Shown here: positions 1 through 64,000 of the stretch, piece after piece
Layout: every line of letters starts with the position of its first letter
Position numbering within the stretch: position 1 is the first letter of the stretch
NCBI GenBank assembly: GCA_018003315.1
Contig: JAGNEJ010000007.1
Span: forward strand, 1 to 64,000
Source of the DNA: Verrucomicrobiales bacterium
Lineage (GTDB): Bacteria; Verrucomicrobiota; Verrucomicrobiia; Verrucomicrobiales; V1-33
Direction: 5' to 3'
DNA: 64,000 nucleotides
Made by a program: the position numbers and the translations under genes
The notes under the pieces: generated by a model
What the model saw: only the letters and a program-made list of their open reading frames with translations
The model's database searches: none
What the model was told of the DNA's origin: nothing

Positions 1-2671
1 GGGCGAGGCGCTGGGTTTCCACCAAATGGGCGAAGAAGGGCGCGGTGGTGGCGTCGGTAGCGATGCCGGTGGGGACGATGACGCCGGCGCGATCGCGGGC
101 GAGGTGGGCGAAGAGTTCGGCGAAGAGAGAGTAGGTGTTGACCTTGCCGCGTGCGGTCAGATCGAAACGGCCGGATTCGCGGGCGAACTCGTTTCCGGCA
201 TCGTAGGAGCGTTTGTCGATGGCGAAATCCTGATAGGCCGCAGGATCGGTGGTTTGCAGGCCGTCGATGGCCCGTTTGCGGGCGGCTCCGGCGAGGGCGG
301 CGATTTCCGGTTTCCGGGTGGCGAAGTATTCTTTGTCCGAAAGCTGCATCACTTCCCACGGCGGATTTCCGAGCACGACATCGAAGCCGCCGCGTTGGAG
401 CATGACATCGGGGAATTCCAGCGGCCAGTGGAAGGCGCGGGCGCGGCGGGCGGCGGCTATGGAATGATGAAGGATGAAGGATGAAGGATGAAGGGAAGAG
501 GAATGATTCAGGGTGTGCCAGAGTTCCTCGGTGGTGGGGACGGTGCGCTGGGCGGCGGAGGTGGGAGCCGCGCCAGTTTTCGGTAAAAGGAAGGCGGCGG
601 TGTAGAGATCGCAGGCGGTGAAGGCGCGGGCGAAGCCGGGTTTTTCGCGCAGCTCGCGGTAGCGGGCGGCTTTTTTGGCGATGTCGCCGAGTTCATCCTC
701 GGGCAGGTCGCGGAAGCCGGAGAAGTCGAGGGCGAGCGGTTTGGTTTCGGGCATGTGCCAGCCGGAGCCGCCGAGGTTCAGCTCGCCCTGGCTTCCCTTA
801 GCCGCCTTGTTGGCTTGGGCGTAGGATTTCGCGGTGGTTTTGTCGTCGCCGGTGAGCGGTTTGTAGGCGGCATCCGGGATGCCGTCCTCCAGCACGCTGA
901 GGTCGAAGACGCCGAGCAGGGCGTCGCCACAGCGGATCTGGGCGTCGAAGAAGCCGAGGGGCAGGCCGGGATCGACGGTTTCGATCCAGAGGGCGACCTT
1001 GGTGAGTTCCACGGCCATGGGATTGCGGTCCACGCCGTGGAGGCAGTGGCGGGCGACATCGCGCAGGGCATGGCGGAAGTCTTCGGAGGATGGCGTGCCC
1101 TCGGCGCGAATGCGGGCGAGGCGGGTGGCGATGCGGCGGGCGGCGGCGAGCAGGAAGTGGCCGGAGCCGCAGGCGGGATCGATCAGTCTGAGGCTCAGGA
1201 GAGCCTCAGACTGGAAAGATGAAGGATGAAGGTTGAAGGATGAAGGGGTGCTGTTCTCGAATTTGTCCAGCACCGGATCGAGGGCGGTATCGAGGAGGGC
1301 TTGGACGAGGGAGTCCGGGGTGTAGTAGGAGCCGGTGAGCTTGCGCTGGTTGCCCTTTTGCTCGGCGGCATCGGAGGCGAAGACGAGGCTGCGGCCGTCG
1401 GGGCCGAGCTGGGGCTGGAGTTCGAGCAGCGATTCGTAAACCGAGCCGAGTTCCTCGGTTTCCATGGAGCGCCAGTTCACCGGGACCATGCCGGATTTTT
1501 CCGTAAGCCATGAGAGGCGGTAGAGCGCCTCCATGAAAGCGCGGTTGCGCAGGTGGGCACCTTCGAGGTGCGGCAGGCGGTCTGCCGAGAACAAGCCGCC
1601 GAGTGCGGGCAGCGCGAGTTTTTCCTCGCCGGCATCAAGGGCGCGGAAGAGGATTTTCACGCCCTCGTAGCGGTCGTGGTGGCGATCCCAGGTGGCGGCG
1701 CGAGTGCAGGCGGTGCGCAGGGCGGTGAGCGAATAGCCCTCGGCGTAGAGTTTCCGCGCGGCGGCGGAGGCCTTGGGCGGGTGGAGCAGGTTGCGATCCT
1801 CGGCCACCATCAGGAAGATGAGGCGGTAAACGAGGCGGAGCAGTTCATTGAACCAATCGGTGAGATGAATTTCCCCGGACTGGAGGCGTTTCAAGAGAGC
1901 CGGATTGGCTTCGAGGAAGCCGGAACCGAGGAGGCGCAGGGCCTCACGCACCTGAGCGGCGAGACGGTCGCGGGCGACTTCGCCTTGCTTGGCCCCGGCA
2001 TCGCGCCAGCGTTCGAGAGCGCAATCGGTGGCGGGAGCCTCAGGGTTTCCGAAGCGGCTGCGGTGGCAGAGCAGCCAGAGCGCGGAGAACGAGGCGGCGT
2101 CCTCGTTGGTGAAGATCTGGGCGAGATCCGCCTCGATGTAGGCGGGGCGGGTGAGCGAGGCGTTGTCCCGCATCAGGCGTAGGACCTTGCCATTGGTGGC
2201 GAGGCCCCAGAGGCTGCCATCGTGCTGGTTCAGGTAATCCTGCAGCGCGAAGGCGGCGGAGCGGGTGCGATCGGTGGAAAGCGTGGCGCTCTTGCGGTCG
2301 AGCTTTTCCTCGGCAGGAGGCGTGACGACGATGGGCACGCGCCCGCCGGCGAGCAGGCAGACGGCGCCATCTTGCGGGGTGAGATCGGCGAAGCCGAGGG
2401 TTTCCGCGAGGAAGTCGCGGATGAAACGTCGGGTGGCCTCGGCGGAGGGGTTTTCCAGTTTCCGGAATGAGTCGAAATGCGATTGGCCGACGCGGAAGGC
2501 GGTGGAGATTTCGTCGCGGATCGTGAGGCCCTTGCGGATGCGGTAGGACTGACGGGTTTCCTCATCGTCCTTGGGCGCGGCGAGGCTGGCCACCATGGCG
2601 GGGGCGATGAGGTTGCCCTCCAGCGTGAGCGAAGGCCAGGCGGTGAGATCGGTGACGGGTTTGCGGGCCAT
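1..2671 (-). CDS. Eco57I/DrmMI-like N6-adenine DNA methyltransferase, 3' end cut by window
   Basis: The reading frame is open from an ATG at 2671 to the window edge, giving about 890 residues of a larger protein that begins MARKPVTDLTAWPSLTLEG. Motif I (DPACGSGHFL) is near residue 500, followed by DRNPMAVELTKVALW, and the catalytic motif IV (NPPW) is near residue 764. This layout is typical of Eco57I-type and PglX/DrmMI-type N6-adenine methylases, which mark host DNA or act with helicases in BREX and DISARM defence. The start lies 5 bp after the stop of the upstream AlbA_2 gene, so the two are cotranscribed. Two in-frame heptamer-repeat inserts (471-498 and 1216-1246) interrupt loops outside the motifs. 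The specificity and C-terminal regions lie outside the window. The family call is firm; membership of a DISARM-like system is inferred from context. Confidence 0.9.
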   Translation of the reverse strand, partial: MARKPVTDLTAWPSLTLEGNLIAPAMVASLAAPKDDEETRQSYRIRKGLTIRDEISTAFRVGQSHFDSFRKLENPSAEATRRFIRDFLAETLGFADLTPQDGAVCLLAGGRVPIVVTPPAEEKLDRKSATLSTDRTRSAAFALQDYLNQHDGSLWGLATNGKVLRLMRDNASLTRPAYIEADLAQIFTNEDAASFSALWLLCHRSRFGNPEAPATDCALERWRDAGAKQGEVARDRLAAQVREALRLLGSGFLEANPALLKRLQSGEIHLTDWFNELLRLVYRLIFLMVAEDRNLLHPPKASAAARKLYAEGYSLTALRTACTRAATWDRHHDRYEGVKILFRALDAGEEKLALPALGGLFSADRLPHLEGAHLRNRAFMEALYRLSWLTEKSGMVPVNWRSMETEELGSVYESLLELQPQLGPDGRSLVFASDAAEQKGNQRKLTGSYYTPDSLVQALLDTALDPVLDKFENSTPSSFNLHPSSFQSEALLSLRLIDPACGSGHFLLAAARRIATRLARIRAEGTPSSEDFRHALRDVARHCLHGVDRNPMAVELTKVALWIETVDPGLPLGFFDAQIRCGDALLGVFDLSVLEDGIPDAAYKPLTGDDKTTAKSYAQANKAAKGSQGELNLGGSGWHMPETKPLALDFSGFRDLPEDELGDIAKKAARYRELREKPGFARAFTACDLYTAAFLLPKTGAAPTSAAQRTVPTTEELWHTLNHSSSLHPSSFILHHSIAAARRARAFHWPLEFPDVMLQRGGFDVVLGNPPWEVMQLSDKEYFATRKPEIAALAGAARKRAIDGLQTTDPAAYQDFAIDKRSYDAGNEFARESGRFDLTARGKVNTYSLFAELFAHLARDRAGVIVPTGIATDATTAPFFAHLVETQRLA
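471..498. repeat. GGATGAA heptamer repeat inside the methylase gene
   Basis: Four near-perfect copies of the 7-bp unit GGATGAA sit in tandem inside the methylase coding sequence. On the coding strand they read as LHPSSFIL-type peptide. The frame stays open, so this is an in-frame insertion between motif I and motif IV regions. Confidence 0.8.
1216..1246. repeat. GGATGAA/GGTTGAA heptamer repeat inside the methylase gene
   Basis: About four copies of the same 7-bp family (AGATGAA, GGATGAA, GGTTGAA, GGATGAA) lie just upstream of methylase motif I on the coding strand and encode an SSFNLHPSSF-type linker. The reading frame is preserved. Confidence 0.8.
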
Positions 2672-2676
2672 GGGAA

Positions 2677-4185
2677 TCAGTCGGATGGCCGGAGGCGGGC
2701 GAGCAGGAAGCTTCCTTTTTCCGTGATGCGGTATTTTTGAAGGCGGCTGTTGGGTTTTCCGGGGATGGTGCGTTCGATGAGGCCAAGGTCGAGGAGCTGA
2801 TTTACCCGAAGGTTCAGTTTGCTGGAAATGCTGCCGTGCCCCAATGCCTTGGATAGTTCAGCTTTGGACAAAGTGGCATCACCGAGGCAGTCGATGATTT
2901 TTTGGGCAAGCGACTCTAGCCCCGACTCTAGCCCCGACTCTAGCCCCGACTCTAGCCCAAGCAGCGTTTTTGACTGGGCCCCTGACTGGGCCTCTGACCG
3001 GGGCCCGGTGCTGCTACTCGCGCGGGATTGTTCGCGGGAGAGAGGGAGTATTTCCGGCAGGGGCACGGTGAAACGGACGCGCCCGGCGCGTTCTTCGATG
3101 ATGGGTTCGGGGAGGTTTTCTGCGGCGGCCTGGCGGAAGATGCCGGGAATGCCGCTGCCCCATTGCTCGACGAGTTCGAGTTCACGGAAAACGCGGGCGA
3201 TGACCGGGTTGCGGATCTGGGAGACGCCTTGTCTGATGTCCTCGATGGTGAGGCCGGGGAGCAGCAGGCCGGGATTTTCGATCTCGATGCGGTTGTCAAA
3301 GAAGGCGACGCGGGTGGGGGAGCCGCGGTGCGAGTAGTCGGCATGGACGAGGGCGTTGATGATGACCTCGCGCAGAATCTTGACCGGGATGCTCCAAATG
3401 TCCTTGCGGCGGATTTCCGAAAAATCCGCGCCGCGCATGGCGTGCTTCTTGAGAAAGAGCATGATTTCATCGACGGCCCTGGGCAGCGGGTCCTGGATGT
3501 CGATGTGGTCGAAGATGTCGCTTTTGTCGTTGCCGATGAAGCGCCCGCACTGGACCCAGGCGTCGTCGAAATGCCGGCGGCGGTCCAGACCGTAGAGCAG
3601 GACACCGCCTTGGCTGGGGACGATGCGGCCCTGATCCGCGACGAGGATGCGGAGGCTTTGCAACATGCGTTCATCGACCGCCCTGCGACCTTCGAAATCC
3701 CGCTGGATGGCTTTCATGTCGAGGGCATCGGCGCTGAGGCCAGGCATGGGAATCGCGTCGAAGCTCACTCCGGCAACGCCACGCTGGAGTTCGGCGATGA
3801 GTTGGGCATCCGCCTGCCGGTTGGTGGAGCCGAGACGGATGTATGCGCCTTGTTCGATGCCTGCGGATTTCAGATAATGCGGGCGGGTGCCGCTGAGGAA
3901 AACTTCGACGGAAAGCAAGGTTTTGCCTTCCACGGTGGCGAGTTCGATATTCGGGACGAGTCGCGGGGAGATGGAATCGGCAATGAGGTTGGCCAGTTTT
4001 TCCTCCTCGTCGAGCGGGTCGGCGATGCCGATGATTTCGCGGTCATCGGTCACACCGACAACAAGACGCCCGCCAGCGGAGTTTGCGAAGGCGACGAGTG
4101 TTCTGAGCAAAGGGCCGGGGGACGAGAGGTCGCGCTTGAACTCAAGCGTCTTGCTTTCCGGGAGCTGGAGGATGGCCTCGATCAT
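2677..4185 (-). CDS. AlbA_2 (Schlafen-type) DNA-binding and GHKL ATPase-like protein
   Basis: This 502-residue protein has an N-terminal AlbA_2 domain (residues about 8-130, with ESKTLEFKRDL and FANSAGGRLVVGV), a central HATPase_c_4-type segment (EVIINALVHADYSHRG, about 265-330) and a C-terminal winged-helix region from about residue 430. Proteins of this build are usually annotated as putative transcriptional regulators or ATP-binding proteins and often sit in defence islands. A tandem of four GLES tetrapeptides (2911-2958) forms a linker between ATPase and winged helix. The gene starts 26 bp after a relic of the SNF2 helicase 3' end and stops 5 bp before the methylase start, so it occupies a slot between helicase and methylase. 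Its exact role is unknown; an accessory regulator or effector of the defence system is the inference. Confidence 0.85.
   Translation of the reverse strand: MIEAILQLPESKTLEFKRDLSSPGPLLRTLVAFANSAGGRLVVGVTDDREIIGIADPLDEEEKLANLIADSISPRLVPNIELATVEGKTLLSVEVFLSGTRPHYLKSAGIEQGAYIRLGSTNRQADAQLIAELQRGVAGVSFDAIPMPGLSADALDMKAIQRDFEGRRAVDERMLQSLRILVADQGRIVPSQGGVLLYGLDRRRHFDDAWVQCGRFIGNDKSDIFDHIDIQDPLPRAVDEIMLFLKKHAMRGADFSEIRRKDIWSIPVKILREVIINALVHADYSHRGSPTRVAFFDNRIEIENPGLLLPGLTIEDIRQGVSQIRNPVIARVFRELELVEQWGSGIPGIFRQAAAENLPEPIIEERAGRVRFTVPLPEILPLSREQSRASSSTGPRSEAQSGAQSKTLLGLESGLESGLESGLESLAQKIIDCLGDATLSKAELSKALGHGSISSKLNLRVNQLLDLGLIERTIPGKPNSRLQKYRITEKGSFLLARLRPSD
2911..2958. repeat. Four tandem 12-bp units encoding GLES repeats
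   Basis: The unit CGACTCTAGCCC occurs four times in perfect tandem. On the coding (minus) strand it gives four GLES tetrapeptides in the linker of the AlbA_2/ATPase protein. The length is a multiple of three, so copy-number change would keep the frame. Confidence 0.95.
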
Positions 4186-4210
4186 GGATGGAATGATGTC
4201 CGAATGGGGT

Positions 4211-4264
4211 TCAGATCGTGTTGGGCATCATCACGAACAGGCCGATGACATCGGGTGGGAGGAC
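4211..4264 (-). pseudogene. Relic of the SNF2 helicase gene 3' end
   Basis: This 54-bp stretch matches 5581-5634, the last codons of the intact SNF2 helicase gene, with only four mismatches by eye, and it still carries a stop codon (TGA instead of TAA). It lies immediately downstream of the methylase-start relic and 26 bp before the AlbA_2 gene. It marks the former junction of a helicase gene with the AlbA_2 gene. Confidence 0.9.
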
Positions 4265-4387
4265 TGACGGGTTTCCTCATCGTCCTTGGGCGCGGCGAGG
4301 CTGGCCACCATGGCGGCGGAGATCAAATTGCCTTCCAGCGTGAGCGAAGGCCATGCGGTGAGATCGGTGACGGGTTTGCGAGCCACA
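4260..4387 (-). pseudogene. Relic of the methylase gene 5' end
   Basis: About 128 bp here match 2545-2672, the first 42 codons of the intact methylase, with about nine mismatches by eye. The start codon position is GTG rather than ATG, and the frame runs into the helicase relic after residue 42. The five bases AGGAC (4260-4264) are shared by both parent sequences and form the join. Confidence 0.9.
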
Positions 4388-4389
4388 GT

Positions 4390-4426
4390 GGAAAAGGATG
4401 AATGTTGAAGGATGAATGTTGAAGGG
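4390..4426. repeat. Heptamer repeat (GGATGAA/TGTTGAA) in the intergenic region
   Basis: Alternating GGATGAA and TGTTGAA units resemble the two repeat inserts in the methylase gene. This copy is intergenic, between the methylase-start relic and the antitoxin promoter region. Confidence 0.7.
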
Positions 4427-4477
4427 CGAAGACCGGGCGAGCGGAGCATGAATCTTGCAATCAACCATAAATTGTTG

Positions 4478-4514
4478 TTGCGAATGGATCGTTTGTTGCG
4501 TTTATTGCGTTTAC
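4478..4514 (+). promoter_or_regulatory. Candidate promoter and 9-bp direct repeats upstream of the antitoxin gene
   Basis: A possible -35 (TTGCGA, 4478-4483) and -10 (TTTATT, 4501-4506) are separated by 17 bp and would give a very short leader. They overlap the direct repeats GTTTGTTGC (4491-4499) and GTTTATTGC (4500-4508), followed by a partial third unit GTTTAC. Binding of the HTH protein here, as in autoregulated toxin-antitoxin operons, is an inference. Confidence 0.4.
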
Positions 4515-4518
4515 AAGC

Positions 4519-4977
4519 ATGAGCACACAACTGACAACGAGAGGCCATACCACCCGCTTCGATCCGGCGGATTTTGCGCCGCAGGATTTGGAATCGGTGA
4601 ACGAGCTGATGGAACTTTTTCTCAACGAAACCCGCCCGCCCGCTCTGGTGGACGAAAAGGGTCAGCGGATGGAGCTGCCGAAGCCGGTTTACGAACTGCT
4701 GGTGAAGGTGACGGCCGCCATGCAAGAGGGCAAGGTGATCACGCTGGTTCCGGAGATCGAGGAGTTGACGACTCAAGCGGCGGCCAATCTGCTCGGAGTG
4801 TCGAGACCGCACGTGGTCAAGCTGATCGAAGCGGGCAAGCTTCCCTACCACAAGGTGGGAACCCACCGACGGATCAGAATGAAAGATTTGCTGGCCTTCC
4901 AGCGGGTGCGGGACAAGGCGCGCAGGGATGGCCTGGATGATCTGGCACGCCGGGCACAGGAGGCCGGGCTTTACTGA
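4519..4977 (+). CDS. Excisionase/MerR-type HTH protein, probable antitoxin
   Basis: The 152-residue protein has a C-terminal excisionase-type helix-turn-helix (residues about 82-130: LTTQAAANLLGVSRPHVVKL, then GTHRRIRMKDLLAF). The N-terminal half is acidic and has no recognised domain. Such proteins frequently precede a PIN-domain gene and act as its antitoxin and repressor. The PIN gene starts 18 bp downstream on the same strand. The pair is oriented opposite to the surrounding defence operon, inserted between the SNF2 helicase and the AlbA_2/methylase part. A direct role as a DNA-binding accessory factor cannot be excluded. Confidence 0.85.
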   Translation: MSTQLTTRGHTTRFDPADFAPQDLESVNELMELFLNETRPPALVDEKGQRMELPKPVYELLVKVTAAMQEGKVITLVPEIEELTTQAAANLLGVSRPHVVKLIEAGKLPYHKVGTHRRIRMKDLLAFQRVRDKARRDGLDDLARRAQEAGLY

Positions 4978-4995
4978 ACTCTGTCCCCCCACCCA

Positions 4996-5556
4996 ATGAA
5001 TGCGGATTTTCCGGTCGTCTTGGATGCCTGCGTGCTCACCAACCAGCGAGTGACGGACCTGCTGCTCCGTCTGGCGGAAACGCCGCGGCTTTATGTGCCG
5101 AAATGGAGCGCCCGGATTCTGGATGAGACGGACCGCACTCTGCTGAAGAATTTGAACTGGCCGGAGGATCTGGTGCACTACCGGCGCGAGCAGCTGGCCA
5201 CCCATTTTTCCGATGCCGCTGTGGATGGCTACGAGCCGATCGAGGAATGCCTGAAAAACGATCCGAAGGACCGGCATGTGCTGGCGGCGGCGATTCGGGC
5301 GCGTTGCGAGGTGATCGTGACCTTCAATCTCAAGGACTTCCCTGCCGAGGCGCTGACGGATTGGAATGTGGAGGTCCAGCATCCATCCAAGTTTCTTGCC
5401 AACCTGTATTCGCTGAATAGCGGACTGGTGGTGCAGCGGCTGCACCAGATCGCGGCGAATCTGAAAAAAACGGTTCCGGATGTGCTGGATGGATTGGTCG
5501 ACTTCGTGCCCGCGTTCGCCCTGCAGGTCGCAAGTGACTTGGGGATCGATTTGTGA
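4996..5556 (+). CDS. PIN-domain ribonuclease, probable toxin
   Basis: The 186-residue protein begins with a PIN fold (residues about 5-125). The usual acidic metal-binding residues are visible: D10 in VVLDACVL, E44 in ARILDETDR, D89 and D92 in NDPKDRHVL, with N111 in TFNLKDF. PIN toxins cleave RNA. The C-terminal 60 residues form an added helical region seen in some longer PIN proteins. The upstream HTH gene is the likely antitoxin. The gene ends 24 bp before the convergent SNF2 helicase stop. No obvious Shine-Dalgarno sequence precedes the ATG. RNA cleavage is inferred from the family. Confidence 0.85.
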   Translation: MNADFPVVLDACVLTNQRVTDLLLRLAETPRLYVPKWSARILDETDRTLLKNLNWPEDLVHYRREQLATHFSDAAVDGYEPIEECLKNDPKDRHVLAAAIRARCEVIVTFNLKDFPAEALTDWNVEVQHPSKFLANLYSLNSGLVVQRLHQIAANLKKTVPDVLDGLVDFVPAFALQVASDLGIDL

Positions 5557-5580
5557 AGCGGGAGGATGGCTGGTCATGAG

Positions 5581-8346
5581 TTAGATCGTGTTGGGCATCA
5601 GCACGAAGAGGCCAATGACATCGGGTGGGAGGACGGGTGCGACCGAGACGCGGGATGCGGAACCAGCGGCTGCGCGGAGGCGCGCATGGTCCTGCACGAG
5701 TTCGTCGGCACGCTGGCGGACAAAAGTGGCGAGCGGCCCGGCGAGGAGCGCGGGAAGTTCTTTCATGGTTTTACCGATGAATCGTTCTTGGGCGGAGGCA
5801 GCGAGGTTGGAAGTGGCTTCGGCGTGGAGCAGGGCGCGGACCTCCGCATCGATGGCGACGATTTCGTTTCCGTGGAGGGCGACTAAGGCAGCCTCCTCGG
5901 CGAGGAGCAGGCGCTCGCGGCGGGCATGGATGGTGAGTTTGTAGCGGATACGCAGCAGGGCGACGCGGGTGAGGCGCGGGACTGCTGCGGTTTCCCATGC
6001 GCCGACGCGACCGAGGCCGAGGTCAGTGAGGGATTCAGGATCGAGCGAAGCTTCGACCAAGGACTCGGCGAGAGTGGCGGTGAGCGGGTGCGTGCGGGTG
6101 AGCAGAGTGCAACCACTGGGGGCTGGCTCGGCAAGAGCAAGGCGGACCGTGCCGCTCAGGTCGTTTTGTTCGAGACGTTCGCGCAGGCCGTCATCGAGGC
6201 CGTGGATGTGGGCGAGAAGAAGGTTCTTCTTTGGCTCCAATGGCACGCCGAAGCGGGCCATGGCACGCTCGACAAAGAGCCGGGCATCCTCCGGTGAGCC
6301 AAGGAAGGCACGGGCTTTTTCCCACTCGGGTGCGACTTCCTGCGGTTTCATCGCATTCTGGGCGAAGCGGGCGCGGGATTTTTTTTCGTTCTCCATCGTG
6401 TCGCGCCATGTGGCCTCCATCGCGCGTGTGCTGTCGGAAAGGTGCAGGTCCAGCATGAGTTGCCCGGGGGTGTTGTGGCGCAGCATCATCGAGGCCATGA
6501 GCGCGTCGGTGACGGGACCACGTTCGTCGGGGAGCGGAACGGTGACGCCGGTGGCTTTGCGGATTTCCTCGGCCTTGCGCAGGATGACCTCGAGGACCGC
6601 GCCATCGATGGCACTGTCGGGCGAGAACATCATGATCGAGCGGACGATTTCGGCGGGTTGGCCGAAGCGATCCACGCGGCCCTCCCGCTGCTGGTGGCGC
6701 GTCGGGTTCCACGAGAGGTCGTAGTGGACGACGGTGTCAAAAAGCTGCTGGAGGTTGATGCCCTCCGATAGGCAATCGGTGGCGACGAGCAGGCACTGGG
6801 TTTCCTTTTCGTCCTCACCGGGAGCCATGTCGGCCACGCGGTCGCGGCGCTCGTCGGGGGTGAGCACACCGGTAACGGATTCGATGTGGAGCTTCGGGAA
6901 TGCCTTGCGCAAGCCATCGCGGACGTGGTCGGCGGTGGCGAGGAAGCGGCAGAAAACGACGGGATTTGCGCCCTTTTTGATGAGAGGTTTGAGCACATCG
7001 ATCAGGGCGTCGAGCTTGGGATCGGATGCCGTGACGAGTGTTTCGGCCTGCTTGACGAGAGCGAGGAGGGCGGGATCGGCGTTGAAGGGAGCACCGGGTT
7101 CTAGGTCCACGGCATCGTCATCATCCGCATCTTCGTCGTAGATTTGGGGTTCGAGGCGGCTGGACTCGTTGGCCATGCGGTTGCGCAGGGCGCTGAGGGC
7201 TGCAGCCGGTGAAGAGCCGACGCAGCGCATGAGGGCGAGCGTTCCCCAAAAAGCGAGACGACGCTCGTGCTGGCCAGTGCCCGCCTTGGCGACAACACCG
7301 AAGCAGTAGTCGAGAATGGCCTCGTGGAAAGCGAGGTGGGTGCGGTCGAGCCTGTAGGGAAACTCGGTGGTTTCATGTTTCGGGAAGGCGCGGTTTTCAT
7401 CCCACTCCCCTTCCACCAGATCGATGCGGCGGCGTTGCACAAAATGGCGGGCGAGCCGTTCCCGGTATTTGGCATCCTCGAAATTCAATGAGGAGAAATC
7501 GGGTTCGATCAGGGACAGCAAGCGGGCGAAGGCTTCTTCATCGCCGGAATGCGGGGTGGCGGTGAGGAGAATCAGGCGGCGCTCGGTGTCCTTCGCCAGT
7601 TCGGTCAGGAGGCCGAAGCGCTGTTGTTTTCCCGCGCCGGTGCCGACGCAGGCATGGACTTCATCGACGATGATCAGATCCGGGCAGGATCGGGCGAAGC
7701 CGTCGCGGCGTTTCTCGGCTTTGATGTAGTCGAGGCTGACGACGGTAAATGGATAGGCCTCAAAGAGTGACTGCGACACGGGCAGCGAGCGTTCCAAGCG
7801 CGCGGCGCTGCCGGAGGTGACAGCTACCGCCTTGATGCCGAAGCGTGTTTGAAGTTCGATGACCCATTGCTCGACCAAGTGGGGCGGGCAAAGCACCGCG
7901 AATGCCTCGACCTCGCCACGATCCATGAGTTCGCGCAGGATGAGTCCGGCCTCGATGGTTTTCCCGATACCGACATCATCGGCTATGACCAGCCTGGGAA
8001 CCGTAAGGCGCAGCGCCATGAGAAGCGGAACGAGTTGATAGATGCGCGGCTCAAAGGAGAGCTGGGCGGCCGAGCGGAATGGGCCGGCACCCCGGCGCAA
8101 TGTGAGACGGAGCGCGTCGGCGAGTAGGGCCGCCTTGGATTGCACGGTGATGCGGGCATCGTCAGGCAGATCGAAACGGGCTGGTTGAACCGGCGTGATT
8201 TCGAGCTTGGGATCAAGCAGGGTGGCATCGGTTTCCGTGCCGGAGAGGGGGCGGAGTTTCAGGAGATGCTCCTGCGGCGCAGGCATGGCGACCCACTCTC
8301 GACCACGGGCGCGGACAAGGTCTCCAGGGGAAAAGGTGCTGCTCAT
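5581..8346 (-). CDS. SNF2-type helicase, DrmD-like
   Basis: This 921-residue protein is a superfamily 2 helicase of the SNF2/RapA type. Walker A (ADDVGIGKTIEAGL) is near residue 124, motif II (IIVDEVHA) near 226, motif III (LLTATPHSG) near 260, and the C-terminal lobe has the arginine-finger motif REGRVDRFGQ near 555. An Asp-rich stretch (DEDADDDDAVD) lies around residue 407. The N-terminus (GDLVRARGREWV) and overall length resemble the SNF2-like DrmD helicases of class 1 DISARM, which act with a DrmMI methylase and DUF1998 proteins against incoming DNA. It starts 7 bp after the DUF1998 helicase stop, so both form one transcription unit. A degraded second copy of its last 54 bp is at 4211-4264. 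The DrmD assignment comes from recalled family resemblance, not a search. Confidence 0.88.
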   Translation of the reverse strand: MSSTFSPGDLVRARGREWVAMPAPQEHLLKLRPLSGTETDATLLDPKLEITPVQPARFDLPDDARITVQSKAALLADALRLTLRRGAGPFRSAAQLSFEPRIYQLVPLLMALRLTVPRLVIADDVGIGKTIEAGLILRELMDRGEVEAFAVLCPPHLVEQWVIELQTRFGIKAVAVTSGSAARLERSLPVSQSLFEAYPFTVVSLDYIKAEKRRDGFARSCPDLIIVDEVHACVGTGAGKQQRFGLLTELAKDTERRLILLTATPHSGDEEAFARLLSLIEPDFSSLNFEDAKYRERLARHFVQRRRIDLVEGEWDENRAFPKHETTEFPYRLDRTHLAFHEAILDYCFGVVAKAGTGQHERRLAFWGTLALMRCVGSSPAAALSALRNRMANESSRLEPQIYDEDADDDDAVDLEPGAPFNADPALLALVKQAETLVTASDPKLDALIDVLKPLIKKGANPVVFCRFLATADHVRDGLRKAFPKLHIESVTGVLTPDERRDRVADMAPGEDEKETQCLLVATDCLSEGINLQQLFDTVVHYDLSWNPTRHQQREGRVDRFGQPAEIVRSIMMFSPDSAIDGAVLEVILRKAEEIRKATGVTVPLPDERGPVTDALMASMMLRHNTPGQLMLDLHLSDSTRAMEATWRDTMENEKKSRARFAQNAMKPQEVAPEWEKARAFLGSPEDARLFVERAMARFGVPLEPKKNLLLAHIHGLDDGLRERLEQNDLSGTVRLALAEPAPSGCTLLTRTHPLTATLAESLVEASLDPESLTDLGLGRVGAWETAAVPRLTRVALLRIRYKLTIHARRERLLLAEEAALVALHGNEIVAIDAEVRALLHAEATSNLAASAQERFIGKTMKELPALLAGPLATFVRQRADELVQDHARLRAAAGSASRVSVAPVLPPDVIGLFVLMPNTI

Positions 8347-8353
8347 GGGTATG

Positions 8354-11300
8354 TCAGGATTTCAGGGAGGTGATGAGCGTTTCCGGCAAAACACCGCCGG
8401 GCTCCGTCGGCAACTCGAACAGGATCCAGCCCATGTCCTCGGCATACGCGACTGCGGTGCCGGTGAGAGGTTCGCTGACGGCGGCGACACGGTTGAGCCG
8501 CCAGACGTAGGGGAACCTCTGGCCGGCAAGGTCCGCTCCCGCGGCATCCGGTGCGGGAAGCTCTAATTGTTTGAAGGCCGCTAACCACCCGGAGTCGTCA
8601 CCGCTAGTCGCCGGAGTCCCGGTGAGACGGAGTTCTCCACGGGCAAGATCGATGAGCAACTGCTTCACCTCCGTGCTGGTGCGGTCGATCTGCTCGTGAT
8701 CGGGCTGGTTGTAGTAGGAGAGCAAACAGCGGTAACAGCCGCGCACACAGCTTTCGTGCCGATCCACGAGCAAGGCCGGATCACCAGCCGCAATCGCTTC
8801 GTCCACATGATCGAAGTGCATCAGTGCCAGCGCGGTGCGGGCCACACGGCGCAACGCATCGGCATCTTCGATCAACTGGCTCAGGACACCCGCCCCGCCT
8901 TCGGTCGCCTCGTAGGTGAGGATGGAGCGACGCTCGTCGCGCGATGGCAACGGTTCACCCAACACTTCGCCCTCCTCCAACTGAAACTCGATCTCGATGC
9001 CTCGCAACAGCGCATGCTGGACGGTGGCGATGGTTTCCAACTCGTGCTGCTCGGGATTGGTCAACCGGACCAGCAGGGCATTCTTGCGATCGCGCACGAT
9101 GGGCACGATACGCACCGGCCTGACGACATCGGGCGGCAGGTCAACGTCCGCAACCTCATCGTCGGACTTCGCCCAGTAGCCGGTGCGCGGGTCGATATTG
9201 AAGCCGAAAACCGTCTGATCACGGCGGCGTTTGAGTCCTTTGTTGATGCGGCTGATGTCCGCGCTGTTGGCATACTGGAGGGATAGCAGCACGCTGTCCC
9301 CGCAGCGGAACTCCGCCTCGGTCACTTCAAGGCGACCGTCCCGGCGCGGCCAGGAGAATACAGTCTGGATGTCGAAGCCCTGGCGGACGCGCTCCTCATC
9401 GTTGGCCGTGATCCTGTCAGCGGGAGCCGCCTCGACATTGTCGATGCGCAGGGTTCGCTGGATGGGGATCTGTCCTGCCATCGAGGCATCACAGGCATGA
9501 CAGCGCTCGATTTCACCCTCGTGACAGGCACCGCAATTCGGGCAGATGCAAATGTCCTGCGTGGCGAGTTCCGATCCATCACCGGTGCGGGCTTCCGGCG
9601 GGAGCTTGGCCTTCATCACGCGATAGGCGCGGCCTTCGTGGTAGATCAGGCTGCGCGGGCCGAACTCCGAGATAGCGAGGAAGCGGGCGCGTTGCAGGAA
9701 CGAGCCAGCTTTTCCTTCGCCAGGAATGAACGCGTAGAGCGGCAGGCGCGGGAAGTTGTAACCGGGGAGGAATCCCTCGGTGGCAAGGTAGCGGTAGGAA
9801 TAGAAGTCGGAGCCATTGCTCGCTCGGCCTTGCTCCAGAATGGCGATCTGATCCTGCGCCTGCATCTGGGCAGCCTTGATCTTCTGGCGATCCGCCCGAG
9901 ACAGACCGGTGATCATGGACTTGTTGTTGGCCTCGGCAAGCTGGCTGCGAGCTGAATGGTACAGCTCCCGCCAACGACCGAAGGCTTCGTCGAAACGATT
10001 GAGAGCTTGCTGGGCCACGGAATCGACAAACTCATCGACATTGCCGAGCCAACTGGGCCGGATCCCGTTCACAGATTCGAGAATTTGTTCGAGGATCTTT
10101 TTCATCGGAGTCCGAGCGGCAGCAGCAAGGCCTGGCTTACGGATCGTTTCGATCAACTCGGCTTTCAACGGGTAGCCCGCTTGGGAAAGATCGAGGATTT
10201 CAGGGATGTCCGGTGACAATGCCAGCTTGGACTCGGCCAGCCAGACGGCGTGGAGGTGAGAGCGCACGAGTTCCTCGTTGGTGATGTCGAGGGCCGGCGG
10301 GCGCACGACGCCCGAGACCATCTCGCTGCGGCGGGTGAAGAAGTATTGGTCGTGGGGAGACTGCGCCGCACAGTAGGTGACGATCACCGCCGCCTGACCA
10401 GAACGACCCGCCCGACCGGCCCGCTGCGCGTAGTTCGCTGGCGTGGGAGGAACGTTGCGCAGATAGACGGCGTTCAGCGCGGAAATATCGACACCGAGTT
10501 CCATGGTCGGGGAACAGAAGAGGGCGGGCAGAAACTGACGTGGCTCGCCAGCAGCCTTCATCTCAGTTGCATTGGCATCGAGGAGCTTGCGATCATCCTG
10601 CTCAAAGCGGAAGCGCCACTCCCGCCATTCCCGCTGCTTCTGGGATACTTGTGCGGTGTGCTCGCGGCTTTCCAGTCCCCAGTAGCTGCTGCGATTCTTT
10701 TTCAGGTCCTCGGCGATGGATGCGTAGAGACCGAGGAAGAAGGCATTTCCATCGGATTCCTGCCCCAAGGCGGCAGGCCCCGGCACAATCCGCGAAGCGG
10801 AGGGTTTCAGTCGCCAGCCCGCGAGATTGTTTTCCACCTGAATGGTTTCGAGATGGTCGCCTAGGATTCCGAGCAACCCTTCCATCACGGTTTGATAGTC
10901 AATCCGCGACAAGTGCGATCCGATCACCGAGATCCGATTGATCTGTCGCCCCAGACGCGATCCCGGACCGCCACGCAGGATGGTCCGTTCTTCTTGCAGG
11001 CCAACTTGATTCGCTCCGGGTGCCTGGAGGAACATGGTGGTGCGGCCCCGCAAGGGTTCCCTCGGGTCCATTGACCACGGGGCGCGCAACAGGCTCCTGG
11101 ATTTCTGGCTCACGCCGTCGAGCACGGTGAGATCCAGCGCTTCGGTATGCACGGCAAGACCCTGGAGGAAGAACTGAAGAATCGTGTGCAGTAAATCGCG
11201 CCGCTGATCCACGGAAAGATCGCCGAGTGATGGCAGAACGGCAGCGAACGCATCACGATCCTCCGCGAGTTCATCAAGGCCGGCGAACTCGACCTTGATC

Positions 11301-13516
11301 AGTCCCAGTTCGGCAAGACTGGGGTTCGTGTAACGCCAACCGCGCCGAAGATCGGTCCAGACTCGGTGCGCAAGCACCTTGGCCAGTGCCCGCTGTGCAT
11401 CCTCGCGAGTGACCACTCCCGCGTCGGACTCCAGCATCCAATGAACAAGGGCATCCCTGTTGTCCTTGGTGAACTTGAGCGCGCGGACTGTTTTCAGGCC
11501 GAAATCCTCTTCGGTGATACCATCGGAACCGGCATCCAAAACCGCGCGAAGGATCGCACCGCGAAGCAAGCTGACATAAAGGAAATCATTGAAGTGACCG
11601 GCTTGGAGAGCCGCATCCTGGCGATTGTCCGTGAAACCGAGCAACTTGCGTTTTTCGGGCGGCATCATGCTGTCCTCGCCATTCATCCATTCAAGCGCGG
11701 TCGAGACAAGCAGTGTGGTGGCCGAGCTTCGTCCTTCCCCGGAGAGGCCGGCCAGCTTGCTGCGCTCGCGCATGCTCGGATGCGGTGACTCGTGGCAGCG
11801 CGGGCAGAAACCGAACTTACCTGGGAGGAACCAAAACCCTTCACCGTGCGGATCATATCGGCCTGCCGGACTCACGTTCATGCGCTCGGGCATTCTGTCC
11901 TTGCGGTTGGCGCGCAGTCGTTCGATGCCGTTGCGCTCTTCTTTCCAGTCCTCGGGATAGGACTCGATGTCGCCATGGAAAAGGTAGTCGGGATCGTCGC
12001 CGCCAACGGGAACCAGATAACCTGCCGTATCCGCCTCGGAATCATCCTGTGGTGTGTCGTCAATGTTTCTCGGCAGAAACAGGATTTCGCCGTCCTCCTC
12101 GCTCTTCGAGACGATGTGAACTTCCTGACCACACCCGCGACAGAAGCGGGTGGGATACAGTCGGTGCCCGGGTGCCTGTGGATCTTCGAGCTGCCCCTCG
12201 AACAACACGCTGCGAGGACTTGGTGTCAGGGTGGTGTAAACTTCACCGGCACCAGAAATGAAACGGTGGAGCTTGAAGGCCAGAAATGCACCCGAACCGC
12301 TTCCTCCACGTTCGTTCTCGGGCAGGCTGACCCGTGTGAGAAAGCGCACGAACGCATCACGGCAGATTTCCGAATCGATCCCACTGTCGCCCGACAGCAT
12401 GGCCACTGCTTCACCGAAGGGGATGGGATTCTGCCGCCGAAGGTCCTGGCCGTCTTTGAGGCCAATGACCAGTTCCGCCCACACTGCAAGCGGATGGCTG
12501 CGCAGCGATTCATCTGTCAGAACCTCTGGGAGGTCTGCCATGAGAACCGGGCCAAGCTGCGGTTTGACTTGATCGATTGAGAGGGTGTCATCCGTGGCGC
12601 GTTGCAGCGACTCATCAATTACGGCGTCGGTTCCAACCGCGGTTCCGAAGAGCCGTGAAGCAACAGTGGCCACGGCCTGAGCCTTGCTTTCCTCCGAGCC
12701 CTCGCTGGCCATGGTGGCGGATGTGCCGATGCAGATCGGCACGTGATCCGGACAACAACGGTTCCGCAACCTGCGCACTAAAATTGCCACATCCGCCCCC
12801 TGCCGACCGCGATATGTATGCAGCTCATCCAGAACGATGAACTCAAGCCCCTTGGCGTTGCCGATAACCTCGGAGTCCAGCGGGTCCTGCCGGGTGAGCA
12901 ACAACTCGGCCATCATGAAGTTGGTCAGCAGGATGTCCGGCGGATGACTTGCGATCCTCTGCCGCTCCTCGCGGCTTTCCTGTCCGGTGTAGCGGGCGAC
13001 CACCGGTCTCACCGAATCGGGGAGGTCGGACTGGGAGATAAACTTGTTGATTTCCTTGATCTGGCTGTTGGCCAGGGCGTTCATCGGATAGATGATGATC
13101 GCCCGCGTGCGGCGTGGAGCACCTGATTGGAGTGCGCGCCCGATGGCGTCCACAATCGGCACAAAAAAACAGAGGGATTTTCCCGATCCCGTGCCGGTAG
13201 TAACGACGAAACTCTGGCCTGCTTTGGCTTTGGCGACGGATTGCGCCTGGTGGCGGTGGAGCCTCAACGGCGAAGCATCGAAACGAAAAATCTTGCCAGT
13301 GGCATCGTGCAGGTCGCCCGACTCGACCAACTCGTCGATGGATGGCCCAGATTTGTAGCGGGGATTCAGAGAGAGAAGGCTATCCGGCCAGAACCGACCG
13401 GCACCGTATTCCGCCTCGATGGTTTCCGACAAATCCTGTGACCTGATGCGGGTAAACGAGCGGGAAAAACTCGCATAGCGGTTGATCAGGTAGGTGTCGA
13501 AATCGAAGGCTTGCAT
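8354..13516 (-). CDS. Large DEAD/DEAH helicase with C-terminal DUF1998 domain
   Basis: The 1720-residue protein starts with a helicase core: Walker A (TTGTGSGKSLCF) near residue 109, DExH box (VLDELHTYRG) near 230, motif III (IGTSATMAS), and motif VI (YAQRAGRAGRSGQ) near 1030. A cysteine cluster (RFCRGCG) lies mid-protein and another (CPNCGAC...CHAC) near 1324. The C-terminus matches DUF1998, with YEATEGGAGVL and the CVRGCYRCLLSYY cysteines near 1592. In DISARM the DrmA helicase and DrmB DUF1998 protein are usually separate; here both functions sit in one chain, though helicase-DUF1998 fusions also occur elsewhere. It is the first gene of the operon and lies about 290 bp from tRNA-Pro. Functionally it probably moves on or unwinds foreign DNA; this is inference. 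Confidence 0.88.
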   Translation of the reverse strand: MQAFDFDTYLINRYASFSRSFTRIRSQDLSETIEAEYGAGRFWPDSLLSLNPRYKSGPSIDELVESGDLHDATGKIFRFDASPLRLHRHQAQSVAKAKAGQSFVVTTGTGSGKSLCFFVPIVDAIGRALQSGAPRRTRAIIIYPMNALANSQIKEINKFISQSDLPDSVRPVVARYTGQESREERQRIASHPPDILLTNFMMAELLLTRQDPLDSEVIGNAKGLEFIVLDELHTYRGRQGADVAILVRRLRNRCCPDHVPICIGTSATMASEGSEESKAQAVATVASRLFGTAVGTDAVIDESLQRATDDTLSIDQVKPQLGPVLMADLPEVLTDESLRSHPLAVWAELVIGLKDGQDLRRQNPIPFGEAVAMLSGDSGIDSEICRDAFVRFLTRVSLPENERGGSGSGAFLAFKLHRFISGAGEVYTTLTPSPRSVLFEGQLEDPQAPGHRLYPTRFCRGCGQEVHIVSKSEEDGEILFLPRNIDDTPQDDSEADTAGYLVPVGGDDPDYLFHGDIESYPEDWKEERNGIERLRANRKDRMPERMNVSPAGRYDPHGEGFWFLPGKFGFCPRCHESPHPSMRERSKLAGLSGEGRSSATTLLVSTALEWMNGEDSMMPPEKRKLLGFTDNRQDAALQAGHFNDFLYVSLLRGAILRAVLDAGSDGITEEDFGLKTVRALKFTKDNRDALVHWMLESDAGVVTREDAQRALAKVLAHRVWTDLRRGWRYTNPSLAELGLIKVEFAGLDELAEDRDAFAAVLPSLGDLSVDQRRDLLHTILQFFLQGLAVHTEALDLTVLDGVSQKSRSLLRAPWSMDPREPLRGRTTMFLQAPGANQVGLQEERTILRGGPGSRLGRQINRISVIGSHLSRIDYQTVMEGLLGILGDHLETIQVENNLAGWRLKPSASRIVPGPAALGQESDGNAFFLGLYASIAEDLKKNRSSYWGLESREHTAQVSQKQREWREWRFRFEQDDRKLLDANATEMKAAGEPRQFLPALFCSPTMELGVDISALNAVYLRNVPPTPANYAQRAGRAGRSGQAAVIVTYCAAQSPHDQYFFTRRSEMVSGVVRPPALDITNEELVRSHLHAVWLAESKLALSPDIPEILDLSQAGYPLKAELIETIRKPGLAAAARTPMKKILEQILESVNGIRPSWLGNVDEFVDSVAQQALNRFDEAFGRWRELYHSARSQLAEANNKSMITGLSRADRQKIKAAQMQAQDQIAILEQGRASNGSDFYSYRYLATEGFLPGYNFPRLPLYAFIPGEGKAGSFLQRARFLAISEFGPRSLIYHEGRAYRVMKAKLPPEARTGDGSELATQDICICPNCGACHEGEIERCHACDASMAGQIPIQRTLRIDNVEAAPADRITANDEERVRQGFDIQTVFSWPRRDGRLEVTEAEFRCGDSVLLSLQYANSADISRINKGLKRRRDQTVFGFNIDPRTGYWAKSDDEVADVDLPPDVVRPVRIVPIVRDRKNALLVRLTNPEQHELETIATVQHALLRGIEIEFQLEEGEVLGEPLPSRDERRSILTYEATEGGAGVLSQLIEDADALRRVARTALALMHFDHVDEAIAAGDPALLVDRHESCVRGCYRCLLSYYNQPDHEQIDRTSTEVKQLLIDLARGELRLTGTPATSGDDSGWLAAFKQLELPAPDAAGADLAGQRFPYVWRLNRVAAVSEPLTGTAVAYAEDMGWILFELPTEPGGVLPETLITSLKS

Positions 13517-13805
13517 GCAGTGAGGTGACGGGTGATCCGCTTGGAGTATAGGACGAAAGGCACAAAGAAGTCAGGAAATTCCTCCGCAGTGCGGGACAAA
13601 TTCGGGAGGCAGGCTGTGAATTCCTCATTGTATTCGTCAGAGAGCTGGCCATCGAACGGATGCTGTTGGCCGCGGAGGGCATCCGCCCGCTTGAGGCTCG
13701 AAACCTGCATCCGCCGAGTGCAGTTGGCGGCGTCCCATTCGGTCCCGCCACGGAAATCGGTGATGGTGATGCCCAATCGTGCTGCCTTGATTGGCGGCGG
13801 CGAAG
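13517..13805. other. Intergenic region between defence operon and tRNA-Pro
   Basis: This 289-bp stretch probably carries the promoter of the defence operon. A minus-strand frame runs through it and the tRNA but has no recognisable domain, so I do not call a gene. I saw no convincing att-type repeat of the tRNA 3' end inside the window. Confidence 0.5.
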
Positions 13806-13883
13806 TGGTCGGGGCGGCGGGATTCGAACCCACGACTTCCAGCTCCCAAAGCTGGCGCTCTAGCCAGGCTGAGCTACGCCCCG
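13806..13883 (-). tRNA. tRNA-Pro (anticodon UGG)
   Basis: Read on the minus strand, the sequence folds as a cloverleaf with acceptor stem CGGGGCG/CGCCCCG, a D arm, an anticodon stem CCAGC/GCTGG around loop TTTGGGA (anticodon TGG), and a T arm GTGGG TTCGAAT CCCGC. The discriminator A is followed by an encoded CCA (13806-13808). Its 3' end faces the defence island. Confidence 0.95.
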
Positions 13884-14075
13884 ATGATTCCGGCCAGGAA
13901 GCGGGATGATGGCGGGGATTTTCCGGCAGCGCAACCAGCATTATTCGCGGAAGGCAAATTCGCCGTGGCTGGAAAAAAGCGCACTGCAGCCGCATTCCAG
14001 CATGGAAGCCTGATTGACGGAATGCGGCTTCCTGGGTTATGCTCAATGCAACCTTCACCACATTGCCGATTCATC

Positions 14076-14594
14076 ATGACGCTCAATCCCAAACTCCAGA
14101 AGCTGCTCAACGCGCAGATCAACAACGAAATGGCTTCCTCCTACATCTATCTGGCCATGGCGGCGTGGTTCGAGCAGACGCCTTATGGAGGCTTTGCCAA
14201 ATGGATGTTTGAGCAGAGCCGGGAGGAGACGATGCATGCGCTGAAGTTTTACCAGTATCTGGTGAACCGCGACGCCAAGGTGGAACTGCAGCCGCTGGCC
14301 AAACCGAAGCACGATTTCAAATCGCCGACGGATGTTTTTGCCCACAGCCTGAAGCAGGAGCAGCTGGTGACCAAACAGATCAACGATCTTTATGAAGTGG
14401 CGGAGCAAGTGCGCGACCACGCGTCCAAGAACCTGCTGCTGTGGTTCCTCAACGAGCAGATGGAGGAGGAAAAATCCGTTAGGGACATGCTGGACCGGCT
14501 GAAACTGGCAGGGACGGATCCCGCCAGCCTGCTCGCGCTGGACCGCGAAGCCTCCGGACGCGGCGGAGCCAACAGCTCGGACGTTGACTTCTGA
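14076..14594 (+). CDS. ftnA: Ferritin (FtnA-type iron storage protein)
   Basis: The 172-residue protein has the four-helix ferritin sequence of bacterial FtnA. Ferroxidase ligands are visible: E18 and Y25 in NNEMASSYIYLA, and E51-E52 with H54-H55 region in FEQSREETMHALKFY, then an EQ-rich third helix and NEQMEEE in the fourth. It stores iron as ferric mineral in a cytoplasmic 24-mer. I chose the ATG at 14076, giving MTLNPKLQKLLNAQI, because upstream in-frame starts would read into the tRNA. Promoter and terminator are not obvious. It is transcribed away from the tRNA gene and stands alone. Confidence 0.95.
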   Translation: MTLNPKLQKLLNAQINNEMASSYIYLAMAAWFEQTPYGGFAKWMFEQSREETMHALKFYQYLVNRDAKVELQPLAKPKHDFKSPTDVFAHSLKQEQLVTKQINDLYEVAEQVRDHASKNLLLWFLNEQMEEEKSVRDMLDRLKLAGTDPASLLALDREASGRGGANSSDVDF

Positions 14595-14677
14595 CCGTCG
14601 CCTTCCTGTCAGCCGGGGTTTGGGAGCGCTCTCGGGCAGCGGGACCAAACCACTGCCGCAACCGCAGCCGGACGGCC

Positions 14678-15829
14678 TCACCGCAGGCGGCGCATCTTGT
14701 CCGCAGCGGCGGCGATGACGGGCAGGGCGGCTTGAATTTCCCCGTCTGTATTGAAACGGGAGAAGGAAAAGCGCAGGCATTCGCGGGCTTCCTCCGGCGA
14801 CCGCCCCATGGCCGCGAGCACATGACTGGGATGCAGGGCACCCGTGTTGCAGGCGCTGCCGGCACTGCAGCAAATCCCCTGCTGGTCGAGCAGAATGAGC
14901 ATGCCTTCCGCGGGAGCACCCGGGATGCGGACACTGGTCGTATTCGGAGTGCGGGGCGCACCGGCACCGTTGATTTCCACACCCGGCAGCAGCGCCCTCA
15001 ACCCCGTCTCGAAGGCATCGCGCAGCGTGCGGACGGGATCTTCCCCTGCCTCGTGCATTTCCAGATGCCGCAGGGCGCACGCAGCCGCCTGGCCGAGGGC
15101 GACAACGTGCGGGACATTTTCCGTGCCTGCGCGGCGGTGCGATTCCTGGCCGCCCCCTAACAGCATCGGCTGAAACCGCACCCGTTTGCTGACAAATAGG
15201 GCGCCAATGCCTTTTGGAGCATGAAATTTGTGGCCGGAGATGGCCAGGTAGTGAATGGCGGTGGAGGCCAGCCGCAATGGCACCTTCCCGGCCATCTGCA
15301 CCGCATCGGTGTGAAACAGCACGCCATTTTCCTCAGCCAGGGCCGCGGCTTGCGCCACCGGCGCACACACCCCCGTTTCATTGTTCGCCGCCATGACGGA
15401 AACGAGCGCCGTCTGGCCGGGCCGGATCGCTGCGGCCAGCTCGGCGAGATCCGGCACGCCGTCGCGGTTGACTGCCACCCGCGTGACTTCGTAGCCGTGG
15501 TTCGCCTCCAGCCATGCGCAGTGGTTGAGGACGGCATCGTGTTCGGTGGCTGCGGTCACCAGGTGCTTCCGGTCCGGATGAATCTGGGTGGCGGAAAAAA
15601 TGGCGGCATTGTCCGCCTCGGTGCCTCCGCTGGTGAAAATCACCTCGCCGGGTTCGCACCCCAGCAGGGCGGCCACCTGCTCCCTGGCCCGCGCCACCGC
15701 CTGGCGGGTGTGCCGTGCAAAGGTGGTGCCGCTGGAGGGGTTGGCGTAGTGTTCCCGCAAGAATGGCTGCATGGCATCCACGGCGGTGGGCTCAATGGCG
15801 GTGGTGGCGTTGTTGTCGAAATAAATCAT
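14678..15829 (-). CDS. Cysteine desulfurase (NifS/IscS family)
   Basis: This 383-residue PLP enzyme removes sulfur from L-cysteine for Fe-S cluster and tRNA thiolation pathways. It begins MIYFDNNATT, a typical start; an upstream in-frame ATG at 15901 adds an unlikely 24 residues. The PLP-binding lysine is K201 in ISGHKFHAPKG, an N-terminal FTSGGTEADN motif binds PLP phosphate, and the persulfide-forming cysteine is C327 in SAGSACNTG. No iscU or other assembly gene lies alongside, so whether it works as IscS, NifS or a tRNA-thiolation partner cannot be decided here. It is divergent from the secreted glycosidase-like gene at 16081. Confidence 0.93.
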   Translation of the reverse strand: MIYFDNNATTAIEPTAVDAMQPFLREHYANPSSGTTFARHTRQAVARAREQVAALLGCEPGEVIFTSGGTEADNAAIFSATQIHPDRKHLVTAATEHDAVLNHCAWLEANHGYEVTRVAVNRDGVPDLAELAAAIRPGQTALVSVMAANNETGVCAPVAQAAALAEENGVLFHTDAVQMAGKVPLRLASTAIHYLAISGHKFHAPKGIGALFVSKRVRFQPMLLGGGQESHRRAGTENVPHVVALGQAAACALRHLEMHEAGEDPVRTLRDAFETGLRALLPGVEINGAGAPRTPNTTSVRIPGAPAEGMLILLDQQGICCSAGSACNTGALHPSHVLAAMGRSPEEARECLRFSFSRFNTDGEIQAALPVIAAAADKMRRLR

Positions 15830-16080
15830 GGTCCGTGGCGGCAGTGCCCCGCAGCGTCCGCGGAAAATGCCGCGATGCCAGGAAAGTCTGCGCTGCGCCA
15901 CGATGTCACCGGTCCCGATTCCGGCAACCCCGGATGCCCGCCGGGGCAGCGCTCCTCGTCCGGTATTTCCAGGCCCGCGGTGCCGGGAAAACGGATGCCG
16001 GGGGCGGTGCCTAGCGAAAAATCCGCAAAAGCGCAGGGGCGCAGTCTTGCAGAGACCGGACCGCTGTTAAAAATGCCTTA

Positions 16081-17757
16081 ATGAAATTCAGTCTTCCACC
16101 GTTGCCGTGGCTCCTGAGTGCCGCCGTACTGTGGACACATGGGGGGCTGGCCCAACCCACCGTCACCTTCGACCAGCCCGCTGGTGAAGTGGAGGCGTTT
16201 GATTTCGTGGAAGTGTGCGTGCAGGTCAAGGGCACCGAGGCAAAGAACCCCTTCGTGGATGCCAAAATGCGCGGCTCCTTTCAGATCACCAACGGCGCGA
16301 CGCTGTCGGTGGAGGGATTCTGCGATTCCGCGGACGGCAGCCGCCACTGCATCCGCTTCATGCCGCCCGCTCCGGGCACCTATTCGTTCACCGCCACCTA
16401 TCAGGAAGGCAGCTTCAACCAGACAACGTCCGGCAAATTCAACGTCAAGGACGGAAAGCGCCGCGGCATGCTGCGGGTGGACCGTGACCACCCCTGGCAT
16501 TTCCTCTGGGAAGGCACCCGCGAACACTATTTCTGGAATGGAACCACCGCCTACTGGCTGCTCGGCTGGGAGGATGACGGCATCATGCATGCTGCGGTGG
16601 ACCGGTTTGCGGCGCTCAAGGTCAACCGGATGCGCGTCGCCCTGTGCGGACGCACCGCCTCCGGCGCACGGTGGAATGAGCCTCAGGTGCAGCAGACCGA
16701 AAAATTCAAGTTTCGCCTCAATCCCTGGGTGGCGGCCCGTCCGGACAGTCCGGACGATCCGGGCTTCGACGTCACCCGCTTCAACCTGCCGTTCTGGCAG
16801 CGCTGCGAACGCATGCTGGCCAAAGCCCGGCAGCATGACATCATCGTTTCCCTCATCTTCTACCTCGACGGCAAGGACAAGGGCGTGGACCCGTTCGGCA
16901 AAGCGCATGCCGCGAGCGATGATGAAAAGCGCTACTACCAGTATGCCGTCGCCCGCCTGGGGGCGTTTTCCAACGTGGTCTGGGACCTGAGCAACGAGTA
17001 CCGCCACCTGCGCGATGACGCCTGGGCCAACGTCATGGGTGACTTCGTCAAAAGCTGCGACCCCTACGACCATCTGCTGTCCATTCACGGCCATCCGGAC
17101 TTTTCGTTCCGCGCCTCACCGTGGGCCGACTACTGCCTCTACCAGCAGTGGGACGAGCATGGCGGTTATGATTTCATGCTGAAAAACCGGCGTGAGCAGG
17201 AGACCACCGGACATCCCAAACCCCAGATCAACGAGGAATACGGCTATGAGGACCATTACCCCGTCGGCTGGGGCGGGGACCGCACCGCACCGGCACGCAA
17301 CGCCGACTCCCGCCGCAGGCTCGCCTGGGAGATCAGCATGGCCGGCGGTTATCAAACCACCGGGGAAAGGGCCAACCAGGGATGCGGCAAGCCGCCGGAC
17401 ACCGGCGGCGGCTGGATCACCGCCCGCGGCGACGACCAGATGACCATGCTCGGCGGCTATGCCAAACTGGCCGCCTTCTTCACGAGCTTTGACTGGTGGA
17501 AGGCCAATCCTGACAATTCCTGCATTCGCGAAGGAAATGCCCGGTGCCTGGTGGAGCCTGGAAAAACCTTCGCCCTCTACCTGCCCAAGGGCGGCAGCGT
17601 CACCGTGGCCCTGCCTCCGGGAAAATTCCAGGGGCAGAGCTGCAACTGCCGCACGGGGGAAATCAAGCCACTGGGAGAAATCCCCGGCGGTGCCGACTGG
17701 AAGTCTCCGGTGCTGGAGGACGGCGGCGGAGACTGGGCGCTGCTGCTGCGCCAGTAG
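16081..17757 (+). CDS. Secreted DUF5060/DUF4038 glycoside hydrolase-like protein
   Basis: The 558-residue protein has an N-terminal signal peptide (about residues 1-24, ending HGGLAQ). A beta-rich DUF5060-type domain (about 25-125) follows, then a TIM-barrel DUF4038/apiosidase-like domain (about 130-460) with WHFLWEGTREHYFWNGTTAY and the candidate acid/base and nucleophile glutamates in VWDLSNEYR and INEEYGYED. The C-terminal part is a small beta domain common in this group. The probable role is hydrolysis of plant or algal polysaccharide side chains outside the cytoplasm; the substrate is unknown. It is convergent with the DNA methyltransferase gene that follows. Confidence 0.88.
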   Translation: MKFSLPPLPWLLSAAVLWTHGGLAQPTVTFDQPAGEVEAFDFVEVCVQVKGTEAKNPFVDAKMRGSFQITNGATLSVEGFCDSADGSRHCIRFMPPAPGTYSFTATYQEGSFNQTTSGKFNVKDGKRRGMLRVDRDHPWHFLWEGTREHYFWNGTTAYWLLGWEDDGIMHAAVDRFAALKVNRMRVALCGRTASGARWNEPQVQQTEKFKFRLNPWVAARPDSPDDPGFDVTRFNLPFWQRCERMLAKARQHDIIVSLIFYLDGKDKGVDPFGKAHAASDDEKRYYQYAVARLGAFSNVVWDLSNEYRHLRDDAWANVMGDFVKSCDPYDHLLSIHGHPDFSFRASPWADYCLYQQWDEHGGYDFMLKNRREQETTGHPKPQINEEYGYEDHYPVGWGGDRTAPARNADSRRRLAWEISMAGGYQTTGERANQGCGKPPDTGGGWITARGDDQMTMLGGYAKLAAFFTSFDWWKANPDNSCIREGNARCLVEPGKTFALYLPKGGSVTVALPPGKFQGQSCNCRTGEIKPLGEIPGGADWKSPVLEDGGGDWALLLRQ

Positions 17758-17781
17758 CTGCCATTTTTTCCTCCCGCCCGT

Positions 17782-19050
17782 TCATTTCCGGAACAGCACG
17801 ATCCGGTTGGTGTTGGTTCCCAGCTTTTTGTTGGAAACGCCCCAGCAGTTGGAGGTTTTCGTGAAATCCTGCTCGTTGATGAGCACCAACTCGGGAACCA
17901 ATCCGGCCTGAATGCCCGCGGGAATCACGAAATTCTCCAGTCCGCAGTTGAGTTTCGGCACTTCGCCCACCTCGAAGGCAATCCGGCCATCCGGCTTCAG
18001 CACCCGCCCAAGTTCCGCCAGCACACCGCGCATTTTATTCTGCCAGGCATCCGGTTTCTTGAGCATCCACAGGTGGACGGAATCCTGGTCGATCCCGTTG
18101 AACCAGCAGCGCAGCCAGTTGTCGGTCCGGTAGTCCACTTCAGCCAGAAACGGCGGCGAGGTCACCACCAGATCCACGCTTTTGTCAGGAAGCTGCGGCG
18201 TGGAATCGCACGAACCCGTCAGAATGCGGCTGCGTCGCGACACGCCCTGCAATGCCGCGCGCTGTTCGTCCGTGAGGTCCTGCAGCAGTTGCAGGCCTTT
18301 TTTCATCAGAATCCCCCTGATGTCCCTCACCGGCGGGGACTGCCCGCGCCGCTGGTTGATCCTCGTCTGGGACTTCACGGAGACCGCCTGGTTCGGCGGC
18401 ATGCTGTAAACGGAAAAAAATCCCGGCGAATGGCCGGTCAGGCGATTCGTCGCCACCATCTGGACAAAATCGTCCGCTCCATCCTGCGTTCCGTCCTCGA
18501 TCCTGCGGGCGAAATACCCGCGCAGCCAGCACAGTTCCTGCAGCACCTTCGGATGGTAAAAGACGAGCAATTCGTCAGGACCCTTCCCGGCGGGGCCGGA
18601 CAAATCCAGTTCCTTGATCCTCTTGAGCAGGTCCGCATCCTTTGGCGGAGCCAGCCGCGGGCGGACCAGAATGGCGGACAAGGGATTGATGTCACAGCCC
18701 CAGGGGATGCGGCCCATGAACGCCGCCTCCAGCAGCGTGGTGCCCCGCCCCAGAAATGGATCATAGACCACCGCGCCGGGAGATGTCAGGCGGTCGATGA
18801 AAAACCGCGGCAGTTGGGGTTTGAAGCAGGCACGATAGGAAACTTCATGCAGGGAATGGGCTGCGCGCTGCTTCGCGGTCCAGAATTCGTTGATGAACAC
18901 GGGCACTTCCGGACAACCGGGCAATCGGAGCGCCTCCTGCCGGGTCTCCGTCCCGAAGGCGTCAAATCCAGCGACAAAGGTGCGAAAGTCACCGGCGGCT
19001 CCGCTCGCCAGATCCAGCGGCAACTGCAATTGATCCTCGTGTGGTTTCAT
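17782..19050 (-). CDS. Orphan DNA methyltransferase, motif order I then IV
   Basis: The 422-residue protein starts MKPHEDQLQLPLDL at an ATG that overlaps the stop of the upstream htrA-like gene by 4 bp (ATGA), which suggests translational coupling. AdoMet motif I (YDPFLGRGTTLLEA) comes first, near residue 105, and the catalytic motif IV (VVTSPPF) near 310; SPPF/SPPY is typical of N4-cytosine or N6-adenine beta-group enzymes, but those usually have the reverse order. No restriction endonuclease is next to it. It may be a regulatory orphan methylase. The specificity is unknown, and the substrate as DNA rather than RNA is inferred from family resemblance. Confidence 0.82.
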   Translation of the reverse strand: MKPHEDQLQLPLDLASGAAGDFRTFVAGFDAFGTETRQEALRLPGCPEVPVFINEFWTAKQRAAHSLHEVSYRACFKPQLPRFFIDRLTSPGAVVYDPFLGRGTTLLEAAFMGRIPWGCDINPLSAILVRPRLAPPKDADLLKRIKELDLSGPAGKGPDELLVFYHPKVLQELCWLRGYFARRIEDGTQDGADDFVQMVATNRLTGHSPGFFSVYSMPPNQAVSVKSQTRINQRRGQSPPVRDIRGILMKKGLQLLQDLTDEQRAALQGVSRRSRILTGSCDSTPQLPDKSVDLVVTSPPFLAEVDYRTDNWLRCWFNGIDQDSVHLWMLKKPDAWQNKMRGVLAELGRVLKPDGRIAFEVGEVPKLNCGLENFVIPAGIQAGLVPELVLINEQDFTKTSNCWGVSNKKLGTNTNRIVLFRK

Positions 19051-20663
19051 CGGGTGATTTCCACATTGAACTGCTTCGCCGTTCCCCTCCAGATCCGCAG
19101 CATCACGCTGCCACCGGGCGGATTCTCCCGCAGCACCGCGGCCACTTCCTCCGCGGCACAAAATTTTCCGTTCACTGACCAGATCACGTCGCCGGGCTCC
19201 ACCTTGCCGGCCAGCGGTCCTTCCGGTGCGACTTCGGACACCAGCACGAACTGCCTGCCCCACCGCCACTGCCGCTGCCGCAGCTTGTTGTGCTCCTTCC
19301 AGTCCCCATCCTTGATCTTGAGTCCGGCTTCTGCGGTAAGGTCGATGACTTCCGGTTCGGACACGGCCCGGTCCACATCCATGACTTTCACGCGCAGCGG
19401 CGCCACTGGCTGTTTGTTGCGGACGACGCTGAATTCGATTTCCTCATCCACCTTCCTTCGCGCCACGAGCTTCGATGCGTCCGTGGCATTGGCCACCGCA
19501 GTGCCGTCGATCTGCACGATGAGATCCCCCACCCTCAGCCCGGCGGTGAATGCGGGGGAACCCTTGTCCACTGCGGAAACGATGACCCCTTTGCCTCCCT
19601 GGAAGGCCGGCACGTCGTCAAATGCCAGCCCCACGTAACTGCGCTGGACATCGTTTGTCAGGATTTCCTTCATGGCCTGGCTGGCCAGATTCGACGGAAT
19701 CGCCAGACCGACTCCCTGCCACACATGCACTTCCTGCTGTCCGGAATAAATCGCCCAGTTGATGCCAATGACCTCCCCCTTGACATTGACGAGCGGGCCG
19801 CCGGAGTTGCCGGGGTTGATCACCGTGTCGGTCTGGATGAACGGCATGGCCTCCTGCGAGTCGCCCAAGCGGCGGTCCACCTTGCTGACGATGCCCTGGG
19901 TCACCGTCTCTGACAGTCCGAACGGGGCTCCAAAGGCGAGGACCACATTGCCCATGCGCAGTTTTGCGGAGTCTCCGAACTGCAGTGGAACAAACTCGCG
20001 GATTCCGGTGCTGTGCAGCTTGAGCACAGCGATGTCCACCTTGCGGTTGACGCCGACGATTTCGACCTCCTGGGGCTCGGTCTGGCGGTTCAGGGTGACG
20101 TAAAGCTCGTCCCCATTGCCGGGATCGAGATCCTTGATGACGTGAAAATTGGTCAGGATGTGACCTTCCTTGGTCACAATGACCCCGGAGCCGACGCCCG
20201 GCTGGGAAATCGTCTGGCTTTCCAGATAGCGCCAGTTCAGGCTGCGGTCGAGCATGCCGATGTGCTGGTGCAGTTCCTTGGACGTGTGGATGCAGACCAC
20301 GCTGGGAAGGATTTTCTGCACCAGCCGCTCAAATTCCTGGTCCAGGCTTTCCAGGGCGGAAAGCGGACCGGCCACCGTCGGCGCGGGCGTTTTGGCGGTC
20401 GCGGCAGGTTCAGCAACTGCTGCCGTGGGAACGGATGCCGCAGCGGGGACATCTGCCGGCGCAGCGCCCGGAGGCGGCTCGGTCAGGGCGTCTTCCTGTG
20501 CCGCAGGAGAGGTTGCGGGCTTCGGCGGGGGCTGTCCCTGGAGCAGTTCGACCAGACCGTAACGGCCCGTCAGCGCCATGAGCCATGCCGTGAGCGCCAG
20601 CGCGGCCAGGCAGATGCCTGCGGCCAGGAAAAACCCGCGAAGGTTGGTCGGAGCGGAGTTCAT
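19047..20663 (-). CDS. HtrA/DegP-type serine protease with two PDZ domains
   Basis: This 538-residue periplasmic protease has a single N-terminal membrane segment (GFFLAAGICLAALALTAWLM), a Pro/Ala-rich linker, a trypsin-like domain and two PDZ domains. The catalytic triad is visible: His in LTNFHVI, Asp in KVDIAVLKL and Ser in NPGNSGGPL. The first PDZ has GVIVSAVDKGSPA, the second GPLAGKVEPGDVIWSVNG. It degrades or refolds damaged envelope proteins. I start at 20663 (MNSAPTNLRG); a start at 20774 is in frame but would overlap ndk. It shares a 4-bp overlap with the downstream DNA methyltransferase, an odd pairing. Confidence 0.9.
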   Translation of the reverse strand: MNSAPTNLRGFFLAAGICLAALALTAWLMALTGRYGLVELLQGQPPPKPATSPAAQEDALTEPPPGAAPADVPAAASVPTAAVAEPAATAKTPAPTVAGPLSALESLDQEFERLVQKILPSVVCIHTSKELHQHIGMLDRSLNWRYLESQTISQPGVGSGVIVTKEGHILTNFHVIKDLDPGNGDELYVTLNRQTEPQEVEIVGVNRKVDIAVLKLHSTGIREFVPLQFGDSAKLRMGNVVLAFGAPFGLSETVTQGIVSKVDRRLGDSQEAMPFIQTDTVINPGNSGGPLVNVKGEVIGINWAIYSGQQEVHVWQGVGLAIPSNLASQAMKEILTNDVQRSYVGLAFDDVPAFQGGKGVIVSAVDKGSPAFTAGLRVGDLIVQIDGTAVANATDASKLVARRKVDEEIEFSVVRNKQPVAPLRVKVMDVDRAVSEPEVIDLTAEAGLKIKDGDWKEHNKLRQRQWRWGRQFVLVSEVAPEGPLAGKVEPGDVIWSVNGKFCAAEEVAAVLRENPPGGSVMLRIWRGTAKQFNVEITR

Positions 20664-20727
20664 GAAGCGCTGGTGTCGCCAATTACCCGCATCCACTGGA
20701 GGCGGCAACCCCGGATTGTCCGGCCCC

Positions 20728-21153
20728 TCAATAGGTGAACTGTTCGGCGTCGGCAAAGAAGCGCTTGAGTTCAACCGCTGCGGTCTCCAGCGAATCGGAG
20801 GCGTGGCAGACGTTGGTCATGTTGTCCTCGCCCAGATCTCCGCGGATCGTGCCTTTTTCCGCCTTGCGCGAATCTGTCGGCCCCAGCATGTCGCGCACCC
20901 GGCTGACCGCATTTTCTCCGCTCAGTGCCAGCGCCACCACGGGGCTGGCCTGCATGAATTTGACCACATCGGGGAAAAACGGACGGTCGGCAATGTGCGC
21001 ATAATGCTCCTTGAGCAGGGCATCGCTCAGCTGCATCATCTTCAGCCCTCGGATCTTGAATCCTTCAGCCTCAAAGCGTTTCAACACCTCACCGCACAGG
21101 CCCTTGCGGACGGTGTCGGTCTTCAGCAATATCAGAGTGGTTTCTTGTGACAT
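20728..21153 (-). CDS. ndk: Nucleoside diphosphate kinase
   Basis: The 141-residue protein matches the family in length and sequence. The phosphohistidine is H117 in NVCHASDS, the usual NxxH(A/G)SD signature. It balances nucleoside triphosphate pools by transferring the gamma phosphate. Residues near the N-terminus read ILLKTDTVRKG where most have a KPD motif, a minor variation. The gene is upstream of htrA on the same strand with a 64-bp gap, so it may share its transcript. Confidence 0.95.
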   Translation of the reverse strand: MSQETTLILLKTDTVRKGLCGEVLKRFEAEGFKIRGLKMMQLSDALLKEHYAHIADRPFFPDVVKFMQASPVVALALSGENAVSRVRDMLGPTDSRKAEKGTIRGDLGEDNMTNVCHASDSLETAAVELKRFFADAEQFTY

Positions 21154-21228
21154 GGGGCGAAGTCACTAGAGCAATTCCCCGATTTTGCAAGGACTGGCAC
21201 GCCGAAAGTGGCGCGACGCCACTCCGAG

Positions 21229-21486
21229 TTACGGCATGGGACCCTCATCCCAGCGGGAAACAATCAGGAAATACCAGAGCAGCAACGCGCCCACGGCCAG
21301 CAGGACGCACAGCAGGATCACGCGGAAGATGATCTTGTCGCGCTGGGCTTCCTTGTGATAGGGATTGGCTCCGCGCCCACCGTGCTTGACGTTTCCCAAG
21401 TGACTCGCCCGCCACTTTGCCTCATACGGTTTCCGTTCGGTGGAAACGGGCTGTTTGCGCTGCCATTTGGAAAATTCGTCTGCCAT
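21229..21486 (-). CDS. Small single-span membrane protein, unknown function
   Basis: The 85-residue protein has a charged N-terminal half (KWQRKQPVSTERKPYEAKW) and one strong transmembrane segment near the C-terminus (IIFRVILLCVLLAVGALLLW). It sits upstream of ndk on the same strand with a 75-bp gap. I do not recognise the family. Coding is supported by the clean membrane-protein composition, not by a known homologue. Confidence 0.6.
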   Translation of the reverse strand: MADEFSKWQRKQPVSTERKPYEAKWRASHLGNVKHGGRGANPYHKEAQRDKIIFRVILLCVLLAVGALLLWYFLIVSRWDEGPMP

Positions 21487-21692
21487 AATGAATCCGTTCG
21501 CGGGGTGCCTCGGGGGGGAGAATTCCTGAGCTTCATAGCAACTGGCCCCCGAATGTCAATGGGGTAACCCTGGCAACCCACGGGAAATTTTTTGCGCAGC
21601 CCCAGCAGTTCCCAAGGCGAGCGGAGGCGGATTTCGGATGCAGACCGGTGGAATCCGGCTAAAGCACTGAGCGGGCTGTTGAATCCCACCTG

Positions 21693-24632
21693 ATGCCATC
21701 CTCACAAAATCTGCCGCCTGCCCCCGGATCCGCCCCGCTGCCGCCCCGCCGGAGGTTTCTGGGATGGACCCGTCCGCTGCTCCCGCTGGTGGTGCAGCAG
21801 CTGAACCAGACGGCAGCCGCGGACGGGACACCACTGCGCGATTTCAGCACCTGCTTGATCATTGTCCCCACTCGGCACGCCGGACGCCAGTTGCGCGAAG
21901 CGCTGGCCCACGCCGCCTCAGGGAAAGCGGTGCTGCCGCCGCAGGTGGCCACGCCGGAAGCATTTTTCACCCTCTGCCGCCGCCCGCACCGTCTTTCCAT
22001 CGCCACGCCAGCCATGACGCTCATGGCGTGGGCCGCCGCCCTGCTGCAGACGGATCCCGGCTCGCTTTCTGCGCTCCTGCCCATCGCGCCGCGCAGTCAG
22101 ACATTCCGCTGGGCCCGCGGTCTGGCCCAGCGGCTCATGGAGACGCGCCGGCTGCTTGCGGAAGCGGGCTGGTCGTTTGCCAGCGTCAGTCGGCGCCTGC
22201 CTGACGGTCATCCGGATCGGGAACGGTGGCTGCAACTGGCTGCACTGGAACGGCACGCCATGCAGCGGCTGGAGCAGGCGGGATGCATCGACGCGGACGA
22301 AGCCAAATGCCGGACCGCCGCAGCTCCGCAGATCCCGGACGGCGTGCAGCGCATCTTCCTGGCAGGAACGCCGGACCCGCTGCCGGTGCTGGTCACGGCC
22401 CTGGAAAGCATTGCCACGTCCCGCCTGGCGGACCTGGAAGTGCTGATCCACGCACCTCCGTCGGAAGCGGCACATTTCGACAGATGGGGGCGTCCGTATG
22501 CCTGGAGCAACGGCAACGTTGTTTCGGACTGGCTGGCTAGGGAAATCCCCCTGACCGACGATGCGGTGCGGCTTTGCCATGACCCCCGGCAGGAGGTGGA
22601 AACAATCCGCAGCCTGCTGGTAGCACACCCGACACCCGCCCTCACCGCAACCCTGGGCACGGCGGATCCGGAACTTCCGCCACTGCTGGACGTCGGCGCG
22701 ACCGGCAACCGGCTGCGCTTTTTCAATCCGGAAGGCCGCCGGGCCGCGGAACATGAAGTCTGGCACCTGCTCTGCGCCGCAACCCGGCTTGGCGCGGAGC
22801 AGTCCTTCGCTTCCTTTGCCGCACTCATGCGGCAGCCCACTGCGGCCAGAATTGTCCGGAAACGCATTTTCCATTCCGCTGCGGCGGAACGCCCATGGAG
22901 CCAGTCACGCCTGCTCAAGGAACTCGACCGCTTTCAATCCAAGCACTTTCCCGGCTCCCTGGAGGACGCCGTGGCCCGCTCCGAGGAACCGCTCCGGCGG
23001 TGGGTGCAGGAGGGCCTGGCCCTCGCCGGCGAGGCCGCCAAACGTCCCCCCGGCGACTGGATTCCGGCGTTTCTTTCCTCCGCATTCGAAAAGCGCCGGT
23101 ATCCGCTGGACTCACCGGAGGGGCGCGACTTTTCAGCCATCGCCGCCGGACTCCTGGATTTGTTGGACGAGGTGCAGCACGCGGTGGAGGCGATTCCGCT
23201 GGCCATGGAGCCTGCCGACCTGCCTGCGCTGCTGCTCGAGCGATTGGCAGAGGTGCCACTGCCCGCCGCGCCGGTTGCGGACGGCGTCAATCTTCTGGGC
23301 TGGCTGGAACTGGCCTGGGAGGAGGCCGCACATGTGGTGGTTGCCGGGTGCAACGACGGACTGGTGCCGGACAACATCGACGGGGATGCCTTTCTGCCCG
23401 ACAGCCTGCGAACGCTGCTCGGCGTGCGTTCCAATGCCACCCGCGAAGCCCGCGACGCCTTTCTGCTGACGGCCCTGACAGAATCGCGCCGGCATTCCGG
23501 CGGACGCGTGGACATCGTCCTGACGAAGCGCAGCCTGGACGGAAATCCCCTGCGGCCCTCCCGGCTGCTGCTGCGGCGCCGCGGGCAAAACCTGTTCAGC
23601 CGCGTCGAACAGCTTTTCGGCAGTGCGGCCATTGCACCCGGCCCGCAGCTGCCTGCTCCCAGCACCTGCTGGCGGCTGCAGCCACCGGTGCCCGCGGTGC
23701 AGCGGGTCCCCGAAAGCATTCCCGTCACCGCCTTCCGGGAATTCCTGCGGTGTCCCCTGCGTTTCTGTTTCAAGCACATCCTGCGCATGCGGGCGGTCAG
23801 GCCGGCCTCCTGGGAACTGGATGCCGCAGCCTTTGGCACCCTCTGCCATGCCGCGCTCGGGAAATTCGGATCGGACAGCAGCCTGAACACCCTGACAGAT
23901 CCTGAAAAAATCCACGGCCACCTGGAACGCTTCATCCGCGATGAAGTCGTCCGGCTCTGCGGAAAAAACCCGCCGGTGCCGGTGCTCATCCAGCAGCAGA
24001 GCGCCATCCGGCGGCTGGAGCCGTTCTCCCGCTGGCACGCCGAATCCGTCCGCAACGGCTGGACGCAGCAGGGCGCTGAAGTCCCCTTCTCCCAGCTGTT
24101 TAACAATGCGGAATGGCGGATCGACGGCATTCCACTAACAATTCAAGGAACCATCGACCGCATGGACCTGCACCCCGAACACGGCTGGAGGGTGCTGGAT
24201 TTCAAAACCAGGGAAACGCCGAAACCGCCAGAAAAAGTCCACCTGGCCACGGCCAAACTGGACCAGGCAGAATGCAGCGCCTTTCCGTGGCTGGTGGTTC
24301 CCCGCGGCCAGCGGATGTGCCGGTGGAGCGACCTGCAGCTGCCTCTCTACGTGATGGCGTTCCAGGAAGCTCGGAGCACATCCGCAGTGGAAGCAGGCTA
24401 TTTTGAAGTCGCGAAGTCAGCGGACAAGTCCACTTACGTCCCCTGGAACGATCTGGATGCGGACCTGCTGGCCAGTGCCCGCGCCTGCGCCGCGGGAATC
24501 CTGCAGCGCATTCAGGACGCCGACTACCGGACTGCGGTCACCAAGTCTCTGCTTGACGACTTCGACCACATCCTGCTGCACGACCCATCCCGTTCGGTTG
24601 CCGCGTCCTTTCTCCTCCCCGCCAATGCCTGA
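21693..24632 (+). CDS. addB: AddB/RexB-like helicase-nuclease subunit with PD-(D/E)XK domain
   Basis: The 979-residue protein resembles AddB: a degenerate helicase-like N-terminus (CLIIVPTRHAGRQLREALA), a long helical middle, and a C-terminal RecB-type nuclease domain with LDFKTRE near residue 835. Cysteines in RCPLRFCF near 686 resemble part of the AddB iron-sulfur site, but I could not verify the full set of ligands. With AddA it processes double-strand breaks for recombination. It precedes addA on the same strand with an 8-bp overlap, consistent with coupled translation. Confidence 0.88.
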   Translation: MPSSQNLPPAPGSAPLPPRRRFLGWTRPLLPLVVQQLNQTAAADGTPLRDFSTCLIIVPTRHAGRQLREALAHAASGKAVLPPQVATPEAFFTLCRRPHRLSIATPAMTLMAWAAALLQTDPGSLSALLPIAPRSQTFRWARGLAQRLMETRRLLAEAGWSFASVSRRLPDGHPDRERWLQLAALERHAMQRLEQAGCIDADEAKCRTAAAPQIPDGVQRIFLAGTPDPLPVLVTALESIATSRLADLEVLIHAPPSEAAHFDRWGRPYAWSNGNVVSDWLAREIPLTDDAVRLCHDPRQEVETIRSLLVAHPTPALTATLGTADPELPPLLDVGATGNRLRFFNPEGRRAAEHEVWHLLCAATRLGAEQSFASFAALMRQPTAARIVRKRIFHSAAAERPWSQSRLLKELDRFQSKHFPGSLEDAVARSEEPLRRWVQEGLALAGEAAKRPPGDWIPAFLSSAFEKRRYPLDSPEGRDFSAIAAGLLDLLDEVQHAVEAIPLAMEPADLPALLLERLAEVPLPAAPVADGVNLLGWLELAWEEAAHVVVAGCNDGLVPDNIDGDAFLPDSLRTLLGVRSNATREARDAFLLTALTESRRHSGGRVDIVLTKRSLDGNPLRPSRLLLRRRGQNLFSRVEQLFGSAAIAPGPQLPAPSTCWRLQPPVPAVQRVPESIPVTAFREFLRCPLRFCFKHILRMRAVRPASWELDAAAFGTLCHAALGKFGSDSSLNTLTDPEKIHGHLERFIRDEVVRLCGKNPPVPVLIQQQSAIRRLEPFSRWHAESVRNGWTQQGAEVPFSQLFNNAEWRIDGIPLTIQGTIDRMDLHPEHGWRVLDFKTRETPKPPEKVHLATAKLDQAECSAFPWLVVPRGQRMCRWSDLQLPLYVMAFQEARSTSAVEAGYFEVAKSADKSTYVPWNDLDADLLASARACAAGILQRIQDADYRTAVTKSLLDDFDHILLHDPSRSVAASFLLPANA

Positions 24633-27600
24633 CACCATGCCGTCCAACGAGATCATCCTTGCGTCCGCTGGTTCCGGCAAAACGTTTGCCCTGGTCATCC
24701 GTTTTCTCAAGCTGCTGCGCAGCGGAGTGCCCCCGGAACGCATCGTCGCCCTGACATTCACCAGAAAGGCGGCCGGTGAATTCACCGACCGCATTCTCCG
24801 GCGGCTGCTCGATGCCGCACGCGACGACACCGCAGCACTGGCCCTGCACGCCGACCTGACAAACGCCAGCGGACCGCCCCTCCCGCTGCCGTCAGCCGGG
24901 TTCACTGCCGCCGCGCTGCGCACCGAGTTCACCGGGCTCCTGGAAACGCTTGCCGCCGCACTGCCCCGCATTTTCCTGGGCACCCTCGACAGTTTCTTTG
25001 CACGGCTGCTGCGCTGCCATCCGCTGGAATTTGGGCTGGATTCGGACTTTGCGATTGCCGGCACCGACGAATTCGACCGCCAGACCCACTTCAACCTCGC
25101 AGCAGAAGCGCTGTTTCACGGCGGCCTCCCTGCCAGTTTCCAACAGCAGTTCATTCAGAGTTTCGACCTCGCCACCTTCGGCTGGGAAGAGAAAAGCATT
25201 CGGGAGAAATTGGAAAAATTTGTGACCCGGCTCCACGCCCTCTGGCTGGACACCCCGGATCCCTCCCGGTGGGGTGAACGCGCTGCCATCGTGAAAAGCC
25301 CCTGGTTTCTGCGGCATGCCCAGGCTGATCCCGTTGCGGAGGGGAAGGCCTTCCTGAGCGCATTGGCGAAGCAAAAACTGCAGCCCAGGCAACGGAAAAA
25401 ACTCGGGGAATTCGTGGAGGAGCTGGCTGCAAGAATTCCTGGAACTCCCCTGGGGAAATCTCTGGAGTACATGATGCATCCGAAACGGCTCGGTGACAGC
25501 ATCCGCGGCATCGGTTCCGGTGAAATCACCATCTTGGTCCATGAACCGCTCACCCTGAATGGCGATGCCTGCCGGGCTCTGGAAGCGCTGGTGGGCCGCG
25601 TCGTTGCCGATGAAATGGAGGTGGCCTGCCGACGCACGAAAGGAATCTGGGAGGTGATCCGCGTCTTCGAGGAGCAGTGGGACCGTCTGGTTCGCAGCCG
25701 TGGGCGGCTGGATTTTTCCGACATCACCTATCTGCTGGGCGGCGGACCGTTCGGCGGGGCGTCCCCCGCATTGTCCCTGCGCCCCCCGCTCGCCGGGGAA
25801 GCCCGGCTGTGGATCGACTACCGCACCGACAGCCAGTTTGACCACTGGATGCTCGATGAATTCCAGGACACCAGCCTGAAGCAGTGGCGGGTCATGGAAA
25901 ATCTCATCGATGAAGCCATACAGGATTCCGACGGGCGTGGCCGATCCTATTTCCAGGTGGGCGACGTCAAGCAGGCCATTTATGGCTGGCGGGGCGGCTG
26001 CTGGCAGCTAACCGAATGGCTGGCGCAGCATTACTCCATCACTCCCGGCAGCCTGACCAAATCCTACCGGTCCGCCCAGCCGGTGATCGACACCGTGAAC
26101 CGCATTTTCGGCGACATCGGCGTCCTGAACGAAATGGTGGGCGAGGTGGCGCCCCAAGCCGTAGAATGGTGGGCAAAGTGGCCGCAGCACCAGACGGCCA
26201 AAACCGGCCTGCCCGGCTTCGCGGCGGTCATCCGGCCAGTGGCGGAGGAAGAAGCGGATGCGTTTGAACAACGCATGCTAGCCGTGGAAGCCCTGCTGCG
26301 GGACATTCAGCCGATCGACCGCGGGCTTTCTTGCGCCATTCTGTTTCGCTGTGGAGAGGACGTCCAGCAGGCCGCGGAATGGCTGCGCTCCCGGCCGGAC
26401 TTGCCGCTGGTGCTGAGCGAGATGGACGTCAGCCAGGCCCTGGACAACCCGCTGACTCTGGCCCTGCTTTCCCTGCTGCAGCTTGCCGCCCACCCGGGAG
26501 ATTCCCTGGCCCGGCAGCATCTGGAAATGACGCCCTTGGGCGAAGCGATCCGGCAGGACCGCCGGATCCTAACCAATGTACCGGATGAAATCACGCGTCA
26601 TGGATTCGCCGCCTGGGCGACGGCATGGCTGGAACGCCTGCAACCGTTTCTGGGCGAGCCGGATGCCTTCACCGCGTCGCGCATTGCCCATTTTCGATCG
26701 CTGGCCGGACGGTTCGATGCCCGCGGAGACCGGGACATCGATGCGTTCCTGACATTCTGCAAAACCACCACGACCCGCGAGACTGCCTCGCCCAACGCGG
26801 TTCAGATCATGACCATTCACAAGGCAAAGGGCCTGGAATTTGATGTCGTCTTCCTGCCGTTGAGCAAACACGAAGACGGACTGGCCGAAGCCGACACCTC
26901 GCTGCTGACCTCCGGCACCATCCGGAACGGAACTCAATGGATTTTGGACTCGGTGGACAAGTGGCTGGCATCTTCCGTGGACGAGCTGTCCGCCGCACGT
27001 TCCCGAATGGTTGCCGAACATTGCTATGAAGGCTGCTGCGTCTTTTACGTCGCCGTGACCCGTGCAGCCCGCGGGCTTTATTTCATCGCCGAGGCGTCAG
27101 GTGAAAAATCCGTCGCAAAAACTCCCCTGCGCTGGGTGAACACCACCCTGTGCGGAGATTCCGCCACTCCATTGCAGGCCGCCGGCATCGAACTGGAAGC
27201 CGCCTATGCCTGCGGGGATGAACGCTGGTTTGAGTCCGTCTCCCCCGCCCCGCCGCCCGCTGCCGCCCCCACCGCCACGCCGGCCTTCATTCCTGCGCAG
27301 GATGCGGGGCACCCCAGGCTTGCCCGCCGCACCCCGTCCGGCAGTGAACGGACTACGGTCACCGCAGAACTGCTTTTTTCCCGCGGCGGCAGCGAAGCCC
27401 GGCAACGCGGCACCCTCATGCACGCCCTGCTCGAACAGGTGGACTGGACGGGAAAGGAAAGTCGCCAGCGGCTTTCCGACTGGTTTCAGGAGAACCACCC
27501 TCAGGTCGGCCCGTTCGAAAACGGAATCCTGCAGCAGGCGCGGCAACTGTTGGAAAACCCGGCGGTGAAACCCCTTTTCGAGCGGCCCCAACAGGAGGTC

Positions 27601-27882
27601 ACCCTGTGGCGGGAACGCTCCTTCGAATGCATTCTCGATGACGAATGGATCACCGGCACCTTCGACCGCGTCGTCATTCACCCTGACAGCGCTCGGATCA
27701 TCGATTTCAAAACGGACGACCTCACCGCCGCGACCGTTTCCGAAAAGGCCAAAACCTACGCACCCCAGTTGGAACTTTACCGCCGGGTGCTCTCGCGCCT
27801 CCTGGCCCTCCCGGAATCCGCCATCACCGCCACGCTGGTTTTCACCGTGCCAGGCGTGCTGGTGGAGGCCGTGTTTCCGTAG
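24625..27882 (+). CDS. addA: AddA-like UvrD-family helicase/nuclease
   Basis: The protein of about 1085 residues is a superfamily 1A helicase with a C-terminal RecB-type nuclease. Walker A (ASAGSGKTFALV) is at the extreme N-terminus, motif II (LDEFQDTS) near residue 412, GDVKQAIYGWRGG near 448, IMTIHKAKGLEF further on, and the nuclease motif IIDFKTDD near 1026 with QLELYRR. It pairs with the upstream AddB to resect broken DNA ends and load RecA, the counterpart of RecBCD. I used the ATG at 24625, which overlaps the addB stop; an ATG at 24637 four codons later is equally plausible. Confidence 0.92.
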   Translation: MPDTMPSNEIILASAGSGKTFALVIRFLKLLRSGVPPERIVALTFTRKAAGEFTDRILRRLLDAARDDTAALALHADLTNASGPPLPLPSAGFTAAALRTEFTGLLETLAAALPRIFLGTLDSFFARLLRCHPLEFGLDSDFAIAGTDEFDRQTHFNLAAEALFHGGLPASFQQQFIQSFDLATFGWEEKSIREKLEKFVTRLHALWLDTPDPSRWGERAAIVKSPWFLRHAQADPVAEGKAFLSALAKQKLQPRQRKKLGEFVEELAARIPGTPLGKSLEYMMHPKRLGDSIRGIGSGEITILVHEPLTLNGDACRALEALVGRVVADEMEVACRRTKGIWEVIRVFEEQWDRLVRSRGRLDFSDITYLLGGGPFGGASPALSLRPPLAGEARLWIDYRTDSQFDHWMLDEFQDTSLKQWRVMENLIDEAIQDSDGRGRSYFQVGDVKQAIYGWRGGCWQLTEWLAQHYSITPGSLTKSYRSAQPVIDTVNRIFGDIGVLNEMVGEVAPQAVEWWAKWPQHQTAKTGLPGFAAVIRPVAEEEADAFEQRMLAVEALLRDIQPIDRGLSCAILFRCGEDVQQAAEWLRSRPDLPLVLSEMDVSQALDNPLTLALLSLLQLAAHPGDSLARQHLEMTPLGEAIRQDRRILTNVPDEITRHGFAAWATAWLERLQPFLGEPDAFTASRIAHFRSLAGRFDARGDRDIDAFLTFCKTTTTRETASPNAVQIMTIHKAKGLEFDVVFLPLSKHEDGLAEADTSLLTSGTIRNGTQWILDSVDKWLASSVDELSAARSRMVAEHCYEGCCVFYVAVTRAARGLYFIAEASGEKSVAKTPLRWVNTTLCGDSATPLQAAGIELEAAYACGDERWFESVSPAPPPAAAPTATPAFIPAQDAGHPRLARRTPSGSERTTVTAELLFSRGGSEARQRGTLMHALLEQVDWTGKESRQRLSDWFQENHPQVGPFENGILQQARQLLENPAVKPLFERPQQEVTLWRERSFECILDDEWITGTFDRVVIHPDSARIIDFKTDDLTAATVSEKAKTYAPQLELYRRVLSRLLALPESAITATLVFTVPGVLVEAVFP

Positions 27883-27997
27883 ATTGGGCTTCCGGGCTCT
27901 GCACGGTGGTTCCACCGCCGGCTCAGTCATGAAAAACCGCATCGGTCCACGTGGGGCTTTGCTTCCGGGGCAGACAGTGCTATAGGGTGCACGCTTC

Positions 27998-29050
27998 ATG
28001 AAGCCCTCTCAAATCGTTGCACAACTTCAAGACCGTCAGCCGCTTTCCGACAAGCAGACCGAGTGGTTTGCCGAATCGCTGATCGACGGCAGCCTGACCG
28101 ATGCGGAAAAGGCGGACCTGTTGCGGGCGCTTTCCGCCAAGGGGGAAACGGTCCAGGAAATCGTCGGCTTCGTGAAGTGCTTTCTGCGCCATGCCATTCA
28201 CCCGGCTCTGGATTTGGATTACCTGGGCCCGGCCATCGACGTCTGCGGCACCGGAGGGGACCGCATGGACCTGTTCAACATTTCCACCACCAGCATGTTC
28301 ATCCTGGCAGCCGGTGGCGCAGTGGTTGTGAAGCATGGCAATCGCGGCATCACTTCGAAAAGCGGGGGCGCAGACGTGCTGGAGGCGCTTGGCATCCGCA
28401 TCGACATGCGCCCGGAAAATTTCGTGGCCTGCGTGGAGGAAACCGGCATCGGCTTCATGTTCGCCCCGAACTACCATCCGGCTTTCAAGGCGATCGCTCC
28501 GCTGCGCCGCCAGCTTGCTGCCGAAGGGGTGCGCACCATTTTCAACCTCATCGGGCCGCTGCTCAATCCCGTGCAGCCGCTGTATCAACTGGTGGGCGTG
28601 GCCAGTGCGCGGCTGCCCGGCATGTATGCGGAAATTTTGGCGGAACTTGGGCGGGTCAAAGCCTGGGTGGTGCATGGCACTGCCGGGCCGGACCGGGGAA
28701 TGGATGAGTTTTCCACGATCGGACCGTCGCACGTGGCCGAAGTGGAGTTTGGCCAGTTTCGCCACTTCACGGTGCGTCCGGAAGATTTTGGCATGAACCC
28801 GGTGGCGGTGGAAGACATCAGGGGAGGCGATGCCACCGAAAACGCGCGAATTTTGCGCGGGGTGCTCTCCGGGGAAATCCAGGGGGCCCGGCGGGACATT
28901 GTGCTCCTCAACGCAGCGGCGGGATTCATGGTCACCGCCCAGTCCATGACCTGGGAAAACGCCCTGGCCATGGCCAGGGAGATGATCGACAGCGGCCAGG
29001 CGATGCGCGCCCTGACAGCGGTGCAGGAATTTTGCCGCCGGCTCGCCTGA
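27998..29050 (+). CDS. trpD: Anthranilate phosphoribosyltransferase
   Basis: The 350-residue enzyme couples anthranilate with PRPP in tryptophan synthesis. Its signatures are clear: VCGTGGDRMDLFNIST for PRPP and magnesium binding, KHGNRGITSKSGGADVLEALG, and FNLIGPLLNP. Other trp genes are not next to it. A possible promoter, TTGCTT (27959) with TATAGG (27981), would leave an almost leaderless message; this is weak. It is convergent with the metallo-beta-lactamase-fold gene. Confidence 0.95.
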   Translation: MKPSQIVAQLQDRQPLSDKQTEWFAESLIDGSLTDAEKADLLRALSAKGETVQEIVGFVKCFLRHAIHPALDLDYLGPAIDVCGTGGDRMDLFNISTTSMFILAAGGAVVVKHGNRGITSKSGGADVLEALGIRIDMRPENFVACVEETGIGFMFAPNYHPAFKAIAPLRRQLAAEGVRTIFNLIGPLLNPVQPLYQLVGVASARLPGMYAEILAELGRVKAWVVHGTAGPDRGMDEFSTIGPSHVAEVEFGQFRHFTVRPEDFGMNPVAVEDIRGGDATENARILRGVLSGEIQGARRDIVLLNAAAGFMVTAQSMTWENALAMAREMIDSGQAMRALTAVQEFCRRLA

Positions 29051-29062
29051 CAACGGCCAATT

Positions 29063-29902
29063 TCAAAACAGTTCCCCCTGCACCAGCGTTCCATCCGGGC
29101 TGGATGCCGGGGCGGCGGGACGCAGCCGCACCGGCAGGCTGGCCGTCGGTGCATCCTGACTGGCGCAGTGAATTTCCACGGTGTGATGGCCAAGGGCCGC
29201 CAGGGCATGGCGGACGGTCTGGACTGCCAGTTCGGGAGAGTTGCAGTCACGGGAAAGGTGCCCTAGCACGATGCGTTCGAGCGCCTGGTGGGCCAGGTCG
29301 CAGGCCAGTTGCGCGGTCTGGTGGTTGGAAAGGTGACCGTGCTGGGACATGATGCGCTGCTTGGTGGACCAGGGACGCTTCGCGTCATTTTCGAGCAGGG
29401 TGCCGTCGTAGTTGGCCTCAAGGAACAGGGTGTGCACGCCGCTGAGCCTGGTGCGGATGACCTGGGTGACGTGTCCCACGTCGCTGAGAATGCCCAGGGA
29501 AGCACCGCCGGAGCGCAGCACAAACCCCATGGGTTCGACCGCATCATGCGGCACGGGAAACGTCTCCACTTCCAGGTCCCCCAACCGGAACGTCCGGCCG
29601 CATTCAACCAGCCGCCACTGCTTTTCACCCTTGAGGGAGCCGGCGAGCATTTCACGGGTTTGGCCGTTGCAGTAAATGGGCAGCGGAAACTTCCTGGTCA
29701 GCACGTCCAGGCCGCGGGTGTGGTCGCCGTGCTCGTGGGTGAGCAGGATGCCGGTCAGGCTGGCCGGATCGACTCCGGCAAGCTGGAGTCTGGCGAGCAT
29801 CCGGGCTGCACTGAGTCCCGCGTCGATGAGCAGGCGCAGCGGCCCGCAGTCGAGCAGGGCACAATTGCCCGAGCTGCCGCTGCCGAGGACGGTGAATCTC
29901 AT
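29063..29902 (-). CDS. MBL-fold hydrolase of the YycJ/WalJ type
   Basis: The 279-residue protein begins MRFTVLGSGSSGNC, typical of the WalJ/YycJ group, and has the metal-binding HxHxDH (H56, H58, D60, H61 in LTHEHGDH). FLEANYD and LGHLSRD complete the pattern. Relatives have 5'-3' exonuclease-like or cell-wall-linked roles in Firmicutes. The function here is not established. It is divergent from the AsmA-like gene with a 95-bp gap. Confidence 0.88.
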   Translation of the reverse strand: MRFTVLGSGSSGNCALLDCGPLRLLIDAGLSAARMLARLQLAGVDPASLTGILLTHEHGDHTRGLDVLTRKFPLPIYCNGQTREMLAGSLKGEKQWRLVECGRTFRLGDLEVETFPVPHDAVEPMGFVLRSGGASLGILSDVGHVTQVIRTRLSGVHTLFLEANYDGTLLENDAKRPWSTKQRIMSQHGHLSNHQTAQLACDLAHQALERIVLGHLSRDCNSPELAVQTVRHALAALGHHTVEIHCASQDAPTASLPVRLRPAAPASSPDGTLVQGELF

Positions 29903-29997
29903 GGGGGTGGGGTTTGCAGTCGTGGAAAGGGGGGAAAAAACTTCAGGCTGGCACGCACCGGATGATGTAGCATGCCCCGCCGTCTTTCAATCCCAGC

Positions 29998-32673
29998 GTG
30001 AAGCACAAGCACAACCGCCGCACCCTGCTGCTTTTTTTGAGCATCGCCGCCATTGTCGGCGCGGTGTGGCTCGCGCTCCACGCTTACGACCGCGGATTCA
30101 CCAACAAATGGAAGCGGTACATTATCGAAGAGCTGCGGAAAAACGGGATTGCGGCGACCATCGGACGGCTGACCATTGATCCGATCAACGGCCTGACCGC
30201 CCGGGACGTGCGGCTCTACGACACCGCCCTGCCGGACCGGCCCGTGGCGGACATCGACCACATCAGCCTTGAGGTGGATCTGGGCAATGTGGTCACTGGT
30301 GAAAATTTCCTGCGGACCCTGGATCTGCGAAAGGCGTCGCTGCGGCTGCCGGTGGACCCGGCAAATCCCGATGGCCCGGCACTCAGGATCAACGGGCTCA
30401 ATGCCCGGTTGTTTTTCAAGGGTGATCAGATGGACATCGCGGAAGCGGAAGGCGTCATCGGCGGAGTCCGGGTGCTGGTGCGCGGCAGCATGGAACTGCC
30501 GCAAACCGCCAAGGGAACTCCGGAGGAAATGGAGCGCCGCCGGGCGCAGCGGATGAAGCAGATCCGGGAAATCAAGGAACGGCGCGGGGCCCTGCGGCAA
30601 TTGGTGGACATCCTGGAAAAATTCGAAAGTTCCCGCCCGGAAAAAGCCGTGGTGGATCTGCATGTGGACGGTCCCCTGGGCGATTTCAACGCCCTGCGCG
30701 CCACCCTGACGCTGCGTGCCAACGACCTGCGGTGCGGACAGTTTGTGGCGGAATCCGTGCGGGCGGATGCGGTGCTGGGCGACGGCGAACTGACGCTGCG
30801 CCAGTTGGAGGTCCGGGACGCCCACGGCACCCTCAACGCCCAGGCGTTCTGGTCTGCGGCAAAGGCCGGCAGCGTCCAGTTCTCGTTGGATTCCACCATC
30901 GACGCGGCCGCCCTGGCCAGGGGCGTATTCTCGAATCCTTGGATGGGCGAAATTGTTTTCTACCAGCCGCCTCATCTGAAAGCCGATGGAACGCTTTTCC
31001 TCGATGAGCCGTGGACGCCGGAACACCTGCCCATGCAGGCAGTGGGGCGTCTGGACTGCCGCCGCTTCACCACTCGCGGGGTCATCTTTGACGGGCTGCA
31101 CGGAGACGTTGCCGTCCGGGGAGGTGATTTCCATGTCCGCAATCTGGTGCTGGAACATCACAGCGGCAGCGCCACCGGAAAGTGCATCCGCACCCGTGAG
31201 GAGGGGCTGCGCTTCCACCTGAAATGGAATCTCGAACTCAATGCCGCCCTGCCGTTTGTGCCGGATGAAACGGCGCGCCGCTTCATGGAGGAATTCTCGT
31301 TCGGACAGGAATCCTTTGTCAGCATCGAAGCCGTCGGAGGTGGACCGCAAATGGATCCGGCCACCTGGACGGGCAGCGTCCAGGTGGACCTGCGGCATTT
31401 TTCCCACCGCGATGTTGCGGTGCGCAGCCTCAGCACGCAGATCACCCTGGCCGCCGGAAAACAGGTGCTGCGCGATGTGGTGCTGCGGCGCTCCGATGGC
31501 ACCGTGACGATCCGGCAGCTCACCTCCAATCCGTCCGAAAAGCAGATTGTGATCACCCAACTGGAATCCACGGCCAATCCGTTTCCGCTGCTCAGAACCC
31601 TGGCGCCCAGGACCGCGGAGGACCTGGCGGACTACACCTTTGAAACACCGCCCCGGGTGGTTTTCAACGCGGACATCCACTCCACAGAACCTGCCAAGAC
31701 TTCCTTTGAAGTCCAGGTGAACTCAACCGGACCTGCACAGCTGCGCCTGGGCGGCGAAAAAAAGCGGCTGGCTAGTGTGAGCGGAGTCGTCCAGCGCAAG
31801 GATGATGTGATCACCGTGGATTTGGCGGGCCGCGCCGCCGACGCAGAGGGCTATGGAGGCGTGCGCTTTGACAGCGGGGCGGATTTGAAATTCAACGGCA
31901 GCTTCGGCGTGGGGAAACGGCGCGGAACCCTGCGCTCCTATCAACTCGATGTTTCTGCGCCGCAAAATGTCAGCGTGCAACTGGGCGGCAAGGATCTTCC
32001 AGGCGAGGCCTTGACCGGCACCGTTGCCTGCGAAGGGGACCGCATCGCGCTCCAGGCACAGGGCCGCGTGGTGGGCGGGGCGCTGACCGCCAGCGTCACC
32101 TGGCCGGAGATCTCCAGAAATGAGGACTACACGGCCATTGTCAGGGCGAACCGGGTGAACTACGCGCGGCTGGCAAAGATTTTCGATCCGACCAGGGAAA
32201 CCACCGGCGAGCTGAGCGGACACCTGAATTTTACAGGACGCGGCTCCTCGACGGAAAGCATCCGGGGAACCGGTGCCATGAAAATTTCGGATGCAGATGT
32301 GTTTTCGATCCCGCTGCTCGGACCGCTTTCCGGGCTGATTTCCGCCATCCTGCCGGTGGAAAAACTGCTCTACAGCCGGGCGAGGGAAGCCACCGCCTCG
32401 CTTGCCGTGGCGGATGGGGCGGTCTCCACCAAAAACTTTGAAGCGCAGACGCTGGCATTCCGGCTGCGGGTTTCCGGCGTCGTGGACATCATCAACTCCC
32501 GCGTGGACCTGACCGCCCGGATGAATGTCCGGGGTGCGCCCGGCATCCTGCTGTGGGCGGTGAGCAAGCTGTTTGAATACGAAGCCCGGGGAACGACTGC
32601 CGAACCCGGCTGGCGTCCCAAGCACCTGGGCATTCCCTTCATTGGCGATGACGAAAAACAACCACCGCGCTGA
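29998..32673 (+). CDS. AsmA-like envelope protein with N-terminal anchor
   Basis: The 891-residue protein has an N-terminal membrane segment (LLLFLSIAAIVGAVWLAL) followed by a long beta-rich region and ends with an AsmA_2/DUF3971-type portion (ADVFSIPLLGPLSGLISAI and VDLTARMNVRGAPG). Such proteins resemble AsmA/TamB bridges that carry lipids between membranes of diderm bacteria. A basic, helix-forming segment (EEMERRRAQRMKQIREIKE) near residue 180 interrupts the beta structure. Lipid transport is inferred from the family. It is followed by cardiolipin synthase 55 bp downstream, which fits an envelope-lipid operon. Confidence 0.78.
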   Translation: MKHKHNRRTLLLFLSIAAIVGAVWLALHAYDRGFTNKWKRYIIEELRKNGIAATIGRLTIDPINGLTARDVRLYDTALPDRPVADIDHISLEVDLGNVVTGENFLRTLDLRKASLRLPVDPANPDGPALRINGLNARLFFKGDQMDIAEAEGVIGGVRVLVRGSMELPQTAKGTPEEMERRRAQRMKQIREIKERRGALRQLVDILEKFESSRPEKAVVDLHVDGPLGDFNALRATLTLRANDLRCGQFVAESVRADAVLGDGELTLRQLEVRDAHGTLNAQAFWSAAKAGSVQFSLDSTIDAAALARGVFSNPWMGEIVFYQPPHLKADGTLFLDEPWTPEHLPMQAVGRLDCRRFTTRGVIFDGLHGDVAVRGGDFHVRNLVLEHHSGSATGKCIRTREEGLRFHLKWNLELNAALPFVPDETARRFMEEFSFGQESFVSIEAVGGGPQMDPATWTGSVQVDLRHFSHRDVAVRSLSTQITLAAGKQVLRDVVLRRSDGTVTIRQLTSNPSEKQIVITQLESTANPFPLLRTLAPRTAEDLADYTFETPPRVVFNADIHSTEPAKTSFEVQVNSTGPAQLRLGGEKKRLASVSGVVQRKDDVITVDLAGRAADAEGYGGVRFDSGADLKFNGSFGVGKRRGTLRSYQLDVSAPQNVSVQLGGKDLPGEALTGTVACEGDRIALQAQGRVVGGALTASVTWPEISRNEDYTAIVRANRVNYARLAKIFDPTRETTGELSGHLNFTGRGSSTESIRGTGAMKISDADVFSIPLLGPLSGLISAILPVEKLLYSRAREATASLAVADGAVSTKNFEAQTLAFRLRVSGVVDIINSRVDLTARMNVRGAPGILLWAVSKLFEYEARGTTAEPGWRPKHLGIPFIGDDEKQPPR

Positions 32674-32727
32674 GGCCCCGTCCATCCGGCTCCGCCGGAG
32701 CATTGCTGGCCGCCGCAGCTTCCGCGC

Positions 32728-34134
32728 ATGAACCGCTGGGCCGTCATTGAGCTGGCCATCGTGTGGGTCCTGACATGGGGTCTGGTGCCGCATGTGCTGG
32801 CGCAGAAAACCAAGTCGCCCGTGGCCACGCTGGCCTGGGTGTGGTCCATCTTTCTGCTGCCCGTCGTGGGGGCGGTTTTTTACCTGCTGTTCGGATCGGA
32901 GCGGGTGCAGCGGCGGCGGCTGAAAATGATCTCGGAATTGCGGGAAGCAACGGGAACGGGCATGGGCGTGCAGTGCGGCGTGGCGGACTTGGCTCTGCAA
33001 ATGCCGGAACTGCAGCGGATCAACGGATTCCACGCCACGGGCTGCAATGCCGTGACCCCCCTGGTGGACGGAGTCAGCTTTTTTCCGCGCCTGCTGGAAG
33101 TCATCCGCGGCGCAACCCACTACCTGCACGTGGAATTCTACATCTGGCACACGGACGCTGCGGGGCGCGCCGTGAGGGATGAACTGGTGGCGGCGGCGAA
33201 ACGCGGAGTGAAGGTGCGGCTGCTGCTGGATGAAATCGGCAGCCTCTGGACGCCGCGCCGGTTTTTCCGCGACCTGGAGGCGGCCGGAGGCAGATTTTCC
33301 TGGTTCAAAACGTTTGCTCCCCTGCGAGGCTCGTTCCACCTCAACCTGCGCAACCACCGCAAGCTGGTCGTCGCCGACGGCACCGTGGCGCTGACCGGCG
33401 GGATGAATGTGGGTGACGAATACTGGACTGGCAGTGGCAAAACCCTGCCCTACCGCGACCTGCAGATGGAAGTTCGCGGACCGGCGGCCTCCCAGCTTTC
33501 CTGGCATTTTGCGCAGGACTGGCATTTTGCCACCGGGGAGGCGCTGAAGGACCCAGCCCTGTATCCACCGCAGGAGTCGGCCGGGCCCGTGACCGTCCAA
33601 ATTATTTCCGGCGGGCCGGACAACGACCTCAACGAAATCCAGTTGTCGGTGCTCTCGCTGCTCCACCGTGCCAAGTCCCGGGTGTGGATGATGACGCCCT
33701 ATTTCGTCCCGGAGGCACCGCTCATGTCCGCCCTGCAGCTGGCCGCCATGCGCGGGGTGGACGTGCGGCTGCTGGTGCCACAGAAGGGCGACCACCGCTA
33801 CCTCACGGCCGTCACCCGCAGTTATTACGAAGGGCTGCTGCCCCACGGCGTGCGCATTTACGAATACCGGCCCCGGATGCTCCATGCCAAGCTCACCACC
33901 ATCGACGGCACCTTCTCCATGGCCGGCAGCGCCAACCTCGACATCCGCAGTCTGCGCATCAATTTCGAATTGAATCTGCTGCTTTCCTCGCCGGACATTG
34001 CGGCGCATTTTGACGCGCTGTTCGAACGGGACTTCGCCCAGGCGGACCGGATTCGCTGGATGAAATTCCAGCTTCGCCCGCTGCGCCAGAAGGTTGCAGA
34101 AGCAGTGTGCCGTCCGCTGGCGCCGCTGCTCTAA
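32728..34134 (+). CDS. cls: Cardiolipin synthase
   Basis: The 468-residue phospholipase D-superfamily enzyme has two N-terminal membrane helices (PLDc_N: VIELAIVWVLTWGLVPHVL and WSIFLLPVVGAVFYLLFG) and two HKD motifs: HRKLVVADG in the first half and HAKLTTIDG in the second. It condenses phosphatidylglycerol or related lipids into cardiolipin at the inner membrane. It follows the AsmA-like gene on the same strand and converges with the Mrr-bactofilin gene. Confidence 0.93.
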   Translation: MNRWAVIELAIVWVLTWGLVPHVLAQKTKSPVATLAWVWSIFLLPVVGAVFYLLFGSERVQRRRLKMISELREATGTGMGVQCGVADLALQMPELQRINGFHATGCNAVTPLVDGVSFFPRLLEVIRGATHYLHVEFYIWHTDAAGRAVRDELVAAAKRGVKVRLLLDEIGSLWTPRRFFRDLEAAGGRFSWFKTFAPLRGSFHLNLRNHRKLVVADGTVALTGGMNVGDEYWTGSGKTLPYRDLQMEVRGPAASQLSWHFAQDWHFATGEALKDPALYPPQESAGPVTVQIISGGPDNDLNEIQLSVLSLLHRAKSRVWMMTPYFVPEAPLMSALQLAAMRGVDVRLLVPQKGDHRYLTAVTRSYYEGLLPHGVRIYEYRPRMLHAKLTTIDGTFSMAGSANLDIRSLRINFELNLLLSSPDIAAHFDALFERDFAQADRIRWMKFQLRPLRQKVAEAVCRPLAPLL

Positions 34135-34182
34135 CAGGATCCTGCGGATGCGGGCGGCTGCACCGCGGAAATGCCGCCGCAC

Positions 34183-35103
34183 TCACTGCCGCAGGGGCAG
34201 CACAGCGCGGCAGCGCCTCATATCCGGGCAAAACCACGCTTCCGGTCTGGGCTGCACCCCCACCGGGTGGATTTCTTCCGTGTTCAGAATGCGCGCCTCG
34301 GCTTCGAGGCGTCCTCCGGGCTCCAGGCGGATGTTCCTGGCGGCCACCAGGCCGCTGACAATGCCGCCGGCCACGATAGTTAGTTTCTCCGTGCACACCA
34401 GATTGCCCATGACACTGCCTTCCACCGTCATTTCCTCAACCCTGACCGGTTTCAAAAAGAGCACGTCCGCTCCGGCACGCACCCTCAAACGACGACAGTT
34501 GATCTCCTGGCCAATATGCCGACGGGTTCGATCCTTGAACACCAGGTCCCGCTGAGCGCCCTCCGCTTTCGGAATCGGTGACTGCAGCCCCTTCTCCATG
34601 CGGTGGCCGCAGGAGGGGCAGGTGGGGACATCCCACGGCCCCACCGTTGCCATGCGCAGATAATAGGCCTGCTCCTCCGGACTCATCCGCCCGATGGTGC
34701 CCAGAAATTCGACCCCGCCGATGATTTCCACTCCGCCCCGACGCGCCAGCATCCGCGCCTCGGCCTCCACATCTCCCGGGGTGATCATGATTCCACGGAT
34801 CAGGTTTTCGGCCACCAAGGTTCTACTGAATTCCGCAACCCCCTGACCATCCACATGGTAGCCAGTCCAGGCTGCACACTGCACCAGGGAATGGGTGACG
34901 GTTCGGCGACTTTTGCCAGTGACATACAGTGCCACGGTGCCGTCCGGTTTGACCCACGCCACCTCCGTCTGAAATCCTGCCCGGGCCAGCAGCATGGTGG
35001 TGATTTCCTGAAACCGCCGCCAATCCATCCGCTGCAAGATTTCCAAGGTCCAGCGGCTGCCGGCACAAGGGGAGAAATGGGGGACGGCGGTGGAGGGTGA
35101 CAT
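34183..35103 (-). CDS. Degenerate Mrr nuclease-like domain fused to a bactofilin domain
   Basis: The 306-residue protein combines two folds. Residues about 22-135 follow the Mrr_cat restriction endonuclease pattern (MDWRRFQEITTMLLARAGF, D54 in KPDGTVALYV, then HSLVQCAAW, and IMITPGDVEAEARMLA...VEIIGG). The expected Q-x-K is QCA (Q75, A77), so the catalytic lysine is missing. A CPSCG pair (C162, C165) follows. Residues about 198-275 read as a bactofilin beta-helix (MTVEGSVMGNL, IVAGGIVSGLVAARNIRLEPGG). Bactofilins are polymer-forming scaffold proteins. A polymerising DNA-binding or sensing protein is plausible but unproven. It is divergent from the FHA gene across an AT-rich spacer. Confidence 0.75.
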   Translation of the reverse strand: MSPSTAVPHFSPCAGSRWTLEILQRMDWRRFQEITTMLLARAGFQTEVAWVKPDGTVALYVTGKSRRTVTHSLVQCAAWTGYHVDGQGVAEFSRTLVAENLIRGIMITPGDVEAEARMLARRGGVEIIGGVEFLGTIGRMSPEEQAYYLRMATVGPWDVPTCPSCGHRMEKGLQSPIPKAEGAQRDLVFKDRTRRHIGQEINCRRLRVRAGADVLFLKPVRVEEMTVEGSVMGNLVCTEKLTIVAGGIVSGLVAARNIRLEPGGRLEAEARILNTEEIHPVGVQPRPEAWFCPDMRRCRAVLPLRQ

Positions 35104-35172
35104 CGTTCCTGAATCGTTTTACTCGGTGCAGTGCATTTCAGCCCAAACAGATTGATCGCCGAAATCACAAAA

Positions 35173-35200
35173 AATATAGAAAATCACTTCTGATTTGCAA
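35173..35200 (-). promoter_or_regulatory. Candidate promoter of the Mrr-bactofilin gene
   Basis: On the minus strand TTGCAA (35200-35195) and TATATT (35178-35173) are 16 bp apart, a good sigma-70-like match. The leader would be roughly 60 bp. Confidence 0.5.
35181..35196. promoter_or_regulatory. Palindrome AAATCA-CTTC-TGATTT, candidate operator
   Basis: A perfect inverted repeat with 6-bp arms and a 4-bp centre lies between the -35 and -10 boxes of the candidate minus-strand promoter. That position suits a repressor site. The binding protein is unknown. Confidence 0.4.
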
Positions 35201-35355
35201 CTCTAAAAATTATCTCAAATTTGGTTGATTCAGAGTGTTGATGTATTTCCAGATTGTTTCCGGTATTTCTGGCGTTCTGATTTTCTAGTTTTTCCTGATG
35301 GTTTTTGTCATTTCCAAAAATCGGTCGAAAACGCGATCCACAGGCACATCTCCGA

Positions 35356-35382
35356 TTGCTGAAATTCCGATTTTGGTATAAA
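35356..35382 (+). promoter_or_regulatory. Candidate promoter of the FHA-domain gene
   Basis: TTGCTG (35356-35361) and TATAAA (35377-35382) are 15 bp apart, slightly short, and lie just ahead of the ATG at 35411. Confidence 0.35.
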
Positions 35383-35410
35383 TTACACGATTTCCGTATT
35401 CCCCATATCA

Positions 35411-38400
35411 ATGGCCCATTTACTTGCGTCCTCTGGACATCGATTTGAACTGCCCGCCGTCGGCGTGACCTTCGGGTCGGACGCCTGCAACGATGTGGTG
35501 ATTCCAGCCGTTTTCGGGGTCGCTCCCTGTCAGTTTGCGATCTGGCCGGAACCGGGCGGGTATCGATTGCTGGACAGGGGTTCGCCCATCGGGACACAAG
35601 TGAACGGCTACCCGGTGCCCGAAGCATTGCTGCAGCATGGAGACACCATTTGTGCAGGAAATCTGCGGCTGAGTTTCCATTCGCAGGAAATGCCCGCCGT
35701 GTCCGATGGTGTATCGCCGGTTGGTCAGGCATCTTCGCCGCACATGGCAGCACCGCCGACGCTCCCGACATTTGCGCCGCTCCCGCCATCCGGGGGACAC
35801 GGGGAGCCTTCCTCACTGGCACAGTTGATGACCGGCATGGGCTTGCAACCGGCTGCAGCGACGGCCGTGCGCCCGCCCATGCCCCCGTTCGCCCCGCTGG
35901 CTCAGCCGCCGCTACCGCCAGCGCCCGGAAGGGAGGACTTTGGAACCGCGCGACTGCCTGCCGAAACACCGGGACCGGTTCTACCCCAACCGGAGCCACG
36001 GCTGCCAATCGGATCGCCTCCGTCGGTCTGGTCCCCCACCCTTCCGGTTTGGAACGAACAGCCACAGACCTCGCAGAGTCCTCCGAGCTTGCCCGGACCA
36101 AGGCCGACACCTGCCCAAGCCACGCAAGCCCTGCCATTTCAGATCACCGGGTCCCATGCAGAAACCGGAGTCGCCCCTGCCCTCCCATTTTCACCGATTG
36201 CCGGACCGGGGCGTGGCGAACGGCCGCCAGTGCCGCAAACACAGCCTCTGCCACCGATCAGGGAATCACCCTTTGAAATCTTTCAGCCGGAAAATGCACC
36301 GGAAGAAGATGCACCCGGTGCCATCCTGCGTCCAGCTTCGCCGCCAAAACACCTTCACATTCCGCAGGAGGCAAGAACGACGCAGCCCCCTCCCTGGCTG
36401 CGGCCGGAGCAGGAGGAACAGCCAGCTCTCCCAGCAGCCGAGGCGCCACAGAAAAGCCCTGTCATCATCCCGCGACTGCCGGACGCGCGCGGGTCGCGCG
36501 CCAGGCGCAACCGGCTCGGCCTGGTGGCTGCGCTCCTGGTCATGGGTGGTCTGGTGGCCGGGGTGCTGGCGGTAAACCAATGGCGACCAGACCTGGTCGT
36601 CCGCATCAAGGATCAGGTCCTCGGATGGTTCCCGAAAAAACCGGCGTCAGAACAACCCGGGCAGGAGGTTCCACCAGTCAAGGACATGGGCACCCCGCCC
36701 GCAGCGCCACCAGCCCAGGTGGCGGCCACGGTGGAAGCCAGTGCCACCCCCTCCAAGGACACCGTCACCGCCCATCGGGATCTGGCACCCAAATTCTTTT
36801 GGCCGGAAGCCACCACCTTGTTCTCACTGGGTTTTCCCCGGGCCGAGCTTCGATATGTCGCCACAGCACCAGGCCGTGGACTGCCCCTGCCCGGCCCGCA
36901 TTGTTCCTACCTGGAAAAACACTTCGATCTGAAACTGCAGGATCTGGAACGACTCACCGCCATCCAGGGGAATGCGGAGAAGCCTGGCGTGGTGATCATC
37001 ACCACCCGGCAAAACCTCGATGCGGACGCGCTCCTGAAATCCTCCGCCCTGCACGTTGCAACAACGGAGCGGTTGGCCAACGGCGCCTTTCACCGCTACG
37101 TGAACCGCCAGGGAGCACCCTGCGGACTCCTCGTCATCGACCGCCGCAACCTGGTGGTGGGTGAGCCGCAGCTGATCCAGGACTGCCTTGCCGAAAAGTC
37201 TGGGTACGGAAGCGCAGCGGCAGCCGCACTCTGGCCGGATTTTGCTAGCAACGATCTTGGAATTTTTCTGTGGACCGTCAAGGTGGACGACACCCTGCGG
37301 CAGCAGCTCAGCGGAGCGTCCGCAACCAGCCCCGCGCCGGACCTCGGCACGGTGCAGTCCTTTGCCGTGCGCTACGACGGCAGCGGTGAGGATTGCGAGT
37401 GTTTCGCCCTGCGCAGCGCTCAGGCCACACCGGAAGGATTTGCCGCCGCGGCCACCAATGCGCTGCAGAGCATGCTCACCCTGCTCTCCGCCCAGACCGA
37501 CACGCGCTCCGCGCCAGGAAGCGTCGCCCAGAAGCCCGCTCCTATCCAAGTAAACGGCAGCACGGCCAGCGCGGTGCTTCAGGGCGGAGGGGAGTTTGTG
37601 AATCTGTTTCTCGAAGGTTTCTTCCGCCCAAACCCCTCCGAACGTTCTCCGCTGGAAATGCTTTCGAAGGCCCGCACGCTGGCCCATTCCTTCAACCTCG
37701 CCCGGGATCTGGGCGCTCCGGAAGCCCGGCAGGCCCACAGCGTGCTGGAAGCTCTGGAGGCCCTGCAGCGGGGCATGAGCGGTTCAGGGCGTGGAAGCGG
37801 CATGGAGTTTCAGACCCAGACCATCGAACCCGATGAATTGCAGACTCTGAACAACTTCCTGACATTTTCCGAGGGGTATCTGTTCTGCCGCCCGAACCTG
37901 GAAGCCATGCCCGAGGCCGTTCGCAATCTCATCCGCGAGGCCTCCGAACGCCTCAATGCCGAAACGGTCCTCTCGCTCTGCGTCCCTCCGTCAGGAGAAA
38001 AAATCGTCCGCATCAAAAACCTGCCCGCCTATGTCCGGCAAAGCATTTCCCAGCTCATGTCCACCCGCGGTGCCATGGCGCTGTTTGGAATGCCGCCGCT
38101 CACGGACGATGAACTCGCCGGTGCTTTGAAATACATCGAGCAGGACCAGACCGGAAAACTTGCCTGGAAACCCGGAGAACCAACCTTCACCGACTGGAAG
38201 GCGCAGTCCGCCTCCTCCGCGCTGCAAAATGCCTCGGAACTCGCCGGCATGGCTGGGGCCGCCAAAGCCGCCGGCAGCACCCGTCTCAAAATGGCTGCAG
38301 ATGTCAGGGAAGCCATCACCATGCTGATGCAGGGCGTCAAAGGATCCGGGCGATTTTCCGCGATCACCTTCCGCTTCCGCGACCTCAACTCCCAGGAACT

Positions 38401-38461
38401 CCAGGCCGCCGCCGCCCATTTGCAGCTCGACGACGGAGCCCTGAAATTGAACCCTGAGTGA
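35411..38461 (+). CDS. FHA-domain protein with proline-rich linker, one membrane span and large outer domain
   Basis: The 1016-residue protein has an N-terminal FHA-like domain (about residues 5-92: VTFGSDACNDVVIP, RLLDRGSPIGTQVNG, LLQHGDTICAGNLRLSF). FHA domains bind phosphothreonine. A long proline-rich stretch (about 95-350) follows, then one transmembrane helix (LGLVAALLVMGGLVAGVLAV, about 370-390), and about 600 residues outside the cytoplasm with no domain I recognise. The architecture suggests transmission between a Ser/Thr kinase and the envelope. No kinase gene is adjacent. The outer part has repeated short helical Ala-rich segments. It is divergent from the Mrr-bactofilin gene. Confidence 0.82.
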   Translation: MAHLLASSGHRFELPAVGVTFGSDACNDVVIPAVFGVAPCQFAIWPEPGGYRLLDRGSPIGTQVNGYPVPEALLQHGDTICAGNLRLSFHSQEMPAVSDGVSPVGQASSPHMAAPPTLPTFAPLPPSGGHGEPSSLAQLMTGMGLQPAAATAVRPPMPPFAPLAQPPLPPAPGREDFGTARLPAETPGPVLPQPEPRLPIGSPPSVWSPTLPVWNEQPQTSQSPPSLPGPRPTPAQATQALPFQITGSHAETGVAPALPFSPIAGPGRGERPPVPQTQPLPPIRESPFEIFQPENAPEEDAPGAILRPASPPKHLHIPQEARTTQPPPWLRPEQEEQPALPAAEAPQKSPVIIPRLPDARGSRARRNRLGLVAALLVMGGLVAGVLAVNQWRPDLVVRIKDQVLGWFPKKPASEQPGQEVPPVKDMGTPPAAPPAQVAATVEASATPSKDTVTAHRDLAPKFFWPEATTLFSLGFPRAELRYVATAPGRGLPLPGPHCSYLEKHFDLKLQDLERLTAIQGNAEKPGVVIITTRQNLDADALLKSSALHVATTERLANGAFHRYVNRQGAPCGLLVIDRRNLVVGEPQLIQDCLAEKSGYGSAAAAALWPDFASNDLGIFLWTVKVDDTLRQQLSGASATSPAPDLGTVQSFAVRYDGSGEDCECFALRSAQATPEGFAAAATNALQSMLTLLSAQTDTRSAPGSVAQKPAPIQVNGSTASAVLQGGGEFVNLFLEGFFRPNPSERSPLEMLSKARTLAHSFNLARDLGAPEARQAHSVLEALEALQRGMSGSGRGSGMEFQTQTIEPDELQTLNNFLTFSEGYLFCRPNLEAMPEAVRNLIREASERLNAETVLSLCVPPSGEKIVRIKNLPAYVRQSISQLMSTRGAMALFGMPPLTDDELAGALKYIEQDQTGKLAWKPGEPTFTDWKAQSASSALQNASELAGMAGAAKAAGSTRLKMAADVREAITMLMQGVKGSGRFSAITFRFRDLNSQELQAAAAHLQLDDGALKLNPE

Positions 38462-38639
38462 TCCGGAGCGCCCTGCAGCATCCGTTCAGAGTCTCCCGAA
38501 CAGCAGCGCGGTGAGTGCCACATGGATCCTCGTGGGCGTGGGTGCCGCGCTAGTGCCAGTCGATTTTGTGCGCCGGATCTTCCAGAATCCAGCATCTCGT
38601 TCTTGAATCCCACGGTTCCATTGCCTACTCTGCGCCGTC

Positions 38640-39383
38640 ATGTTTCGCGTCCACTTTGCCATTCTTCTGCTCCTCGCCTGCTTTGCGGCCCAGCCCGCCA
38701 CTGCCCAGCAGCCGGACTACCGGCGCACCGAGTATGTGGTATGCAGCGGCGGCCCGGCCTTGCGCAAGTTCGAGGAATATCGCGTGAAGGATGACCGCCA
38801 CGACCGCTACTGGGGGAATTTCATCACCGCCGCCCGCATTCGCATGCAGCAGTTGCGCGGCATTCACGGGGACCAGTTGAATCTCACCTGGCTCATTTAC
38901 CGCCCGTCCTACGTCACCCGGCAGACGGAGGACCGCACGCGCCGTTCCCCGGAAATTGAATACGTGTGCGATCTGAATCTGATACAGGCCGCGGCCGCCA
39001 AGGTGAACGCCCGCATCGTCTGGTTCAGCTCCACCCAGGAATTTGTCAGTTTCCTCAATCGCCACACCTCCCTCAAAATGTGCGGATTCGAATACTTCGG
39101 TCACTCTAACAAATTCTGCTTTCTGTTCGACTACAGCGCCGAACTGCTGGGTTGCTCCATCTGTTACCTTCACGAAAAACACCTTGGAGTGCTCAAACGG
39201 GGCATCTTCACCCGCGACGCCCATGTGCAAAGCTGGGGCTGCCACACGGGCGAAAGCATGAGTGCGGCGTGGAAACGTGCCACGGGCCATGGCATGCTCG
39301 GTGCCACCGGCAAGACCGACTATGCGGCCATCTCCGACGGGAAGACGCTGCCCGCCCTGAGCGAGGGCCGCTGGACCGAGTAG
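38640..39383 (+). CDS. Secreted protein with caspase-like His/Cys motifs, function unknown
   Basis: The 247-residue protein has a signal peptide (residues about 1-22, AILLLLACFAAQPATAQ). Two short motifs, EYFGHSNKFCF (His about residue 156) and SWGCHTGESM (Cys about residue 201), have the spacing and local sequence of the catalytic His and Cys of caspase/gingipain-like peptidases (YxGHG and DxCHSG). Between them lies the hydrophobic CSICYLHE. I do not recognise a named family, and the peptidase suggestion rests only on these motifs. It follows the FHA gene on the same strand with a 178-bp gap. Confidence 0.65.
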   Translation: MFRVHFAILLLLACFAAQPATAQQPDYRRTEYVVCSGGPALRKFEEYRVKDDRHDRYWGNFITAARIRMQQLRGIHGDQLNLTWLIYRPSYVTRQTEDRTRRSPEIEYVCDLNLIQAAAAKVNARIVWFSSTQEFVSFLNRHTSLKMCGFEYFGHSNKFCFLFDYSAELLGCSICYLHEKHLGVLKRGIFTRDAHVQSWGCHTGESMSAAWKRATGHGMLGATGKTDYAAISDGKTLPALSEGRWTE

Positions 39384-39510
39384 CACCGCCATGCGCGACC
39401 CCGGTTGCGCATTCCGCGTGCATTTTCGGAGTTAACCAGTCAGTCAATCATTTGCTACTTGTTTGAGCGGGGGAAATTCGTTGCCCGAAATTGGCGTTCC
39501 GTTAATTTGC

Positions 39511-39631
39511 AGGCGTTCGCCAAGGCGAACATTGGGGGTTGAATACCGGCGGTCCATCTGGGGGGCTCTGCATGCAGGTAACTTAGGGGGGAGCCTGCGG
39601 CAGGAACCGGGTGGACCGCTTTTTTTTTTTT
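39511..39631 (+). ncRNA. Candidate structured small RNA ending in a poly-T terminator
   Basis: The stretch contains a short hairpin (GTTCGCC AA GGCGAAC near 39514-39529). A long-range stem pairs 39549-39561 (GCGGTCCATCTGG) with 39607-39619 (CCGGGTGGACCGC), with two mismatches. Twelve T residues (39620-39631) follow directly, as in an intrinsic terminator. Inside the loop, GGCTC/GAGCC and competing GCAGG/CCTGC pairings are possible. No gene lies immediately downstream on this strand. The 5' end is not defined. It could instead be only a large terminator for the upstream gene. Confidence 0.45.
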
Positions 39632-39647
39632 CGGACAGCAGGGCTGG

Positions 39648-40130
39648 TCAGGTCCATTGGCGGGGGCGTCCCCTGCGCGTATCCTCGATGGTGAAGGCGC
39701 TCTGGATCCAGTTCACGCGGGGAGGTTTCCCGGCTTCCAGCAGGACTTCAACAATGTCGCAGCGGTAGGGTACGGGTCGGTTGTCCAACAGGCGCAGCCA
39801 GTAGAGCGCTCCGCGGGAAATGAGCCGCTGCTTGTCGAGATTCACCGCCTCCGCGGGCCGACCGAAGCGCTCGCTGGTGCGCGATTTCACCTCCACAAAG
39901 ATCAGGATGCGCCCGTGCCGCGCCACGATGTCCACTTCACCGCCGGATGGCGCCCGGAAGTTCCGGTAGAGAACCCGGCAGCCATGGACATACAAATGGC
40001 GTGCGGCAATCCTTTCCCCCAGCACGCCGATTTCGTCCTTGTCCAGTGGGACGCCGTCAGGCTTCGCCAAAGTCGAAGGTGCGCTGAGCAACCGGCTGAA
40101 ACGACGTGCGATGAATCGGACAAGGTCCAT
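39648..40130 (-). CDS. yraN: YraN family (UPF0102) predicted nuclease
   Basis: The 160-residue protein contains the YraN PD-(D/E)XK-like signature: [10 protein letters not shown] followed by LIFVEVKSR, preceded by [22 protein letters not shown]. Its role is not established; the gene commonly neighbours rnhB. I chose the ATG at 40130 ([11 protein letters not shown]). It overlaps the 3' end of rnhB by 74 bp on the same strand, so the two are translated from one transcript. Confidence 0.88.
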
Positions 40131-40722
40131 GTTTTCTGAGAGATGCAAGATGTTCTGCGGTGCCGTAACCCTTGTGTGAGGCAAATCCATACTGCGGATA
40201 CTGGGTCGCGCATTCCACCATCAGCCGGTCCCGCACCACCTTGGCGATGACGCTGGCCGCGGCGATGCTCAGGGACAGCGCATCCCCGCCGACGATCGCG
40301 TGTTGCGGATGGGGAAATCCCCGGACCGGCAGACCGTCGATGAGCACCATGTCCGGGATGACCCCCAAAGCCTGCACGGCGCGCTCCATCGCCAGGTGGG
40401 TGGCGCGCAGAATGTTCAAGCGGTCGATTTCCTCCACCGTGGCCAGGGCGAAGGCGTGGCGGATGCGGGCATCCGTTGTCAGGAAATGATAAACCTCCTC
40501 GCGCTGCCGCGGCGTGAGCTTTTTGGAATCATCAAGCACCGGGTGTGCGAAGTCCCGCGGCAGCAGCACAGCCGCCGCCACCACCGGCCCGGCCAGCGGC
40601 CCGCGGCCTGCTTCATCCACACCGACCACGCAGCAGCGCCCCGTTTCCCAGAACTGGCGCTCGACCCCCAGGGTGCAGCGCCGCCTGGTATTGGCTGACT
40701 GTTCATTTCTGGACCGCGCCAT
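40057..40722 (-). CDS. rnhB: Ribonuclease HII
   Basis: The 221-residue enzyme removes RNA, including single ribonucleotides, from DNA. The catalytic signature [14 protein letters not shown] is near residue 35, [12 protein letters not shown] follows, and [16 protein letters not shown] is also typical. The C-terminus ([23 protein letters not shown]) matches the family. It overlaps the downstream yraN gene, an arrangement common in bacteria. Confidence 0.95.
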
Positions 40723-40777
40723 GTCGTGCAGAATGCGTCAAACTCAGGGCGGACCAGGGCTGCGGACCACCGCGAAA

Positions 40778-41626
40778 TCAGACGTGTTTTGGCGGCAGGG
40801 CGGCCTCCTCGTCATCCTCATCCGGCTCTTCAGGGTCGTCCTCAATTTCACGCTGCCATTTGCGGGAAATCCACGGACGCACCAGCCCGTAGGCCAGATA
40901 GGAAAGGAAAAACACCGGGAGCATGATGCGCCATTTCCAGACCGTAATCATGAGGACCACAATCGCCCCCAGCACCCAGGGGAAGGAACGCCGGGTCCGC
41001 CAGGAAAGGCCCTTGAAGCTGGGATAGCGCACATTGCTGAACATGAGGATCGACAGCACGATCATCACCACCACCAGCGCATACTTCCAGTTTCCGATTT
41101 CGCGGTCCTTTTCGTAGATGTCCACCAGCAGCAGGGTCAGCGAGCTGATGACCCCGGCGGCAGCCGGAATGGGACAGCCCTGGAAATCCTTCGACGCACT
41201 TTTCTTTCCGGTGGCAGCCACGCAGTTGAAGCGGGCCAGCCGCATGGATCCGCATAACAAATAGAAAAAGGCAATGATCCAGCCGAGGCGGTCGAAGGAG
41301 GCATTGAATTCCTTCAGAACAATATCGTGAACCAACAGCGCTGGCGCCACGCCGAACGACACCACGTCCGCGAGGGAATCGAACTCCCGGCCAAATGGCG
41401 ACTCCTCTCCCACCAGCCGGGCGATCCGTCCGTCGAGGGCGTCAAACAGGCACGCCCCGAGAATGAGACCGATGGCCCATTTGTAGTGGCCGAGGGTGTC
41501 CGGCCGCGGCTCCTCCATCCAGAACGTCAGGATGCTGAGGATGGCGGCGAATCCGCAGAAGAGATTTCCAGCCGTCATCAGGTTCGGCCAGAGGTAGATT
41601 TTTGGAGTGGAATGGTCTTCCTGCAT
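40778..41626 (-). CDS. pssA: CDP-diacylglycerol-serine O-phosphatidyltransferase
   Basis: The 282-residue integral membrane enzyme makes phosphatidylserine from CDP-diacylglycerol and serine. It carries the full CDP-alcohol phosphotransferase motif D65-G-x2-A-R-x8-G-x3-D83-x3-D87 (in DALDGRIARLVG and GREFDSLADVVS) and six or more hydrophobic helices. The N-terminal NLMTAGNLFCGF is typical. The C-terminal tail is highly acidic (EIEDDPEEPDEDDEEA). It is divergent from the rhodanese gene. Confidence 0.9.
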   Translation of the reverse strand: MQEDHSTPKIYLWPNLMTAGNLFCGFAAILSILTFWMEEPRPDTLGHYKWAIGLILGACLFDALDGRIARLVGEESPFGREFDSLADVVSFGVAPALLVHDIVLKEFNASFDRLGWIIAFFYLLCGSMRLARFNCVAATGKKSASKDFQGCPIPAAAGVISSLTLLLVDIYEKDREIGNWKYALVVVMIVLSILMFSNVRYPSFKGLSWRTRRSFPWVLGAIVVLMITVWKWRIMLPVFFLSYLAYGLVRPWISRKWQREIEDDPEEPDEDDEEAALPPKHV

Positions 41627-41762
41627 GGAAGGGAGTGGAAAAGTGCGGTTGGAGCACGGCCGACGGCGCAGTGAGCCTTTCGGTAAATTCGGTGGCGATG
41701 CAGTGCCGTCCGGTTACCGTAATGGTTCCTGACCCCTTGAAAAGCCCCTTTTTCACCCCCCC

Positions 41763-42314
41763 ATGCCTGCGCTGCATCCTGACATGACCATGGCGGAAAT
41801 TGTTGCCTCCCATCCCGGAGCCCGCCGCGCCCTGTTTTCCAAATACCATCTCGGAGGTTGCCGCAGTTGCGCCTTCAGCGACACCGAGACGCTGCGAGCG
41901 CTCTGTCTGCGCAATGACAACCTGCCCGTTGCGGAGGTCCTGGCCCACCTCGAGACCAGCAGGGAAAATGATGCCGCACTGCAAATCTCCCCTGCCGATC
42001 TGGCTCAGGCGCTGCTGTCCCCGCAGCCTCCGCGCCTGGTGGATGTCCGCAGCCGCGAAGAACACGAGGCCGTCCACCTGCCGGGAGATCACTTTCTCAG
42101 CCAGGACCTTCTGCAGCAGGCCTTCGCCACCTGGGAAAAATCCGCCCCGCTGGTGCTCTACTGCCACAAGGGCGGCCGCAGCCTGGACCTCGCCGCTTAT
42201 TTTTCCGGACATGGATTCACCCAGGTGAAAGCACTGGCGGGCGGCATCGATGCCTGGAGCGCCGAAGTCGATTCCTCGCTGCCGCGCTATCGCGTGGAAC
42301 TGGAATCCGCCTGA
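41763..42314 (+). CDS. ScdA_N/DUF1858-like domain fused to a rhodanese
   Basis: The 183-residue protein has a short N-terminal domain (about residues 8-60) resembling DUF1858/ScdA_N, with MTMAEIVASHPGARRALFSKY and a CRSC pair (C33, C36). The C-terminal rhodanese domain has the active-site cysteine C134 in YCHKGGRS. Rhodaneses transfer sulfane sulfur. The N-terminal cysteines suggest metal, redox or sulfur-carrier involvement; this is inference. A possible partner, the cysteine desulfurase, is far away at 14.7-15.8 kb. Confidence 0.82.
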   Translation: MPALHPDMTMAEIVASHPGARRALFSKYHLGGCRSCAFSDTETLRALCLRNDNLPVAEVLAHLETSRENDAALQISPADLAQALLSPQPPRLVDVRSREEHEAVHLPGDHFLSQDLLQQAFATWEKSAPLVLYCHKGGRSLDLAAYFSGHGFTQVKALAGGIDAWSAEVDSSLPRYRVELESA

Positions 42315-42393
42315 TCCGACAGTCCGCGGCGTTTTCAACGTCCGGAGCATCTGCGGGAGTTGTCACCGCAGCGCTTTCGCGTTTATTCGGCAA

Positions 42394-45168
42394 ATGCCCA
42401 TCCGAATCGAATGCTTCCTCTGCACGTCGCTTGCCTGTGCCTCCCTTGCCGCAGCAGAACCGGAGGTCGCGGGAGAAGAAATGCCGCGCATCCCGCCGGT
42501 CGCGCCGGACCGCGCGGCGGCCACGTTTGCCTTGCCTCCGGCAGTGTCACTCAGCCTGGCAGCGGCGGAGCCGGACGTGTCGAGCCCGGTGGCAATCGCC
42601 TTTGACGAATGGGGCGCACTGTTTGTCTGCGAAATGCGCGACTATCCGCTGCCGGAAATGCGGGAGAAAAAACTGGGCCGCATCCGGAAACTAACGGATC
42701 GCGACGGTGATGGACGTTATGAATCCGCAACGGCGTTTTTGGCGGACCTGCCTTGGCCGACCGGCGTGACCTGTTCGAACGGCGGGGTGCTGGTGCTCGC
42801 GACGCCGGATTTGATTTTTGCCAAAGACACCAATGGCGATGGCGTGGCCGACGAACGCCGGGTGGTGGCCACCGGATTCGGCTCTGCACGGCCAAAACCG
42901 AACGTCCAGGCACTGCCGAACAGTCTCCAGTGGGGGCCGGACGGCCGCATCTGGGGCGCCACCGCTGGAAACGGCGGAAGCGCGGGCAAGGTCAGGCTGG
43001 ACGGAGCGGACTTTTCACTCAACTGCGGTGCAGATGATTTGCGGGCAGAAAGCGGAACCGCGCAGTATGGCATGACGTTCGATCCCAGCGGGCGGCGCTT
43101 TGTTTGCAGCAACAGCCATCACATCCAGTGGGTGGAATGGGAGCGCTGGCAGGGTGGAACCCTGGCCGGGCCGCCTTCCGTGTTGGTGGACATTCCCGCG
43201 GATGGACCCGCCGCACCGGTATTCCGCCGGAGCCCGGACGAACCCTGGCGCATTGTCAGGACGCGCTGGCGCGCCTCGGGACTTTCCCCCGGCATCGTGG
43301 AAGGCGGAGGCAGGGTTTCCGGATACTTCACCTCCGCCAGCGGCATTCACTGTTATGCGGGCGATTCCTTGCCTGCGGAGTTCCGGGGAAACTTTTTTGT
43401 CGGCGATGTCGGCAGCAATCTGGTGCACCGAAAAATTGTCAGGGAATCCGCAGACCGCCTGGAGGCCATCCGGGACGCGAGCGAGGCAAACCATGAATTC
43501 CTGGCCAGCACGGACAACTGGTTTCGTCCGGTCGCCTTTGCCGACGGTCCCGATGGGGCGCTTTACGTCGTGGACATGTACCGCGAAGTCATTGAGCACC
43601 CGGATTCCCTGCCCCCGGCCATCAAGAAACACCTGGACTTGGCCAGCGGAGCGGAACGGGGAAGGATTTGGCGCATTTCGGGCAGGGAAACACCGCGGAC
43701 ACGAAGCCTCCCCGGTGCGGCCACCACGCCGGAACTTGTGGCCATGCTGGCGTCGCCTAACGGCTGGCACCGCTCCACCGCGCAGCGCCTGCTCTGCGAA
43801 CGCCGCGACCCCGAGGCCACCGGACCGCTCAAACAATCCACCAGCCCGCTGGCCCTTGCCGTGCTGGCGCAACGCACGCAGCTCACCACGGCGGATGTGC
43901 GCCGTGTTCTGACCGCAGGAGGTGCGGAGTCCCGCAGGCTCGCCGTGCGGTTTCTGGAATCGGCCAACGATGTCCGTGGTGCCGGTGCCGCAGAATTGCG
44001 CCACCGGCTGGCTTCCGAGACCGATCCTTTCCTGCTGGTCGAACTTGCCGGCAGCCTCGCTCCGCTGAATTCCACGGAACGGGTGGAAATCCTGAAAAAG
44101 CTCCAGGGTGCCGGCGCGAAATTTCAGCGGGTGCGCCAGGCGATTCTGCTGGCGCTCAAGGACGCCAACGAGGCTTGGTCACTGGCACAATCCTCGCAGG
44201 ATGATCGGCTTTGGAGCCTGCTGGGCGGCCATGAGCCCCTGCGCAGCGAAATTTCCACCCGCCTTGCCGCGATGCCGCCCGGCGAGGCCGCGCCGCTCTG
44301 GGCAGCCCTGGGGGCAAAACCCGTGCCCGATCCCCTGCTGGCGTGGGCCAGGGAGCACTGGGAACTTCGCGGTGCAGTGCCGCTGCTGGTCCTGTCAGGA
44401 AATGAGCAGGCGGCGCTCGAACGCATCTTCCTGACCAATTCTCCCCACGATGCCCTGCGGCGCGAGGCCCTGTCTGGTCTGGCTCCGCAACGCGCCGCCG
44501 CCATCTGCGCGGCTTGGAGCCGGATTCCAGCCGGCCTGCGTCAGGATTTTCTGGAATGGTGCCTGCGGCGGGCTGAATCCACCGAGGCGCTCCTCGCGGC
44601 CATGGAACAGGGCCAGCCTTCCGTCTCGGAACTGAACCATTCCCAGGCGGAACGGCTTCGCGGTGCCGACTCGGAATCCGTCAGAAATCGTGCCTTGAAA
44701 CTGCTCGGGCCTCCTCCTCCAAACAGGCAGGAAATGATCGCCCTCCACCAGCCCGCACTGAAAATGGCAGGCGACGCCAAGGCAGGGGAAGTCATCTACC
44801 GCCAGCGCTGCCTGCAATGCCACCGGCATGGCAATGAAGGCAATGCCATCGGTCCGGACCGCGTGACCTTCCGCAATCTGGGCAAACCGACACTGCTGGT
44901 GAACCTGCTCGACCCGAACCGGGATGTGGCTCCGGCCTACTCGGTCGTTTCCGCCCTGAAGGCCGACGGTGAAACGATGACCGGGCTGCTGGTTTCCGAA
45001 AATTCCGGCACCGTGGTGCTCAAGCTGCCCACTGGTCAGGAGGTGACTCTGCTCGCCAGGGAAATCCGTAGGCTGGATCGCGTTTCCCGCTCCCTGATGC
45101 CGGAGGGACTGGAGGCCGGACTGTCAGACGAGGACCTCGCCGGTCTCCTGGAATTTTTGATCCAGTAA
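42394..45168 (+). CDS. PVC-type membrane-bound dehydrogenase with HEAT-like repeats and cytochrome c-like haem site
   Basis: The 924-residue protein has a signal peptide (CFLCTSLACASLAAAEP). Its N-terminal beta-propeller (about 50-420) has SSPVAIAFDEWGALFVCEMRDYP and DLIFAKDTNGDGVAD, the Piru_Ver membrane-bound dehydrogenase type. A helical repeat region follows, and a C-terminal haem-binding domain contains CLQCH near residue 806 with IGPDRVTFRNLGK. This architecture is a hallmark of Planctomycetes and Verrucomicrobia. The substrate is unknown, and the electron-transfer role is inferred from the haem site. I chose the ATG at 42394 because it begins the signal peptide. It follows the rhodanese gene by 79 bp. 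Confidence 0.9.
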   Translation: MPIRIECFLCTSLACASLAAAEPEVAGEEMPRIPPVAPDRAAATFALPPAVSLSLAAAEPDVSSPVAIAFDEWGALFVCEMRDYPLPEMREKKLGRIRKLTDRDGDGRYESATAFLADLPWPTGVTCSNGGVLVLATPDLIFAKDTNGDGVADERRVVATGFGSARPKPNVQALPNSLQWGPDGRIWGATAGNGGSAGKVRLDGADFSLNCGADDLRAESGTAQYGMTFDPSGRRFVCSNSHHIQWVEWERWQGGTLAGPPSVLVDIPADGPAAPVFRRSPDEPWRIVRTRWRASGLSPGIVEGGGRVSGYFTSASGIHCYAGDSLPAEFRGNFFVGDVGSNLVHRKIVRESADRLEAIRDASEANHEFLASTDNWFRPVAFADGPDGALYVVDMYREVIEHPDSLPPAIKKHLDLASGAERGRIWRISGRETPRTRSLPGAATTPELVAMLASPNGWHRSTAQRLLCERRDPEATGPLKQSTSPLALAVLAQRTQLTTADVRRVLTAGGAESRRLAVRFLESANDVRGAGAAELRHRLASETDPFLLVELAGSLAPLNSTERVEILKKLQGAGAKFQRVRQAILLALKDANEAWSLAQSSQDDRLWSLLGGHEPLRSEISTRLAAMPPGEAAPLWAALGAKPVPDPLLAWAREHWELRGAVPLLVLSGNEQAALERIFLTNSPHDALRREALSGLAPQRAAAICAAWSRIPAGLRQDFLEWCLRRAESTEALLAAMEQGQPSVSELNHSQAERLRGADSESVRNRALKLLGPPPPNRQEMIALHQPALKMAGDAKAGEVIYRQRCLQCHRHGNEGNAIGPDRVTFRNLGKPTLLVNLLDPNRDVAPAYSVVSALKADGETMTGLLVSENSGTVVLKLPTGQEVTLLAREIRRLDRVSRSLMPEGLEAGLSDEDLAGLLEFLIQ

Positions 45169-45213
45169 TCCCTTATCGCCGGGATTCTGCTGATTTTGCG
45201 CAGGAATTTTGTG

Positions 45214-46752
45214 TTATGCTGGTGCGGCGAGAGTTGGGATGATGAGGTGTTCGCAGATCTTGAGCAGAGCCAACAACAGGCGGCGGCCGGTTCCGGTGAT
45301 GGAATACTTGTAGGTTTTTCCGATCTTCTTGAGCACCTCGTGCAGCCGCAGTGGCTTGAGCAGGCGGCTGATCTTTCCGCTGCTCCACCCCGGCAGCAAT
45401 GGACGCAGCCGTTTGTTCGTCATGCCGCTGATCAAGTGCTCGCCCCGGAACACGGCCAGCAGCGCTTCCAGATCGCACGCGCAAAAGAGGTTGAAGCCCC
45501 GGCTGCGCCGCTTGTTCCCGTCGCTGATGGGTGTGGTTATTTTGTCCAGCCGGCGCGGGCCTTCGCTGCGGTCCTCCAGATCGCTCAAAAACTGGAGGTA
45601 GCGCGTATTGGCTGCGCCCAAAAGCCCACGCAGATCGCCCAGGCTGTCGATGGACTGTTTTAACGGGGTCAGCTGTGAGGTGACGGTGCCGTCGCAGTGT
45701 TCCACCTTGCGGTGGTGTTTGAAAAAGGTCACGTCGTTGGCCGTGCATTCGATGCGCAGCACTCTCCCGCGCTTGTCGTAGAGCTTGAGGGACGCGGGAC
45801 CGAAAAAGTGCTTGATGCGCGTGCCTTCCACGCGCGTGCTGAAGTCGCTGCCCACCTGCGTGTCAGGGGTTTTGGGCAGAGGCCGGCCGAGGAACTTCGC
45901 CACGTCGGGCGCTTTGACGGTGAGGATGGCCTGTCGGCTGATCTCCGCATACACCGGCGCGAGTGCTTCCCGGCTTTTCCACACAAGGTCGGTGGCGTAC
46001 TTCACCTGCATGAGGCTCCAGTGATAGCCGGCGGGAAACTGGTGGAGAAAAGGTACACACTGCGCCGCCAGCGTATCCAGATCGCAGTGCAGCGCGCTCA
46101 GATCGAAGTCGTCAGCCAGTTGCTGAGCCCCCGCCCAGTCGTCACACTGCACAAACGCGTTGTCCTCCATTGTATAACCGATGCCGGCTTTGCCCAGTCG
46201 CAGCGCAAGAGCGTTGTGACCATTGAAGTAAATTTGGATGCGGCACGGCAGCCAGGTCTGCACCCTCACATCAATGAGCCCGAGTCGTGCATGCATGAAG
46301 TAGAAGTAAAAGTGCAGGCACTTGCCGCTGGTGGCGCGCACACTGGCACGGCCGCCCTGACGGTCATGCCAGGGCTCGAAGGCGGTGCAATTTTCCATGG
46401 CACTGAACACATGAACGAGCCCCGGGTGCCGCCCGCGCTTCTCCAGGATGGCGGCGACGCGCTCGTCCTTGCGGAAGTTTTTTCGCCGGATGAACTCCAC
46501 CTCCAAACCGGCATCCGTGGCGAGAGACTTGGCGCGCTCACAAATCTGCCTGCGCAGCGGATCGGCGAACTCCTTGATGTCAAAACAAAGGATCCCTTCG
46601 TGCGCGAGGCGGGCGGTGACTGCGTCCGCATGGGCGACTTCCACCAGAGTCCCGGTGATGACGACACGGTCCAAACAACTGAGAGTTCCTTCGACTTGGT
46701 TGGCGTAGCGCTCCAGCAATCCCGTCGGCGTGCAGGCATGAGGTGCATTCAT
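45214..46752 (-). CDS. 512-residue protein of a possibly mobile, multicopy family
   Basis: The protein begins MNAPHACTPTGLLERYANQVEGTLSCLDRVVITGTL and contains LEVEFIRRKNFRKDERV, HPGLVHVFSAMENC and IQIYFNGHNALALRLGKAGIGY. I recall this family as uncharacterised and present in many copies per genome in planctomycetes and related phyla, often labelled MarR-like. No classical transposase DDE triad was evident to me. It is flanked by convergent housekeeping genes and starts 57 bp from the AMP-ligase stop, as an insertion might. A GC-rich inverted repeat (CCGGC-TCC-GCCGG, near 46790-46802) and a CTGC/GCAG hairpin near 45190-45201 lie close to the two ends. Mobility is a guess from these facts. Confidence 0.65.
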   Translation of the reverse strand: MNAPHACTPTGLLERYANQVEGTLSCLDRVVITGTLVEVAHADAVTARLAHEGILCFDIKEFADPLRRQICERAKSLATDAGLEVEFIRRKNFRKDERVAAILEKRGRHPGLVHVFSAMENCTAFEPWHDRQGGRASVRATSGKCLHFYFYFMHARLGLIDVRVQTWLPCRIQIYFNGHNALALRLGKAGIGYTMEDNAFVQCDDWAGAQQLADDFDLSALHCDLDTLAAQCVPFLHQFPAGYHWSLMQVKYATDLVWKSREALAPVYAEISRQAILTVKAPDVAKFLGRPLPKTPDTQVGSDFSTRVEGTRIKHFFGPASLKLYDKRGRVLRIECTANDVTFFKHHRKVEHCDGTVTSQLTPLKQSIDSLGDLRGLLGAANTRYLQFLSDLEDRSEGPRRLDKITTPISDGNKRRSRGFNLFCACDLEALLAVFRGEHLISGMTNKRLRPLLPGWSSGKISRLLKPLRLHEVLKKIGKTYKYSITGTGRRLLLALLKICEHLIIPTLAAPA

Positions 46753-46809
46753 GCCGCCATGCTACCATTCACGGCAAACTCTTGGTTCCGGCTCCGCCGG
46801 GTTAGGAAC

Positions 46810-48087
46810 TTACAAATCACCGGAAAGGAACCGGCGACGCCACAGCGCCCGGGATATTTTTCCACGGTGATCGGGCTGCAGCCCGTCGCACATTCGCCAG
46901 TGGCGGGGACATTTCCAGGAAGGGAGGGCGGCAGCGGCGGTCCGCTGCAGCACACTCAGCGGCGCGCCGCGTTCCAGCGCCACCACGACCGCGATGTCAT
47001 CGCAGCGTTCTGCATCGCGGCTGGGCACGCCGAAGGCCACGGCATGGCGCACTCCGGGCTCCTGCAGCAGCCATTCCTCAATTTCTCCCGGATGCAGTTT
47101 CCGTCCGGCCACATTGATCACCTCTCCGGCGCGCCCCGTCAGACGCACCACTCCTCGATCCAGTTCCGCCAGGTCTCCCGTCACGTAACGGCCACCACCC
47201 AGCGTTTCTGCTCCGTCCCGCATCGGCGGCCAGTAGAGTTCGCCAACCGCAGCGCTTCGAACAACCAATCTCCCGTCCGGCGTCCGTTCATGGGCAACGT
47301 TGTCCATGGCCGCACCGACGATCTCCGCATCACTGCGCGGTTCGGCGGTGCGGTCAAAGGCAATGCCGCCGCATTCGCTGGCACCATAAAAATTGTGCAC
47401 TTTCAGGCCGCAGCATTCAAAAATGCTGCGTTCCAATTCCACTGCCAGCGGCGCACCGGCAGAAATGGCCAGCGCAATCCGCGGCCCCGGCAATCCAATG
47501 GAATGCCAGGCCCGCCACATGGCCGGCACGGCCGGCAGCACTGCGGGAAAGCCGGGAGCCAGCGCCTTCTCCACGGAAGCCGGCAGAGCATTCGGGGCCA
47601 GGACGAGCGGAACTCCCCGGAGCAGCAGCGGCAGCACCAGATTCGAAAATCCGTAGCTGTGCGCCAGGGAAATGACGCCCAGATTTGGAAGGTCCGGATG
47701 CAGCCCCATGGTGGCGCAAATGTTCTCACAGTCAGCCAGCAACTGTTCCTCCCTGAAGAGAACCTGCCGCGGGACCCCGGTGGTGCCGCTGGTCAGCTTG
47801 ATGTGGGCAATGCGGCGTGCGGCAAGGATTTCCTCCGGAGGCGGTGCGGGCGGAGCCTGCGCATCCAGCGGGCACAACACCGAGCCGTCCCTCCACGCGG
47901 CCAGCACGGCGAGAATGAATTCCACTCCGCGGCCAGTCGCAAACACCACCGCGGGCGCCACCGGCTGCTCTGCAGCCAGCCGCCTGAGCGCCTCGAATGA
48001 AAGCTCCACGCCCGTGGCCGTGTCGCGCAGCGCCGACCTGGAGGCATGCTCCGCAGCGGTGCGCAGCCAGTAGTCGTAGAGTCTCAT
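46810..48087 (-). CDS. AMP-dependent synthetase/ligase (ANL superfamily)
   Basis: The 425-residue protein has the ANL adenylating motifs: KLTSGTTGVPR (phosphate binding), NFYGASECGG, YVTGDL, and a C-terminal lysine in HRGKISR. It would activate an acid as an acyl-AMP and pass it to CoA or a carrier protein. It is shorter than typical acyl-CoA ligases, with a compressed N-terminal domain. The substrate is unknown. It lies downstream of a HAD hydrolase on the same strand, with a 25-bp gap. Confidence 0.85.
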   Translation of the reverse strand: MRLYDYWLRTAAEHASRSALRDTATGVELSFEALRRLAAEQPVAPAVVFATGRGVEFILAVLAAWRDGSVLCPLDAQAPPAPPPEEILAARRIAHIKLTSGTTGVPRQVLFREEQLLADCENICATMGLHPDLPNLGVISLAHSYGFSNLVLPLLLRGVPLVLAPNALPASVEKALAPGFPAVLPAVPAMWRAWHSIGLPGPRIALAISAGAPLAVELERSIFECCGLKVHNFYGASECGGIAFDRTAEPRSDAEIVGAAMDNVAHERTPDGRLVVRSAAVGELYWPPMRDGAETLGGGRYVTGDLAELDRGVVRLTGRAGEVINVAGRKLHPGEIEEWLLQEPGVRHAVAFGVPSRDAERCDDIAVVVALERGAPLSVLQRTAAAALPSWKCPRHWRMCDGLQPDHRGKISRALWRRRFLSGDL

Positions 48088-48112
48088 GCCGCCCGTGAAA
48101 CCTTGACAATTG

Positions 48113-48991
48113 CTAGTGCTTGGGGGCGCCCACCACGCCTTCCACCAGTTCTTCGTTCCGGGTTTTCACAATGCGGTCGGCGATTTCGCGGATCATTTCC
48201 TCCAGCAGCATGCGCAGGTGGCTGCCGGGTCGGAAATCGCTCGGGGCGATGTGCTTGATGCGCTGTGCATGCGTCGCCAGTTGATAGCATTTTCGAAAGC
48301 TGCTGCGGCTTTGATCGTCCGGATTATACACCGCAATGGCATGGCCGCCGAACTGCTTCATGACGGTAAAACAGGGCACGTCGGTGGGACCGTCACCCAG
48401 ATAGATCATGTTGGAAAAGGGAATGCGGCGCAGGTCCTGAGGCATGTGGTCGTTGACATCCTGGCCGGGGTCCAGCAGGCCCTTGTTGATGCGGAAAAGA
48501 TACTGCGTTTTCTGGGTGTGGCTGATGACGCGTTTTGGAAACGTGATGCGCCCCTGGACGTCGGTGGCGAATTCGCAGCCGAAGACCGCACGCACATGGT
48601 TTTTTAATGCGCTGCCGTCGATCAGGGCCTTGATGCCGCTGGAGATGATGTAATGCTCGATGGTGATACCGAGCGCCCGGTGGGTGTCGGTCAGCACTCC
48701 TTCCAGCTCCCCAAACATCTCCGGAAGGCCAGGGTAGAATTTCAGATTCTTCCCAAGTTCAACCAACGTTTGCTGCGTGGGCCGATCGATGTCGATGGAG
48801 TCAAGGATGGTTTTCAGATAAGCCAGCTCGCTCTCCCATCCCTCCTCGCGGACCAATTGTTGGCATTTTTTCCAGAAGATGGCCGCATTGATGCCGAAAG
48901 CGGGGAAGAGCACCTCGTCCTGCATGTAGGTGGGGCTCAGCGTCTGGTCATAGTCGTAGGCGATGCCAATGATGGTCTGGGGTACGGACAT
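48113..48991 (-). CDS. HAD-superfamily phosphatase-like protein
   Basis: The 292-residue protein has HAD motif I (YDYDQTLSPTY, near residue 14), a downstream conserved region YIISSGIKALIDGS and motif IV (LGDGPTDVPCF). These are typical of phosphoserine phosphatase-like HAD enzymes. The substrate is unknown. I chose the ATG at 48991 (MSVPQTIIGIAYDYD); a longer open frame upstream overlaps the next gene in another frame and has no domain. It precedes the AMP-ligase gene, which may act with it. Confidence 0.85.
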   Translation of the reverse strand: MSVPQTIIGIAYDYDQTLSPTYMQDEVLFPAFGINAAIFWKKCQQLVREEGWESELAYLKTILDSIDIDRPTQQTLVELGKNLKFYPGLPEMFGELEGVLTDTHRALGITIEHYIISSGIKALIDGSALKNHVRAVFGCEFATDVQGRITFPKRVISHTQKTQYLFRINKGLLDPGQDVNDHMPQDLRRIPFSNMIYLGDGPTDVPCFTVMKQFGGHAIAVYNPDDQSRSSFRKCYQLATHAQRIKHIAPSDFRPGSHLRMLLEEMIREIADRIVKTRNEELVEGVVGAPKH

Positions 48992-49031
48992 GTCGGGCGG
49001 GAAGATACGGGAAAGACCCGGAACAATTCGG

Positions 49032-50099
49032 TTAGGAAACGGACAGATACTGCGCGCAGTGGGGGCAGGCCACGCGGGAGGAACCCGGGTCGATTCGGAA
49101 GGGCTTGTTGCAGGACGGGCAGTTGACCTGAGGCCAAGTGGTTGCGGGGGGCGGAGGAGGCGGATGCAGGTGGGCAGCGGCACTGGAGGCAGCGGCCGGC
49201 GGAGCCTCTCCGATGGCGGAATCCGCGGCAGCGATCTGTCCGATGAGACTGCCGCCATCGGGCACCAGGGTGATCCGGGCCGGACCGGCGAGCAGTTTCT
49301 GCGTTTCCAGAACCTCAAACAGGGCGGAGGACACCGCGGGATCGGCGGAGATTTTTTGCAGCGCCGCACCGACGATCTGCGGGCGGATGGCAGCGGCCTT
49401 GGCGAATTCCACGGCGGCCTGACGCTCGGCGGTGCTGGTGATGATGCTGACCTGGTTGGCTCCGTCCTGCTTGATGGCGGAAGTGACCTGGCGCAGCCGG
49501 TTCACCACCTTGCTTTCAATCTGCCGGATCATGCCCAGATCGCGGAAATGCACCTTGCGGATGTACACGGAGCCGAGCCGGTAGCCCCACTCATGGCTTT
49601 TGGGGGAGACTTCCTGGCGCACCGTGTTGCTCATGGCATGGCGGTCCACCAGCATCACCGCCAGCGGCATGTTGCTCAGGCAGCGCACCGTGGAGTTGCT
49701 CACATTCGCCCCGAGGGAGCCGCGGGGGTCGGTATTCTTGAAAAGATAGGAGACGGGATCGCTGATGTACATTTCATGCCAGATGCCGATGCCCATGGGC
49801 GCGCCCTCCTCGGAATTGACAGCCTGGCTGCGCAGGTATTGCTGGTCCAGCCGCATGTCGATGACGTGACAGCGTCCCAGCCAGTTCACGATGAATGCCT
49901 TCACGCCGACCTCGGCCAGCAGAAAGTGAAGCCCCGGCTCCTCCAGAATGGCGACCACTTTTCCGAAAAGAACATACACCAGACAGCGGCGTTCTTGGAC
50001 GACGACATACAGGCCGAACATCCGCCCGATCCAGAGAACCAGGGGCACACCCACAAAACAGACGGCAAAGGTGACCGCCGCGGCGAGCAGAGCATTCAT
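49032..50099 (-). CDS. SPFH/band-7 protein with C-terminal zinc ribbon
   Basis: The 355-residue protein has an N-terminal membrane segment (LLAAAVTFAVCFVGVPLVLWI), an SPFH region (about 30-230) with KVVAILEEPGLHF and VYIRKVHFRDLG, a proline-rich linker (HPPPPPPATT) and a C-terminal zinc ribbon with CPSC and CPHC pairs. SPFH proteins form large membrane rings. It starts at an ATG overlapping the stop of the upstream SPFH gene by 4 bp, so the two are coupled and may assemble together. The zinc ribbon could bind a partner protein; the function is unknown. Confidence 0.85.
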   Translation of the reverse strand: MNALLAAAVTFAVCFVGVPLVLWIGRMFGLYVVVQERRCLVYVLFGKVVAILEEPGLHFLLAEVGVKAFIVNWLGRCHVIDMRLDQQYLRSQAVNSEEGAPMGIGIWHEMYISDPVSYLFKNTDPRGSLGANVSNSTVRCLSNMPLAVMLVDRHAMSNTVRQEVSPKSHEWGYRLGSVYIRKVHFRDLGMIRQIESKVVNRLRQVTSAIKQDGANQVSIITSTAERQAAVEFAKAAAIRPQIVGAALQKISADPAVSSALFEVLETQKLLAGPARITLVPDGGSLIGQIAAADSAIGEAPPAAASSAAAHLHPPPPPPATTWPQVNCPSCNKPFRIDPGSSRVACPHCAQYLSVS

Positions 50100-51115
50100 G
50101 AGCGGCGGCCCTCCAGGAAAACGCGTTCGGTTTTTTCAAACAGCGCCAGACGCACGTTGCGCACATACGAGCGCAGAGCGTCCGGCCCGCTGGCCCTCAG
50201 TTCGCAGAGCTGCGCTGCCAGTCGCGCCAGCGGTTCGGTTTCCGCCTGCGCCTTGAGCGTTTCAATCTCCACGGCACGTTTGGACTGAACGATTTTCTGA
50301 TCGGCAGCGGCCTGAGCAAGAGAGATGTCCGAGGAAACTTCGTTGTAGGCGGTATTGATCGCTGCCAGGGCGGATTCGACTTCCGGCGGAGGGTCGATCC
50401 CGGTGATGAGCGAAGCGTCCAGCACCATGCCGTAACGGGCAGCGGAAGAGAGGCATTCCTGGTCCATGTGCTCGTTGAGGTCTCTCAGGTTTTTGCGGAT
50501 GTCATTGATGGAAATGCCGGTGACCATGGTGGCATCCGGACCGCCGCTCCGGGCGGACAGTTCGGCACCGGCTTCCGGCGGCGGAGCCACGGGTGGCGGG
50601 GCCTCGAAATTGGCGATGCGTTCGCGGAGTACGGAAACAAAATACCCCATGACGTGGGCCAGCGGCCGCTTCACTCCGAAAATGGCGGCATACAGGTTGC
50701 GTTCGGAGATGCGGTAGCGGATCTGACCGGTCAGTCCGGTGTTCAACTGGTCCTTGGTCACCGCCTCCAGCACCGTGCCGGCGGAATTCGCGGTGGGATT
50801 TTCCGGGTCCCATGCCATGTTCACCGTCTCCGTGGCCACGGACACTTTGAACACTCTCTCCCACGGCCATTTGAAATAGGGACCGCCGGGCGGAATCACG
50901 CGGACCTGCGGGTAGCTGTAGCGCTGCTTTTCATCCTCGCGCAGCATTTCACTGACAGGGTCTTCCAGCGTCGTCTGATTCCCGATGCGCTGCGCCCTGC
51001 CGAAGTTGGTTTTCACCGCGCGTTCATTCTGATTCACTGTGTAGAGCCCGGCGACGAGGTAGCGAACCAGGAACCAAAGAATGAAACCGAGAACACAGCC
51101 GGTGAAGATGGACAT
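50096..51115 (-). CDS. SPFH/band-7 membrane protein
   Basis: The 339-residue protein has an N-terminal membrane segment (MSIFTGCVLGFILWFLVRYLV) and an SPFH domain with VNQNERAVKTNFGRAQRI, GPYFKWPWERVFKVSVATETVN and a helical C-terminal part rich in Ala and Gln. I start at 51115; the frame extends upstream to 51199 without an obvious reason. The stop overlaps the start of the next SPFH gene (ATGA). It is divergent from peroxiredoxin with a 168-bp gap that should hold both promoters. Confidence 0.87.
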   Translation of the reverse strand: MSIFTGCVLGFILWFLVRYLVAGLYTVNQNERAVKTNFGRAQRIGNQTTLEDPVSEMLREDEKQRYSYPQVRVIPPGGPYFKWPWERVFKVSVATETVNMAWDPENPTANSAGTVLEAVTKDQLNTGLTGQIRYRISERNLYAAIFGVKRPLAHVMGYFVSVLRERIANFEAPPPVAPPPEAGAELSARSGGPDATMVTGISINDIRKNLRDLNEHMDQECLSSAARYGMVLDASLITGIDPPPEVESALAAINTAYNEVSSDISLAQAAADQKIVQSKRAVEIETLKAQAETEPLARLAAQLCELRASGPDALRSYVRNVRLALFEKTERVFLEGRRS

Positions 51116-51283
51116 GGCGTCAGGGAATGAAGGAATTCCGCCAGATACACCAGGATCCGGGAAACGCCAGCGGCATTCGGAATGCGTGGCTTTTGACATC
51201 CGGCGGCACCGCGCTTATCCCTTCCGCCCCGCAGCCTGCGCTGCGGGCCTGATTCTCTCAAACACCTAACCAAACAACACACC

Positions 51284-51775
51284 ATGCTCGCAGTTGGCAG
51301 CAAAGCCCCCGACTTCAAACTCACCACGCTCACCGCCGAAGGACCAAAATACGTGACCTTGGGCGAATTGAAGGAAAAATCCAATGTCCTGGTCCTGTTC
51401 GTGCCGATGGCATTTACCGGCGTCTGCACCCAGGAACTCTGCTCCGTGTCCAACGGCCTCAATGACTACAGCAGCCTCGGCGCCGCCGTCATTGCCATCA
51501 GCGGGGACAATCCCTTCGCCCAGGCGGAATGGTCGAAAAAGGAAAGCATCACGGTGACCCTGGCCAGTGACTACGACCACTCGGTGGCCCGCGCCTACGG
51601 CATCGCCTACGACTCCTTTCTGCCGGACAAAAATCTCGGACAAAGCGGCGTGCCCAAGCGGTCCGCCTTCATTGTGGACAAGTCTGGCATCGTTCAATAT
51701 GCGGAAAGCAGCGACAATCCCGGCCAGCTTCCTGACTTCGAAGCCATCAAGGCCAAGCTCGCGGAACTGAAGTAA
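51284..51775 (+). CDS. Peroxiredoxin (AhpC/TSA, AhpE-like)
   Basis: The 163-residue thiol peroxidase reduces hydrogen peroxide and organic peroxides. The peroxidatic cysteine is C48 in the PxxxTxxC motif (PMAFTGVCTQE); C53 is close by. The remainder (VIAISGDNPFAQAEWSKK, PKRSAFIVDKSGIVQY) follows the family. A strong intrinsic terminator lies 26 bp after the stop, so it is a single-gene unit. Confidence 0.92.
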   Translation: MLAVGSKAPDFKLTTLTAEGPKYVTLGELKEKSNVLVLFVPMAFTGVCTQELCSVSNGLNDYSSLGAAVIAISGDNPFAQAEWSKKESITVTLASDYDHSVARAYGIAYDSFLPDKNLGQSGVPKRSAFIVDKSGIVQYAESSDNPGQLPDFEAIKAKLAELK

Positions 51776-51800
51776 CTGCATTCCTGCTGAGCCCCATGTT

Positions 51801-51848
51801 CACTCCAGGCTGCCAGACGGGCTGAGCAGCCTGGAGTGTTTCCATTTT
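51801..51848 (+). terminator. Intrinsic terminator after the peroxiredoxin gene
   Basis: A perfect 13-bp stem (CACTCCAGGCTGC, 51801-51813, with GCAGCCTGGAGTG, 51826-51838) with a 12-nt loop is followed by a T-rich tract (TTTCCATTTT). Confidence 0.85.
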
Positions 51849-51869
51849 CCGGCTTTTGGATTTCGGATC

Positions 51870-52439
51870 ATGACCGCCAACTCCCCGCCTCCGACGGGCA
51901 GGCCAAAACGCGCTTCTGCCGGTGCGAAGCTGATTCTCACGTTTTTTGCGCTGGTTCTGTGCGTAGCCGGTGCCGTCGGAACCTGGATGTTGTGGCGCGC
52001 CTACCAGCGGGCGGTTGATCAAGGCGGCTGGACGGAAGTGCCTTGCGCCATTGTCAGGTCCGAATTGAAGGAAGAGAGGCTCCATTTGAACAGCCCGGTG
52101 CAATGGCGTCCCGTCGTCGAATACACCTACCTTTCGGGCAATGTTTCCTGCAAAGGCCACAGCATTCGCACGGTGGACGGTTCCTTTGTGGACAGGACGG
52201 TCGCCGAAGGCGTCCTCAGCCGGTATAAACCCGGCCAAAGCACCGTGTGCTACGTCAACCCGACGAATCCCGACCAGGCCATTCTGGAGCGCGCCACCAA
52301 GGCGCCGCTCTACTCGCTCTGGTTTCCTCTGCTGTTTGTCATCGGTGGCCTCGGCATGATTCTGCATGTCTGGTGGCCGCAGGGAACTGAGGATGCACCC
52401 AAAGGAGAAACCTCTTCCACCGGTACCGCCGACCAGTGA
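51870..52439 (+). CDS. DUF3592 membrane protein
   Basis: The 189-residue protein has two membrane helices (LILTFFALVLCVAGAVGTW near the N-terminus and LWFPLLFVIGGLGMILHVWW near the C-terminus) flanking a beta domain with GGWTEVPCAIVRSELKEE and VCYVNPTNPDQAIL, characteristic of DUF3592. The function is unknown. It overlaps the next gene by 4 bp (GTGA), so they are coupled. It begins 22 bp beyond the terminator hairpin region. Confidence 0.85.
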   Translation: MTANSPPPTGRPKRASAGAKLILTFFALVLCVAGAVGTWMLWRAYQRAVDQGGWTEVPCAIVRSELKEERLHLNSPVQWRPVVEYTYLSGNVSCKGHSIRTVDGSFVDRTVAEGVLSRYKPGQSTVCYVNPTNPDQAILERATKAPLYSLWFPLLFVIGGLGMILHVWWPQGTEDAPKGETSSTGTADQ

Positions 52440-53224
52440 ATCCGGAACTGGAGATGCTTTTTTTGGGAACGGGCACGTCCGTCGGCATTCCCATGATCGG
52501 GTGCCACTGCGCGGTCTGCACTTCCGAGGATCCACGCGACAAGCGGGACCGCTGTTCGGTTTTCATGCGCTCGCCGGAACTCGCATGGGTCATTGATACC
52601 GGGCCCGAGTTCCGCCACCAGTGCCTCCGCGCCGGCATTTCCCATCTGGATGCCGTGCTCTACACCCATGAACACACCGACCACGTCATGGGGTTCGACG
52701 ATCTGCGCCGCTTCACATACGGGGAACAGGCCTCGCTGCCCGTCCACGGAAATGCCTCGGTGCTCAGTGCGCTGCGCCGGGCCTTCGCGTTTGCCTTCGA
52801 CGGCACGAACCGCCCTGCCGGTTATTTTAAGCCCGCACCCCGCGAAGTGAAGGGCGCATTTCATTTGGGGAAAACGGAAGTGACTCCGCTGCCCGTTGTC
52901 CACGGAGGAGCGGAAACCAACGGTTATCTGTTCTCGCGTGGTGGCAACAAACTGGTCGGCTACATTCCCGATGTGAAGCAAATCCCCCAGGAAACCCTGC
53001 GCCGGCTGCACGGCGTGGACACCTTCATCGTGGACTGCCTGCGCGAGCGTCCGCTTCCCACCCATTTTTCCGTGGAGGAAGCACTCGCAGCAGTGGATGC
53101 GGTGGCCCCGCAACGGGCATTCTTCACCCACCTTTGCCATGAGCTGGGCCACGCCTCATTCGAGGTCACGCTGCCCTCGCACATCCGAGTGGCTTACGAT
53201 GGCCTGCGCCTCCAGTGGCCCTGA
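52436..53224 (+). CDS. PhnP-like MBL-fold phosphodiesterase
   Basis: The 262-residue protein starts with GTG overlapping the preceding stop. It has LFLGTGTSVGIP, a cysteine set GCHCAVC (C23, C25, C28), and HxHxDH (H78, H80, D82, H83 in YTHEHTDH). This matches PhnP-type cyclic phosphodiesterases, which bind extra zinc through the N-terminal cysteines. No phosphonate-degradation genes lie nearby, so its substrate here is open. Confidence 0.88.
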   Translation: MNPELEMLFLGTGTSVGIPMIGCHCAVCTSEDPRDKRDRCSVFMRSPELAWVIDTGPEFRHQCLRAGISHLDAVLYTHEHTDHVMGFDDLRRFTYGEQASLPVHGNASVLSALRRAFAFAFDGTNRPAGYFKPAPREVKGAFHLGKTEVTPLPVVHGGAETNGYLFSRGGNKLVGYIPDVKQIPQETLRRLHGVDTFIVDCLRERPLPTHFSVEEALAAVDAVAPQRAFFTHLCHELGHASFEVTLPSHIRVAYDGLRLQWP

Positions 53225-53313
53225 GTGCGGGCCTGCACTGTTTTTTCCTGGTGCGCAGAGGGCAGATGCCATGCGGCATCGCTGCGAGAACTGCGTCGGG
53301 AGGTAATTTTATC

Positions 53314-53775
53314 TCAGATGCCGAACTGGCTGCCAAGGGCCTCCAGCCAGTCCTGCCGCGTGCGGAGATAGTCTGCGGCATCGTAAGCATGGGAGGCGAG
53401 GACCAGCAGGACGGTGCCGGGCGAGTGGTCGAATTGTTCGGCCCAGATCATGGGGGGGATGAGCAGGGCTTCCTGCGGGCTGCAGAGGAGGATTTCCTCC
53501 TGACACCAGCCATCGTCCACCAGAACCGTTAGTCTGCCGGACGTGCAGATGAGAAGCTGGGCGCACTGGCGGTGCGCGTGTTCCCCGCGGCGGGTGCCCT
53601 TGACCCCGGAGGTGAAAAACAGGCGCTGCGGCACGAAAGGCAGCGCCGCGGCCCCTTGTCCAAGCACGCACAACGGTCCGCGCTCGTCCAAATGCTGGCG
53701 GAGGATGATGCGCTGCACCCCCTGAACGGTGCAGTTGCGGGTTTCGCCGGGGTGAATGAGATCGGTGGCAGGCAT
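53314..53775 (-). CDS. FdtA-like cupin sugar 3,4-ketoisomerase
   Basis: The 153-residue protein resembles WxcM/FdtA, which convert dTDP-4-keto-6-deoxyglucose to the 3-keto isomer. The catalytic His pair is in GTRRGEHAHRQC, followed by LIPPMIWAEQFDHSPGTVLLVLASHAYDAADYLR, with the conserved YD at the end. The gene starts 4 bp after the stop of the DegT aminotransferase and is cotranscribed. I chose ATG 53775; an earlier ATG at 53817 overlaps the aminotransferase. Confidence 0.85.
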   Translation of the reverse strand: MPATDLIHPGETRNCTVQGVQRIILRQHLDERGPLCVLGQGAAALPFVPQRLFFTSGVKGTRRGEHAHRQCAQLLICTSGRLTVLVDDGWCQEEILLCSPQEALLIPPMIWAEQFDHSPGTVLLVLASHAYDAADYLRTRQDWLEALGSQFGI

Positions 53776-53779
53776 GGTT

Positions 53780-54919
53780 TCAGGCAGAATCCGGACGCCA
53801 GAAATGGCAGGCGGCAACGACGTTTTCCACTTGGGAATCTGTCAGGAAAGGATGCATGGGCAGGGAAATCTCACTGCGGGCAATGCGGCTGGCCCGGTGC
53901 AGGGAGCCAAGGATTTCCCCGCCTGCAGCACGCATCGCCGGCTGGTCTGGAATGAGCACCGGATAGTGGATGCCCGCGTGAACCTGAAGGCGCTGGAGGT
54001 GTTTGAGCAGGTCATCGCGGTCCTGTTCGACCAGCACCGGGTAGAGGTGGAACACACTGCCGCTGCCCTCGGGCTGGTGGACGGGATCGATCAGTTCATG
54101 GCGCAATTCCCGGCGGTAAAATGCGGCGATGAGGCGGCGGCGGCGGGTAAAATCCGCCAGGCGCGGCAGCAGGGCATCGTGCAGCAGGGCCGCCTGTACC
54201 TCGTCCAGGCGGCTATTGAGGCCGGGTTCGGCATGCTGGTATTTGGCGGACTGGCCGTAGTCACGCAGCATCCGGGCGGTTTCAGCGATTTTTGGTTCGT
54301 TGGTTAACAGCGCTCCGCCATCGCCCATCGCGCCCAGATTTTTGGTGGGGTAAAAACTGGTGGCGGCAGCAAAGCCGACACTGCCGCAAATTCGCCCGCC
54401 CCAGGTGGCGCCGATCGACTGCGCACAGTCCTCGACGACACGCAGCCCGAATGCATCCCGCAGGGATTCGAGGGCATCCAGGTTCAGACAGTGTCCGTAG
54501 AGATGGACCGGGAGAAACCACTTCAGGCTGGAGTCCGCGGCGAATACCTGCCGGGCCAGGGAAAGGTCGATGAGTCCACTTTCATCAACGTCCACAAAAA
54601 CTGGCCGTCCCCCAGCGCGCAGAATGGCGAGGGTACTGGCGAAGGCGCTGAGCGGAGTTGTCAGGACCTTGTCTCCCGCCTGCAGTCCCCCGGCGCGCAG
54701 CGCGATCTCCAACGCATCCATGCCATTGGCGGTTCCCACGGCTTGACGCATTCCCCAATGGGCCGCCAGCGCCTGCTCGAACGCCTCCACTTCCCTGCCC
54801 AGAATGAACCAGCCGCTGTTGCCAACCCGGTCCACGGCCTCCAGTGCCGCGGCGCGAATCTCCCTCCACAGGGCGCGGAAATCGTTGGCAGGAATGGGTT
54901 CCGGGGAGGGTTTTGGCAT
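53780..54919 (-). CDS. DegT/DnrJ/EryC1/StrS (FdtB-like) aminotransferase
   Basis: The 379-residue PLP-dependent sugar aminotransferase has the family's lysine in SFYPTKNLGAMGDGG and the VVEDCAQSIGATWGG motif. With the FdtA-like isomerase just downstream it would add an amino group at C3 of a 3-keto-6-deoxyhexose nucleotide. No RmlA/RmlB or acetyltransferase genes are in the window. The glycosyltransferase upstream on the same strand may use the product. The exact sugar is inferred. Confidence 0.9.
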   Translation of the reverse strand: MPKPSPEPIPANDFRALWREIRAAALEAVDRVGNSGWFILGREVEAFEQALAAHWGMRQAVGTANGMDALEIALRAGGLQAGDKVLTTPLSAFASTLAILRAGGRPVFVDVDESGLIDLSLARQVFAADSSLKWFLPVHLYGHCLNLDALESLRDAFGLRVVEDCAQSIGATWGGRICGSVGFAAATSFYPTKNLGAMGDGGALLTNEPKIAETARMLRDYGQSAKYQHAEPGLNSRLDEVQAALLHDALLPRLADFTRRRRLIAAFYRRELRHELIDPVHQPEGSGSVFHLYPVLVEQDRDDLLKHLQRLQVHAGIHYPVLIPDQPAMRAAGGEILGSLHRASRIARSEISLPMHPFLTDSQVENVVAACHFWRPDSA

Positions 54920-54964
54920 GCGGTGCCCCCTGCCGTAGCACAGCGGGCGAGGCGTGGCAAAGCT

Positions 54965-56509
54965 TCAGTTGCCGCGCAGCCAACCACGCAGCTTCGTTCC
55001 CAGACTGCGTTTCGCTTCGTCCCGTTCCGAGCGCACCTGGGCCAGCCGCTCGCGCACCTGGCAGAGGCTGGCCCGCGATTTTTCGAGCCTTTCCTCCAGT
55101 AGCTGGATCTTGCGCTCCGCAGCGGCCAGCGCCCTACCTGGTGCCGGGGCTCCACCCAGAACCCTCCGGGCCAGCCACGAGCGCAGCCGGTCCGGTTCAT
55201 AGGGAGGAAGCGGTGGCGGTATCCTCTCCGGCAGGCAGTCGCCGGCCAGAGCATCGCGGAGCAGTGCCCCGCGATGGAAGCTCTCCCAATGCCGACGGTT
55301 TTCGGCGGACCATTGCTGCAACTGTTTTGCGGTGATGCTGGACAGCCGGGCGGTGAATTCCTGGGGCCGGTGCCAGAGCGGAGCACCAGGCGGCAGCAGG
55401 CTGTGGCAGCCAAGGTATTCATGCTCGTAGTTGGCGTGGCCAAAAACCGGCGTTCCACTGGCCAGCGCCTCCAGCAGTCCGCGGGCTCCACCGATGGGCC
55501 AGGAACCGAGGTAGAGCGAAACGCCGAGTTCCCCCAGCGCCCCACTCAGCGACGGCACCTGGGGAAGGTGCTGGAAACGATCCTCTGCGAGATTTCGATG
55601 GCGCAGGGTTGCCGTGATTTCCTCCAGCCTCTCCTGCCCTAGCGGACCGATGTGCAGATGCCGTCCCGCAGCGGCCTCCAGTCGGTCGGCGATCATTGAA
55701 AAATAGCGGAAGTCGTAGGGAGAACAGAATTTCCCCTCATTGCCGGCGGCACAGGTTAGGAATGCGTCGCTCTCGCTGCCGCGGGAAAAATGCGTCAGGG
55801 GGCGCGACGGAAAATCGTTGGTCGTCAGGGGGAGATAGACGACCCGTGGCAGGCCGATGTGGTCGCGGCAGTGAAAAAAGGAAAAGGCGGTCAAATCGAC
55901 ATGCGCCTCGCAGTCCAGGTGCATCCCGAGTGTCAGGTGGTGGTCGGCGTGGTGGTAGAAATGCAGTCTGGGCGGGCGAACCGCAGCAGCTGCCGCCACG
56001 GCAACGGCATCTTCATGGTGGTGAAAAAGAAAAATCCGGCGACCGGCAATTTCGCACAGCCGTTTGGCGAGCCAGCGGGTTTTTTCCACCAGTCCGCCCC
56101 GCGGAGCCCATTGGAACAACACCGGCAATCCGGCAAAATGGGCAGCGGTTTCATCAGGGTCTGTTCGGTTGAAAATGTCCGTCACCAAAATGACGTGAAG
56201 TCGTCCGGGCTGAACGGAAAGGAAATCATGGAGCACTCTGGTGTGACCTCCGGCGGCATACAATTCCGTGCTGACATACACCTGCGCATCCTGCGGCAGT
56301 TCCGCTGCGGCCTCCGGCTCTGGTTGGAGAAAATGCTTTCTCCCCAAGTCGAGGCAGACGGCATCGAGATCCCTGGACTCATAGATCTGTCCGGCCACTG
56401 CAGGGTCCTCGTTGAGAACACGGACAAAGGAAACCACCGACTGGAGGGCCTCCTCCAGCATTCCGGCGTCTGCCAGACGCCGTGCCTCGGCACAGAAATC
56501 ATCGATCAT
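54965..56509 (-). CDS. Glycosyltransferase-like protein with C-terminal coiled coil
   Basis: The 514-residue protein has a glycosyltransferase-like core: YVSTELYAAGGHTRVLHDFL near residue 85, an unusual FHHHEDAVAVAAAAAV, and GSWPIGGARGLLEALASGTPVFG, which matches the donor-binding E-rich motif of retaining GT-B enzymes. The last 50 residues (AERKIQLLEERLEKSRAS...) form a basic coiled coil. I chose ATG 56509 (MIDDFCAEARR). It is first in a run with the DegT and FdtA-like genes, suggesting surface glycan or S-layer-type decoration. The acceptor is unknown. Confidence 0.75.
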   Translation of the reverse strand: MIDDFCAEARRLADAGMLEEALQSVVSFVRVLNEDPAVAGQIYESRDLDAVCLDLGRKHFLQPEPEAAAELPQDAQVYVSTELYAAGGHTRVLHDFLSVQPGRLHVILVTDIFNRTDPDETAAHFAGLPVLFQWAPRGGLVEKTRWLAKRLCEIAGRRIFLFHHHEDAVAVAAAAAVRPPRLHFYHHADHHLTLGMHLDCEAHVDLTAFSFFHCRDHIGLPRVVYLPLTTNDFPSRPLTHFSRGSESDAFLTCAAGNEGKFCSPYDFRYFSMIADRLEAAAGRHLHIGPLGQERLEEITATLRHRNLAEDRFQHLPQVPSLSGALGELGVSLYLGSWPIGGARGLLEALASGTPVFGHANYEHEYLGCHSLLPPGAPLWHRPQEFTARLSSITAKQLQQWSAENRRHWESFHRGALLRDALAGDCLPERIPPPLPPYEPDRLRSWLARRVLGGAPAPGRALAAAERKIQLLEERLEKSRASLCQVRERLAQVRSERDEAKRSLGTKLRGWLRGN

Positions 56510-56584
56510 CTGGGCACAGCATCCGCCTTTCCCCATGCCGTGCAAGCCACTTCCTGACCAATCCCCGGGCGGACAACTGGCAGC

Positions 56585-57580
56585 TTGCCGACGCGGCGGA
56601 TTGCGCGTCCATTTGCCGGAATGCCTCCGCGCAACCGACAGCCTCACCATTCATCCGCATCCGGCGATGTCCTGGAACGGCTGCGGCGGGCAATCCAGCG
56701 CAGGGAACCACTGGCAAACGCCGCCGGGAGTGCCACCAATGCGTGGCGCCTCTGCGACGGCAGCGGCGACGGCATTCCAGGCGTTTTCATCGACAGTTTT
56801 GCCGGCCACTGGGCGGTGCAGACCAAGGGTGTTCCATTTCCAGAGGATCTGGTGCAGACGCCAGATCTGGGCTGGCAGTCACTGTGGTGGAAACGGCTGG
56901 ACCAGCATCAAAAGGAGGCCCCGCTTTGCGTGGCAGGACAGCAAGCTGCGGAGGTTGTCATTCTGGAGAACGGGCTTCAATTCCGCATTGATTTCCAAGC
57001 GGGCTACTCGCTGGGAATTTTCCTGGACCAGCGGGAGCAGCGCCGCGTGGTTCGGCAGTCGTGCCGCCGCGGCCAGCGGGTGCTCAACCTGTTTGCCTAC
57101 ACCTGTGCTTTCAGTGTCGCCGCTGCCGCCGCCGGTGCGGTCGCGGAGAGCATCGACCTCTCACGGCCTTGCCTGGACTGGGGCCAGCAGAATTTTCTGC
57201 TCAATGGCATCGATCCCGCCGGACATTTTTTCTGCAGGGGTGACGCCTTCGACTGGCTGCGCCGCCTCGCCAACAAGCAGCGGCGATATGAACTTGTCAT
57301 CCTCGATCCACCCACGTTCTCACGAAACGATGCCGGAAAACTCTGGCGGGTGGAGCGCGACTATGCATCGCTGGTGGCCGCTGCGCTGACGGTTCTGGCA
57401 CCGTCTGGACGCCTGTTGTGCTGCACCAATCAGATGGGACTTTCAGCCGCCGCATTCGACCGCCTGCTGCAGGAGGGCTGCGCACTGGGCGGACGCCGGG
57501 TCATCCGCTCGAAGCCCGGCTGCGTGCCGCCTGACTTCACGGCACCGCCCGGCCTGCACATCCGCTGGCTGGATTTTTGA
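56585..57580 (+). CDS. RlmI/RlmK-like class I SAM methyltransferase
   Basis: The 331-residue protein resembles the 23S rRNA m5C1962 methyltransferase family. RLCDGSGDGIPGVFIDSF is the typical N-terminal region, FLDQREQRR and RVLNLFAYTCAFSVAAAAAGA bind AdoMet, and VILDPPTFSR is the catalytic-type motif. The expected PUA domain seems reduced. The start at 56585 is uncertain; ATG 56621 is an alternative. The gene is divergent from the glycosyltransferase. Confidence 0.85.
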   Translation: MPTRRIARPFAGMPPRNRQPHHSSASGDVLERLRRAIQRREPLANAAGSATNAWRLCDGSGDGIPGVFIDSFAGHWAVQTKGVPFPEDLVQTPDLGWQSLWWKRLDQHQKEAPLCVAGQQAAEVVILENGLQFRIDFQAGYSLGIFLDQREQRRVVRQSCRRGQRVLNLFAYTCAFSVAAAAAGAVAESIDLSRPCLDWGQQNFLLNGIDPAGHFFCRGDAFDWLRRLANKQRRYELVILDPPTFSRNDAGKLWRVERDYASLVAAALTVLAPSGRLLCCTNQMGLSAAAFDRLLQEGCALGGRRVIRSKPGCVPPDFTAPPGLHIRWLDF

Positions 57581-57594
57581 GGCAGCCTGACCAT

Positions 57595-59994
57595 TCAAAA
57601 AATCCGCACCGTCCACGCGCCGGACGGCTTGGTCCGCAGTTCCAGCACGGACAGCCGCTGGGTGTCGCGCCGGGGAAAACTGGACCGGGAAAGCTCCCAC
57701 GCATTTTCAGGAGCGAAATAGCCCTCTGGCTGTTCGGCAGAGAAGGCCGGCAGCGAAAGGACGGCGTCGAAGCCCAGCGTGTTTTGTCCGGCTTCCACCA
57801 GACTCCACTGGTGGAGGTAAAAGTAATTCCGCGGAATGTCGATGCGGACAAGGCGGCGGCCCGCCGACTCGGTGGCGACCGAGGCGCGGAAATGCGCGGA
57901 GTTCAGCTCGCGGTCATAGCCGTTGCCAAAAATGGCCGGATGCGGCTGACGCACGCTGGCCGGGCCGTCCTGCCAGGGAATGTCCACAGAAAGCAAGTCC
58001 ACAAAGCCCGGCTTGCCGCGGTCTCCAGGAGCACGGGCATCAATGCTCAGGGACACGGTGGCCGATGGCAGGGCTGCGCTGCGTTGTTCGGGCAGCGGCG
58101 GGAGTTCAAAACTGGTGTACAGCCCCACCGCATCGGCCTTGACCATGACGGTGGGCATGAACTGGCCAGGCGGCTTTTTCTCCGTTCCGGATGCACCAGG
58201 TGTCAGGGGGTATTTTTCACCGAGCCCCAGATTGCGCGTTGCTTCAATGGTGCGGAGAAACAGGTACTGCCGTTCACCACTTTTCAGCGTCACCTTGAAC
58301 GGCTCACGCAGTGGGCTGGGGCCCGCAGTCGGAATGGGAACGCGCAGCCGAAGTGGTTTGGTGGACTTTCCCTCAACCGCGACTTCCAGATCGTACGAGC
58401 GGGCAAGCCAGTGCACCGTGGCGGTGCCATGGAACGGTTCCTGCTCCAGATTCACCAGGGTGCAGTCCAGCGAGAGGTCGCCGGCGATTCCTTCCTGACG
58501 TCCGATGGGGATTTCCATGGCGATGGGCAGCACGCCGGCATCCACATCAAGCAGCCGGGAGAAGATTCCGTCATGCAGGACAAAACTCACCGTCACGGAT
58601 TCACCGCAATAGGCATTGGAGCCGGTGGCAGCCAGCGGGCCAAGCGGCAGGCGCATGGTGCGCCGTCCGGAAAATTCCTTCACGGCAAAGGTCGGCTCCT
58701 CTGCAAGCTGCCACTGGCTGTCCACAGGCAGCACGGAAAGCACCACCCCAGTCACGGCTGCTGGCGGCCTCGAATCAGCCGCATCCACCGCAGCGTGACC
58801 GGATGTCAGAGGATGCTGTTTGGCGGCCGGGGAGACGGGCGGTGCCGAGAACTTTTCCGCTTCCGCATCCGGTGCGGGAGGCTGGGGCATATTCGCTGCG
58901 GGGCCGCCATGGGCTTGCGGATTGGCTGCCAATTTTGGCTCTGCAGGCTCGTGGAGCGTGAGCAGCAGGGAGGGAAACTTTGAGGGCGCATCCGCCAGCA
59001 CCAGCCCTGCGGTTGGATGAAACGAGTCCTCCATTTCACCGGAAAAAAGACTCTCCCAGACCGCATTGGCAATGGTTTCATGCCCCGCGGCATTTGGATG
59101 CAGCGCATCCAATTTTCCCTCGTGCCGGTAGGATTTTGCCACGGCATCCAGAAAAACCTGCCAGGCCGTTTTTTCATCCGGTGCAGCCTCCTGTGCGACC
59201 CGGCCCAGGGCCTTGCCCGCATCGGCAAAAAGCACCCCCGCTTTTCCAGCAATCTGCCGTGCGGCGCGGGCAAACGGCCGGGTTCGGGCCAGTTGCAGGG
59301 GGGAACCGAAAATCAACGGCGGCCCCACCACAATGAGATCCGCCTGGTGCGACCGGCACAGGCCTACCACAGCCTCCAGCGACTGCCGGAATGCGGCGAC
59401 CGGCGCATTGCTGTTGGCATCATTGGTGCCAAACATGAACAGCACCAGGTCGGGGTTGTAGTCAAAGGCTCCGGTCGTCAGCGGTTGGAGCGCCTGCACG
59501 GCGGTGGCTCCATCCCGTGCAAAAGAATGCAGGACGATCTCCGGCCCTCCCGCGATGCGCGCCAGGAGTGGCGGCACCTCGCCGCGCGGCGGCAGGCTCG
59601 GCGGGGATTCCAAAGTTTCGGTCGCCACGGCCCCCAGCCCAGTGTTCTCCCTGGCAAATGCATCCCGTACGCTTCCGGTGAAAAAAAACCGATCCGCCAG
59701 CCGCTGCAGAAAAACGTGGTGCCAGGATTTCTCCCGGCGATGGCAGTCTGCGGCGGGCGTGTAGTAGTTGCTGATGCTGTCACCCAGCACCACCACCCGC
59801 ACCCGGTGGCGTCGCAGCAGTTTCGGAAACGTGCGGGGCAGGTATTGCGTGAGCCGCGCTGTCTCGGCCGTGCTGAGCCCGGCATCTTCCGCGGCAACCT
59901 CCTGGGCTGGCATGGCACCGGACAGCACCGCGCCCAGCAACCCGCAGATGACAAGCAGAGCCAGGGTTGGGAGACTGGAATCGGAACGCCGCAT
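57595..59994 (-). CDS. Secreted SGNH/GDSL hydrolase, large
   Basis: The 799-residue protein has a signal peptide or anchor (LALLVICGLLGAVLSGA), then an SGNH hydrolase domain (about 60-320): block I VVLGDSISN, block III MFGTNDAN and block V DALHPNAAGHE with the catalytic His. A Pro/Ala-rich linker near 350-410 leads to a C-terminal beta-rich region with DHGIFS-like and SFELPPLPEQ segments and no known domain. Such enzymes deacylate carbohydrates or lipids at the cell surface. The substrate is unknown. It is convergent with the RlmI-like gene. Confidence 0.87.
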   Translation of the reverse strand: MRRSDSSLPTLALLVICGLLGAVLSGAMPAQEVAAEDAGLSTAETARLTQYLPRTFPKLLRRHRVRVVVLGDSISNYYTPAADCHRREKSWHHVFLQRLADRFFFTGSVRDAFARENTGLGAVATETLESPPSLPPRGEVPPLLARIAGGPEIVLHSFARDGATAVQALQPLTTGAFDYNPDLVLFMFGTNDANSNAPVAAFRQSLEAVVGLCRSHQADLIVVGPPLIFGSPLQLARTRPFARAARQIAGKAGVLFADAGKALGRVAQEAAPDEKTAWQVFLDAVAKSYRHEGKLDALHPNAAGHETIANAVWESLFSGEMEDSFHPTAGLVLADAPSKFPSLLLTLHEPAEPKLAANPQAHGGPAANMPQPPAPDAEAEKFSAPPVSPAAKQHPLTSGHAAVDAADSRPPAAVTGVVLSVLPVDSQWQLAEEPTFAVKEFSGRRTMRLPLGPLAATGSNAYCGESVTVSFVLHDGIFSRLLDVDAGVLPIAMEIPIGRQEGIAGDLSLDCTLVNLEQEPFHGTATVHWLARSYDLEVAVEGKSTKPLRLRVPIPTAGPSPLREPFKVTLKSGERQYLFLRTIEATRNLGLGEKYPLTPGASGTEKKPPGQFMPTVMVKADAVGLYTSFELPPLPEQRSAALPSATVSLSIDARAPGDRGKPGFVDLLSVDIPWQDGPASVRQPHPAIFGNGYDRELNSAHFRASVATESAGRRLVRIDIPRNYFYLHQWSLVEAGQNTLGFDAVLSLPAFSAEQPEGYFAPENAWELSRSSFPRRDTQRLSVLELRTKPSGAWTVRIF

Positions 59995-60142
59995 CAGGTG
60001 AAGAAACCACTAGCTCTTGCACTGGATGCCATGCGGCGCAACTGGCGAAGAATAAAACACCCGGCATTTTCCACCGCATCGCCGTCTTCCGATCCCATGC
60101 GGCAAGACCTCCACACCAAACCCATTTTCCCGACTCCACCCT

Positions 60143-60757
60143 TCAGCAGCAACCCAAAGCGCCCCGCAACTCATTGATGATTTCGGGGGGAATGGCAAAG
60201 GTGACGCCCGGCGACCCGAGGTTGAGCAAAAAGCCATGATTGGCATATCGCTTGAGCAGTGCCTCTCCCGATTTTTCCAGGATTTCCGGATAGTCCTTTC
60301 CCTCGGTTTTCTGTCCATCCTGGGCCCGGAAAAGATTCGTGAAGACGGCGACGTACGGGACATCCGTGCCGGAAATGAGGATTTCACCACCGGGCTTTGC
60401 CAGAAGGCAGAGAGGACTGGCACCCAGAATGGCGAGGAATCGCGGATAGAGCTGCTTGCAGCCGTTGCGCCGGAGCAGAATGCCCTCATCCAGCGCGCTG
60501 CGCCCCAGCAGGGATTCGTATCCGTAAAATTCACACTCTTCCCGGCTTGGCGAGTTGCTCCGCGGTTCCGGATGATAGGCTAGGGGAATGCCCATGCCTT
60601 CCAGGCGGCGAGTCAACTCCTCTTCGAGGATCAGATTCCATCTGGCGTGGCCTTCGGCCATTCGCACCGGCAGCAGCCACCCTGGGGCGATGGATTCGGC
60701 CTGTGCTGCGGAGCGGTGCAGCGGAGCCGGCGTTTTGCGCTTCAAAAATGTGAGCAT
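60143..60757 (-). CDS. Conserved-looking protein of unknown function
   Basis: The 204-residue protein starts at ATG 60757 (MLTFLKRKTPAPLHRS). It shows a regular soluble composition with EECEFYGYESLL, LLRRNGCKQLYPRFLAILG and ISGTDVPYVAVFTNLF, but I do not recognise a family. It lies downstream of rbfA on the same strand with a 124-bp gap, so it may be cotranscribed with the translation cluster. An earlier start is possible but would overlap rbfA. Confidence 0.75.
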   Translation of the reverse strand: MLTFLKRKTPAPLHRSAAQAESIAPGWLLPVRMAEGHARWNLILEEELTRRLEGMGIPLAYHPEPRSNSPSREECEFYGYESLLGRSALDEGILLRRNGCKQLYPRFLAILGASPLCLLAKPGGEILISGTDVPYVAVFTNLFRAQDGQKTEGKDYPEILEKSGEALLKRYANHGFLLNLGSPGVTFAIPPEIINELRGALGCC

Positions 60758-60881
60758 CGGGTGCGTTGCAAGTGCGGCTCCACCTCTGGCCGGGCGGGCA
60801 GCGGCGTTGTTTGATGGAATAACAATTGATGATGGACGGATGGAGCGGCTGTTCCTCATCGAAGAAGTCGGGAAAAACCGG

Positions 60882-61268
60882 CTAGTCCCGTTCCGGTTCC
60901 GGCAGCAGTTCCTTCCATGCGTCCGGGCCAATCTGTTCATCGATTTCCTGCATGATGCGAGTGACCCTGACACCGCGCTCCACACTGTGGTCGAGCTTGA
61001 AATGGAGCTGCGGGGTCCGTTTCAGGACAATGCGGCTCATCAGCCGCCGTTGAATGAGGCCGTGCTTTTCATTCAGTTGCGCCACCGCGTCGTTCTGTTG
61101 CGGTTCGCCGCCGATCACCCCGATGTAAACATGGCAGTGGCGGAGATCCGGCGTAATGTCCACGGCATTGACGGTCACCAGAATCCCGGAAAAATCAAAG
61201 TCCCTCTGCAGAATGGTTCCCAACTCCCGCTGGATCAGTTCATTGACTCTGGGCAGACGGTTTTTCAT
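60882..61268 (-). CDS. rbfA: Ribosome-binding factor A
   Basis: The 128-residue protein matches RbfA: RVNELIQRELGTIL at the start, DLRHCHVYIGV in the KH-like domain, and RIVLKRTPQLHFKLDHSVERG at the end. It helps mature 16S rRNA in the 30S subunit, especially in the cold. It follows infB by 64 bp, the usual order. Confidence 0.95.
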   Translation of the reverse strand: MKNRLPRVNELIQRELGTILQRDFDFSGILVTVNAVDITPDLRHCHVYIGVIGGEPQQNDAVAQLNEKHGLIQRRLMSRIVLKRTPQLHFKLDHSVERGVRVTRIMQEIDEQIGPDAWKELLPEPERD

Positions 61269-61332
61269 GACGAAACGGATGGTTCCTGACGCTGATCGAG
61301 TCTGAGAACTGCACGGAAGCAGCAGGGCTGCC

Positions 61333-63753
61333 CTACAGCGTTTGGGCGATCTTCTCCAGTTCGTAACACTCGATGATGTCGCCTTCCTCGTAGTCGTTGA
61401 AATCCCCGAGTCGAATGCCGCACTCCAGTCCATTGCGCACTTCGGTGACATCCTCCGTGAAGCGGCGCAACGTGTGAAATCCCCCATCGTAAACGGGAAC
61501 TTTCTCCTTGCCGCGGAGCACCCGGGCCCGGGCTGAGCGGACAATGCGTCCATTCTGCACCACGCAGCCGCCAACCTTGCCCTTGTTGACCTTGAACACT
61601 TGTTTGATGAGGGCGTGCCCCAGCGTTTTTTCCCGGGTTTCCGGTGCCAGCAAGCCCAGCATCGCCTCCTTCACCTGGTCGAACAGTTCGTAAATGATGG
61701 AGAAGAGCTTGATCTGCACGCCTTCTGCCTTGGCGGCTTTTACGGCCTTGCCTTCCACCTTGGTGTTGAAACCGATGATGACGGCATTGGAAGCGCTGGC
61801 CAGCAGCACATCATTTTCGGAAATGGGACCCACTGCCGAATGCAGCAGTTCCAGCTTGATCTTCGCGGATTTGATGTCCTGCAGTTGTCCGATGATGGCT
61901 TCGAGGGAGCCCTGGACATCACTCTTCAAGATGACCCGCAGCGATTGCTTCTCCCCATCCGCCATTTGCGCGAAAAGCGTTTCCAAGGTGGCCCGGCGTG
62001 GCGTGGACAGTTTTTCCAACCGCTGCTCCTCGCTGCGCTGCTCGCTCAGCTTTTTGGCTTCGCGTTCATCCATCACCACGAGTTCATCCCCGACATTGGG
62101 CATGGCGCTGAAACCGATCACTTCGACCGGAATGGCGGGTCCGGCTTCCTTTACCGGCTGGCCGCGATCGTTGAGCATGCCTTTCACTTTTCCAAAAAGA
62201 GCACCGCAGATGAAACTGGCACCGGCCTTCAGTGTGCCCGTGCTGGGGATCACCGTCGCGCTGGGGCCTTTGCCGGGCTCGATGCGTGATTCCACGATGA
62301 CCGCCCGACACGGAGCCGCTGGATTTGCCTTGAGTTCGAGCACCTCCGCCTCCAGCAGCACATGTTCCAAGAGTTCCGCGATGCCCGTGCCCTTGAGTGC
62401 GGACACCGGCAGGACTGCGGTGGCTCCACCCCAGTCTTCAGGTTGGAGCCCCTGCTCCTGCAACTGGGCCTTGACCCGGTCAGGATTGGCGGAATTGAGG
62501 TCCATTTTGTTCATGGCCACGACGATCTGAACGCCCGCCGCCTTGGCGTGGGAGATCGACTCCAGCGTTTGCGGCATCAGGCCATCATCCGCGGCCACCA
62601 CCAGGATGACGATGTCCGTCAGATTCGCGCCGCGAGCGCGCATTTGGGTGAAGGCGGCGTGGCCGGGTGTGTCCAGGAAAGTGACTTTCTGGCCGTTGTG
62701 CTCCACGCTGTAGGCACCAACGTGCTGGGTGATGCCGCCGGCCTCACCCGCCGCCACCCGGGTTTTACGAATGCAGTCGAGCAGACTGGTTTTTCCGTGG
62801 TCCACATGTCCCATGACCGTGACGATCGGCGGACGCGGCAGCAGAACTTCGGCAACTTCCACCGGCGGTGGAGGCGGTTCGATGGGTTTTTCTTCCTTGT
62901 GGATACCACCGCCTTCCTTGCGTTTTTCCCGTTCAAAGACAAAGCCGTGACGCTCGCAAATTTTGGCCACCCACTCCACCTCCAGCAGGCTGTTGATGTT
63001 GACGAAATGCTCCATCTCCATCAGCTCCGCGACCAGTTTGAACCCCTTGATCTGAAGCCGATCCGCCAGTTCCCGCAGGGTAATGGGCGTCTTGAGGTTG
63101 ATGATTTTGGATTCCGCTTCACCGCCTCCCGGGATTTCAGCAGTGAGGACTGGGGGTTCCTCCGACTGGCCAATGGAGGGCACCACGGCGGGGGGGTGGG
63201 AACCTTTTTCAAGAATGGCGGTCAACGCAGCCCGGTGCGCTTCTTTTTTCTCCTCCTTCTCCTGTAGAATTCTAGAAATGGCCGGCAGCACCGCGGGCTT
63301 GGCGGCGGCCGCGGCGGCGGCTTCCTCCTTGCGTTTTGCTTCACGATTTTTTGCCCGCTGCGCCTTGTTTTCATCCTCGTCGAAGAGGGAGAGGGCATTT
63401 TTCTTTTGTTCGTCCAGCTGGGAAGCTTTCGGAGGCTCTGGCGCGGCGGCAGGTGCTGGTGCGGCGGGTGCCTTCCGTTGACCGATTTTTGGCATGGCCG
63501 CGGAACCGGCCTGAGCGGCAGTTCCAGCGCCCTCGCCCCGGCGCTTTTTTGGCTTTTCCTCCAGCAAGTCCAGTGTTCCACCGGCCCGCAGGGACGAGAT
63601 CGTATTTTTTTTCGGAGTAGTCTCCGGAGTTTCAGCGTCGGACTTGCCGACTTCAGCCGAGTCAGAAGCAGGGGCAGCCGACCGCTTCCTTCCAGATTTC
63701 ACGGAAGGAGCTTCGGCACTCGTAGGGGGTGGAGCTTTCGGTTTGGCGGGCAT
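61333..63753 (-). CDS. infB: Translation initiation factor IF-2
   Basis: The 806-residue GTPase brings initiator tRNA to the 30S subunit. The N-terminal third is charged and Ala/Pro-rich. Then come G1 ([11 protein letters not shown], near residue 316), G3 (DTPGHAAF) and G4 (NKMD), domain II and the C-terminal [18 protein letters not shown] region. I use ATG 63753 ([12 protein letters not shown]), since the frame upstream overlaps nusA in another frame. The gene follows nusA by 46 bp. Confidence 0.96.
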
Positions 63754-63799
63754 GTAACGGTTTTTGACTGCGCATGGCTCGGAGCGGGTTGGTTTCCCT

Positions 63800-64000
63800 T
63801 TAGGCGGACTCCGCGTCCACTCCGAATTTGGTCCGGGCCTTCCTGATGATGGCTTCCGCTTCCTCGCTTCCCGAACCAAGAATTTCGGCAACATCGGTGG
63901 CATCAGCCCCAGTAGCAAGTAATTCCAGACTATTCATGCCTCCGCGCACCAAATGCAGGGCGATTTCTGGGTCGATTTCCAATTGTTTGGCCAGCACGTC
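63800..64000 (-). CDS. nusA: NusA C-terminal fragment (cut by window edge)
   Basis: The last 66 residues of a protein end with HLVRGGMNSLELLATG and AEAIIRKARTKFGVDAESA, a helix-hairpin-helix style segment. Position immediately upstream of infB and rbfA makes NusA the expected gene; the fragment itself is too short to prove it. NusA controls transcription pausing and termination. Confidence 0.8.
   Translation of the reverse strand, partial: DVLAKQLEIDPEIALHLVRGGMNSLELLATGADATDVAEILGSGSEEAEAIIRKARTKFGVDAESA

Follow-up and report, generated by a model that had tools for sequence, protein, structure and literature searches.

The locus lies at one end of the window, by which we mean the whole 64,000-nt stretch of DNA that was analysed; coordinates throughout are positions in this window, whose start is also the start of the contig. 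The features are as follows:

1-2671, minus strand: armB, Eco57I/PglX-like N6-adenine methylase, first 890 codons (Pfam Eco57I, N6_Mtase)
2677-4185, minus strand: bacterial Schlafen-type protein of 502 aa, probably an RNase backup effector, encoded in the same direction as the operon
4211-4264, minus strand: relic of the armA 3' end (final 18 codons and a TGA stop), 93-94% identical to 5581-5634
4260-4264, no strand assigned: 5-bp microhomology AGGAC (minus strand GTCCT), present in both relics as their exact overlap and forming the join
4260-4387, minus strand: relic of the armB 5' end, codons 1-42, GTG start at 4384-4386, 93% identical to 2545-2672
4391-4440, no strand assigned: heptamer-type array of GGATGAATGTTGAA units, flanked by the HTH promoter and the armB relic (repeat search, family D2)
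4476-5578, plus strand: HTH/PIN module, extent in common with the free-standing copy in L096 (blastn, 80.7% over 1103 nt, L096 3708-4807)
4519-4977, plus strand: HTH_17 protein (Pfam HTH_17), probable antitoxin of the PIN pair
4996-5556, plus strand: PIN-domain protein (Pfam PIN_3), probable toxin, convergent to armA
5581-8346, minus strand: SNF2/RapA-like helicase, intact armA counterpart of 921 aa with stop TAA (Pfam SNF2-rel_dom, Helicase_C)
8354-13516, minus strand: YprA/DruE-like DEAD helicase of 1720 aa with a DUF1998/MZB domain, armC counterpart and first gene of the operon

Read along the minus strand, the order is YprA helicase, SNF2 helicase, convergent PIN/HTH pair, methylase relic, helicase relic, Schlafen/AlbA_2 gene and methylase, and open reading frames together with Pfam domains confirm the order of genes and relics given in the initial annotation. 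The armC counterpart contains DEAD, Helicase_C and MZB domains and has DruE as its best PADLOC model (5e-83). The PADLOC matches of armA are DpdE (2e-188), DrmD and BrxHI, and those of armB are DrmMI (1e-75), PglX and type IIG models. A YprA-family helicase with DUF1998/MZB is thus followed by a BrxHII/RapA-like SNF2 helicase and then by a PglX-like methylase, and the host locus, judged from its sequence, fits the ARMADA Type I pattern of YprA helicase, SNF2/RapA armA and PglX-like armB. This core order, with the MZB/DUF1998 domain, is identical to the one given in the accessible part of the ARMADA Type I description (Bell et al. 2025, PMC12458937), where the Type II form is reported to give non-abortive phage defence. 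The same part of that source lists an active C-terminal Vsr nuclease as an ARMADA feature, but Pfam did not recognise one in the window protein: for the last 233 aa of the YprA protein, a profile search at E values up to 1 returned MZB alone. The PADLOC labels DpdE (helicase) and DruE (YprA protein) are read here as older than the ARMADA naming. PADLOC model PDLC02853 ('DpdE') covers window armA (5581-8346) end to end at 2e-188, and ARMADA-type loci may therefore be miscalled by PADLOC as Dpd parts.

The methylase had been described as intact. Its reading frame is indeed open, but over two contigs: armB leaves the window at the contig start and resumes on contig C51 (54146-55591), the end of which overlaps the window start exactly over 127 nt. 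The part on C51 comprises 481 codons, 42 of them common to the window contig, and the whole gene encodes about 1,329 aa. A methylase search of the genome returned armB as the sole match. On the 3' side of the methylase, C51 48942-54139 (L142) encodes an AAA_13 protein of the PADLOC candidate system PDC-S46, an RNA ligase, another protein of the SLFN_AlbA_2-HATPase type and a ParA-like ATPase; with these genes directly past the methylase, the locus belongs to a larger defence island.

Between the two modules lie the broken gene ends. A repeat search paired 2542-2670 with 4257-4385 (93% over 129 nt) and 4213-4264 with 5583-5634 (94% over 52 nt), and a whole-genome search found the relics to be the sole extra copies of these gene ends (E values of 2e-49 and 7.5e-16). 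These searches verify the earlier observation of two relics, at 4260-4387 and 4211-4264, that are about 7% diverged and meet at AGGAC. When random joins of armB and armA were simulated, microhomology of at least 5 bp occurred in 1.0%. The relics differ from the intact copies at 13 sites, with no indel over 182 nt. The armB relic has a GTG start where intact armB has ATG, and differs in five synonymous and two non-synonymous codons; the armA relic differs in two synonymous codons, one L-to-M replacement and the stop codon, TGA in place of TAA. The TGA stop is found in the armA relic and in every relative examined, and TAA in intact window armA. Changes on the relic side are A23S and P24A, both within the otherwise invariant stretch LIAPAMV, the L-to-M replacement and the GTG start. 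A recent, identical local duplication is ruled out by the 13 differing sites and by the ancestral stop in the armA relic.

Could the segment be retained for a function, say to promote transcription or start translation of armB or of the Schlafen gene? It precedes the Schlafen gene and still has an armB-like GTG start, but the armB relic frame meets stop codons immediately past the join and no comparable element occurs in other occupied slots, so that we hold this reading to be very improbable. An assembly or library artefact, in which a PIN-carrying and a Schlafen-carrying strain of a metagenome were merged into one contig, seems equally far-fetched. The assembly looks metagenome-derived (155 contigs, 2.56% contamination), and a search of viral contigs for the scar gave no match, leaving the junction without a second record there. 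Set against this, the neighbouring contigs share exactly 127 nt, which suggests a k of about 127 and makes a 5-bp join very unlikely as a graph error, since reads should then extend across it; in addition, the two modules and every core gene are intact.

Heptamer arrays of the kind found beside the armB relic also occur elsewhere: GGATGAA-type arrays lie in frame within armB at 460-495 and 1212-1247, where the linkers of L004 differ, and an exact 14-mer of the arrays, GGATGAAGGATGAA, has four occurrences genome-wide.

The module next to armA consists of the HTH and PIN genes, and its boundary, as placed by alignment, ends no more than 3 bp from the armA stop codon. PIN homologues were found at 84% identity in L096, where the pair is free-standing, and at 74% in L097 and L098, and an HTH gene adjoins the PIN gene in all three. 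A small DNA-binding gene and a PIN gene in one operon, recurring in varied contexts, correspond to the pattern of type II systems, and by sequence the two genes are probably a toxin-antitoxin pair. The free-standing copy in L096, a genome of the same family, indicates that the pair also moves alone.

L097 and L098, from two genomes of another genus, are decayed ARMADA loci that carry the PIN module only. Their order is that of the window (armA 3' end, inverted PIN/HTH, armB 5' remnants), with unbroken homology from armA through PIN/HTH (69.6% over 1433 nt), and eight bases beside the armB start, TTTTCCAC, are common to the window and both loci. Their helicase remnant is 81% identical to that of L005 and 76% identical to that of the window, and it groups with L005, whose slot is empty; the history of PIN insertion is therefore not one of simple descent. 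We infer that the PIN/HTH module either entered the slot repeatedly or was transferred between lineages. Direct repeats of about 100-270 bp, 90-93% identical, flank the ARMADA remnants at L097 7460-9480 and L098 986-3352 and recur elsewhere in L098, which suggests that repeat-mediated reduction may have spared only the toxin-antitoxin pair in these loci.

The second module is the Schlafen/AlbA_2 gene. Its product shows the Pfam domain order SLFN_AlbA_2, HATPase_c_4 and C-terminal wHTH, the layout of bacterial Schlafen proteins, and is probably an RNase backup effector. Within the slot, Schlafen/AlbA_2 genes without PIN were found in the distant loci L048 and L051 and in L111, where a 79%-identical Schlafen gene stands beside a DUF3800 gene and the helicase is just 38% identical. 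Among about 590 genomes searched, no relative with more than 60% helicase identity carried the Schlafen gene alone. Further Schlafen relatives occur at L133 7632-9110 (74%), between brxC and pglX of a BREX operon, with pglX as the next gene, and at L135 9640-11550 (69%), directly upstream of the DUF1156 methylase in a DUF499/DUF1156 operon; in both cases the position relative to the methylase matches that in the ARMADA slot. The window gene also contains a perfect 12-bp tandem repeat, CGACTCTAGCCC (2911-2958), encoding LESG repeats before the C-terminal wHTH, and the copy number of this repeat could vary.

The gap between helicase and methylase was surveyed, from helicase stop to methylase start, in 51 related loci comprising relatives, other genomes and plasmids. 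Gap lengths are bimodal, -55 to 88 bp in 30 of the 51 loci and 501-4892 bp in 18; in the remaining 3, other genes follow the helicase and then the contig or stretch ends. The cargo includes YhcG/DUF1016, PDDEXK_4 and DUF3800 proteins, AbiEii-like pairs, a second SNF2 helicase, AAA/DUF4143 with DUF6998, GmrSD_N (L108), Schlafen/AlbA_2, DUF4062-HATPase and several others without a named family, and on an Acidithiobacillus caldus plasmid the slot is occupied by VapBC. In L043 (5658-10535), the slot is filled by the second SNF2-type helicase and a 590-aa protein, 4.9 kb in total. On the helicase tree, slot occupancy changes at least eight times, and in the fully supported clade L033-L037 the cargo is different in every member, sister loci included. 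The armA-armB junction accepts interchangeable cargo, and does so beyond the window. The proposal that accessory modules are swapped in and out of the helicase/methylase gap is thereby strongly supported by the bimodal gaps, the varied cargo and the repeated changes of occupancy, and the window slot does hold two stacked modules, the inverted HTH/PIN pair and the Schlafen gene, with the fused armB and armA ends between them. When relics were sought in 21 other occupied slots, the search gave GC-rich translated-match noise and nothing like those of the window; the scar mechanism therefore stands for one event and not for the slot generally.

The closest intact relatives are L004 (93% helicase identity) and L005 (87%), in both of which the slot is empty, with a 3-bp gap. 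The armA relic matches the intact copy at 50 of 54 nt and L097/L098 at 42-43 of 54 nt, and the armB relic has no overlapping counterpart in L097/L098 because these loci have lost that part. Each relic had been expected to resemble a single-module relative more than the intact gene in the window. For armA this was not borne out, the relic being nearest the intact gene, and for armB there was no counterpart to compare. Single-module versions, which had likewise been predicted, exist in part: the PIN-only form in decayed L097/L098 and Schlafen without PIN in distant L048, L051 and L111, but no Schlafen-only form in a close relative. A mosaic breakpoint scan of armA and armB against L004 and L005 revealed no clean breakpoint beside the slot, and a helicase search in viral contigs returned no relatives.

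Taken together, we consider it probable that the segment has no function and is a recombination scar in an ARMADA Type I slot, left when an armA-[PIN/HTH]-armB locus was fused with an armA-[Schlafen]-armB locus through a 5-bp microhomology. The proposal that two versions were joined by illegitimate recombination over AGGAC agrees with the join itself, but the nearest whole relatives, L004 and L005, have empty slots rather than single modules. The first parent would have carried PIN/HTH and the second the Schlafen gene between armA and armB; a break after armB codon 42 in the former would have been linked to armA of the latter 54 nt short of its end, with 5 bp in common. The mostly synonymous differences, the absence of indels and the TGA stop in the relic suggest that the alleles had diverged as working genes before joining, an argument that draws on few sites and on a relic side that also has A23S, P24A, the L-to-M replacement and the GTG start.

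The same order of ends would arise, with a similar number of events, if the slot had been duplicated first: in an empty-slot ancestor, a tandem duplication of about 190 bp over AGGAC, comprising the final 54 nt of armA, the gap of 3 bp and the opening 128 nt of armB, would have been followed by entry of each module into one of the two slots. The empty slots and 3-bp gaps of L004 and L005 agree with such an ancestor, and the non-synonymous changes (A23S, P24A, L to M) and the altered start codon fit drift after a local duplication. That history is harder to reconcile with about 7% divergence and yet no indel across 182 nt of DNA without a function, or with the ancestral TGA in the relic; it also requires two unrelated modules to have entered, one per duplicate slot, with neither duplicate lost, while orthologous-looking PIN/HTH-armB junctions occur elsewhere. 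We regard slot duplication followed by two insertions as unlikely, and as less likely than fusion.

The fusion itself may have come about in two ways. Incoming related DNA could have recombined by homologous recombination in the common core genes on one side, with the short join formed on the other. Alternatively, two complete loci in tandem could have lost the DNA from within the first armB almost to the end of the second armA by a deletion over AGGAC. A single such deletion would yield exactly the product seen, and a 5-bp microhomology is typical of these events, although the join is compatible with both routes; yet the relic and methylase searches revealed no second ARMADA copy in the genome, and no tandem ARMADA pair is present among the loci collected. 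Deletion between tandem copies is a doubtful route, and what likelihood it has forms a share of that given to the fusion as a whole. In homology-facilitated illegitimate recombination, known from natural transformation, long homology at one end and a few base pairs at the other add foreign DNA beside the resident sequence; in the window, only the short-homology end is visible.

By either route, the fusion product would have retained one intact armC, armA and armB together with both modules, and the window reading frames of both modules and of armB are intact. The core would restrict foreign unmodified DNA and mark self DNA, and the modules would serve as independent RNA-cleaving, growth-stopping back-ups, the toxin-antitoxin pair under a promoter of its own and the Schlafen gene transcribed with the operon. 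For ARMADA Type I in general, we lean towards the view that the armA-armB junction is a slot dedicated to exchange, where unrelated effectors turn over far faster than the core, the core flanks permitting swaps by ordinary recombination and stacking when one end joins illegitimately. The accessible part of the ARMADA description (PMC12458937) contains no mention of an accessory slot between armA and armB, which in the window is filled twice.

The gain and stacking of embedded effectors are rarely visible in sequence; here both broken ends are preserved at the locus, and the stacking event can be read. At a single junction of a recently described system, PIN, VapBC, Schlafen, YhcG, PD-(D/E)XK, GmrSD, DUF3800 and AbiE-like modules interchange, which makes the armA-armB junction a simple place to seek new effectors and provides a testable model of module exchange. 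In the portion of the literature available on BREX loci, embedded Schlafen and PIN effectors are described as backup effectors (PMC12839542), and the likeness lies in the extra effectors, the Schlafen family included, embedded in a core locus; here, by contrast, the host is ARMADA, the cargo has one defined junction and a stacking scar is preserved. Similarly, GmrSD/BrxU in BREX, as far as the accessible description goes (PMC12373910), is an additional defence gene that acts independently from within a methylase-type defence operon, and the ARMADA slot of L108 likewise contains a GmrSD-like gene; the core system is different, and that portion of the description gives no fusion scar. Embedded backup effectors are thus already known from BREX, and what is new is the ARMADA slot together with a readable fossil of one stacking event.
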